IMG/VR virus record: IMGVR_UViG_3300031962_000018
Coordinates: 1-33,668 of that record
Source of the DNA: a virus
Strand: one strand, 5' to 3'
Length of the DNA: 33,668 nucleotides
The notes below the pieces were generated by a model that did not search any database, was not told the DNA's origin, and saw only the letters and a list, made by a program, of their open reading frames with translations. Below, in pieces: positions 1-33,668 of the stretch (position 1 is its first letter; each line of letters starts with the position of its first letter). The position numbers and the translations under genes were made by a program.

Positions 1-133
1 AAGTGCCATTCGCCAAGCATTATTTGCGCTTGATCGCATCGCTCCCGAACTGCCAGATCAAAACACGCGGCCCGACCGAAAGCGCTTGCTTCAAATTCGA
101 TGGCGGTATCGGATTCCTGATGCCGATACGTTC

Positions 134-406
134 ATGACCCGCGAGCCACGTCAGCCATACCCGTACCACCTGAAGCTGCGCGCGATCGGCATGGTGATCG
201 ACGAAGGATACGATCAGTCGTTCGTCTGCGTCGCGCTCGACATTCCGAAGGCGTGCCTGAGCCAGTGGGTGCAGGCGTTCAAGGCCGGCAAGCTCAATCG
301 CCCGAAGGGCACGCCGACGCGCGAGAGCGTGGCGGCTGCGCAGCTCACGGCGCTGGAGGGCGTCACGCGCGGGTGGTGCGGCGGCGCGGTGATATCGATG
401 GATTGA
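134..406 (+). CDS. HTH protein resembling IS3 OrfA (Transposase_8-like)
   Basis: A 90-residue protein from the ATG at 134; an in-frame TTG at 86 is a less likely start. Residues about 8-55 (YPYHLKLRAIGMVIDEGY, then ALDIPKACLSQWVQAFKAGK) follow the pattern of the helix-turn-helix head of IS3-type OrfA proteins: a charged first helix, 'DEGYDQSFVCVALDI', then a recognition helix ending in a Trp. No OrfB (DDE) follows and no terminal inverted repeats were seen, so it may be a domesticated DNA-binding regulator rather than a live insertion sequence. Its stop codon overlaps the -35 box of the promoter for the downstream RNA. HTH family is inference from motif reading; the regulatory role is speculation. 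Confidence 0.55.
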   Translation: MTREPRQPYPYHLKLRAIGMVIDEGYDQSFVCVALDIPKACLSQWVQAFKAGKLNRPKGTPTRESVAAAQLTALEGVTRGWCGGAVISMD

Positions 407-430
407 CGGAAAGCTGAAACTGTGGATAAT
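403..430 (+). promoter_or_regulatory. sigma70-type promoter for the structured RNA
   Basis: TTGACG at 403-408 (5 of 6 matches to the -35 consensus) and GATAAT at 425-430 (5 of 6 to the -10) are separated by 16 bases. The predicted start, about 437, falls at the first base of the hairpin that begins the RNA at 438. This is the best promoter I could see in the window. The -35 box overlaps the stop codon of the upstream HTH gene. Confidence 0.7.
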
Positions 431-436
431 CTTAGT

Positions 437-555
437 CGCCGATTGGAAGTCGGCAGATGTAGTGAAAGCCCAGACGCATTGGGTTGGGCCTCGCAAGAGG
501 CTGGCGTTACTGCATCCGCCACTTCCAACCAACCCAAGTCGCCTGGGCTTTTTGT
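437..555 (+). ncRNA. Structured small RNA, C4/P4-CI antisense-like candidate
   Basis: No convincing gene lies here, but pairing is extensive. A 5' hairpin has stem 438-442/450-454 and loop TTGGAAG (443-449). An outer stem, 465-487 with 529-551, has 20 pairs in 23 positions. It encloses GCCTC-GCAA-GAGGC (488-501, a GNRA tetraloop) and TGGCG/CGCCA (502-506/517-521). The unpaired CTTCCAA at 522-528 is the exact complement of the 5' loop, allowing a 7-pair pseudoknot or antisense contact. Five Ts (549-553) end the outer stem, so it could serve as an intrinsic terminator. A promoter at 403-430 and the GNRA loop point to the plus strand. Phage immunity RNAs such as P4 CI and P1/P7 C4 also act through short self-complementary segments near their own promoter; the family match is inferred from this logic, not demonstrated. 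Confidence 0.65.
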
Positions 556-798
556 CGTCTTGGACTTCGGCCGTAGCCTCGCGGAGGCGGGTAACGATAC
601 CGGCGCGAGGAGCGGTGCTGCCGTTACCGGAGGGGTCCCTAAGCGGCAAGGCGGGCGAACCGTAGAACCTGGGGATAGGCGCAAGCCGACGAGTCTGCGG
701 ATAAAGCCAAGCGACCGACCGACGGTGCATGGGCGAAGCGGACCTCCTTTCGAGGGGGATGATCGAGCTTTGCCTTCCTCCCTCCCCCTGGTGCATCC
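556..798 (+). other. Gene-free leader with further hairpins
   Basis: No reading frame here has convincing protein-like composition. Several hairpins are visible: GCCTC/GAGGC around 576-588; GGTAACG (590-596) pairing with CGTTACC (622-628) around an inner ACCG/CGGT; GGC-GCAA-GCC (678-687, another GNRA loop); and AGGGGGA (about 743-749) with TCCCCCT (about 784-790). If transcription reads through the upstream RNA, this would be a long structured leader of the recombination operon. The individual helices are seen; a joint fold is not established. Confidence 0.4.
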
Positions 799-1008
799 GT
801 GAAGTACCTACTTCATCCGGATCGTCCAGGAACAGCGGCCCATATTGTCGATGAAGGATTGAACGGCGCGATCGACACGTTCTGCAAGTTGTACTCGACC
901 GGCGGAATCAGCGCGAAGGCGAAACGAAAAATGTTCGTTGCCGATTCGCATGGAGAACATCGCGTGTGTCAGATGTGCCAGAACGTGTATGGAAAACTCA
1001 ATGGATGA
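799..1008 (+). CDS. Small phage protein with C-terminal Cys pair
   Basis: A 69-residue product. The start is a GTG at 799 with no clear ribosome binding site; the next in-frame ATG (931) would remove most of the protein. The sequence has a 'GAIDTFCKLYSTGG' segment and ends with CQMCQNVYGKLNG. Cys30 together with the closing CxxC pair could form a zinc site, an arrangement common in short phage proteins of recombination and early operons. It lies just upstream of the ERF gene in the same orientation. No specific function is recognised. Confidence 0.5.
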   Translation: MKYLLHPDRPGTAAHIVDEGLNGAIDTFCKLYSTGGISAKAKRKMFVADSHGEHRVCQMCQNVYGKLNG

Positions 1009-1043
1009 GCGACAGCAACAGGACACTTTGGAGCAGGAAGAAT

Positions 1044-1724
1044 ATGAGCGTCTACAAAGCGATCAATGCAGTGCAGGGCGAGCTGGCGAAGACCGGGATC
1101 AGCAAGGAGCGCACGAACGAGCAGCAGCGCTACAAGTTCCGCGGGATCGATGAAGTCTATAACGCGCTCTCGCCGCTGCTGGCGAAGCACGGCCTGTGCA
1201 TCCTGCCGCGCGTCATCTCGCGCGAGTGCGTCGAGCGCGAAAGCGCCGCCAACAAGGCGCTGTTCTACGTCACCGTGCACATGGAGTTCGACTTCGTTGC
1301 AAGCGTTGACGGGTCAAAGCACACCGTCGTGACCTTCGGCGAGGCGATGGACAGCGGCGACAAGGCGACGAACAAAGCGATGAGCGCCGCCTACAAGTAC
1401 GCCTGCATGCAGGCCTTCTCGATCCCGACCGAGGGCGACAACGATGCCGATCAAACCACGCACGAGGTGCGCATAGCCGCCGTGCCGAATGCGCTGCGCG
1501 GCGTGAACCTACCGGATGCGCAAATGGATGCGTTGCGCGAGCTGGCGGCCGACGTGGTGCAGATGGTCGAGAAGGACGGCAACCCGAACGGTGCGCAGAT
1601 GCACATCGATGCGCAGAACCTGGATTCGGATCAGAAGACCGCGCTGTGGGGACTGCTGGGCCCGAACAGCAAGACGCGCGATGCCCTGAAGAAGGCCGCA
1701 GCGCACGCGAGGGCAGCAGCATGA
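1044..1724 (+). CDS. erf: ERF-family single-strand annealing protein
   Basis: A 226-residue member of the ERF (essential recombination function) superfamily, which anneals complementary DNA strands during phage recombination and genome circularisation. Diagnostic segments are YKFRGIDEVYNALSPLLAKH near residue 30, followed by GEAMDSGDKATNKAMSAAYK and a 'PTEGDNDAD' tail typical of the ERF core. The C-terminal 80 residues are variable, as usual. The frame stays open to 966, but the ATG at 1044 is chosen because AGGAAG lies at good spacing before it and the conserved domain starts immediately. Its stop overlaps the ATG of ninB (ATGA), suggesting coupled expression of two recombination proteins. 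Confidence 0.9.
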   Translation: MSVYKAINAVQGELAKTGISKERTNEQQRYKFRGIDEVYNALSPLLAKHGLCILPRVISRECVERESAANKALFYVTVHMEFDFVASVDGSKHTVVTFGEAMDSGDKATNKAMSAAYKYACMQAFSIPTEGDNDADQTTHEVRIAAVPNALRGVNLPDAQMDALRELAADVVQMVEKDGNPNGAQMHIDAQNLDSDQKTALWGLLGPNSKTRDALKKAAAHARAAA

Positions 1725-2113
1725 GCGACTTCTCCGCCTCCTATATCGTCCGCGACGAGAAGATTCTCGCGCGCGTGCTCGCCATGATCCGCGGCAACTG
1801 GCAGGCGATGGCCGCCCGCAACGAGGCGATGGTCGTGCATCTGACCGCCGACAGCGCAACACGCTCGCAGGAGCAGAATCGCAGATATTGGGCGCTGCTG
1901 TCCGACATCGCCGCGAGCGCCTGGGTCGATGGCAAGCAGTTCGACAAGGACGTGTGGCACGAGGAATTCCGGCAGCGCTTCCTGCCGCGCATCGACGGCC
2001 CGAGCGGCAGCTATCCGGTATCGACCACGAGCCTGACTGTGAAGGCATTCGCGCACTATATGGGTCAGGTCGAAGCCTTCGCGGCAACCGAGCTCGCATT
2101 GGAGATTGCATGA
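1721..2113 (+). CDS. ninB: NinB-like recombination protein
   Basis: A 130-residue protein matching the lambda NinB/Orf family, which binds single-stranded DNA and helps the phage annealing protein act in RecF-type recombination. Recognisable parts are the NRRYWALLSDIA segment, the WHEEFRQRFLP segment, and a 'STTSLTVKAFAHYM' stretch near the C-terminus, all in the usual order. The ATG at 1721 overlaps the stop of erf (ATGA), which settles the start. The pairing of ERF with NinB parallels the red/nin modules of lambdoid phages. Confidence 0.88.
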   Translation: MSDFSASYIVRDEKILARVLAMIRGNWQAMAARNEAMVVHLTADSATRSQEQNRRYWALLSDIAASAWVDGKQFDKDVWHEEFRQRFLPRIDGPSGSYPVSTTSLTVKAFAHYMGQVEAFAATELALEIA

Positions 2114-2151
2114 AAGTCGAACGCCTGAAGATGGATCCGGAGAGGCGATGA
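2110..2151 (+). CDS. 13-codon mini-cistron between ninB and the next gene
   Basis: ATG at 2110 overlaps the ninB stop (ATGA) and encodes MKVERLKMDPERR before a TGA that overlaps the next gene's ATG at 2148 (ATGA again). The last codons carry GGAGAGG, the ribosome binding site of the downstream gene. It may be a coupling peptide or the head of a gene whose middle was deleted. Translation is inferred from the double overlap only. Confidence 0.35.
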   Translation: MKVERLKMDPERR

Positions 2152-2477
2152 CCGAATCCGCGCGGGACGAGGCGCTGAGACTGGCTGCCGATTCTGGCTT
2201 CAGCAAGCGGCTTCTTGAGTATTTTGAAAGCCCATCGGCAGCAGCCGCCTTATGCATTCTCGTTGAGAAAGCCCGCCAGCGGCCGGGGTGGGTGTGGGTG
2301 CCGAAGCAATGGACTACAGCTATGGCACATGCTGGCTATTTGGAAGCCGAGAAAGCGAAAGCGGAGGGCCGTTACATTGCCTGCGCGGAATGCGGTGAAA
2401 TTTACATTGCAATGATTGCGGCAGCGCAGGCAGAACAACTACTAACCGCCGCGCCGAAGCCGGGGGAGGGGACGTGA
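2148..2477 (+). CDS. Hypothetical phage protein with CxxC motif
   Basis: A 109-residue protein starting at ATG 2148 behind GGAGAGGCG; the longer frame from 2106 starts inside ninB and is not favoured. It is mostly helical and Ala-rich, with a WVWVPKQWTTAMAHAGY stretch mid-protein and a CAECGE motif near residue 82 that could hold one half of a metal site. I do not recognise a family. The gene is coupled on both sides: ATGA from the 13-codon cistron and GTGA into the following HTH gene. Confidence 0.6.
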   Translation: MTESARDEALRLAADSGFSKRLLEYFESPSAAAALCILVEKARQRPGWVWVPKQWTTAMAHAGYLEAEKAKAEGRYIACAECGEIYIAMIAAAQAEQLLTAAPKPGEGT

Positions 2478-2689
2478 CAATCAGGTTCACCGAAGAAGGA
2501 ATGCGGCGAAAGCTAAAGCGTCATATTGAACGCAAGGGCTTCACCGACGGCGATTACGCTGTATATCTTGGATTCACCCCAGCTTTTATCTCAATGGTCT
2601 TGAGTGGTCGCAAGCACCCGGGCAAGGAAATTCTGCGCGACCTAAAGCTCAAGAGAATAATTATGTATGAGAGGGTGAGACATGACTGA
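2474..2689 (+). CDS. Small XRE-like helix-turn-helix protein
   Basis: A 71-residue basic protein with a GTG start overlapping the previous stop (GTGA). Residues about 24-50 (YAVYLGFTPAFISMVLSGRK) fit an XRE/Cro-type HTH: a helix, a turn at Gly, and a recognition helix followed by the common 'SGRKHPGKEIL' extension. Small single-domain HTH proteins of this type often act as Cro-like regulators, but its position in a recombination/accessory operon rather than beside a divergent repressor gene leaves the role open. A+T content rises slightly here relative to erf and ninB. Confidence 0.65.
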   Translation: MTIRFTEEGMRRKLKRHIERKGFTDGDYAVYLGFTPAFISMVLSGRKHPGKEILRDLKLKRIIMYERVRHD

Positions 2690-3365
2690 TCTGCGCGAAC
2701 TGCTGCGGGAGGCGCTGAATATAAGCTCTTCATCATCTATTCCATGGTTCATTAGCGAAGCATGGAAAAAATGGCTTGAAGACGTACGTAGCGCCCTGGA
2801 GCAGGAGCAGGAATCTACGACCCTTCCTCCAATGCCGAATATCGGGCTAGGACCACAAAGCTCTTCCTTTATTAGAGATTGGTGCGACGAATGCGTGCGC
2901 CGCGCTCTCTCAACTATCGAATCAAAGCCAATGGGATGGACGAACTTTGAAACTATTGCAGCTCTAAAAGATGGGAAGACTGTTAAAGCATGGATATGGC
3001 CCAATCCTCAACAGGATGAGAATGGAATTACTTGCGAGTTAGCAGCCCTGCATACCGCCCCTCCCTCCGCCGCCGCTCTGATCGCGGATAAGGATGCGGA
3101 GATTGCGAGCCTGAAACACTGTTACCAGCTACTGGAGGAGGAGCGTCATAAGCAACACGAACGCGCCGAAGCAGCCGAGCGCGCGCTGGTGGAAGCCAAG
3201 GCGCAGGCGTTGATTGAAGCGGCAGAGATGTGCGACGGGGCTTCTTATCCGGCTTACAAAGGTCGCATAGGCGATGGCCACGGCGAAGCATGGCACACGG
3301 CTTGCGAATTGCAGACGAAGCGGCTTGCCGATGAACTTCGCCGTATGGCTTCCGAGCACGAGTAA
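2682..3365 (+). CDS. Ea22-like coiled-coil phage protein
   Basis: A 227-residue protein whose ATG overlaps the end of the HTH gene by eight bases. The N-terminal half is Ser-rich and more A+T-rich than its neighbours (a GWTNFETIAALKDGKTVKAW segment near residue 86). Residues about 133-178 form a coiled coil (DAEIASLKHCYQLLEEERH and following), ending in 'ALIEAAEMCDG' and a Cys/Leu-rich tail, a layout common in lambdoid Ea22-type early proteins. Such proteins are non-essential and mosaic; no biochemical role is known to me. The base-composition shift between halves suggests a recombined, mosaic gene. Confidence 0.6.
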   Translation: MTDLRELLREALNISSSSSIPWFISEAWKKWLEDVRSALEQEQESTTLPPMPNIGLGPQSSSFIRDWCDECVRRALSTIESKPMGWTNFETIAALKDGKTVKAWIWPNPQQDENGITCELAALHTAPPSAAALIADKDAEIASLKHCYQLLEEERHKQHERAEAAERALVEAKAQALIEAAEMCDGASYPAYKGRIGDGHGEAWHTACELQTKRLADELRRMASEHE

Positions 3366-3382
3366 TCCGCACCGGGCGGCAA

Positions 3383-3484
3383 ATGATCCTCCGGCGTTGG
3401 TTTTGGATCGCCCTGATCATGCTGCTGCTTCTCGCGCCGGCTGCAATCTCGATCGTTCTGGATGGTCGATGGCTCATCCGATAG
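3383..3484 (+). CDS. 33-residue single-pass membrane protein
   Basis: ATG at 3383 opens a short frame encoding MILRRWFWIALIMLLLLAPA and a 13-residue tail. Positive residues followed by about 18 hydrophobic ones give a single membrane helix. It overlaps the start of the next small membrane gene (3469) by 16 bases. Short single-pass proteins in phage early operons are sometimes lysis or exclusion factors, but nothing here identifies a function. Confidence 0.45.
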   Translation: MILRRWFWIALIMLLLLAPAAISIVLDGRWLIR

Positions 3485-3639
3485 AAGCGCCGCGTCGCTC
3501 ACCGCTGTGGTGGGCGCTCGCGCCGCTTGGCATCATCGCGCTTATCGTGCTGGCGCCGATTCTTGCCATGATCCGGCTGCTGCATCGGCTCGTCGCTTGG
3601 TCGTGCGAGTGGATCGTGGATTGGCTGCTCGGACAGTGA
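3469..3639 (+). CDS. 56-residue membrane protein
   Basis: From ATG 3469: a short basic, Pro-containing N-terminus, then a hydrophobic stretch WALAPLGIIALIVLAPILAM forming one membrane helix, then an amphipathic Trp-rich end (LVAWSCEWIVDWLLGQ). The open frame reaches up to 3274, but the upstream part shadows the preceding gene and has no protein character. It overlaps the previous mini-gene and is followed by an intrinsic terminator, so it closes a transcription unit. Function unknown. Confidence 0.5.
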   Translation: MAHPIEAPRRSPLWWALAPLGIIALIVLAPILAMIRLLHRLVAWSCEWIVDWLLGQ

Positions 3640-3648
3640 TATTCTCCT

Positions 3649-3692
3649 GAGAGCTCCGCTCTCTTCGGCCGCCTCTCGGGGCGGTCTTTTTT
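3649..3692 (+). terminator. Rho-independent terminator with preceding hairpin
   Basis: A stem CCGCC (3669-3673) / GGCGG (3680-3684) with a six-base loop is followed by TCTTTTTT (3685-3692). Just before it is a second perfect hairpin, GAGAG-CTCCG-CTCTC (3649-3663). Together they would end most plus-strand transcription after 3639, leaving the gene at 3706 dependent on readthrough. Confidence 0.75.
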
Positions 3693-3705
3693 CTAAGAGG
3701 CAATC

Positions 3706-3915
3706 ATGAACGGACAGGGACCTAATCCGTGGGGCAATCAGAATCAAACTCAGCAAGGCCTCGGCGGTTCTTTCGACGGAATCGATCAGGAATTCGTGCT
3801 GTGGAAGACGCGCGGGAATTCTCTGTCCGGCCAGATCTCCTGGACCGAACAACCTGGAGAACGTGCCGCGTTTAGAGCTGGTTACGAAACGGCCCTGCGG
3901 AGCACCAAGAAGTAA
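3706..3915 (+). CDS. Hypothetical 69-residue protein
   Basis: A polar protein rich in Gly, Asn and Gln at the N-terminus (MNGQGPNPWGNQNQTQQGLG), ending in a likely amphipathic helix (GERAAFRAGYETALRSTKK). AAGAGG precedes the ATG at good spacing. It sits behind the intrinsic terminator, and its TAA directly abuts the stop of the oppositely oriented Rz gene, with no spacer. I do not recognise a family. Confidence 0.5.
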   Translation: MNGQGPNPWGNQNQTQQGLGGSFDGIDQEFVLWKTRGNSLSGQISWTEQPGERAAFRAGYETALRSTKK

Positions 3916-4473
3916 TCAGCGCGGCCAGCTCGCTACGGCTTCGACGACGGCTGCGTGTTGTTGTCCAACAGCTTCTGTGCATCGTCGAGCAAGGTCGATA
4001 GCTCGGCTGAGAACTGCACAGGTTGCCGCGCCGCCTCCACTGCAGGGAGCGGTGCTGGATCCGGCTTCAGGCACGGTACCGTTACCGCGAGCGGCCCCGG
4101 CGGCAGCTTCGGCGGCGGCGAGCTCGTCGCGCACCCGCTGAGCGCGAGCATCAGCAGCGCCGGCGGCAGCCTTAAGCTGGGCGATCTGCTTCGTGTAGGC
4201 ATTGGCGGCGTCCTCCCGTGCGGTGGCGTTGGCTTCGCGCTCGGCGTCGCGCTCCTTGATGGCTTCAGTGAGCAGCGCCTGGGCAGCGTCGAGCTTTCCC
4301 TGCCATTCAGTCTTAAGGGCGGCCACGTCCGAAACGTGCGCGGCCTTCTCGGTGTCCAACGCGCCCGTGTCGCGCCAGGATTCCACCTTCACTCCACCAG
4401 CGAAAATGGCCGCCGCAGCCACCACGCCGCCCGCAGCGAGCATCGGCGTCGGGATCAGCGATAGGAGGCTCAT
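3916..4473 (-). CDS. Rz: Rz-like spanin (inner-membrane subunit)
   Basis: A 185-residue i-spanin candidate. It has an N-terminal membrane anchor (residues about 10-28, AAGGVVAAAAIFAGG) and a long Ala/Lys/Glu-rich periplasmic coiled coil (about 55-150), the standard Rz layout. In Gram-negative hosts Rz joins the outer-membrane lipoprotein Rz1 to fuse the two membranes at the last step of lysis. The Rz1 gene is nested inside it in another frame, and the GH24 lysozyme gene ends at its start codon (TGATG overlap). This context makes the assignment strong despite low sequence conservation. Confidence 0.88.
   Translation of the reverse strand: MSLLSLIPTPMLAAGGVVAAAAIFAGGVKVESWRDTGALDTEKAAHVSDVAALKTEWQGKLDAAQALLTEAIKERDAEREANATAREDAANAYTKQIAQLKAAAGAADARAQRVRDELAAAEAAAGAARGNGTVPEAGSSTAPCSGGGAATCAVLSRAIDLARRCTEAVGQQHAAVVEAVASWPR
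3933..4202 (-). CDS. Rz1: Rz1-like outer-membrane spanin lipoprotein, nested in Rz
   Basis: An 89-residue frame lying wholly within Rz. It begins with a basic N-terminus, a hydrophobic run and a lipobox LSGC, with Cys24 as the predicted lipidated residue. The mature part is Pro-rich at the start (ATSSPPPKLPPGP), as in known Rz1 proteins, and longer than lambda's 40 residues. Complete embedding of Rz1 in Rz is the lambda arrangement. The lipobox, Pro-rich segment and nesting are seen; the fusion function is family knowledge. Confidence 0.85.
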   Translation of the reverse strand: MPTRSRSPSLRLPPALLMLALSGCATSSPPPKLPPGPLAVTVPCLKPDPAPLPAVEAARQPVQFSAELSTLLDDAQKLLDNNTQPSSKP

Positions 4474-4919
4474 CAGGCCACGGCGGGCGCGTCAGGCGCC
4501 TCTATGGCCGCGATCAGGGCATCGAACCGGTGCGGCTCCTGCTGATAGGCCCGCGAGTCCTTAAGCTCCGCGCCGGCCGTCGCCCAGTCGCCAGATTGCA
4601 TTGCAGCAAGGAATTTCGTGAACTGGGACAGCCCGTGCGCGCCCATGTTGAATACGAGTTCGGCCATCACGCGTTGGCGGGCGTCGTCGAGCTGCTGCCA
4701 CCAGGGGAAAGCGGCGTCGAGCTCGCCGAACTTGGCGGCCACGTCGTAGGCGTACAGGGCATCGATGATCGGGGCGGGGAGGCCCCCGCCCTTGCGCTTG
4801 TCGATCAGGTGCCCGATGCCGATCGTCAGGAACCCGAGGCTGTCTTCGTAGGCGTACTCGACGCGGCCCTCCGCGAGCGTCAGGCGTGCCTTCAGGGCCT
4901 CGTCATCGGGCTGGATCAT
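4473..4919 (-). CDS. Endolysin, GH24 T4-type lysozyme
   Basis: A 148-residue muramidase that cleaves MurNAc-GlcNAc bonds in peptidoglycan. The catalytic Glu-Asp-Thr triad is readable: E17, D26 and T32 in AEGRVEYAYEDSLGFLTIGI, with exactly the spacing of T4 lysozyme (E11, D20, T26). Further family features are 'GHLID' and VMAELVFNMG about residue 85. No signal peptide or signal-anchor is present, so release would need a holin; the three-TM protein at 6336-6749 is the candidate. It sits between a secreted protein gene and Rz. Confidence 0.92.
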   Translation of the reverse strand: MIQPDDEALKARLTLAEGRVEYAYEDSLGFLTIGIGHLIDKRKGGGLPAPIIDALYAYDVAAKFGELDAAFPWWQQLDDARQRVMAELVFNMGAHGLSQFTKFLAAMQSGDWATAGAELKDSRAYQQEPHRFDALIAAIEAPDAPAVA

Positions 4920-4924
4920 GGCCG

Positions 4925-5359
4925 CTATTGTGCGCCCACCCAGTACTTGTTGCTACCGGCCGGATTGCAGGTCGCCGTGCCCTGCACCACCACTGCGTAG
5001 AGCACGCTCGGATGCGTCGCAAGGGTCAGGTGGCAGCCGTAGACGCCCGTGCGCGTGTTGCGAGCGCAGGCGAAACCGGTGTACTTCGTGCCGTTCTGAT
5101 CCGTCAGGTACGACGTGCTCGTGAGCTGGTCGTAGCTGGTCATGCTGACCGTGGTGGACGTGCCAGTGGCGGAAAAGACGCCCTGCGCGTCGTTGATCGC
5201 GGTGCCTGGCGTCGGCGAGCACGGCACCGAGAACTGCGCGCCGGTGGGTCCAATCGAGAATGTCGGTACCCAGATGCACGGAATCAGGCCGCAACTCTGG
5301 GCAAAAACAGTGGCACAGGTCGTAAGTGCGGCAGCGAACAAAGCGATGCGTTTCAGCAC
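4925..5359 (-). CDS. Secreted six-cysteine protein in the lysis cassette
   Basis: A 144-residue protein with a GTG start preceded by AAGGAG. Residues 1-20 (MLKRIALFAAALTTCATVFA) form a typical Sec signal peptide, with predicted cleavage after FA. The mature part has six Cys, enough for three disulfides in the periplasm, and is rich in Thr, Ser and Gly, suggesting a beta fold. It is not recognisable as a lysis enzyme. Its place upstream of the endolysin suggests either a lysis modifier or an exported prophage accessory (envelope or superinfection-related); both are inference. Confidence 0.65.
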   Translation of the reverse strand: MLKRIALFAAALTTCATVFAQSCGLIPCIWVPTFSIGPTGAQFSVPCSPTPGTAINDAQGVFSATGTSTTVSMTSYDQLTSTSYLTDQNGTKYTGFACARNTRTGVYGCHLTLATHPSVLYAVVVQGTATCNPAGSNKYWVGAQ

Positions 5360-5640
5360 GGCAGCTCCTTCGTGATCAGATCAGCAGGTTCAAGGTGGCG
5401 CCACGGGTACCCATCGACCGGTCCCGGGAAGTAGGCCAGGGCGGCGCGATCGGGGGTGAGCCCCCAGCAGCACCAGTACGCCCCGTTCCAACGGGCGAAG
5501 CGCTCGGCCGTAGACGTGACCGCCCCGCTCAGGTAATCGCAGGTCACGACCAGCACCCGGTAGATCCCTTCGCGGAACGGCCGCAGCTTCGCTGGATTCC
5601 AGGCCGGCAGGCTCGATGCATAAATGGCGTCCCAGTCCAT
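5353..5640 (-). CDS. Hypothetical Trp/Tyr-rich protein
   Basis: A 95-residue protein starting at ATG 5640, without an evident Shine-Dalgarno site. It is rich in aromatic residues (RWNGAYWCCWGLTPDRAALA) and lacks a signal peptide or membrane segment. Its stop overlaps the GTG start of the secreted protein gene by seven bases, so the two are probably co-translated. I recognise no family; the aromatic core suggests a small folded domain. Confidence 0.5.
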   Translation of the reverse strand: MDWDAIYASSLPAWNPAKLRPFREGIYRVLVVTCDYLSGAVTSTAERFARWNGAYWCCWGLTPDRAALAYFPGPVDGYPWRHLEPADLITKELPC

Positions 5641-5711
5641 TGCGGCAACTGTACCGCGAACACGGCATTGCTAAAGCCTTCAAATAAGCGTGGAAAGGCG
5701 ACGATTCCGAC

Positions 5712-6086
5712 ATGCACAGGGAAGATGCAGCACACCTCGCGCCAGCGCGCAGCAAATCGATCTCGACGATGGTCGTCCCGATCGGCTTGGTCGCGATCGT
5801 GGTCGCTAATACGCTGTACGTCGGGCTGTCTCAGGGGCGAAAAGACGAGAAGCTGGATACCGTGGTCGATTCGGTCAAGGAAATAAAAACCGAGATGTAT
5901 CGCCGCTCGGATGCCGAGAAGGACCGCGAAGTCGTCAACGTCAAGCTCGATGGTCTGGAGCGCCGCGTGACCATCCTGGAAGCGGCCCGCGAGCATCACG
6001 TCGCGGTGGTCACCGCCAGGGTCGAGAAGCAGGAGGACGATCTTCTGACGCGCGCGCAACACTGGCTCATTGGCAAGCCGCATTAG
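5712..6086 (+). CDS. Membrane-anchored coiled-coil protein, opposite to its block
   Basis: A 124-residue protein on the plus strand inside an otherwise minus-strand late block. After a short polar start comes one membrane helix (MVVPIGLVAIVVANTLYVGL, residues about 20-39), then a charged coiled coil to residue 110 (DEKLDTVVDSVKEIKTEMYR and following). The competing minus frame (5544-6083) is His/Asp/Arg-rich without domain character. GGAAAGG lies about 13 bases before the ATG. The 3' end overlaps the convergent gene by four bases. The single-TM-plus-coil layout is seen in some holin-associated and exclusion proteins; the function is unknown. Confidence 0.6.
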   Translation: MHREDAAHLAPARSKSISTMVVPIGLVAIVVANTLYVGLSQGRKDEKLDTVVDSVKEIKTEMYRRSDAEKDREVVNVKLDGLERRVTILEAAREHHVAVVTARVEKQEDDLLTRAQHWLIGKPH

Positions 6087-6352
6087 CGCGACGGCAAAGA
6101 AGCCGGCGGAATGACCGCGGTGGTCGCCGGCCCCTCGAAGACCAGGCTGTCGCAGGTCACTTTGATTCTCACGCCTACGACGTGCGCCCGCTTCAGGATC
6201 GTCAGGGCCGAATCGGGCACCTCCACCTTGCGATAGATGTCCATGCGTAGCCCGACCGGATCGGCGCCGCGGCGCATCTCGCGCACGAACTGAGCGGCGG
6301 CCACGCGCACGAGCTGCGCGATCGTGAGGCCGTCGTTATGATCTGCGCTCAT
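6083..6352 (-). CDS. Hypothetical 89-residue protein
   Basis: Starts at ATG 6352 and overlaps the end of the upstream holin candidate by 17 bases. The N-terminal half is helical and charged (LVRVAAAQFVREMRRGADPV); the C-terminal half alternates hydrophobic and polar residues as in beta strands (GVRIKVTCDSLVFEG). There is no membrane helix or signal. It ends in a four-base convergent overlap with the plus-strand gene. No family recognised; its position links it to the lysis region. Confidence 0.5.
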   Translation of the reverse strand: MSADHNDGLTIAQLVRVAAAQFVREMRRGADPVGLRMDIYRKVEVPDSALTILKRAHVVGVRIKVTCDSLVFEGPATTAVIPPASLPSR

Positions 6353-6749
6353 CGGGCCTGCTCCACGGCAACTGTCCGTTCCACCGCTCGGCCACGTACC
6401 GCAGGATCGCCGCGCCGGACCAGGTGACCAGGTACGCCCAGAACTGCTGATCTGACAGGTTGTTGGCGAGCGTGTCGTGCATCACGACCCAGCTCGAGAT
6501 CGCGAAGCTGCCCAGGATCGCCATGCGCAGGGCCGTGGGTTTGCCCGTCGTGTCGTCCTTGAGCATGTCGGCGAAGTCGAAATCGGTGCGCTGCTGAGCC
6601 TTCCAGACCACCCAGCACGCCGCCAGCAGCAGGATCACCAGGACGATATCGGCGGTGTTCAGGTGGGAGATGAACCACTCGGCCCAGCTCCGAGCGCTGG
6701 GCGTGGTCGCGGCGGTCAGGGCCTCGGCCGCCGGGGTGGAATCGGCCAT
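6336..6749 (-). CDS. Three-TM membrane protein, holin candidate
   Basis: A 137-residue protein with AGGAG before its ATG. Three hydrophobic segments are visible, at about residues 34-50 (DIVLVILLLAACWVVWK), 74-91 (LRMAILGSFAISSWVVM) and 103-120 (FWAYLVTWSGAAILRYVA). Between the first two lies a charged loop, FDFADMLKDDTTGKPT. In a lysis region with an endolysin lacking its own export signal and a spanin pair, the missing member is a holin, and this is the only three-TM protein nearby. Assignment is by topology and context; I see no diagnostic holin motif. Confidence 0.6.
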   Translation of the reverse strand: MADSTPAAEALTAATTPSARSWAEWFISHLNTADIVLVILLLAACWVVWKAQQRTDFDFADMLKDDTTGKPTALRMAILGSFAISSWVVMHDTLANNLSDQQFWAYLVTWSGAAILRYVAERWNGQLPWSRPDERRS

Positions 6750-6822
6750 CGCCTCTGCTCCTGTGACGCCGCAGCGCGCACAGTAACCCGATTCGCGCTA
6801 ATGCCAATCGCTCGAAAAGAGG

Positions 6823-7071
6823 TCAGGGCGAACCGGTATCCGCGACAGGCTTAAGCGTGAGCTCCATTCCGAACTGCGTCAGCATCAGCGCGCGCACGGC
6901 GTCGGTCTTGTTCATCAGAATCGCAGAAGCGCGATTGTGCGGGGCGCCGATCGAGAGCGTTTGCGCGAGCGTGCGCGCGTGGTGTTCGAGTCCTTTCGGC
7001 AGCATGGCGACGATCTCGACCTGATCGGTTTCCGGATGCGCCTGAACGACGGTCCATACCTGCTCGATCAC
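6823..7071 (-). CDS. Hypothetical 82-residue protein
   Basis: GTG start overlapping the stop of the upstream membrane mini-gene (GTGA). The product reads as a small alpha/beta protein (IEQVWTVVQAHPETDQVEIV at the start, then MLPKGLEHHARTLAQTLSIG). No membrane segment or metal motif is seen. The block 6750-6822 downstream holds no gene. Family not recognised. Confidence 0.5.
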   Translation of the reverse strand: MIEQVWTVVQAHPETDQVEIVAMLPKGLEHHARTLAQTLSIGAPHNRASAILMNKTDAVRALMLTQFGMELTLKPVADTGSP

Positions 7072-7205
7072 AGTTTCTTCGCGACTTGCTCGGCTCCCTG
7101 AAGCAGCGCCCTGGCCTTAGCGCGATGGTTGATCCACCACCACCACGCACCAACCAATGCGGCGCCGGCCGCGAAACAGATCACGTACGGAAGAAGATTT
7201 GTCAT
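7068..7205 (-). CDS. 45-residue membrane mini-protein
   Basis: ATG at 7205 follows GGAGG (7211-7215 on the opposite strand) at good spacing. The product starts MTNLLPYVICFAAGAALVGA, continues WWWW, and ends in a basic amphipathic tail (HRAKARALLQGAEQVAKKL). This is one membrane helix with an aromatic boundary and a cytoplasmic tail. It lies directly after the tail-fibre gene and is coupled to the next gene by GTGA. A lysis-related role is possible by position. Confidence 0.6.
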   Translation of the reverse strand: MTNLLPYVICFAAGAALVGAWWWWINHRAKARALLQGAEQVAKKL

Positions 7206-7214
7206 GATGACCTC

Positions 7215-8210
7215 CTATCGCTGGCTGATGGTGAGATAGGCCCCAGCCGTGACCTGATACGTACTGCTGAACGCAAGGGCAGATGCGACCGTGAGCGTTT
7301 GATTGGCGGCGTTCGTGATGACCAGCGCGCGCATGCTGTAGGCTGCTCCCACATCGCCATTGGCACCGGTGATAGAAAGCTGCTGGCCGTTCGCCGCCAC
7401 CGGTCCTACGATCGTGTTTGCCGTGCCGCCAAAGTAGATGTTCGTATTGATGTTGATCGAGGCGGACGGTTGAGAAAACAGGCCGCTGAACATCACATCA
7501 TAGACACCGGCATTGGCAAAGGTGATCGTGCCGGCCGAGTTGGTGATGCCGCTGCCGGCCGATGTTCCGTTTACGTTGAAGTTGACGATGCTACCGCTAT
7601 TGGTGATGCCGCTCGTCAGGAACGAGGCCGCATTGGGCGTGGTTGTTACGAAGTTGGCGGAGGTGACGGTACCGCTAAATGTTCCGTTCGCGGCCCCCGT
7701 GATCGAGTTGCCACCCATCGCCAAGTTGCCGCTGAGCGTGAGCGGTCCAAGCGAAGATGCACCAGCAGCAGCGATCGAGTCGGCCGTGATCGCATCGACT
7801 GTAAGAGCCTCCAGGCTCGTGGAGCCGGTGACCGTGAGCGTGCCGGTCGTGAACGAAGTGGCGAACGCGGTGATCTGCGATTGCAGATTGGCGATATCGG
7901 CCGAGGTCGCATTCGCGACCATGTAGCCGAAGCTGTCGAGCTGATTGCTATTGACATCAAATACGGTGAACGTGTAGATCTGGCCCGCCACTAGGAACAA
8001 CTGACACGTGGCGCCCGTTGCATTCGAAATCTCTCCGCGAGCATTCAGCGGGATCGGGTTCGGCAACGCAGTCGTGCCGCCGGAATCCTGATAGGTCGGA
8101 TAGTTGATGCCGCCGACTTGCGTTAGAACGGTCCCGCCCGCGGCCGGCTTCCCGCTATTGTCGAGAAATTGTAGGGTCGGGACAGAGCAGAGGGAGACGG
8201 TGGCGGCCAT
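7215..8210 (-). CDS. Tail fibre / receptor-binding protein, C1q-TNF-like tip
   Basis: A 331-residue protein. The N-terminal 95 residues (PTLQFLDNSGKPAAGGTVLT and following) look like the virion-attachment domain found at the start of many podoviral fibres. A shaft follows, rich in Gly, Thr, Ser and Asn with short repeats such as GNLAMGGNSITGAANG (about 105-215). The C-terminal 120 residues alternate beta strands (ITFANAGVYDVMFSGLFSQ and later TANTIVGPVAANGQ), consistent with a C1q/TNF-like trimeric jelly roll. Such tips bind host surface structures. Domain naming is by eye; the fibre role is well supported by architecture and by its position between the ejection and lysis genes. Confidence 0.75.
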   Translation of the reverse strand: MAATVSLCSVPTLQFLDNSGKPAAGGTVLTQVGGINYPTYQDSGGTTALPNPIPLNARGEISNATGATCQLFLVAGQIYTFTVFDVNSNQLDSFGYMVANATSADIANLQSQITAFATSFTTGTLTVTGSTSLEALTVDAITADSIAAAGASSLGPLTLSGNLAMGGNSITGAANGTFSGTVTSANFVTTTPNAASFLTSGITNSGSIVNFNVNGTSAGSGITNSAGTITFANAGVYDVMFSGLFSQPSASININTNIYFGGTANTIVGPVAANGQQLSITGANGDVGAAYSMRALVITNAANQTLTVASALAFSSTYQVTAGAYLTISQR

Positions 8211-8349
8211 TTATCTGCCCCGCTTTCCAGCGTAGACTTGCCGCATGCTGCTTGACCTTTTCATCGCGATCCTATTTCTGCGCCTGTACTGGTGGTGGCA
8301 GACGAGGCTCGGTCGCAAAAGCATGAGTCAGCATCTGCTGAACCGTCCG

Positions 8350-10383
8350 TTATGGGGTGGTCGGCACGATGCGGGACCGAACGCTGCGAAGCGCTGAGCG
8401 CGCGGCCAGACTCTGAGCTAACGCCTCGCCGCCGGCCGCACCTGCCGCCGCGCCGGTTCCCGGGAATCCGAAGAGTCCGCCCGCCAGGCCGCCGGCCGCC
8501 GCACCGGTTGCCGGGATCACCTTCATGGCGCCGCGCTGGATCAGATTCGCGCCCTGCACCGCATCGCCCGGATAGCTCGCATTGACGTGCAGGATGTTGC
8601 CGGCCTGGTTCAGGTCCTGCAGAGCTGAGATTTCCTGCGGCGAAAAGACCTGCTGATAGCGGCTGGAGTTGCGCGCGAGCTCGGTGGCTACACCTTTGGC
8701 ATTCCACTGCGTTGCCGTCTTGCCACCAGCGTCCGCCACTCGATTCGCCATATGTGCCTTGACCTCCGAGAGTGCCGCGTCGCCCAGCGGCTGGATCTCT
8801 GGCGGCAAGTTCTTAAGAACGTTCACGACGTGCGAAAACTGCGCGCTCGGCAGCGTCGTGAGCATGTCCGGGATCTTTTCGACTGGCACGGCCCGATTGA
8901 TTCCGCCCGGGCCGTTGGCATCGATCAGCTTGGCGATCCCGTCCGGATCCTCCAGCGTGCGTGCCCGCAGCGCTCGCATCGCGCGCGCCTGCTGAAACAC
9001 ATCCGAGCCGGCCGACGAGGTGACATCATCATCGATCGCGTTTTTGAGCTGCCCGACAAAGCGCGACGTGCGCGGCGTCCAGTTGTCATTGAGCCACTGG
9101 CGCAGATTTTCGGCGTTGCCTACGGTGGCCTCGTCGCCCACGCCCAGCTTGCCCATGCGCGCCTGCAGACCCTTGTACAGCGCCTCGCCTTCGGTGGTCC
9201 CGAGGAAGTTCGATTCGTCGCCGGCCAGCGCCTTAAGGTTGTCCATCGCGACCGGCGTGTCGCCGGCCTTGGCGCGCGCCGCTGTGTAGAGCGCCTTGGT
9301 CTGTGTGTTGAACCATTCGCCCAGCGCGTCCAGCGGCGCCAGGATCGTGTTGCCCTTAAGAATGCGCGCGGTTTCGTCCATCCCGACCGTTCCGCCCGTA
9401 TCGCGCACGATGCCTTCAGCGTGGTTCTGCAGCGCCTGGCGCTCCATACCCAGCTGCGCCTGCATGGCGCGACCGTCCGGGCTATCAAGCTTGGCCTGCT
9501 GAAAGTCGGTCGATGCCGCCCCGGCGTCGGCATTGACGGCGCTCTCACGCGCCTTCGGCAGGCCGATCCGGTTCAAGACGGCCTTGCGCGCCGCAACATC
9601 GGCCGCAGCGGCAGGCGGAATAGCCGGCTGGGCGCCCGGGATCGGTTCCGCTGGCTGTTCGAACACGGGCGCCGTGGGCTTGGCAGCGGCAGTGCCAGCG
9701 ACGGCCTCTGAGGGCTGCACGAGCCCCGCAGCGCCTTCCGGCACCGGAGGGCCACCAGATGGTGCTCCCTTCGGCAGCACGCGTCCCAGCGCCCGCATAG
9801 CGGCCACCGGACCGGCAAATTGCGTCCCGACATCGGCCGCTGTGGCAAGGCCAGCGCGCACGCCGCTCGGAACGGTGACCTCCTGGCCTTCCAGGTAGAA
9901 CGGATGCTCTGGCGAGCCGGCCTCCTGCACTGCCTCCCCTATCTTGCCGCCGACCGTGCCGAGCCACTGGCCCGGCTTGGAGAGGATCGCCGCGATATCC
10001 TTGCCTTCCTGCGTCTTTGGCTCGTAGGTGTAGTCATTCTGGGCGGCATGGATCGCATTCACGGCATCGTCCAAGGATGATCCGGTCGCGAGCATCCCGG
10101 CGCCCTTGAAGCCGCCGTAGACGTTCGCCGCCGCGCCGGTCGCGAGCTTCGCGAAGCCTTCCCAGCCACCACCGCCGAAAGCGCTCTGCGCCGGCTTGGC
10201 CTCAGTCGCTTGCGCCGTTGGTTTCGATTCCGGCAGGGCGGCAGTCGCGTCCTGGTCCATGCGACTGCTGAGCGTTTGCGGTGCAATATCCTGCGCCATG
10301 CGGGCGCTTAAGCTTTGCGGCGCAGCCTGATCCGGCGCGGCCGGCGTCCCCGCGTCGAGCTGCATCTGCTCGGACAGGTTCAC
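8350..10383 (-). CDS. Large internal virion / DNA ejection protein
   Basis: A 677-residue protein with a GTG start overlapping the upstream stop (GTGA). The N-terminus has a short repeated unit (SLSARMAQDIA, then TLSSRMDQD). A Gly/Ala-rich segment follows (about 68-110), then long Ala/Gln helices through the middle. The C-terminus again becomes a Gly/Ala-rich membrane-active-looking stretch (TGAAAGGLAGGLFGFPGTGA). Position after two other ejection candidates, size, and mixed helical/hydrophobic composition match P22 gp16-type proteins that leave the capsid with the DNA. Sequence identity to gp16 is not evident; the role is inferred. Confidence 0.65.
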   Translation of the reverse strand: MNLSEQMQLDAGTPAAPDQAAPQSLSARMAQDIAPQTLSSRMDQDATAALPESKPTAQATEAKPAQSAFGGGGWEGFAKLATGAAANVYGGFKGAGMLATGSSLDDAVNAIHAAQNDYTYEPKTQEGKDIAAILSKPGQWLGTVGGKIGEAVQEAGSPEHPFYLEGQEVTVPSGVRAGLATAADVGTQFAGPVAAMRALGRVLPKGAPSGGPPVPEGAAGLVQPSEAVAGTAAAKPTAPVFEQPAEPIPGAQPAIPPAAAADVAARKAVLNRIGLPKARESAVNADAGAASTDFQQAKLDSPDGRAMQAQLGMERQALQNHAEGIVRDTGGTVGMDETARILKGNTILAPLDALGEWFNTQTKALYTAARAKAGDTPVAMDNLKALAGDESNFLGTTEGEALYKGLQARMGKLGVGDEATVGNAENLRQWLNDNWTPRTSRFVGQLKNAIDDDVTSSAGSDVFQQARAMRALRARTLEDPDGIAKLIDANGPGGINRAVPVEKIPDMLTTLPSAQFSHVVNVLKNLPPEIQPLGDAALSEVKAHMANRVADAGGKTATQWNAKGVATELARNSSRYQQVFSPQEISALQDLNQAGNILHVNASYPGDAVQGANLIQRGAMKVIPATGAAAGGLAGGLFGFPGTGAAAGAAGGEALAQSLAARSALRSVRSRIVPTTP

Positions 10384-11891
10384 CTGAAAAATCCCATCTG
10401 CTCGAGCGCGCCGGCCTTGCGCACCAGGTCGGCCTTATCCGGCTGCCTGGAGATGAAGACGCGCGCTGCGGCCGGGTTGCTCTTGGCCAGATCCTGGTAC
10501 TGCCAGATGCGCGGGTCGGCGCTCGCCTCGAAGGCTTGCCGGCCTTCCTGGTACGCCTGCGGATCGCCCGCGCCGCGGTTCGATAGGCGCGTGGTCTGCA
10601 GGAAATTACGCTCGGCCTGGTTCATCATGACCTGGCCGCGCAGCGTCCCGGCGGCTTCCTTGATGGCGTCCGGATCCATGTGCGAGTTCGGCTGCCCGGC
10701 CTCGACCAGCGCGCGGGCCGCGTCGGTGCCGGCTGGCGTGGAGATGTTCAATTGCGCTATCGCTTTGTTCAGCAAGTTCGTGTCGGTCTGCGCGTCACCG
10801 GTCGCGTTGATCCCGAAGCCGCGCAGAATGCCCGCCATGTACTGCTTTTTGTCGCCGCCCGGCCCGGTGAACGCGGAGGGCGCCAAGCTCTCGATTGTCT
10901 TGGTCAAACCGGTCACCAGCGGCATACTTTGCGCGCTGGCGTTCAGGCCCGTGAAGTGGTCCGCCATGTCGGCCGTGGTTTTCTGCTGACCCTGGACGGC
11001 GGCCGGAGTCGGGAATGGCGAGCCGCCCGCACCCATGCCGGTCCCAGCGGCGCCGCCGATGTAATGCGGCTGTCCCTGCAGATCCATCACGATCTGCGGC
11101 GCGACGCCCTGTTTCACCTCCGGACCGGTAGGTCCCATCGGAAGCGGTGACAGCGGATTGAGCTGCACCGGTTGCGCGCCGCCCGCAGGACCCGTAACGC
11201 TGCCGATCGCAGGGCCCTGTGTGCCAGCGACAGCGGCCGTCGGCTCGAACTGCTGGGCCAGATGCAGCAGGGAGAGCTTGGTTTTCGCATCCGGAACATG
11301 GTCGCCAAGATTCTGCAGCAGGGATTTCGAATAGCTCGCGGCATTGGTAAGCGCTGCTGGCGCATTCGGTCCCTGCTGCTGCACGTACGCGTCGATCTTC
11401 GACATGATGGCGCCGGACGCATCGGCGGGCGTGTTCTGATCGCCCATCGATGAGCGCACGATTCCGGCGATGTCGTCTTTGTAGTTCTGGCCGAGTTGCC
11501 GCGCGCTGTCGGCGAGCTTCAGGCGCGTGTCCTGCGTCTTCACGATGTTCTGCACCACGTCCTGCCCGGTCATCGGCAGGTACTTGGTTGCGAATTTCGT
11601 TAACGCGACCGGATCGGCTTCCCCGTTGGCGCCCATGAGCGGATTGCCGTCCGGATCCTTTCCGTTTTGCATGGACGATTGCAGCAGTTGCCGCTCACCC
11701 ATCGTCTGCTGATTCCTCTGAGCCTCGGCCTGCGCAGTCGCCTGCAGGGCTTGCCCGGTCTGAAGTGTCTGCTGGGCCTGCTGAACGCCGATCTGTTTCT
11801 GCTGCAGACCCATGAGGTCCGATAGCGTCGTCAAACCTTTGTTCGGGTTGACATCGACGTTCTGCGCGATTGGGGCGCCGAAGTCAGGCAT
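10380..11891 (-). CDS. Internal virion / DNA ejection protein (gp20-like)
   Basis: A 503-residue protein. The first 75 residues are Gln/Ala-rich helix (LMGLQQKQIGVQQAQQTLQT), like the Gln-rich N-termini of ejection proteins in the P22 group. The middle is low in Cys with Pro/Gly linkers (about 230-300), and the C-terminal half is helical again, with SRQPDKADLVRKAGALEQMG at the end. It starts two bases after the stop of the gp7-like gene and is coupled to the next large protein. Assignment as a gp20-type ejection protein is from order and composition. Confidence 0.65.
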   Translation of the reverse strand: MPDFGAPIAQNVDVNPNKGLTTLSDLMGLQQKQIGVQQAQQTLQTGQALQATAQAEAQRNQQTMGERQLLQSSMQNGKDPDGNPLMGANGEADPVALTKFATKYLPMTGQDVVQNIVKTQDTRLKLADSARQLGQNYKDDIAGIVRSSMGDQNTPADASGAIMSKIDAYVQQQGPNAPAALTNAASYSKSLLQNLGDHVPDAKTKLSLLHLAQQFEPTAAVAGTQGPAIGSVTGPAGGAQPVQLNPLSPLPMGPTGPEVKQGVAPQIVMDLQGQPHYIGGAAGTGMGAGGSPFPTPAAVQGQQKTTADMADHFTGLNASAQSMPLVTGLTKTIESLAPSAFTGPGGDKKQYMAGILRGFGINATGDAQTDTNLLNKAIAQLNISTPAGTDAARALVEAGQPNSHMDPDAIKEAAGTLRGQVMMNQAERNFLQTTRLSNRGAGDPQAYQEGRQAFEASADPRIWQYQDLAKSNPAAARVFISRQPDKADLVRKAGALEQMGFFR

Positions 11892-12623
11892 CTAAGTTCC
11901 AGCGCCTTGGCCCGGCTGCCCGACAGTGTTCACAGGCAGATTGCTGAAGTCGAATCCGCCTCCACCTCCGCCTCCACCTCCTCCTCCGCCGCCCTGTCCG
12001 GATAGAAGATAGGCAAGTGGAACGCCTGCGCCTCCAACCGCATTGGTGCCACCGACGATGCCACCGGCAGTTGATGCGGCAGCGCCGGCCTGCGCCTGCG
12101 CGATCCCGGTGCCAAGTTGCGTGCCGGATGTTCCGACCTGTGTGGCCGCATTCTGGCCCAGGCCAGCGATACCGGAGAGCCGCGAGAAAATTGCATTGTT
12201 CTGCGTCTGGAATCGGTTGAAGGCGTTCTGATATCCGGTCGCCGCCATATTCTGATTGAACGACATCAGATCTTTCAGCGCCGGTCCCGATAAAGCCCCG
12301 ACCCCAGGCGTATCCGCATTGCGCAGCGCCTGGCCTCCAGTTTGGAGCTGGAATTGATAGCCGGGATCTAGATTGTTAAGGAAGTCCTGCGGCGAGAAGC
12401 TTCGATTGAGCTGGCCGCCCGGGGCGAGCATGCTGTTCAATTGCGAGGTCGCGCCATAGCCGGCCTGAATGAACGGCTGCTCCTGGGCGTTGATCGTGTT
12501 GAACATCGAGAGCTGCGTATTTGCAGCCTTCTGTTGACCGCCGGCCTGCGTGTTGGCGGCCATGTTCGAGCCGACAGCGCCGACGACAGCGGCCCCGCCT
12601 ACAGCGACCGCAACCCAGCTCAT
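11892..12623 (-). CDS. gp7-like DNA transfer protein with polyglycine tract
   Basis: A 243-residue protein. It begins with a short Ala/Val/Gly-rich hydrophobic segment (SWVAVAVGGAAVVGAVGS) and then a helical domain with TINAQEQPFIQAGYGATSQL and QDFLNNLDPGYQFQLQTGGQ. The latter pair is typical of P22 gp7-type 'DNA transfer' proteins in many podoviruses. The C-terminal third is Gly/Ala/Gln-rich and contains thirteen consecutive Gly (DNA about 11952-11990). gp7-type proteins travel with the DNA into the host envelope. The start is fixed by the ATGA overlap with the upstream gene. Confidence 0.75.
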   Translation of the reverse strand: MSWVAVAVGGAAVVGAVGSNMAANTQAGGQQKAANTQLSMFNTINAQEQPFIQAGYGATSQLNSMLAPGGQLNRSFSPQDFLNNLDPGYQFQLQTGGQALRNADTPGVGALSGPALKDLMSFNQNMAATGYQNAFNRFQTQNNAIFSRLSGIAGLGQNAATQVGTSGTQLGTGIAQAQAGAAASTAGGIVGGTNAVGGAGVPLAYLLSGQGGGGGGGGGGGGGFDFSNLPVNTVGQPGQGAGT

Positions 12624-13087
12624 GGGGCCACCCGCTCTGTCGTGGATTCCATCATCAGCACGCCCGGCTTCGGATTGTTGCGGACATCGAAAAGGGACGG
12701 CTCTTCGTAATCGGTCAAACGCTTTTCGATCACGTCCAAATTGCGTTCGCGCCCGACGCTGTGCACGGTGACAATGGTGACTTCCTCGATCCGAGTCAGC
12801 ACGGCGCGCTTGGTCCCGGGTTTGGTCACCATGATGTCGCCAGCCTTGATTTCGATCAGCGCGCCGTCCTGCGCCACCCAGGCGCGACCCTTGGTCACGA
12901 TGAAGAAGTTTTCGCGCTTGTGGATCTTGGATACCACGAGCATGTCCGGGAACTGCGTGTATTCGCGCAGGTACATCCCGTCGGCAAAGCGATGCTCCGT
13001 ACGCACGCGTGCCTGCGGCAGCTTTGCCATTGCCTCCTGCAGCCGGTCGATCGACTCGCGCGTCGGCAGCGTCTGCAGATCGCTCAT
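12620..13087 (-). CDS. Cupin-like phage protein
   Basis: A 155-residue protein. Residues about 45-115 have the alternating strand pattern and turn motifs of a small cupin barrel (FFIVTKGRAWVAQDGALIEI, then 'AGDIMVTKPGTKRAVLT'). The usual metal-binding His/Glu set is not clear, so this may be a structural rather than catalytic cupin. Proteins of this type are often found next to gp7-like genes in podoviruses, where their role is unassigned. The gene is joined to its neighbours by ATGA overlaps on both sides, so it is a regular member of the late operon. Confidence 0.6.
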   Translation of the reverse strand: MSDLQTLPTRESIDRLQEAMAKLPQARVRTEHRFADGMYLREYTQFPDMLVVSKIHKRENFFIVTKGRAWVAQDGALIEIKAGDIMVTKPGTKRAVLTRIEEVTIVTVHSVGRERNLDVIEKRLTDYEEPSLFDVRNNPKPGVLMMESTTERVAP

Positions 13088-13422
13088 TGGATCAGCAGCC
13101 CGGAAGCGGTGAATGTGATCGCGGCAGCCGCAGCCGCAAAGGCGTGGAGCTGAGATCCGGCCGGCAGGACCACGCCGGATAACTCAGGCGAGACGTAGGA
13201 CTCGCCTGGTGCAATGGTTCTGGCTGAGATCAAGGTCGTTCCCGGTCCGAGCGCTCCGCCGGGAGTGATCCCGGCAGTGATGGTTATTGCGCCCGCCGTG
13301 GTGTTGGTGAACACCGCGCGGCCGACCTTGGCCGTAGTCTGCGTGGGCGCAGTATAGATCGCAACATCGGCGCTGCCAAGCTGCGTCGGGGCGACCAGCA
13401 GGACCTGGAGTACCGTGGTCAC
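13084..13422 (-). CDS. Structural protein, beta-rich, 112 residues
   Basis: The open frame extends to 13944, but the upstream part is Arg/Cys/Ser-rich shadow sequence opposite the next gene. The true start is taken as GTG 13422, two bases past the upstream stop. The product (MTTVLQVLLVAPTQLGSADV and following, ending AITFTASGLLIQ) is a Thr/Ala/Gly-rich beta protein. It resembles the 109-residue protein at 14308-14637 in theme (both have 'IYTVP/IYTAP'-type strands), suggesting related small virion proteins. Exact role unknown. Confidence 0.6.
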   Translation of the reverse strand: MTTVLQVLLVAPTQLGSADVAIYTAPTQTTAKVGRAVFTNTTAGAITITAGITPGGALGPGTTLISARTIAPGESYVSPELSGVVLPAGSQLHAFAAAAAAITFTASGLLIQ

Positions 13423-13424
13423 GA

Positions 13425-14072
13425 TCAGACCGGCGCTTCGCCCCAGATCATATTGCCTTGCCAAGTGGCCGAGGTAAGCGCAGCGGATCCGCCCAGAGCG
13501 ACCATTGAACCTGGTGGAATGCAGAGCCAACCTGGAATCTCTGGCGGTGAGGCTTGGGTGACCAGCGCCGCGCCGGCTGCGGTTGCCCAATAATATGAGC
13601 CAAGCGGAACGATGTTCGTGAGCGCCGTCGAGCCGGTCAGGGCCGCATTCACGAATGCTTTGGCAGCCGAGCCAGACGGCAACATCGTTAGCTGAGACAC
13701 CGGATAGGCGGCGCTGGCTGCGGCCGTTATCGCCGCCGTAGGGCCGTAGTACAGGCCCCAGGTCACCGTACCAGCCGCAGACGCGGCGACGACATTGGCA
13801 TAGTTGGCTGATAGCACCCACAAATTCTTGCCTGATCCAACCGGGTTCCAGACAGCGATTTGCGGAGTGCCGGCCGCGCCGCCTGAATAGGCAGTGATCG
13901 CGGCTGCGGTAGCAACCGAGACGGAGAAAACCTGCCCGGACCATGTAAGAGCCGTATAACGAGGCAGCAATTCGGAGACGGCGAGCTCGCCGAGCTGCGC
14001 CTGCATCACATTCTGACTGCCCGATCCGCGCGCGTTCGGGGTTGCATTGAGGACTTCACCTTGAATGAGCAT
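13425..14072 (-). CDS. Structural protein, 215 residues
   Basis: Ala/Thr/Gly-rich beta protein starting MLIQGEVLNATPNARGSGSQ and carrying clear segments such as GTVTWGLYYGPTAAITAAAS and PPEIPGWLCIPPGSMVALGG. It has no catalytic motif, signal or membrane helix. Placed among small virion genes between the ejection and gp10-like genes, it is probably a tail or head-surface component. I do not recognise a named family. Confidence 0.6.
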   Translation of the reverse strand: MLIQGEVLNATPNARGSGSQNVMQAQLGELAVSELLPRYTALTWSGQVFSVSVATAAAITAYSGGAAGTPQIAVWNPVGSGKNLWVLSANYANVVAASAAGTVTWGLYYGPTAAITAAASAAYPVSQLTMLPSGSAAKAFVNAALTGSTALTNIVPLGSYYWATAAGAALVTQASPPEIPGWLCIPPGSMVALGGSAALTSATWQGNMIWGEAPV

Positions 14073-14081
14073 GTGCGCTCC

Positions 14082-14306
14082 CTATTGAGCTGCCAGACTT
14101 GCATCCGAGCGTAATTGCTCGGGATCGATACCGGAACCATCGTTCAGTTGCGCGATCGAGGTGCTGATGACACGCAATTCTAGAAGCGATGCCTCCATCA
14201 GATCGGCCACTCGCTGCAACTGCCCGTTCAATTCTTGCGAGGCATTAGTCGCCAGCGTCGTCGAGGTCGTGATGGAAGGAATCGGCGGAAAAATGGTGAT
14301 CGGCAT
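14082..14306 (-). CDS. Small helical virion protein
   Basis: A 74-residue protein with a Pro/Ile/Thr-rich head (MPITIFPPIPSITTSTTLAT), then a heptad-like helix (about 25-58: LNGQLQRVADLMEASLLELR) and an acidic tail. The size and single helix suit a small assembly or needle-like accessory, but nothing is diagnostic. It lies nine bases upstream of the 215-residue gene. Confidence 0.55.
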   Translation of the reverse strand: MPITIFPPIPSITTSTTLATNASQELNGQLQRVADLMEASLLELRVISTSIAQLNDGSGIDPEQLRSDASLAAQ

Positions 14307-14307
14307 G

Positions 14308-14637
14308 TCAGACCGCCTGTGCCCCGCTCACGAAAATGTTGCATCCCGCAGCGCTGGCCTGCGCAGCGATCGTGTCGCCCGCGTTCAGGATCTGCGTGCC
14401 GGTCCATTGAAAGATGCTCGCAGCAGGAATCGATGAGCCCGGGATCAGTTGCGTCGATGCGCTCAGGCCAACGCCGGCCCACACGGTGACCGCTATGGGA
14501 ACCAGCGCAGTGTTGGAGATGTCGATGTCCTTCAGGTATGCGACCATGTTAGACGGGACCGTGTAGATCACGGTCTGCGCCACGCCGACGGCGCCCTGCG
14601 CAAGCTTGGTCGGCGTGACGATCTGAAAGGCAGCCAT
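14308..14637 (-). CDS. Structural protein, beta-rich, 109 residues
   Basis: Reads as a single beta domain (VGVAQTVIYTVPSNMVAYLK, then FQWTGTQILNAGDTIAAQAS). The 'IYTVPSNMVAYLKDIDISN' pattern is frequent in small phage virion proteins that decorate fibres or the head. It resembles the 13084-13422 product in layout. Its ATG (14637) overlaps the final base of the upstream gene's stop, indicating coupling. Function not assigned. Confidence 0.6.
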   Translation of the reverse strand: MAAFQIVTPTKLAQGAVGVAQTVIYTVPSNMVAYLKDIDISNTALVPIAVTVWAGVGLSASTQLIPGSSIPAASIFQWTGTQILNAGDTIAAQASAAGCNIFVSGAQAV

Positions 14638-14897
14638 CAGACATCCAGCCAGATGAGCGTGTTCGGAGTCACCGGATTCGGCGGCACGGTGTCATCTTCT
14701 GGAATCGACAGGAAGACGGCCGGCGGCACGATGATCGGCGTGCCGGGCCCGCTCAGTGTTTGCTTGCCAATGTTGTAAAGGAACAGGTACCAGTTGATCC
14801 CGATGATCATTTTCCCGGTCGGCTGTCCTGCTGCATCGCGCTGGATCTCACCGAACGGCTCGGTCTGAGGCGGGATGGTCTGAGGCAATAGGCTCAT
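14637..14897 (-). CDS. Small virion protein, 86 residues
   Basis: The start is ATG 14897, overlapping the stop of the gp10-like gene (ATGA); the longer frame to 14999 is an Arg-rich shadow. The product begins MSLLPQTIPPQTEPFGEIQR and contains IIGINWYLFLYNIG, then a Pro-rich end (PEDDTVPPNPVTPNTLIWLD). No membrane or enzyme motif. The gene is constant in position behind the gp10-like gene and is presumably a tail accessory. No family recognised. Confidence 0.6.
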   Translation of the reverse strand: MSLLPQTIPPQTEPFGEIQRDAAGQPTGKMIIGINWYLFLYNIGKQTLSGPGTPIIVPPAVFLSIPEDDTVPPNPVTPNTLIWLDV

Positions 14898-17380
14898 GCG
14901 CTGAACGCCCGCAAGGTAACACCGATCAGATCGCGCTTGACCGGATCGATCACTTCCAGATCCACCACGTTGTCGCGCCCGAATGCGAGCTTGCGCCACA
15001 TCGTGCGATTTTTGTACTGGCCGATCTGCCCGATCGGAGCGGACCAGCGTTGCCCGAATGTCTTGCCGCCATCGCGCGAAATTGCAATGCTGGCCTGTGG
15101 ATTCGATCCAAGTCCGCTCGCATTGCCCACGCCCGGCACGAAATCGAGCTGCAGGCTCGCCATGAAGACGCGGCCGCGCTGCCCCTTATCCCAGATGTGC
15201 GGCGAGCGGCGCTTGGCGAGAATCGGCCATCCGGAATCGGTGAAGGCATTGCGTGTGAGCTGATAGAGCGAGCCGCACTGGTAATCGCCCACGATGCGCA
15301 TGCCCTGGAAATTCATGAAGGCATTAGACCGGTGCCGGTGAAACTTCTGCAGGTACGGATCGTACGACGGGCGCTTGTGCAGAAGCTGCGACTGCGAGTC
15401 GTAGCACCAGGTCACGTCCGCCGTCGGGAACGTGAGCACGTAGAACTCGTGCGTGTCATCCTGGTAGGTGTAGGCGAACGCATCCGACGTGATCGGATAC
15501 TGCGCGACCTCCGTGCCGAAAGCCGGAGTTGAGACCACGTTGACCGCAAACCCGCTCGACAGAAGGATCACATTTTCGCCACGCTCGGAGCGGCCAAACC
15601 AGATCAGGCCTTCGGTGCCGAACCGCGCGACGGAATACTTTGCCTTGCAGCCGGCCTGGATCGGTGTGCCAACCAACCTCTGGAACGCGAAATACTGGCC
15701 GCCCGCGTCATACCAGATCTCGGTCGTCTTGTCGCCGATCAGCCAGAGCTGCTCCTTGTTCTCCATGACGGCCACGAGATTGTCGGCCGAGCTATCCTTG
15801 AGTGCGAAGTTGGTCCCGTTGAATGTGATCCCGTATTGCACGCCGTTCGTGTAGAAGGTCTGTGTGCCGGGTTGGTTGAAAATCCACCAGCCATCGATGA
15901 AAGCGACGGTATCAGCGCCAAGAAAGGCCGGATCGGTGATCTGCGAAAACGCTCGCGTGGAAATGTTGTAGAAGTACCCATACGGTCCGTCTACGATCAC
16001 CGCATAGCCGCCGATGTTGTTGTCGCGGATTCTGACCTGCCCGATGTTTGTGAGCAGCGTGCCGACCGATGTCAGAGCCAAAGTCGCAAAAGACGTGGCG
16101 GTTGCTGGCGTCGTGATCGTCACGAGATAGCAGGTATTGCCGATCACCGCGAGCGCGGTCTGATCGTTCGGCAGCTCCCACAGGCCGCGCACCTGCAAAT
16201 TGGTCACTGCAGAGGGCGGCGGCCACTGCTGGATCGTGGTGCCGCCGATGCTCCAGCATGCTGCGGCCTGAGCCGATACCTGGACCGCCGAGCCGTTATC
16301 GGCCCATAGCGTGCCGCCTGCCGGTACGCCACTGATGGCCACAATGTGTCCAAGCAGCGTGGCGACGTTGCTCACGATGGCGAAACGGGCCACGTTCGAT
16401 CCAACCGCCCAAAAATGCACAAGGTCAGATTCCCCCATGCCGGCCGGCGGCGTGCCGCCTACAAAGCCAGGACTCGCCCACCAGGTACGCGCTGCGTTCA
16501 GGTACGTATCGCAATCGCTCACGCTCGCGAACGAGTACCGCGCGACCTCCACCGTTACGCCGAGCGGATCCACCGAGCACAGGTGCGCCCAGCGGTTGGT
16601 TGAATTGTCGGAGGTGATGACCCAAAGATGCGCCATGTCGGCGCACGGGAAATGCGCTTCCAGATACCAGTTGCCCGCTCCTGGTGCCGTCAGCGCTGCT
16701 AGCACGTCGGAATTGATGACTCCACCGCTGCTACCGGTGAACTTGAACCCGTAAAGTTGCGCGTTGCCGACGTTGCTCTGGTGACTCACGATTTGATTGC
16801 CGGTACCGAAGCTTCCGCCCGGTAAATGGCCGTAGATCCCGCCCAGCCCTTGCGCCTGCTGCATGACCTGGCCCATCACGTTGCTGCCGGGATCCAGGAA
16901 TCCTGACCCTCCAGGCCGCAGCAGTGATTCCACCGTGTTCGGTATATCGGTCGGCAGCACAGTGCCATTGGCAAGACTCAACCGATAGGTGGTCGGCAGC
17001 AGTGTGCTGGAGCCGCTGTTCCAGCCGTTGACTCGCACCGTTCCACCCGTAAAGGCGGTCGCGATCGGATACGGGCCATTGACGCCTAGGGTTTGAAACG
17101 GGAAGCCGGTTGCGTCGTTCTCCCATATCTTGACGAGCGGATGGGTGTCGATGATGACGGAAATCGGGCCGCCCGGACTGCCGCCTCCTGGCGCCGCGAC
17201 AAGCTGCACCAATCCAGGACAGCCCAGCAGTCCTACGACCTCTTTCGCGTTCTGCTTGTCAACTTCAGCGTACCAATTGATGCACGTCTGATTGTTCTGC
17301 AAAGGATTCGGTGCGGTATCCTCGCCTCCGACGAATCCAAAATCGCCGAAGATTTGAAGCGGTGCAGACTCGCCGGGCAT
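14894..17380 (-). CDS. gp10-like packaged-DNA stabilisation / tail hub protein
   Basis: An 828-residue protein, much longer than P22 gp10 (472). The N-terminus has the family's lead motif: PNPLQNNQTCINWYAEVDK followed by 'LLGCPGLVQL'. The C-terminal two-fifths contain VAVMENKEQLWLIGDKTTEI and ARFGTEGLIWFGRSERGENV, which match gp10-type beta-propeller repeats. Between them, about residues 110-370 are extra Gly/Ser/Thr/Trp-rich sequence that may be an inserted domain. gp10 plugs the portal-gp4 channel after packaging and carries the tail needle. The family call is confident; the extra domain is an observation. Confidence 0.82.
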   Translation of the reverse strand: MPGESAPLQIFGDFGFVGGEDTAPNPLQNNQTCINWYAEVDKQNAKEVVGLLGCPGLVQLVAAPGGGSPGGPISVIIDTHPLVKIWENDATGFPFQTLGVNGPYPIATAFTGGTVRVNGWNSGSSTLLPTTYRLSLANGTVLPTDIPNTVESLLRPGGSGFLDPGSNVMGQVMQQAQGLGGIYGHLPGGSFGTGNQIVSHQSNVGNAQLYGFKFTGSSGGVINSDVLAALTAPGAGNWYLEAHFPCADMAHLWVITSDNSTNRWAHLCSVDPLGVTVEVARYSFASVSDCDTYLNAARTWWASPGFVGGTPPAGMGESDLVHFWAVGSNVARFAIVSNVATLLGHIVAISGVPAGGTLWADNGSAVQVSAQAAACWSIGGTTIQQWPPPSAVTNLQVRGLWELPNDQTALAVIGNTCYLVTITTPATATSFATLALTSVGTLLTNIGQVRIRDNNIGGYAVIVDGPYGYFYNISTRAFSQITDPAFLGADTVAFIDGWWIFNQPGTQTFYTNGVQYGITFNGTNFALKDSSADNLVAVMENKEQLWLIGDKTTEIWYDAGGQYFAFQRLVGTPIQAGCKAKYSVARFGTEGLIWFGRSERGENVILLSSGFAVNVVSTPAFGTEVAQYPITSDAFAYTYQDDTHEFYVLTFPTADVTWCYDSQSQLLHKRPSYDPYLQKFHRHRSNAFMNFQGMRIVGDYQCGSLYQLTRNAFTDSGWPILAKRRSPHIWDKGQRGRVFMASLQLDFVPGVGNASGLGSNPQASIAISRDGGKTFGQRWSAPIGQIGQYKNRTMWRKLAFGRDNVVDLEVIDPVKRDLIGVTLRAFSA

Positions 17381-17383
17381 CGG

Positions 17384-18289
17384 TCAAAACCCAATGTAGC
17401 TGCGCTGATTCGCAACGAGCGTCGCCATATCGGTTGATCCGATCGCGGACGAAAACAAAATCGCTTCCGGCAGCAGACCATCCCAAAAGACGGAGCCTGC
17501 GATGCACCCGATCTGATTCGCTGGCGATACGATCGTTGTGTTGAATGTGTTACTAGGTGCTGATCCGGGGGCACTGTTGTTCAAAACACCGTTGATGTAC
17601 GTATTCACCAACGGTGTTGATTGCCACGTTCCGATGACCGACAGCACCGTGTTATATATTTGCACCGTGCTCGCGCAATCGTGATTGACGCCATACGTTG
17701 AGTGTCCAGCGTATGAGAATGGGTTTGGTACCACGTTCCCCGCGACGACGCCGAACGAAAGTTGAGCGCGCCCGTTGCCAGAGGTGCCGCCAGTGTCGCC
17801 GTAGCACAGCCAGCCAGGCGTCGAGCTTGAGTTTCCGATAACCGTCTGTTCTGCAACAGAGGCGAATGTGCTTGGATTCGTTCCGGTCACCACGGGGCCG
17901 TTCGGGAAGCGCAATTCCGTGCTATTCGCGCTGATGCACAGGATCGCCGGCTTGCTGTTGGTGCCGATCGTCTTCAGCGTGCCAGATGCGACGATCTGCG
18001 GCTGTTTGCCCGTGGTCGCCTGCGTGGCGTTATAGCCGTTGCCGCTTTGGTCGTACCACGTGTCGATGAAGCCGTTGTTGGCGCCGACGAAGGTGGCGAG
18101 TGACGCCGTGTCTAGCACGCCTCCCGCGAATCCGATGTCCTGCGTCGTGTTGTCAGAGCTGCGTCGCACCTTGATACACTTGCCAGCGTAGGCACCGCGC
18201 AGCAGACGCAGCCCCCATGCCGCGCTCGCCGAGATCGACAAGGCGTCCAGCGGGAACGCCGATCGATGCCTGGTAAATCCCTTGATCAC
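17384..18289 (-). CDS. Arabinofuranosidase-B-like / LamG-type lectin-fold virion protein
   Basis: A 301-residue protein with a GTG start overlapping the upstream stop (GTGA). Near the N-terminus is 'AYAGKCIKVRRSSDNTTQDIGF', then 'GVLDTASLATFVG' and NGFIDTWYDQSGNGYNATQA; these are hallmarks of the catalytic domain of alpha-L-arabinofuranosidase B and related concanavalin-like folds. Later strands continue the beta-sandwich to the C-terminus (NQIGCIAGSVFWDGLLPEAI). In phage virions this fold usually binds or trims host polysaccharide. Whether catalytic acids are kept cannot be judged here. Likely a receptor-binding or decoration protein, next to the gp10-like gene. Confidence 0.72.
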   Translation of the reverse strand: MIKGFTRHRSAFPLDALSISASAAWGLRLLRGAYAGKCIKVRRSSDNTTQDIGFAGGVLDTASLATFVGANNGFIDTWYDQSGNGYNATQATTGKQPQIVASGTLKTIGTNSKPAILCISANSTELRFPNGPVVTGTNPSTFASVAEQTVIGNSSSTPGWLCYGDTGGTSGNGRAQLSFGVVAGNVVPNPFSYAGHSTYGVNHDCASTVQIYNTVLSVIGTWQSTPLVNTYINGVLNNSAPGSAPSNTFNTTIVSPANQIGCIAGSVFWDGLLPEAILFSSAIGSTDMATLVANQRSYIGF

Positions 18290-18774
18290 GTATTATCTCC
18301 ACCGAGGACCCAGGTAGTAGTTGCAATTTTCGTCAACGTCAGAGTCGAATTCTGCGCGCGCGCCGTCACCGAACTTGCGTTCAGGAGCGTATCCGTCGTG
18401 ATGGCGACAGTAGTCTGCCCCGCACCCAACTGAATGACCTGAAATCCTGTGCCGACCGGAAAGGCGACGGTCGCATTGGCCGGGATCGTCACCGTGTTAG
18501 CCGACGCGTTGTTCATGGTCACGATGCCCTGGTTCGCCGACGAGGCCGGCGCATCTGTCAGAGCGAGCGTATAGGTCGTGCCGGTCTGCTGGTTGACTGA
18601 TGGAGGGGAGCCGCCGACGCCCAACGATATCGCGATGCCGCCAGCGCCGTATGCCTGAACCAGATTGCCGTTAGCGTCGAACGTGGCGAGAATCGGTATC
18701 GGAGTCGATGGAGTCTCGCTTGCAGGGCCAGGGGTCGAGCCGCTGCTGCTCACATTCGGGTTCGGATAGGCCAT
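18286..18774 (-). CDS. Structural protein, Gly/Ser/Thr-rich, 162 residues
   Basis: Begins with a disordered Ser/Pro-rich stretch (MAYPNPNVSSSGSTPGPASE) and then a beta domain with PILATFDANGNLVQAYGAGG and TYTLALTDAPASSANQGIVT. The 'YTLALTDA...G.VTMNNASANTVTIP' pattern is widespread in phage fibre and collar proteins. It is coupled to the lectin-fold gene downstream by GTGA, and the pair may form one fibre. The gene lies two bases past the HNH endonuclease gene. Confidence 0.65.
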   Translation of the reverse strand: MAYPNPNVSSSGSTPGPASETPSTPIPILATFDANGNLVQAYGAGGIAISLGVGGSPPSVNQQTGTTYTLALTDAPASSANQGIVTMNNASANTVTIPANATVAFPVGTGFQVIQLGAGQTTVAITTDTLLNASSVTARAQNSTLTLTKIATTTWVLGGDNT

Positions 18775-18776
18775 GT

Positions 18777-19310
18777 TCAGTCTCCGATGTCTGCGTAATG
18801 GCGTCCTGAGAGCACGCCTTTAATCGTTGGAAGGCTGACGCCGTACGATTCTGCAATCACACGCCGCACAATTCCTGCCTCTCTCATGATCCTGATCCCG
18901 CGTACATCTGCGGCGCTTAATTTGGCGCGCGGACTATCGGTCGATCCATATGGCTTTGATTTTCGTGGTCTCGGCGCTGGCGGAACTTCGCGGTGCTTTC
19001 GCACCATATCAACCATGTTGTCACTTTGAGTGCCGATGAATAGATGCTTGGGATTGCAGCACCCTGGGTTATCGCAATTGTGTAGCACCAACTTGCCGTC
19101 AGTCGCCGAAAGGGTGATCGAACCTGGAAATGCAGCAAGATAAGCGATGCGGTGTGCGTAAATCTTGCCAAGACCTCCGATGTTGATACGCCCATATCCA
19201 GGGCGATCCTTTCCTCTGCGATCCTTGTTTCTATGGCCTAGCCATTCCCAACATTCGTTTTCGGTTCGAATGTCGATCTTCGACCAAATGTCTTCTATTC
19301 TATTTGTCAT
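18777..19310 (-). CDS. HNH homing endonuclease with HTH tail
   Basis: A 177-residue free-standing endonuclease. An N-terminal ECWEWLGH and YGRINIGGLGKIYAHRIAY lead into the HNH core VLHNCDNPGCCNPKHLFIGT (about residues 75-94), with His77, Asn78, the Cys79/Cys84/Cys85 set and His89. A DNA-binding tail follows (LSAADVRGIRIMREAGIVRR, then an HTH with SYGVSLPTIKGVLSG). Such genes copy themselves into phages lacking them by cutting the cognate site. It is wedged between two virion genes: its ATG overlaps the gp4-like stop and its own stop sits two bases before the next gene. It is more A+T-rich than its neighbours. Confidence 0.9.
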   Translation of the reverse strand: MTNRIEDIWSKIDIRTENECWEWLGHRNKDRRGKDRPGYGRINIGGLGKIYAHRIAYLAAFPGSITLSATDGKLVLHNCDNPGCCNPKHLFIGTQSDNMVDMVRKHREVPPAPRPRKSKPYGSTDSPRAKLSAADVRGIRIMREAGIVRRVIAESYGVSLPTIKGVLSGRHYADIGD

Positions 19311-20302
19311 CGTTGGTAGCCGCCGCTAAGAACCCAACCTCCGTCAACGCGATTTCCTCTTACCAGCTCACGATCGTAGCGAGCGACATTGGCCGGCTTC
19401 GCGTTGAGAGCCTTGACAAAGCTCAATGCCTCTTGAGCATTTGTCTTAATCGCCTCAGATAGCGGGAAGCCGTACTCTGCGCACAATTCCTTCGCCAGCA
19501 GCCACTTGAGCATCCTTGAGTAGCCTTGCGGCATGACGAGAACCTGGTTCAACGTCAGGTTCGACAGGATCGTGTCGGTGAAAAGGTGCAGTTCGGCGTT
19601 ATTGCCAGGCGTCTGGTATGCGTTGAGCAACCCGTACGGGAACTGGTTGTTGTACCAGGCGACCGTCGGCCACGGCCCCGGCTGCGCCTTGTACAGCAAT
19701 TCGGTGTACTGCGATTCCGTGTAGGCAACGTCTAGCGTGAAGTCCAACGCATTAAAGCGCGTGAAGCCGTGCGTGATCCGCAGCGGTCGCGGGATCGGGA
19801 AATCTCCCGGCACCGTATACGAGAAACTGTCGGCGCCGTTGGAATTCGCCGTCGCGTTGGCCGACATAGTGACGGTCGTGGCGCCGATCGCCAGGACCGT
19901 CGTGAGCGCCGGAATCAAGCCCTGCACGTCGGTCAGGATAGAGCCAGAGCCGCACACGTAGGCAGCGGCGGCGCCCGCGACCAGATTGCTCGGTATGTTC
20001 GTGACCGCCGTGATCGTGGGTGAGCCGCTCGTCAGCGTGCCGGAGAATGGGCCGGAGCCGAGCAGCGTCATGATGGGATTGCCGACCGTGTACAGGCGCT
20101 TCTGCGCGGTCCAGGTGAGGATGTTCTCGTTGGAGCCGAACACATATTGCTTGTCGATCGAAAGCGAATCGAGCAGATCGTTCAGCGTATCGAGGCAGTC
20201 GGCCTCATCGGGCGCCGCGATCTGCTCGCCCGACTGGTATGAGTTGATCCGGCGCAGCGCACCTTGGATCAAATTCAAGGCGGTCGTGTAGCCGATCGTC
20301 AT
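19307..20302 (-). CDS. gp4-like head-to-tail adaptor (packaged-DNA stabilisation)
   Basis: A 331-residue protein; P22 gp4 is about half this length. Residues 1-70 (LNLIQGALRRINSYQSGEQI, then 'ADCLDTLNDLLDSL') and the C-terminal third (QGYSRMLKWLLAKELCAEYG) fit the helical adaptor that binds the portal ring. Between them, about residues 80-165 form a Gly/Thr/Ala-rich beta segment (SGTLTSGSPTITAVTNIPSN and following), which looks like an inserted domain and explains the extra length. The gene precedes the HNH endonuclease and follows the PASTA gene, in the same order as head-completion genes of P22-like phages. Confidence 0.75.
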   Translation of the reverse strand: MTIGYTTALNLIQGALRRINSYQSGEQIAAPDEADCLDTLNDLLDSLSIDKQYVFGSNENILTWTAQKRLYTVGNPIMTLLGSGPFSGTLTSGSPTITAVTNIPSNLVAGAAAAYVCGSGSILTDVQGLIPALTTVLAIGATTVTMSANATANSNGADSFSYTVPGDFPIPRPLRITHGFTRFNALDFTLDVAYTESQYTELLYKAQPGPWPTVAWYNNQFPYGLLNAYQTPGNNAELHLFTDTILSNLTLNQVLVMPQGYSRMLKWLLAKELCAEYGFPLSEAIKTNAQEALSFVKALNAKPANVARYDRELVRGNRVDGGWVLSGGYQR

Positions 20303-20571
20303 ACGTTGGTCCCTCCCGCCGGATAGGCGACGCTGACCGGCAAGTTTGCCACGGTCAGGCCCACCGGGGAATTGGCGAGCACGCCGGTCGTGCCGCTGGC
20401 CGGCGACTGCGCGGTGACGACGTTCGGCTGCGCCGCGGCTGTCTTGACCCAGGTGATCGTGACCGGATCGGCCTGAAAGTAGCCCAGCGGCAGCACGCGC
20501 ACGCCAGCAGCTACGAGCGCGGTCAGAGCGGCCGGATATTCGAGCCCGACGACGTTTGGCATCGTAGGCAT
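20299..20571 (-). CDS. Small virion protein with a PASTA domain
   Basis: A 90-residue protein. The pattern MPTMPNVVGLEYPAALTALV, 'AGVRV', then NVVTAQSPASGTTGVLANSP and 'VGLTVANLPVSVA' is a complete PASTA repeat: the PNVVG..Y..A...L entry, the Q.P.AG.. turn, and the final strand. PASTA domains occur in penicillin-binding proteins and Ser/Thr kinases, where they bind muropeptides or peptidoglycan. A stand-alone copy between coat-region genes and the gp4-like adaptor is unusual and could let the virion touch the cell wall. The ATGA overlap with the gp4-like gene supports the start. Confidence 0.75.
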   Translation of the reverse strand: MPTMPNVVGLEYPAALTALVAAGVRVLPLGYFQADPVTITWVKTAAAQPNVVTAQSPASGTTGVLANSPVGLTVANLPVSVAYPAGGTNV

Positions 20572-20578
20572 CGGCGCA

Positions 20579-21148
20579 TCATTTGAAAGTCAGCTCGGCC
20601 CAGACCAGCGAAATGTCCGCGACCATCGTCGAGATTGTCGCTCCGGCGGCGACCGACACCCAGTCGCCCGGGCTCGCGATGATCAGGCCGTCGAGCGGCT
20701 CGATCAGGCCTCCGGTGATGCCGGCGGTGGCCGTCGCGTCGACCTCGTGCGTGGCAAGGAACGCGACGCCTGCATTGGCAACCGTGCCCTTGTTGTAGAC
20801 ATTGCAGGCTGGCGTCTGATTGAAGCCTGGCCGCGTACAGCCGACTCCGGTGATGGCGGTGGGAGAGGTCGGGGCCGAAGTCTGTCCGGTCCCCCAGGTG
20901 ATCCCGACCACGCCGGCCGCCGCGGGCGCCGTCGTCCAGCCGAGCGAGACGCCCAGGATGACCGCCAGGACTTTGCTGGTGCCGCCGGCCGCTTGACCGG
21001 TGTTATTCCACAGCAGCGGGCCGCCCGTCGCTGCTGCGGTACCGAAGGCCGTCATGCCGGTCAGGGCGGCGGTTGCGACGAACACCTGCCCGGCGCGCGC
21101 GAGCTGGTAGTAGCTATCGGCCTCCGAGGAGTTGCGGCTGATGATCAC
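20579..21148 (-). CDS. Structural protein, 189 residues
   Basis: A Gly/Ala/Thr-rich protein with MIISRNSSEADSYYQLARAG at its start and later segments LLWNNTGQAAGGTSKVLAVI and NVYNKGTVANAGVAFLATHE. The N-terminal 'YYQLARAGQVFVATAALTGM' hints at a short helix before a beta sandwich. No enzymatic motif. It overlaps the paralogue gene by four bases. Head-surface or collar protein is the most likely class, from position alone. Confidence 0.6.
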   Translation of the reverse strand: MIISRNSSEADSYYQLARAGQVFVATAALTGMTAFGTAAATGGPLLWNNTGQAAGGTSKVLAVILGVSLGWTTAPAAAGVVGITWGTGQTSAPTSPTAITGVGCTRPGFNQTPACNVYNKGTVANAGVAFLATHEVDATATAGITGGLIEPLDGLIIASPGDWVSVAAGATISTMVADISLVWAELTFK

Positions 21149-21489
21149 GAGACGATCTGCGTCAGAGCCGAATTGTTCGAGGTCAGGTTCTCCGGACGCG
21201 ACACCTCGATGTAGTAGATCTCGTTGGCGGTGGGCGTGATGGTGGCGGCGGTCGCGTTGATGAACGCAATGGCGAGCGTGTTCGCCGCCGATACGCGTGT
21301 GTTGACGATCCCGAGGCCCGTTTGCGTGGTCGGCTTGCTGATGTCAACCATGTCGCCCAGCAAGAGCCCGTTGACGGTGAAGGTTTGCTCCACGGTCGTG
21401 TTCGGCGCCACGGAGGAAGGCGAGATCGTGATCGCCAGCACCCATTGGGCCTTGATGTTGCCGTAGGAGATCGTGCTCGGATTTGGCAT
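21145..21489 (-). CDS. Virion beta-domain protein, paralogue A
   Basis: A 114-residue protein with core DISKPTTQTGLGIVNTRVSA followed by 'ANTLAIAFINATAATITPT'. The same core recurs in the product of 22153-22563 (QKPTTQAGL, RVSAADTLAINF, TAATITPT), so the two are clear paralogues. The strand-rich, Thr/Ala-heavy pattern suits a capsid decoration or collar domain. The pair flank a glycosyltransferase gene. Confidence 0.7.
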   Translation of the reverse strand: MPNPSTISYGNIKAQWVLAITISPSSVAPNTTVEQTFTVNGLLLGDMVDISKPTTQTGLGIVNTRVSAANTLAIAFINATAATITPTANEIYYIEVSRPENLTSNNSALTQIVS

Positions 21490-21498
21490 GGCTTTCCC

Positions 21499-22149
21499 TC
21501 ACGCCGCCTTTTGCAGCAGCCCGCTTGCGACGCAGTGATCGTAGAAGTTGCCGCGCCAGGCGCGCGAGCCGCGATGGGTGAAACCGATGTCGGCATCGAC
21601 CCACAGGAAATTGCCGGTCTCGCACCAGCGCCGGCAGAACCAGATGTCCTCGCCATAGGCGCTGTCGTCCGCCTCGAGCCGAAAGTATGGCTTGGCGAGC
21701 TTCGCGAACGCCGAGCGCTTGATCCGCAGGAAGGCGGTCGGGACCTCCAATGCCTGGAAAAGGCCGTCCTCGATGACGCCGGTCAGCGCGCCCTGGTGGT
21801 ATTCGCTGTTGCTCTCGGCGCTGCGTTTGGGCACCAGGCCCCCAACGACCTCCTGCCGATGCGACAGGACGCGCGGCAGCACGCGCGCGTCGAAGCCGAC
21901 ATCAGCATCGACGAAGATCAGATCATCGGCATCGCTCGCCAGGAAGGCATCGACGATCGTATTGCGGATCCGACCCAGGCAGGCGCCGGCGCCCGCATTG
22001 ACGTTGCGCTGCAGGCGCACGCCCAGCCGCGTCAGCAGGATGGCCGCCTCGACCATCGAATGGTCGTGATCGATCGAGACCGCCATGTCGAAGCACGGTG
22101 TCCCGAAGAACACCGTCTTCGGCAGCGTCGATGCGCCGGCCTCGACCAT
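21499..22149 (-). CDS. GT-A fold glycosyltransferase-like protein
   Basis: A 216-residue protein. It opens with an N-terminal strand and helix (TVFFGTPCFDMAVSIDHDHS) and then 'NAGAGACLGRIRNTIVDAFL', like the nucleotide-sugar-binding half of GT2 enzymes. IFVDADVGF at 79-87 has the DxD metal motif (Asp81, Asp83), and a later GED (166-168) with 'FCRRWCETGNFLWVDADIGFTHRG' fits the acceptor side. No membrane helix. Similar GT-A genes recur inside phage head modules and may decorate virion proteins or cell glycans. It sits between two paralogous virion genes; donor and acceptor are unknown. Confidence 0.8.
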   Translation of the reverse strand: MVEAGASTLPKTVFFGTPCFDMAVSIDHDHSMVEAAILLTRLGVRLQRNVNAGAGACLGRIRNTIVDAFLASDADDLIFVDADVGFDARVLPRVLSHRQEVVGGLVPKRSAESNSEYHQGALTGVIEDGLFQALEVPTAFLRIKRSAFAKLAKPYFRLEADDSAYGEDIWFCRRWCETGNFLWVDADIGFTHRGSRAWRGNFYDHCVASGLLQKAA

Positions 22150-22152
22150 GCC

Positions 22153-22563
22153 TTACCAGTCGATCTGGTTGCCGGAGGCCGGAGCCGACCAGTTCGGCTG
22201 CACGCGCAGCACGGTCACCACATAGACCTGAGCGGAGGTCGGCGTGATGGTGGCTGCCGTCACATTGGCGAAGTTGATCGCCAGCGTATCGGCTGCGGAG
22301 ACGCGCGAGCCGCCGATCACCAGGCCAGCTTGCGTGGTGGGCTTCTGCACCAGCACCACGTCGGTGGTTAGCAGCCCGATGCCGGTGGTGGCGAAAGTCT
22401 GCTCGGCCGAGGTCGCGCCCGACACGGAGGCCGGCGACAGCGTGAGGTTGAAGATGCCCATTTTCCAGACATTGCCGACCGGCATCTGGACGGTATCGGG
22501 CAGGCTCGCACTTTGCGGACCCGGGTTGGAGCCGTCGACGTTGGTAACTGCGGGGAAGGCCAT
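22153..22563 (-). CDS. Virion beta-domain protein, paralogue B
   Basis: A 136-residue protein. The N-terminal segment (SNPGPQSASLPDTVQMPVGN) is specific to this copy, while the later LVQKPTTQAGLVIGGSRVSA, 'ADTLAINFANVTAATITPT' core matches paralogue A. This gene lies directly after the coat gene in transcription order, where head-decoration proteins are often coded. Function is inferred from position and the repeated beta domain. Confidence 0.7.
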   Translation of the reverse strand: MAFPAVTNVDGSNPGPQSASLPDTVQMPVGNVWKMGIFNLTLSPASVSGATSAEQTFATTGIGLLTTDVVLVQKPTTQAGLVIGGSRVSAADTLAINFANVTAATITPTSAQVYVVTVLRVQPNWSAPASGNQIDW

Positions 22564-22575
22564 CGTCGCTCTCCC

Positions 22576-23934
22576 TTAGCCCGAAACCCGCACGCCGAGC
22601 GGACGGTACAGGCTGGAGAACCCATACGCAATGTCCATCCGGGTCGGCTCGGCATCATTGTTGATCGTGTACTGCGTGGCGATTCTGATCGAGATTCCGA
22701 GATCTTCGTCGTAGGCGCGTGAGGCTTCCACCGCGGTTCTGGGGAGAGGAAGATCAACGAACGCGAGAGCGTACGCGTCGCGGTGGAAGTACAGGTTTTC
22801 GGTCGAAGCCGTGGCCGAGGCCGCGCCGCCGTTGACCGTGATCGTGTAGGGCGTAACCGGCGCGGCCGATGAGTTCTGGAATTGGCCGCCGGAGATCAGG
22901 CACTCGCCCACGGTGACCGTCAACAAGCCGCCGGCCGTGCAGGTGTACAGCCCCGTGGTCGCATTGAACGTGCCGTGGTTGAGTGTCGCGGTTGCGAACT
23001 GCGGGCCGCCTGGCCCTGCTGTGCCGGTCATCTGCGCATAGCCGCCCGGCGGCAGCACCACGAACTGCTTCAGCGTGTTGCCGTACCGGCCGCGGTTCTG
23101 CGGGTTCACCGGATACACGCCCTTGACCTGGAGCGTGTCGCCGACGTAGACCTGGGCGGTCGCATTGCCCAGGCCGGAGATTTCGAACGTGCCGGTCTGC
23201 GCCCAGCCTGAGGTGAGCAGCGCCGTCCCGCCCGTGGGCGAGGTGGCCCCGGCTAGCACGGGCGTTCCATCCAGCGTGCCAGTCGTGTAGTTGGCGATAT
23301 TGGCGTCTTCGAACCAGTCGGCGCCGGCCGTCTTGGCCGCGACCATGCCGGTTTCGAAGAGGTCGCTGATCTTCGCCTGCGGGTTGAACAGGCCCTTGAG
23401 GGAATCGGCCATGCTCGAGGACGCGAGCGGATGCAGCACCGCGGTGGGCATCATGCCCTTGGGCATGCCCTCGGACACCAGGATCGCGCGCGCATCTGAG
23501 AACGACTTGAAGGCCGTCGGCGTCGTACCGGGCGTGCCCAGGCGGGTCGCCGTGTTCTGCAGCGCGAAGTAGGCGCCGTCGTTGTCCACGCGGTTCGCCG
23601 TGGCGATGCAGGCCGGGTGGATGAAGCGCTCCTCGAACTCGTCGATGTCGAGCAGCATGTTGATCGTGTTGAACTGGATATCGACGTGGAACTGATACAG
23701 GATGTTCACCGGCACGTAGTTCTCGGTCGAGGGCTCCACGTTCAGCGCCGGGCCGAAGGTGCCCTGGTACCGAGGCGGCAAGCGGACGTTGCAGGTCGCG
23801 CCGATCTTGCGGCCCTTCTGCCCGAATTCCTTGTCGTATTGCCGGTTGAACTTGTCGGTGAGCACGCACATGTTCGCGAGCACCGGCAATGCCCGGTTCG
23901 TGATCATGCTGATCGTCAGGAGCTGGTTTGCCAC
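22576..23934 (-). CDS. Major capsid protein, P22 gp5 family
   Basis: A 452-residue coat protein (P22 gp5 is 430). Family features: MANQLLTISMITNRALPVLA at the start; 'DKEFGQKGRKIGATCNVRLPPRY'; a long alpha segment 'FNTINMLLDIDEFEERFIHPACIATANRVDNDGAYFAL' forming the HK97 spine helix; and an Ig-like I-domain-type insertion around 220-310. The C-terminus has 'EDLGISIRIATQYTINNDAEPTRMDIAYGFSSLYRPLGVRVSG', typical of the family. It follows the scaffold gene by 54 bases. The P22-like fold is confidently assigned. Confidence 0.93.
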   Translation of the reverse strand: MANQLLTISMITNRALPVLANMCVLTDKFNRQYDKEFGQKGRKIGATCNVRLPPRYQGTFGPALNVEPSTENYVPVNILYQFHVDIQFNTINMLLDIDEFEERFIHPACIATANRVDNDGAYFALQNTATRLGTPGTTPTAFKSFSDARAILVSEGMPKGMMPTAVLHPLASSSMADSLKGLFNPQAKISDLFETGMVAAKTAGADWFEDANIANYTTGTLDGTPVLAGATSPTGGTALLTSGWAQTGTFEISGLGNATAQVYVGDTLQVKGVYPVNPQNRGRYGNTLKQFVVLPPGGYAQMTGTAGPGGPQFATATLNHGTFNATTGLYTCTAGGLLTVTVGECLISGGQFQNSSAAPVTPYTITVNGGAASATASTENLYFHRDAYALAFVDLPLPRTAVEASRAYDEDLGISIRIATQYTINNDAEPTRMDIAYGFSSLYRPLGVRVSG

Positions 23935-23988
23935 GAGCGATGCACCTCAGCGCCCACGCAGGGCGCGAACGGAAACGAAATCCGCGAA

Positions 23989-25077
23989 TCAGTGTCGCTT
24001 GCGCAAGGCCAGATTGGCGTGGTTGCGCCGCTCGTAGTCTCGGATCGTCTCGCGGATGTTCATATCCTCCGGAGCGACCTCTGAGGGAGAGGCACCACTG
24101 CCGTTCAAAGGCCTGATCACAGGCGCCGTATCGCGGGCCCGGCCCGGGACAATGCCCGTCTCGTCTTCGCTCGGTGCGGCCTCGCGCCGCGTGCCGTTGG
24201 CGCTTGCTTTGCTGCTCGGCGTTGCGCCGTCTTCATCCTTCGCGGCCGGCTTTTTGGCCTCGAATGGTTTAAGGGTACTCTCGATTTTGCCGATTGTCAC
24301 CAATTGCTCATCTGGCGGCAGTTTCGCGAGCTTGGTGAGCAGCTCCGGGTGCTTCGCCAAGTGGTAGCCAAGCTCGGCGAACATCTCGGACTTCTGCATA
24401 TAGCCGGCCACCACGGGCGGCACTTCGGCATCGACGGCGCCGACCACATCCGCATAGTCAGGTACCAGTTCGATCGCCTTGGCGATGCGCGCGCTGGCGG
24501 TTTCGCGGACCTCGGCCTGACGCCGCTCGGCCTCTGCCGCGGTGCGCTCGGCTTCCTTGGCGCGCAGCTTTTCATCCACGCGCCAGTCGGTCATCGCTTC
24601 CCAGTACGCGACTTCGCCCGCCGCATCGGCGGGGAACTTGTCGCGCTGGGGCTTGCCGGTGTCCGCTTTGGCTGCAGGTTCTACAGGTTGCGCCTTCGCC
24701 TTCAGATCATTCAACTCGCGTTCCGCCGCGGCGAGGCGGGACTCGGCAAGCTTCCTCTCGCTGTACTGCGCGGCGGCAAACTCCTCGGCTGCTTTGCGCT
24801 GGGCGACCCGCTTTCCAATGACGCGCTTGACCGAATCGGGCAGCTCCTTGCGGCCCACGGCCAGCAGATCGTGGCGCTCGCGTGAAGTCAGGCCATCCTG
24901 GCCTTCGACCTCCTCGGCGTCTTCGGTGGCCGCCTCTCCGGCCGGTTTCGCCGCTGCCTCATCGGTCGGCGCCGCTTTGGATTGCGGGATCTTGCCATCT
25001 TGCAGCGCCTGGGCCACGTCCAGATCGGATCTGATTTGCTCCAGTTCCGCTTTGCTGTCGATCGTTACAACCGCCAT
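23989..25077 (-). CDS. Scaffolding protein (P22 gp8-like)
   Basis: A 362-residue charged protein, Ala/Glu/Lys/Arg-rich, with a long coiled coil about residues 80-220 (FAAAQYSERKLAESRLAAAE) and a basic C-terminal end (DYERRNHANLALRKRH). P22 scaffold likewise ends in a basic helix-turn-helix that binds coat. The start is the ATG at 25077 overlapping the portal stop (TGATG); a GTG one codon upstream is less likely. Placed between portal and coat, as expected of an assembly scaffold. P22 gp8 is 303 residues, so this one is longer. Confidence 0.82.
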   Translation of the reverse strand: MAVVTIDSKAELEQIRSDLDVAQALQDGKIPQSKAAPTDEAAAKPAGEAATEDAEEVEGQDGLTSRERHDLLAVGRKELPDSVKRVIGKRVAQRKAAEEFAAAQYSERKLAESRLAAAERELNDLKAKAQPVEPAAKADTGKPQRDKFPADAAGEVAYWEAMTDWRVDEKLRAKEAERTAAEAERRQAEVRETASARIAKAIELVPDYADVVGAVDAEVPPVVAGYMQKSEMFAELGYHLAKHPELLTKLAKLPPDEQLVTIGKIESTLKPFEAKKPAAKDEDGATPSSKASANGTRREAAPSEDETGIVPGRARDTAPVIRPLNGSGASPSEVAPEDMNIRETIRDYERRNHANLALRKRH

Positions 25078-27275
25078 CACATGCCCCCGTTCGGTTTGCT
25101 CTCGGCGCTCAGCCCTGCCTGCACCATGCGATCCGCATCCTGCGCAGCGCCAGCCTGATTGACCCTGGAATCGAGAATCTTGCCGCCGGCGCGGATCTCC
25201 TCGACCGCAAGAGCAGTATGCGCGCGCGTCTCGGTGTCGTGGATCTTGGTCTGCGCGTTCACATTCGTGTCGTGCGCCTGCACCGTCGCCGCCAGATGCG
25301 CCTTGGTGATACCGGCCTTGGCATCCTGCTGCGCGGCCTGTAGCTGTTGCTGGAGCGACTGCACTTGGTTCGCCAGTGATTGCACGATGCTGCTGGCCCG
25401 GCTTGACAGCCCTTCCATGATCTTCTGCAGGCCCTCCGGGTTGGCGGCCATCAGCCGGTCGGCGAGCTCCTGCATGTACGGGTGGTCGATCGAGCGAAAC
25501 ACCAGGTCCGCGCCCTGCTTGGCGATGATCTCGGCCAGCGGGCCGATCTTCAGCAGATCGACCAGGTTCTCGGCGCCTTCTTCGCGCTTGGTCTCGTAGC
25601 CCGGCCCGGTGTCCATCACCACGTCGTAGCGGCCCACCGAGAGGTCGTTTTTCACGCGCTCGATCGCCTGGCCGTCCGCACCTTGCTCCTGCGTCTTATC
25701 GTTGAGCTTGACCATCGTGGGCGTGGAGTCCTCCCCGATGATCCGCTGCATGCGGCCCGGCTCCGGGTAGTAAAACGGGATCCATTCGACCATCACGCGC
25801 CAGAGCTGGGCGATCCCGAGCGTCAGGTTGTCGTAGTACTGAAAGTGCGACTGATCGGAGAGCCACTGCCGCCGCTTGATAGCGCGGCCGGACACCACAA
25901 CGCCCTTTTCATCCTGACCCGGCTCGTTCGGCATGCCGGCCACGGCCATCAGGTTCGAGCGCATGCCCTGCACAAACTCGGCAAAGCCCTGTTCGATTCC
26001 GGCAGGAGGCTGGCGCGTCGGCAATGGCAGCAGTTGATCGCCCTGCGCCGTTGGGATGACGACGGCTTTACCTACCAGAATCGAATAGGACTTCTGATTC
26101 GCGTCGTCCCACTCCGGATGGCCGTCGGTGACGCCTTCGTAGGCAGTCCACGGCGCTTTGGGTGCGAGGCCTAGCCGCTTGATCTTGGCGACCTCGCCGT
26201 AGTTCACCATCCGCTGCGCGTCCATCATGGCCTCGACCATGCCGCGGCGGCGCACTTTGCCGTCGATGTCGCGCACGTTGCCTTCGACGCGGAAGATCGG
26301 GATGTAGCTACCCGGGATCTGCTGGCGATCGATCACGATAAGGCCGTTCAGGCGAAACCACTCGACTTGGCGCTTGACCGAATCGCGCGAGCCTTCGATG
26401 CGGGCGCCGGCTTTCTTGAAGCGCTCGGCCACGTCGTCCAGATCGACGATCATCGCGCCGTCGCTCTCGCGCCTGCGTCGTGGCAGTTCGGAGCGGTACC
26501 GCGTCATCTCGGAGCCGTCAGCAGCGCGGATCGAATAGAGCTTTTCCTCGCGATCGCGAATGCGGAAATACTCGGCCAGGCGCAGATCTTCCTTGTCCTC
26601 CCAGTTCGTGCGCTCCTCATCGCGCCCGATGTCGGTCCATTGGATGTTCCGCGCGTTTGGATAGCGGCGCTTGTACTCCTGCCGCTTCATCTTCATCGAG
26701 ACGATGCACCAGGTCTGATCGGCGCCGCTGGGCATGATGGCGCTCGGGTCCATCGCCACTGTGAAGGTGTTGCGGATCGGCAGGATGCGCAGGTCCTTCT
26801 GAAACGAGCGCGCATCGATGTATTCGGCGATCAGGCGGAAGTAGCCGACGCCCCCGGTTATCGCGCAATCGGCTGCGGTGTCGTAGGCCACCGATGCCTC
26901 CGAGCGCGTCTCTATGTGGCGCCCGATGCCGTTGTAGATCTCGGCGATCTCGATGTCGGCGCCTTCGCCCACGGGATGACATCTGCCGCGCGGGCGCTGC
27001 TGTTTGATGTTGTTCAGCACGCGCGTGACCATCGCGCCGGTCAGGTTGATGGTGAGTTCCGGCTCATCCTGCGAGGCGGTCGTGGTGACATCGTGATCCC
27101 ACTGATCGCCTTCGACGAATAGCGCTGCCGCTTTGGCGCGCTTGTGGTTGTCGCTTTCGTGCTCGTTGAAGATGTTCAGGCGGTCTTTGGCCTCCTCCCA
27201 GATCGCAGCATCGGTGATCGCCGCGAACTCGCGATCTTCTTCGGTGCGGGCGGCTGCCCGATCAACCTCAGCCAT
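25077..27275 (-). CDS. Portal protein (P22 gp1-like)
   Basis: A 732-residue portal, like P22 gp1 (725). Recognisable stretches are 'NIFNEHESDNHKRAKAAALFVEGDQWD', 'LTINLTGAMVTRVLNNIKQQRPRGRCHPVGEGADIEIAEIYNGI', and RSEASVAYDTAADCAITGGV; late in the protein come AVAGMPNEPGQDEKGVVVSG and a long C-terminal helix rich in Gln/Ala (about 640-690, part of the barrel). The longer frame to 27335 adds 20 residues of basic sequence; the ATG at 27275 is preferred because MAEVDRAAAR reads as an ordinary start and lies in the tail of the upstream small gene. Twelve copies form the DNA entry and exit ring. Confidence 0.93.
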   Translation of the reverse strand: MAEVDRAAARTEEDREFAAITDAAIWEEAKDRLNIFNEHESDNHKRAKAAALFVEGDQWDHDVTTTASQDEPELTINLTGAMVTRVLNNIKQQRPRGRCHPVGEGADIEIAEIYNGIGRHIETRSEASVAYDTAADCAITGGVGYFRLIAEYIDARSFQKDLRILPIRNTFTVAMDPSAIMPSGADQTWCIVSMKMKRQEYKRRYPNARNIQWTDIGRDEERTNWEDKEDLRLAEYFRIRDREEKLYSIRAADGSEMTRYRSELPRRRRESDGAMIVDLDDVAERFKKAGARIEGSRDSVKRQVEWFRLNGLIVIDRQQIPGSYIPIFRVEGNVRDIDGKVRRRGMVEAMMDAQRMVNYGEVAKIKRLGLAPKAPWTAYEGVTDGHPEWDDANQKSYSILVGKAVVIPTAQGDQLLPLPTRQPPAGIEQGFAEFVQGMRSNLMAVAGMPNEPGQDEKGVVVSGRAIKRRQWLSDQSHFQYYDNLTLGIAQLWRVMVEWIPFYYPEPGRMQRIIGEDSTPTMVKLNDKTQEQGADGQAIERVKNDLSVGRYDVVMDTGPGYETKREEGAENLVDLLKIGPLAEIIAKQGADLVFRSIDHPYMQELADRLMAANPEGLQKIMEGLSSRASSIVQSLANQVQSLQQQLQAAQQDAKAGITKAHLAATVQAHDTNVNAQTKIHDTETRAHTALAVEEIRAGGKILDSRVNQAGAAQDADRMVQAGLSAESKPNGGM

Positions 27276-27495
27276 GTGTCTTCTTCTTGAAATCCGATGG
27301 GGACAAGCGTTTGCCCGCGCTGCTGCAGGCCGCATACCAATCGCGCCATTGACCGAGATTTATCGTTGGATCGTCTTCTGCGAAATCGTGCATCGAATCG
27401 GCGCGGCTAATCACGTAATGCCGCTCGGCACCGCTGCACCAGTCGTAAATATCCTGCAACGGATTGCGGGCGGCGGCGCGGTCTGTTTCAGCCAT
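27268..27495 (-). CDS. Small protein between terminase and portal
   Basis: A 75-residue protein starting MAETDRAAARNPLQDIYDWC and ending in basic SDFKKKTHG. Its first ten residues almost duplicate the portal N-terminus (MAEVDRAAAR). The ATG overlaps the terminase stop (TGATG), and its own last eight bases overlap the portal start, so translation runs through all three. No domain recognised. The shared N-terminal peptide may reflect duplication or a common assembly signal. Confidence 0.65.
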   Translation of the reverse strand: MAETDRAAARNPLQDIYDWCSGAERHYVISRADSMHDFAEDDPTINLGQWRDWYAACSSAGKRLSPSDFKKKTHG

Positions 27496-28943
27496 CAGAG
27501 GTTGCGCATCCAGGAGTGTGGCCCTCGCGGCCGATTGATATGCACTCCATTGCCATTCGGTTGAGCGATCTTCGGCGCATTGGCGAACTCAAGCCCGCGG
27601 CCGATGAGCGACAGAACATCGACGCCATCGTCGTACTTGCCGGCCGGAAAGCGCATTAGCTGCGACATCAGATCGGCCTTCCACGGCGCCGACTTCGGCA
27701 GGAACACCTTGCCCATCGCGCAGCGGGCCTGGATCGCGCGGGCTCGCACCACTTTGTCGGCGATGCTCGGCAGCCATTCGAGCCGGCAAAGAGCCCCGCG
27801 CTCCTGCATGCGTTTGCGCAGAAACGGCTCGATTGCGCGCCGGATCGGGCCTGACTCGCCAAACCAGATGAGCGGCTTGTACTGGATGATGAGGTCGCAC
27901 TGCCGCTCGATCCATGCGTCGGACTTCTCCTGCCCGCGCCACCAGTCGCGCGCGTACAGGTCGCTGTTGAAATCCAGGCCGAAGATGCCGTGCTCGGTAA
28001 AGTCGCCCCCGCCATCGGTTACCGCGTAGTCAGATGCGCCGTAGCAATGAAGCTGCGCCGGCAGCTCGACGTAATCGTTGAAGTCGTCGCGTTGGAAGAA
28101 GTCGCCTTCTTCCGGCGCCGGATCCTGCTGGTAGAGCGCATTCCACGCGCGCGGATCCAGCTTGGCCTGCTCGACCATCTCCTCCGTGAACCATTCCGGC
28201 CACAGGCGCTCGCCTGGCTGGCGGTCAAGGGGATCTGATGCGCGCGCGACCATCGGCAGCTTTACGATCGTCCAGCGGGCGGCTTCGCGCTCGAGGATGC
28301 GACCGCCCAGGTCGTCTTCATGCCATCGAGTTTGTATGAGAATTTGGCGCGCGCCCGGCTTGAGCCGCGGCATGAAGTCGTTGACGTACCAGTCCCACTG
28401 CTTCTGCCGGAACCGATCGCTGTCGGCTTCCTCGCGCGATTTGACCGGATCATCGATCAGTCCCAGGTCGGCACGCCGGCCCGCGATGCCGGTACCGACG
28501 CCAGCAGCGAAGAACTCGGCTCCGGATGCGGTTTCCCAGTTGCTGGAGGATTGCGCGAACTCCGAGAGGCCAAAGCCGAAGACGTTGCGATAGCGCTGGC
28601 TGTCAACGATGTTGCGCGCCCGCCGGCTGAACCGCTCCGCAAGGTCTGACGTGTTGGAACAACCGAGCACCGCGGCTTGCGGCTCGCGGCCGAGGAACCA
28701 GGGCGGAAACAGTACAGAAGCATAGGTACTCTTGGCGCTGCCCGGCGGCATCAGCACCATCAACCTTTCAATGTCGCCGCGCTCAACCGCCTCCAGGTGC
28801 TCGATCAACAGCCGATGATGCTTGGCCGGGACGAATCCGAGGTCCAGGTACTCAATGAAGCTCGTGAGGCTCCGATTCGCCTGCCTGCGCGCCAGCAGTT
28901 CCGCGGCTGCCTGGGCCGGTGATAATGCGGACGAGCTCCCCAT
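27495..28943 (-). CDS. terL: Terminase large subunit
   Basis: A 482-residue packaging motor and headful nuclease. ATPase part: Walker A-like MPPGSAKST (about 65-73), Walker B LGLIDD (160-165) and 'ILIQTRWHEDD' (201-211). Nuclease part: an RNase H-like acid set near D305 (GASDYAVTD), E363 (FGESG) and D439/D442 (YDDGVDV). The Walker A lacks a classic GxxGxGK loop but fits the phage-type 'P.G.AKST' variant. The start at 28943 lies 92 bases inside the small-subunit gene; no later ATG would keep the ATPase domain whole. Confidence 0.93.
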   Translation of the reverse strand: MGSSSALSPAQAAAELLARRQANRSLTSFIEYLDLGFVPAKHHRLLIEHLEAVERGDIERLMVLMPPGSAKSTYASVLFPPWFLGREPQAAVLGCSNTSDLAERFSRRARNIVDSQRYRNVFGFGLSEFAQSSSNWETASGAEFFAAGVGTGIAGRRADLGLIDDPVKSREEADSDRFRQKQWDWYVNDFMPRLKPGARQILIQTRWHEDDLGGRILEREAARWTIVKLPMVARASDPLDRQPGERLWPEWFTEEMVEQAKLDPRAWNALYQQDPAPEEGDFFQRDDFNDYVELPAQLHCYGASDYAVTDGGGDFTEHGIFGLDFNSDLYARDWWRGQEKSDAWIERQCDLIIQYKPLIWFGESGPIRRAIEPFLRKRMQERGALCRLEWLPSIADKVVRARAIQARCAMGKVFLPKSAPWKADLMSQLMRFPAGKYDDGVDVLSLIGRGLEFANAPKIAQPNGNGVHINRPRGPHSWMRNL

Positions 28944-29199
28944 CGGTCAGCTCACTTGCGTCGCGAACGTCAACGGTTGCCTGCACATAGTTCGGGATCA
29001 GGCGAGCGTACAGCTTGTAGAACTCGGTGCGGTTTCTGCGCGCCCAAGTCGCCATCGCCTTGATGCCGCCGACCGCCTCGAACACAGCGATGATGTTTTC
29101 CTTGCATTGGCGGCCGATCTTGTCTTTCGAGCCGGGCGGGCGCCCTTTGCCGGGCGGCAGGTATTTGCCCTTGCCCGCATTGCCGATGAAGTAGGACAT
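28852..29199 (-). CDS. terS: Terminase small subunit-like protein
   Basis: A 115-residue protein. 'PGKGRPPGSKDKIGR' followed by NIIAVFEAVGGIKAMATWAR and 'FYKLYARLIPNYVQ' is the usual layout of small terminase subunits of this type: a basic Gly/Pro start, then a helical oligomer domain. It would recognise the packaging site and present DNA to TerL. ATG 29199 shares a base with the upstream stop (TGATG); the frame above it is an Arg/Val-rich shadow. Its last 92 bases overlap terL, a longer overlap than elsewhere here. Confidence 0.78.
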   Translation of the reverse strand: MSYFIGNAGKGKYLPPGKGRPPGSKDKIGRQCKENIIAVFEAVGGIKAMATWARRNRTEFYKLYARLIPNYVQATVDVRDASELTDGELVRIITGPGSRGTAGAQAGESEPHELH

Positions 29200-29540
29200 C
29201 AGCGCGCCCTCGGATCGTAGCTCTCGCGGGCGTACCACGCCGACACGAACGCTTGGCACAGCGGCGTATTGGTGAACCGCAGCGCGCCGCTCGGCGCCGG
29301 TTTCAGCGGCGGCTCGTCTTCTTCGCCCAGCAGGGTCACGACGTAGAAGTCGCCGCGGTTGCGCACGTTCAGGAGCTGGCCCTTTGTCCAGGACTGCGGC
29401 ACTTGGGGCGCCTCTGGCTCCGTTGGCGCTTCTTCGTAAATCCGAAAATCGTCAAGCGGAACATCGGCGCGCAGGCGCGGTACCGATTGCATCGGTTGCA
29501 CGACGGCGTTTTTTGAGCGCAGGCCAATGGTACCGTTCAT
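29199..29540 (-). CDS. Hypothetical phage protein, 113 residues
   Basis: Begins MNGTIGLRSKNAVVQPMQSV, has an acidic Pro/Glu-rich middle (YEEAPTEPEAPQVPQSWTKG) and then a likely small beta domain (NVRNRGDFYVVTLLGEEDEP). It is coupled to the small terminase and to the upstream 73-residue gene by overlapping stop/start codons. No family recognised. Position suggests an early-late boundary protein or a packaging accessory. Confidence 0.55.
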   Translation of the reverse strand: MNGTIGLRSKNAVVQPMQSVPRLRADVPLDDFRIYEEAPTEPEAPQVPQSWTKGQLLNVRNRGDFYVVTLLGEEDEPPLKPAPSGALRFTNTPLCQAFVSAWYARESYDPRAR

Positions 29541-29758
29541 GACACCGCCTCGGCCGTCGCGCCCAGCGTGAACTTGATGATCTGCGCGCTGCCTTCGGTT
29601 TCGACGCCGAAGCTGACCGATCGTCCCTTTTCGGCCTTCTTGAGCTTGTCGAAGAGCCAGGCGCGCTCCGGATCCGTGAGATCGTCCAAGCCGAGCTGCA
29701 CCATCGCCCGGCCTTCCGGGCAGTGCATGCTCAGCATCAGCGTGGGCTTGACCTTCAT
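29537..29758 (-). CDS. Hypothetical phage protein, 73 residues
   Basis: An alternating strand/helix protein: MKVKPTLMLSMHCPEGRAMV, then LTDPERAWLFDKLKKAEKGR, and a final beta segment VSFGVETEGSAQIIKFTLGA. There is no metal or enzyme motif. Its ends overlap both neighbours by four bases (ATGA). Composition and length are consistent with a small folded virion or regulatory protein; no function is assigned. Confidence 0.55.
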   Translation of the reverse strand: MKVKPTLMLSMHCPEGRAMVQLGLDDLTDPERAWLFDKLKKAEKGRSVSFGVETEGSAQIIKFTLGATAEAVS

Positions 29759-30261
29759 CCGAGGCCTACCCCAACGAGCACGTCAACGAGGCTACCCGCC
29801 GGCGCATCGAACCGAGCCAGCTCGGGGCGGTCCAACTGTTCGGTGTCGTCCTCGTCCGGATCGATGACGCCCGACACGTCGAGCTCCCGACAGATCAGGT
29901 GCAGCACGTCGCCCCACAGGAACGTCTGGAACGAGTAGCCGCCGTACTCGTAGCCGCCCAGCTCTACCACGTCGCCGACCTTGACCTGCGTCGGCAGAAA
30001 GGCCTTGCTGTCCCAAGTCTTGGTGCGCCGATGCTTGTCCGGGTGGTCGTAGCGCTTCGGATAGCAGCCGGGGCCGACGGCCTTGACGATGCCACGCAGC
30101 GGCTTGGTGCGCTCGATGACCTCGAAGCTGGCGCGGTGATCGACCGGCAGCGGCTCGACGATCAGGTAGTCGCGGCGGCAGCGGATCGACTGGCCGGCAT
30201 CGACGATCGTGGCCGAGCCCCAGGACAGTTCGGCTGATCGGCCAGAGGTTTTGATGGTCAT
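29755..30261 (-). CDS. GroES-like co-chaperonin (phage)
   Basis: A 168-residue protein. Residues about 33-135 follow the GroES fold in order: RRDYLIVEPLP (first strand), 'KPLRGIVKAVGPG' (the VGxG loop), 'VKVGDVVELGGYEYGGYSF' (the KVGD..Y strand) and 'GDVLHLICRELDVSGVI' at the end. The insert GCYPKRYDHPDKHRRTKTWD falls in the middle. About 28 residues precede the domain and 30 acidic ones follow it, so it is longer than GroES (97). Phage GroES-like proteins such as T4 Gp31 help GroEL fold the coat protein. ATG 30261 is chosen over the frame start at 30345 because the upstream part is Pro/Arg-rich shadow. Confidence 0.78.
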   Translation of the reverse strand: MTIKTSGRSAELSWGSATIVDAGQSIRCRRDYLIVEPLPVDHRASFEVIERTKPLRGIVKAVGPGCYPKRYDHPDKHRRTKTWDSKAFLPTQVKVGDVVELGGYEYGGYSFQTFLWGDVLHLICRELDVSGVIDPDEDDTEQLDRPELARFDAPAGSLVDVLVGVGLG

Positions 30262-30266
30262 CGGCG

Positions 30267-30590
30267 TCAGAACCGGCTGATTCGGCCCCAAGTGATTGAA
30301 ACATCGTGAGTTCGGCGAAGGTGCGGCCGGCGCTGTGAAACGCAAAGTTTCACAAGCGCGAGGACTTCTCGGATCTGCGGTTGGTTCAACGGGCGCTTTG
30401 GCTTGCGGCTCGGGCGGCTTTGGCCTGCGGAAATTGGATTTCCATGGCGCACTGCTTGGGAACCGGCCTGGGTGGCTATGTACCCCTTGCTGCCTGCCGT
30501 ACGCACGCTGTGCGCTGGCTCTGCGACGCTGCAGAGGCCATTTGCAGCCCGGGGAAGGCGTCTGGAATCGATTTTTCGGGGGCGGTCCAT
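30267..30590 (-). CDS. Doubtful basic ORF upstream of the GroES-like gene
   Basis: A 107-residue frame whose TGA lies five bases before the GroES-like ATG, normal operon spacing. The product is strongly basic and Ser/Arg/Pro-rich (SRKPKRPLNQPQIREVLALV), with no domain. The opposite strand has a similar-length frame (30381-30626), and the DNA carries several inverted repeats, so the coding signal is weak. It could be a true small gene or a shadow of a structured regulatory segment. Confidence 0.35.
   Translation of the reverse strand: MDRPRKIDSRRLPRAANGLCSVAEPAHSVRTAGSKGYIATQAGSQAVRHGNPISAGQSRPSRKPKRPLNQPQIREVLALVKLCVSQRRPHLRRTHDVSITWGRISRF
30334..30443. repeat. Cluster of inverted and direct repeats in a gene-poor segment
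   Basis: Seen directly: TGTGAAAC/GTTTCACA (30334-30341 and 30347-30354, loop GCAAA), extended by CGC/GCG with one bulge; CGAG/CTCG around 30358-30370; a 14-base direct repeat GCTTTGGCTTGCGG / GCTTTGGCCTGCGG (30395 and 30417, 22 bases apart); and a perfect GGAAAT-TGG-ATTTCC palindrome (30429-30443). No T-run follows, so none is an ordinary terminator. They sit upstream of the GroES-terminase-head operon and could be operator sites or a packaging/origin element. Confidence 0.55.
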
Positions 30591-30622
30591 GTGCAGGTGG
30601 CCTTGACTATCCGTCCCCGGTT

Positions 30623-30889
30623 TTAATGCCGTTTCCGGCCGTAACTCGCCCCAGCCTTCTCGGTCACGTGCCCGGTGTACTCGCCCTTCGCCTTGCCGCC
30701 CTGGTCCTCGCTTTTCATGTCGTCGGGCTTGTGGGTAAGGCCGAGGTGCTTCTCGATCGTGTCCAAGCGGTCGCGGTGCTCGGAGCAGTGCGGGCAGTGG
30801 GCGGCAGTCGTGGCCGAATCCGGGGCCACCTTACCGGCGGCTGGCATCTTCAGCGTTTCCTGCGAACGGCCGGCCTGGTCGCGTGGCAT
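30623..30889 (-). CDS. Small protein with CPHC motif
   Basis: An 88-residue protein starting at ATG 30889 behind AAGGAG; the frame extends further but shows only shadow sequence. It has a CPHC pair (AAHCPHCSEHRDRLDTIEKH) that could bind metal with neighbouring His residues, and a basic Lys/Gly-rich tail (DDMKSEDQGGKAKGEYTGHV). Its start shares bases with the stop of an upstream mini-gene (TGATG). No family recognised. The Lys/Gly-rich end suggests a nucleic-acid contact. Confidence 0.6.
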   Translation of the reverse strand: MPRDQAGRSQETLKMPAAGKVAPDSATTAAHCPHCSEHRDRLDTIEKHLGLTHKPDDMKSEDQGGKAKGEYTGHVTEKAGASYGRKRH

Positions 30890-30987
30890 CAGCTTTTCTC
30901 CTTCGGCATGGACGACTCCCGCGACAATCCGAGCTTGGCCGCGTTGAAGTCCTTTAGATTCTCGCTTGTGACTACTTGCGCAACCAT
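30889..30987 (-). CDS. 32-residue mini-protein
   Basis: ATG at 30987, preceded by AGGGA, encodes MVAQVVTSENLKDFNAAKLG and 12 more residues to a TGA that overlaps the next ATG. The 3' end also contains the AAGGAG site of the downstream gene, so the two are coupled. The helical 'VTSENLKDFNAAKLGL' segment looks like short phage proteins of accessory operons; no function known. Confidence 0.5.
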   Translation of the reverse strand: MVAQVVTSENLKDFNAAKLGLSRESSMPKEKS

Positions 30988-30995
30988 GATTGTCC

Positions 30996-31664
30996 CTATG
31001 CAAAAAGCCGTTGCTGGCGGTAGGCGTTTTCTATGCGCTCGCAGGCAATGTCAAAGTATTTGCGCTCGCGCTCGATGCCAGTAAATGCGCGCCCTGTATT
31101 CGCACAAGCTACCCCGGTAGTTCCGGAACCCATAAACGGATCTAGGACAGTTAAAGCTGGCGGATATTGGCCGATGCACCACTCCATTAGCGCAACGGGC
31201 TTTTGCGTAGGATGATCGCCCCGAGATTCCCCGCCATCACGCAGCATCCCATTCCACATAAAGCGTAGCCGTCTAACAGCTTTGTCTAGATTCGTCCAAG
31301 CTAATTCACAGTCCGCAAAGTCACAATTTCCGTTCAACTTATCCCAAACAAGCCAGCAGCGCGATGGCGGAACGTTGTAGTAATTACCGCCGAACACAAT
31401 TGCCTTTACTCCTTGGGAAATAGTCAGCTTCAGAAGCTCATCCGGAATTGGCTCGTTATCCCAATCATCGTCTCCATAATCTTTGGCAATAACCAGAGCA
31501 TGAGAGCCCGTGAAATTCTTGCCTCTTGACTTATTATTTCCGGCGGCCTCCCCAATACCGTAAGGAGGATCGGTTAACACTAGATCATGCCGATGCAACA
31601 ATGGTAGAACTTCGGTGCTGTCACCGCAATAAAGCCGAGCGTCGGCTATTTCAACCTTTTCCAT
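30996..31664 (-). CDS. DNA adenine/cytosine-N4 methyltransferase (beta class)
   Basis: A 222-residue SAM-dependent DNA methyltransferase. DPPYGIG (catalytic motif IV, residues 32-38) precedes HPTQKP (151-156) and DPFMGSGTTG (SAM-binding motif I, 175-184). Motif IV before motif I fits the beta class, which includes N6-adenine and N4-cytosine enzymes. ATG 31664 is chosen over a frame start at 31709. The coding sequence is visibly more A+T-rich than its neighbours, suggesting recent acquisition. No restriction endonuclease is adjacent, so it is probably an orphan enzyme protecting phage DNA from host restriction; the recognition site is unknown. Confidence 0.9.
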   Translation of the reverse strand: MEKVEIADARLYCGDSTEVLPLLHRHDLVLTDPPYGIGEAAGNNKSRGKNFTGSHALVIAKDYGDDDWDNEPIPDELLKLTISQGVKAIVFGGNYYNVPPSRCWLVWDKLNGNCDFADCELAWTNLDKAVRRLRFMWNGMLRDGGESRGDHPTQKPVALMEWCIGQYPPALTVLDPFMGSGTTGVACANTGRAFTGIERERKYFDIACERIENAYRQQRLFA

Positions 31665-31875
31665 TGCTCGCACTCGCAGCGTTCTCTGCTTCTTCCCGAT
31701 TAGCAGCAATCTCCAGCTTCCTTAGCTCACCATCCTTGTGCGCCAGCAGCAGCTTCACAATTCCATCAATCTCAGCAACTCCTAACTTGCCATGCTCGCG
31801 CATCGCAATATCGTGCTGCCACGTGCGATCTTCCTGCTGTGAACGTGCAGTTTCGCCTTGTTCCTTGATCGTCAT
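31651..31875 (-). CDS. Charged helical protein, 74 residues
   Basis: From ATG 31875 the product is almost wholly helical and charged (MTIKEQGETARSQQEDRTWQ, then GIVKLLLAHKDGELRKLEIA), with a polar end. The upstream part of the open frame is a shadow. Its start is coupled by ATGA to the basic mini-gene at 31872-32027, and its end overlaps the methyltransferase start by 14 bases. It may be an accessory to the methyltransferase or a small DNA-associated protein; neither is shown. Confidence 0.55.
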   Translation of the reverse strand: MTIKEQGETARSQQEDRTWQHDIAMREHGKLGVAEIDGIVKLLLAHKDGELRKLEIAANREEAENAASASNGKG

Positions 31876-32027
31876 GCTCGACGCTCCTTCTTCGCTTGCT
31901 GTCTCGCTTCGGAATAACCGATCGCGAGGCGCTGCTTGATGTCGGGGAACTGCTTGCGCTCGCGCTTGCTGCCGACGAAGCGTCCGATGAACTGCGACAG
32001 CGGTTCGCCTTTGTGGCGCTGCGGCAT
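31872..32027 (-). CDS. Basic 51-residue protein
   Basis: ATG 32027 encodes MPQRHKGEPLSQFIGRFVGS, KRERKQFPDIKQRLAIGYSE and a basic tail, with the TGA overlapping the next ATG (ATGA). Lys/Arg-rich with a predicted amphipathic helix, it could bind nucleic acid. The 'SQFIGRFVGSKRERKQFPDIKQRLAIGYSEA' style is familiar from short phage proteins but unassigned. It lies in a different frame from the larger open frame covering this stretch. Confidence 0.6.
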   Translation of the reverse strand: MPQRHKGEPLSQFIGRFVGSKRERKQFPDIKQRLAIGYSEARQQAKKERRA

Positions 32028-32097
32028 TTAGCTTATGAAAGCGGACGTGAGCATGGACGCGGACGCTACGCGGGTATGCGGGATTTGACAAGCCACG

Positions 32098-32232
32098 TCA
32101 TTCGTCGTCGTCGCGCTCCCATATCCGGCGAAGGAATGGCGGCAGCCAGATGGCGATGAGGACCAGCACGGCGACGCCAAAGACGGCGATGGCGCCGACC
32201 GTGAGGGCGATGACGATCTCATCGGCTGCCAT
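32098..32232 (-). CDS. 44-residue single-pass membrane protein
   Basis: ATG 32232 encodes MAADEIVIALTVGAIAVFGV, AVLVLIAIWL and a charged end (PPFLRRIWERDDDE). This is one long membrane helix with a cytoplasmic basic/acidic tail. It overlaps the end of the zinc-finger gene by 14 bases. The competing Ser/Pro-rich frame at 32028-32222 is a shadow. Small membrane proteins in such operons sometimes block superinfection, but this is only a possibility. Confidence 0.6.
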   Translation of the reverse strand: MAADEIVIALTVGAIAVFGVAVLVLIAIWLPPFLRRIWERDDDE

Positions 32233-32413
32233 TACGCGGCTTCATGCGCCAGGCGTGGTTGCGGCTTTTGCTCAGGCCGAGCGCGCGCATTTCCTCTGCG
32301 GTGCGGCAGCGCTTCGGTGCGTTCGGCGGTGCGCGCCGCTGCCCGGTCGCATGCAGGTCAAAGGCCTCGCCGGATGCGAAGTGTTCGCCGCAGCCGATGC
32401 AGCGCAGCGCCAT
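32219..32413 (-). CDS. Small zinc-finger-like phage protein
   Basis: A 64-residue protein with CIGCGEHFASGEAFDLHATG near its N-terminus (Cys5, Cys8 and His21 visible as possible ligands), followed by an Arg-rich stretch with Cys and 'TAEEMRALGLSKSRNHAW'. The 'F...FD.H..G....P..C' layout is typical of short phage zinc proteins of unknown role. ATG 32413 shares its first base with the preceding stop (TGATG). DNA binding is likely but not shown. Confidence 0.7.
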   Translation of the reverse strand: MALRCIGCGEHFASGEAFDLHATGQRRAPPNAPKRCRTAEEMRALGLSKSRNHAWRMKPRNGSR

Positions 32414-32670
32414 CAGCTGTCCCGGTAAGCGAACAGGAGCGACTTGTGGCGGGCGTGGCGCAGCAAGAACTCGGCCACGTGCCGGGGCGTCATGCCGAAA
32501 ATGTGGGATTGATCGACCTCGACGCGATAGACGCGGACCAAGCCTAAGCGCTTGACGCGAAAGTTGAACTCGACGCTGCCGGCTGGGCGCTGGGTCGTGT
32601 AGTTGTCGACGATGACCACGGCATCGCCGAACAGGTGCTCAGGGCTGGTTGGGGCCGTCTCGTCGGTCAC
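32413..32670 (-). CDS. Hypothetical 85-residue protein
   Basis: GTG start. The product begins MTDETAPTSPEHLFGDAVVI and continues with beta-like segments (SVEFNFRVKRLGLVRVYRVE) and a His/Arg-rich helix near the end (PRHVAEFLLRHARHKSLLFA). No recognisable family. It overlaps the previous short gene by 32 bases and is coupled downstream by TGATG. Confidence 0.55.
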   Translation of the reverse strand: MTDETAPTSPEHLFGDAVVIVDNYTTQRPAGSVEFNFRVKRLGLVRVYRVEVDQSHIFGMTPRHVAEFLLRHARHKSLLFAYRDS

Positions 32671-32785
32671 GGGCGGAAATAGTACCGCCTGTGGGTGACA
32701 GCTTCGGCGATTTCGCCAGGCCCACTGCGGCTAGGGCTTCGTCGACGCTGCGCACAACGTGGACTTTGGCGTTCCAGGCGTTCAC
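32639..32785 (-). CDS. 48-residue mini-protein
   Basis: GTG 32785 overlaps the stop of the nuclease gene (GTGA). The product (VNAWNAKVHVVRSVDEALAA at the start, read with Met; then VGLAKSPKLSPTGGTISARD) has one short alpha/beta unit and a polar tail. The frame is open further upstream, but that part overlaps the nuclease gene. Translation is inferred from the overlap. Confidence 0.45.
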   Translation of the reverse strand: MNAWNAKVHVVRSVDEALAAVGLAKSPKLSPTGGTISARDRRDGPNQP

Positions 32786-33549
32786 GAGAGCAGACGCAGA
32801 TTGGACGCCGGCATCGACGGCATGTAACCGCCGAACCGGCTGATTTTCTCGAGCCGCCCAGCAACAAAGTCTGCCGCCTCGTCGATCGAATGAACCAAGT
32901 AGACAGGCGGACCTTGCCATTCGAGCGCCCATTTTTTCTGCCGGTTATTCAGGCCGCGGCGTCCATAGCCAGTGGTCAGGTTCTTAACGTCCAGAAGATG
33001 CCATTCGTGTCGGCACCAGATCAAAAGATCTGGCACTCCGCAGCCAAGCGCCGAAAGATCGATTACGTGGCAGCCGAGCTTTTCAAACGCCCGCACGATC
33101 GCTACGTGATTCGCATCCTTCTTGTGCCCATATTTCATTGTCGCTCTCGCAGAGGCTTCTCCAGCTCGCACCGCGCCGCCAGAATCCAAGTGGCATTGAT
33201 AGCTGCAAAATTTCTGCGGATCGGAAGGAGAGTGCTTGAATTCCCTGGCGCATTGCAGACATCGGTCCAATACGCCTTTGCTGGCTGAGTAGCACCGCAT
33301 CGAGCAGAACTTCGTGCTTTTCGAGAAATCAACGCCGCAGCCTGCGCATGATTTCCAAATTCGCTCAGGCCGTGCCTTCTCCGGAGCAAATGGCTTGCGA
33401 CGGGATTTCGCATAGCACAGCGCACCGCAAAATTGACGAGCCTTGTTGTAGCTGCGAAAGAGTTTCCCGCAAATGGAGCAGGTATGTTTGCCAGCATCTC
33501 GGAAATTCGGATTGAGTGCGCCGGAGCGAAGAAGGTCAAGCTGCCTCAC
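32782..33549 (-). CDS. Zinc-ribbon array fused to a VRR-NUC-type nuclease
   Basis: A 255-residue protein. Three zinc clusters of the form CxxC...CxxxC come first (Cys24/27/41/45, Cys68/71/82/86 and Cys97/100/115/119). A PD-(D/E)XK nuclease of the VRR-NUC type follows: 'GVPDLLI' with Asp174, 'HLLDVKN' with Asp187 and Lys189, and 'LNNRQKKW' with Gln204. VRR-NUC domains cut branched DNA; phage stand-alone copies are normally about 100 residues, so the zinc array is an added targeting part. GTG 33549 overlaps the upstream stop. This is the best-defined enzyme of the right-hand operon besides the methyltransferase. Confidence 0.8.
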   Translation of the reverse strand: MRQLDLLRSGALNPNFRDAGKHTCSICGKLFRSYNKARQFCGALCYAKSRRKPFAPEKARPERIWKSCAGCGVDFSKSTKFCSMRCYSASKGVLDRCLQCAREFKHSPSDPQKFCSYQCHLDSGGAVRAGEASARATMKYGHKKDANHVAIVRAFEKLGCHVIDLSALGCGVPDLLIWCRHEWHLLDVKNLTTGYGRRGLNNRQKKWALEWQGPPVYLVHSIDEAADFVAGRLEKISRFGGYMPSMPASNLRLLS

Positions 33550-33665
33550 TTCAGCCTCGGCGCATCGAATCGCGAACAGACGATCGCGGCCTCGAGCGCG
33601 ACGCGGCGGGAGCAGCCGAGCTCGCGCCAGCGGCGGAAGGAGCGGATAAGGCGGAAGAGGATCAT
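33546..33665 (-). CDS. Basic 39-residue mini-protein
   Basis: ATG 33665 encodes MILFRLIRSFRRWRELGCSR, then RVALEAAIVCSRFDAPRLK, ending in a TGA that overlaps the nuclease GTG (GTGA). The N-terminal half is an amphipathic basic helix. Similar short proteins of the type 'RLIR...RWRRLGLSRRDAL' occur in phage early operons without known role. The gene ends three bases from the window edge, so its upstream signals are not visible. Confidence 0.5.
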   Translation of the reverse strand: MILFRLIRSFRRWRELGCSRRVALEAAIVCSRFDAPRLK

Positions 33666-33668
33666 GCG

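Follow-up and report, generated by a model that had tools for sequence, protein, structure and literature searches.

In classical attenuators and transcriptional riboswitches, an antiterminator fold and a terminator fold that exclude each other lie between the promoter and the first gene. The P4 CI and P1/P7 C4 RNAs of phages regulate via short antisense pairing within their own operon: CI arises by processing of a longer leader and has its partners in the separate seqA and seqC sites, while C4 lies upstream of the antirepressor (ant/icd) and covers its ribosome-binding site. The short pairing of P4 CI in the early-operon leader is described as linked to premature termination (PMC4825925). Also described there is IsrK of the Salmonella prophage Gifsy-1, a 217-nt RNA that has a promoter and a terminator of its own, occurs as a short terminated form and a long read-through mRNA, controls downstream phage genes through two alternative structures and switches orf45/anrP translation in trans (PMC4825925). 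In phage HK022, the ~70-nt put RNA binds polymerase through two adjacent stem-loops and brings about antitermination (PMC9378689).

Here we analyzed a viral record of 33,668 bases (the window, in its entirety) lacking end repeats and derived from an uncultured, short-tailed phage. P22-like head and packaging genes occupy its minus strand (terminase, portal, scaffold and major head protein); within the phage collection, the best match to the terminase is that of the Pseudanabaena phage Pam1, at 49%. The plus strand bears a unit comprising genes for an ERF single-strand annealing protein (1044-1724) and NinB (1721-2113), and ending in a terminator at 3667. The start of this operon lies ~490 bases downstream of an RNA of ~115 bases (Table 1), the interval holding a small ORF of doubtful status (799-1008). 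Based on the two mutually exclusive folds predicted for this RNA, which give it the layout of a transcription attenuator, we tentatively propose, at a little short of an even chance, that it is a bistable 5' leader of the ERF/NinB recombination operon transcribed from the promoter immediately in front of it. Such a leader would probably act as a self-contained on/off switch for the recombination genes.

Table 1. Predicted features of the leader region and the downstream operon
Feature	Position	Strand	Basis
Sigma-70-type promoter TTGACG-16-GATAAT (10/12)	403..430	+	Sequence; promoter scan
Leader RNA/short RNA; predicted start G438 or C437, predicted end in T549-553	437..555	+	z -4.83; top-ranked fold window
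5' hairpin H1 (GCCGATT GGA AGTCGGC), terminator state only	438..454	+	Fold prediction
Segment A: pairs with 507-528 before the terminator is made; holds H1 loop and single-stranded linker 455-464	443..465	+	Duplex energy, pair list
Segment B: 5' strand of terminator stem; in the other state local hairpin P2 (467-473/479-485)	465..487	+	Fold prediction
GCAA tetraloop (GNRA) hairpin, both states	488..501	+	Fold prediction
Hairpin H3 (TGGCG/CGCCA), loop complementary to linker 456-465, terminator state only	502..521	+	Fold prediction
Segment A': partner of A, includes CTTCCAA 522-528	507..528	+	Duplex energy, fold prediction
Segment B': 3' strand of terminator stem (529-551) and T-run 549-553	529..553	+	Sequence, fold prediction
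ERF ssDNA-annealing protein and NinB/Orf, probable controlled genes	1044..2113	+	PHROG/Pfam matches
Operon-end terminator, conserved in relative L003	3667..3692	+	Terminator scan and L003 comparison

A first-pass annotation had read this region as a promoter-driven phage regulatory or immunity RNA, and all of its individual elements are present where it placed them. These include the promoter, with TTGACG at 403-408 and GATAAT at 425-430 across a 16-nt spacer; the 5' hairpin; the loop TTGGAAG (443-449) with its exact complement CTTCCAA; the outer stem, in which 20 of 23 positions pair (87% complementary); and both inner hairpins, GCCTC-GCAA-GAGGC and TGGCG (502-506)/CGCCA (517-521). The full-length fold contains hairpins at 438-454 and 502-521 and the outer stem 465-487/529-551. 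The five Ts said to end the RNA are also present (T549-553), but T549-551 had been counted twice, as they already belong to the stem. The candidate terminator is thus a branched 23-nt stem with three of the five Ts inside it, and the free U-tract is short, being T552-553 followed by G; on account of this short tract and the branching of the stem, termination may be weak.

The coincidence of the transcription start with the first base of the hairpin had further been taken to make chance unlikely. While the start predicted from the promoter does fall at ~437-438, the promoter match alone is not unusual relative to shuffled sequence: the scan recovered 2 sites in 20 kb against a shuffle average of 4.9, and the match by itself consequently proves little. 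It is, however, the sole site with at least 9/12 matches on the plus strand of 1-3800, and hence the only one before ERF in that range, though a further promoter may lie upstream of the window, as the contig begins at window base 1. The stretch 422-802 lacks coding bias as judged by base composition by codon position. Directly before the leader RNA, at 137-406 on the plus strand, is a gene for a small protein with a transposase-type HTH (Pfam HTH_Tnp_1, phrog_17819), which has no relatives in the phage collection and whose stop codon shares bases with the -35 hexamer.

Both as a sequence and as a predicted structure, the feature is real. RNA 437-557 has a predicted folding energy of -57.3 kcal/mol, compared with -38.7 +/- 3.9 in dinucleotide shuffles (z -4.83), none of 200 shuffles doing as well. 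Of the 336 positions sampled, 437-556 shows the lowest fold z on either strand. Among the 672 sampled 120-nt windows, each compared with only 15 shuffles, it ranks first on the minus strand and second on the plus strand. The downstream stretch 556-830 folds in an ordinary manner (z -0.31), indicating that the structure is confined to the leader. The opposite strand of the leader folds equally well (z -5.49), as inverted repeats must, and the strand assignment thus rests on the promoter and the T-run, which lie on one strand with the structure between them. This strand symmetry (z -4.8 and -5.5), together with the location in a module missing from the two closest phages and directly after the transposase-like HTH gene, would be compatible with a DNA-level inverted-repeat element, for example a replication origin, recombination site or transposon end, flanked by a promoter and a T-run only by coincidence. 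We regard this as quite unlikely: the repeats are ordered A-B-A'-B' and do not form a simple palindrome, the promoter and T-run flank the structure precisely, and the plus-strand helices use G-U pairs (T443-G449, T460-G512 and G464-T508) which become A-C mismatches on the opposite strand, although a single A-C in B:B' (474/542) favors the minus strand.

The attenuating leader, which we prefer, depends on a second fold that goes beyond the initial description, in that TTGGAAG/CTTCCAA forms the end of a longer helix of ~20 pairs (443-465/507-528). This A:A' duplex has an energy of -28.0 kcal/mol, equaled by none of 5000 shuffles of its arms and by 16 of 20000 pairs drawn at random from the genome, which is G+C-rich. 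The prefix 437-530, which ends ahead of most of B', folds at -45.3 kcal/mol (z -4.58; 0 of 200 shuffles) into a three-way junction closed by A:A' and containing two hairpins, 467-485 and the GCAA hairpin. We also used structure-preserving controls, in which every pair of the terminator fold was kept while pair identities were permuted: none of 4000 reached the energy of the A:A' duplex, which is therefore not explained by the terminator fold, and 27 of 4000 reached that of the prefix. When the alternative fold could lie at any place in the RNA, 71 of 3000 such controls matched the best one. For the second fold at that particular position, chance is thus a very unlikely source; overall it is a moderately unlikely one, the signal being modest once free choice of the alternative fold is allowed for.

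The segments follow in the order A, B, GCAA hairpin, A', B', with no spacer at the A/B and A'/B' junctions, a geometry from which the full A:A' and full B:B' helices should be sterically incompatible. The best fold varies with the transcript end: the three-way junction prevails when the RNA ends at ~528-545, and the terminator stem with H1 and H3 once ~549 is exposed. In a partition-function series with 14 nt hidden in polymerase, which describes equilibrium thermodynamics and not kinetics, A:A' has a probability near 1.0 with polymerase at 542-557, and B:B' takes over at ~563. On this thermodynamic estimate read-through would be the default, and termination would follow when A is held back. 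We posit that A:A' is the antiterminator, nucleating by pairing of the linker 455-464 with the H3 loop and then displacing H1; polymerase would pass if A:A' has formed, whereas B:B' would stop transcription if A is held back. Candidates for holding A are a protein that stabilizes H1, a ribosome at GGAAG-7-AUG, or a second terminated RNA of ~115 nt acting in trans. As regards the ribosome, the Shine-Dalgarno-like GGAAG stands 7 nt before ATG-TAG-TGA (457-465), forming a start-stop mini-ORF within segment A (445-462), where a stationary ribosome could keep A:A' from forming. The terminated product may be a small RNA in its own right. One specific extension, which we consider unlikely, is that the terminated ~115-nt RNA presents A' (the H3 loop and 522-528), captures segment A of the following nascent leader by pairing in trans, blocks A:A' and raises termination; this would constitute a protein-free feedback counting phage transcripts or genomes, and could limit the recombination operon or provide immunity.

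With respect to kinship, the first-pass annotation had assigned this RNA to the kind represented by P4 CI and P1/P7 C4. Its view of a promoter-driven phage RNA with an intrinsic-terminator-like stem end is well supported by the sequence and folding, while the proposed kinship is not supported. The check that it suggested, cmscan against Rfam with the C4 model (RF01695) included, yielded no family match at the gathering threshold and no C4 match at any threshold tried, even at E<=5 on 350-820. The likeness to C4 lies in being a small phage RNA with loops able to pair with a nearby transcript; however, the ant/icd target is absent, the genes downstream being ERF and NinB, and no P4/P1-type neighbors were recognized, with no antirepressor, repressor or integrase among the proteins scanned. 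As for P4 CI, the complement of the exposed loop occurs on the whole plus strand of the phage only at 522-528. The sole partner thus lies in the same hairpin domain of the same short RNA, and not in a separate leader site or ribosome-binding region, and the promoter is directly in front of the RNA, whereas CI derives from a longer leader with separate partner sites. The loop's complementarity to a site in the same transcript, the early-operon position and the premature termination that P4 CI is described as forcing by short pairing (PMC4825925) are what an immunity or antisense RNA of this type would lead one to expect, with pairing at a second site in its own operon causing termination or a translation block. 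Weighed against the points above, we judge such an RNA very unlikely here. That the complement of the loop is part of a long alternative helix argues for a cis-acting two-state leader rather than a processed antisense RNA, though a P4 CI-like way of working, through conditional early termination, is plausible.

The nearest working analog that we found in the literature is IsrK, which by its description resembles the proposed leader in its promoter and terminator, its short and read-through forms and its two structures; it differs in its length (217 nt against ~115), its trans-acting translation switch and its downstream gene, an antirepressor in place of ERF/NinB. The put RNA is alike only as a structured RNA just 3' of an early phage promoter: it has no terminator of its own, whereas the leader RNA, with its three or four helices, finishes in a terminator stem. 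The put RNA was dropped as a candidate owing to this difference in architecture. With classical attenuators the leader RNA shares the arrangement of exclusive folds, with a promoter upstream on the same strand and an antiterminator fold beyond chance. It differs from them and from riboswitches in having no recognized aptamer (Rfam negative) and a potential leader peptide limited to the start-stop AUG-UAG; furthermore, the 5' strand of the terminator here lies within the junction closed by A:A', and is not the 3' strand of the antiterminator as in the classical systems.

The same promoter-RNA-terminator unit is compact enough to be a free-standing terminated sRNA of ~115 nt acting in trans on host mRNAs or proteins, with A:A' as a mere folding intermediate or dimer contact and ERF expressed from elsewhere. 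Phage and prophage sRNAs are common (PMC12197685), and the terminator fold leaves seed-like stretches single-stranded (443-449, 455-464, 507-516 and 522-528), for which the phage offers no other perfect complement, leaving host targets. This alternative, however, does not account for the beyond-chance complementarity of two long segments, and we consider it somewhat unlikely; it comes next after the attenuating bistable leader, which is the most likely reading.

Several other classes were considered and dropped: type III toxin-antitoxin pseudoknot repeats (no repeats and no recognized toxin gene), a group I/II intron (no Rfam match), a retron (no recognized reverse transcriptase) and attC-like core sites. 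A mir-1257 match in Rfam (E 3.8) lay far below the gathering threshold and was discarded. No DNA relatives of the leader RNA were recovered from phages or plasmids and none via the ORFs read across the leader region, while pattern scans of viral contigs and of bacterial and archaeal genome contigs returned only short isolated matches without the remaining RNA. A covariance model (R1) had no match in 56 ERF-bearing viral loci or 17 whole records, and its matches in 3 of 399 genomes were weak and at chance level, scoring 24-26 bits where its own sequence scores 155. Since R1 was built from a single sequence and has little reach, the absence of matches speaks for the lack of a close relative, not for uniqueness. 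In 55 relatives, scanning for a promoter plus T-run upstream of ERF gave nothing of similar stability among the matches listed. The leader RNA is accordingly an orphan with respect to the collections searched.

The two closest relatives are L002 and L003, whose ERF proteins are respectively 94% and 92% identical. Their alignment to the window starts only at ~1004, and the upstream module is wholly missing in both. L003 has another promoter region, its early operon beginning with a promoter followed by an unstructured leader. Together these observations suggest that the leader RNA is part of a replaceable module, and the unstructured leader of L003 indicates that the group does not carry the device as a rule. 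The onset of DNA similarity at ~1004, just at the small ORF 1001-1153 that overlaps the ERF start in a different frame, marks the module boundary. In L003, at about 3122-3179, back-to-back sigma-70-like promoters surround a near-palindromic tcaattgtcaattgaca stretch; they are likely to be that phage's divergent early promoter/operator. In L002 a short tandem repeat array (tcgcaggtc...) at the contig end (1-220) takes the place of the RNA module.

An orphan bistable leader RNA is thus our best reading of this locus, the overall kind of attenuator being already known. Should the switch prove real, it would represent an early-operon phage attenuator that needs no recognized antitermination protein, with a toehold-like layout, in which the linker meets the loop and strand displacement follows, and with possible feedback by the terminated product; it would also be an example of an ERF/NinB recombination module under RNA control. 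As an orphan from a metagenomic phage, its weight is that of a well-defined and cheaply testable prediction, not an established system. In the search for the host, ERF at E<=1e-20 was absent from 399 genomes of one order and present in 2 of 398 genomes of a phylum sample.

Two further observations concern other parts of the window. The ORF at 799-1008 would code for a 69-aa orphan protein with weak codon bias and a C-x2-C pair near its end, for which no relatives were found in viral contigs or phages. In the structural region, 21215-21336 and 22223-22344 are 122-nt direct copies, 71% alike and ~1 kb apart.
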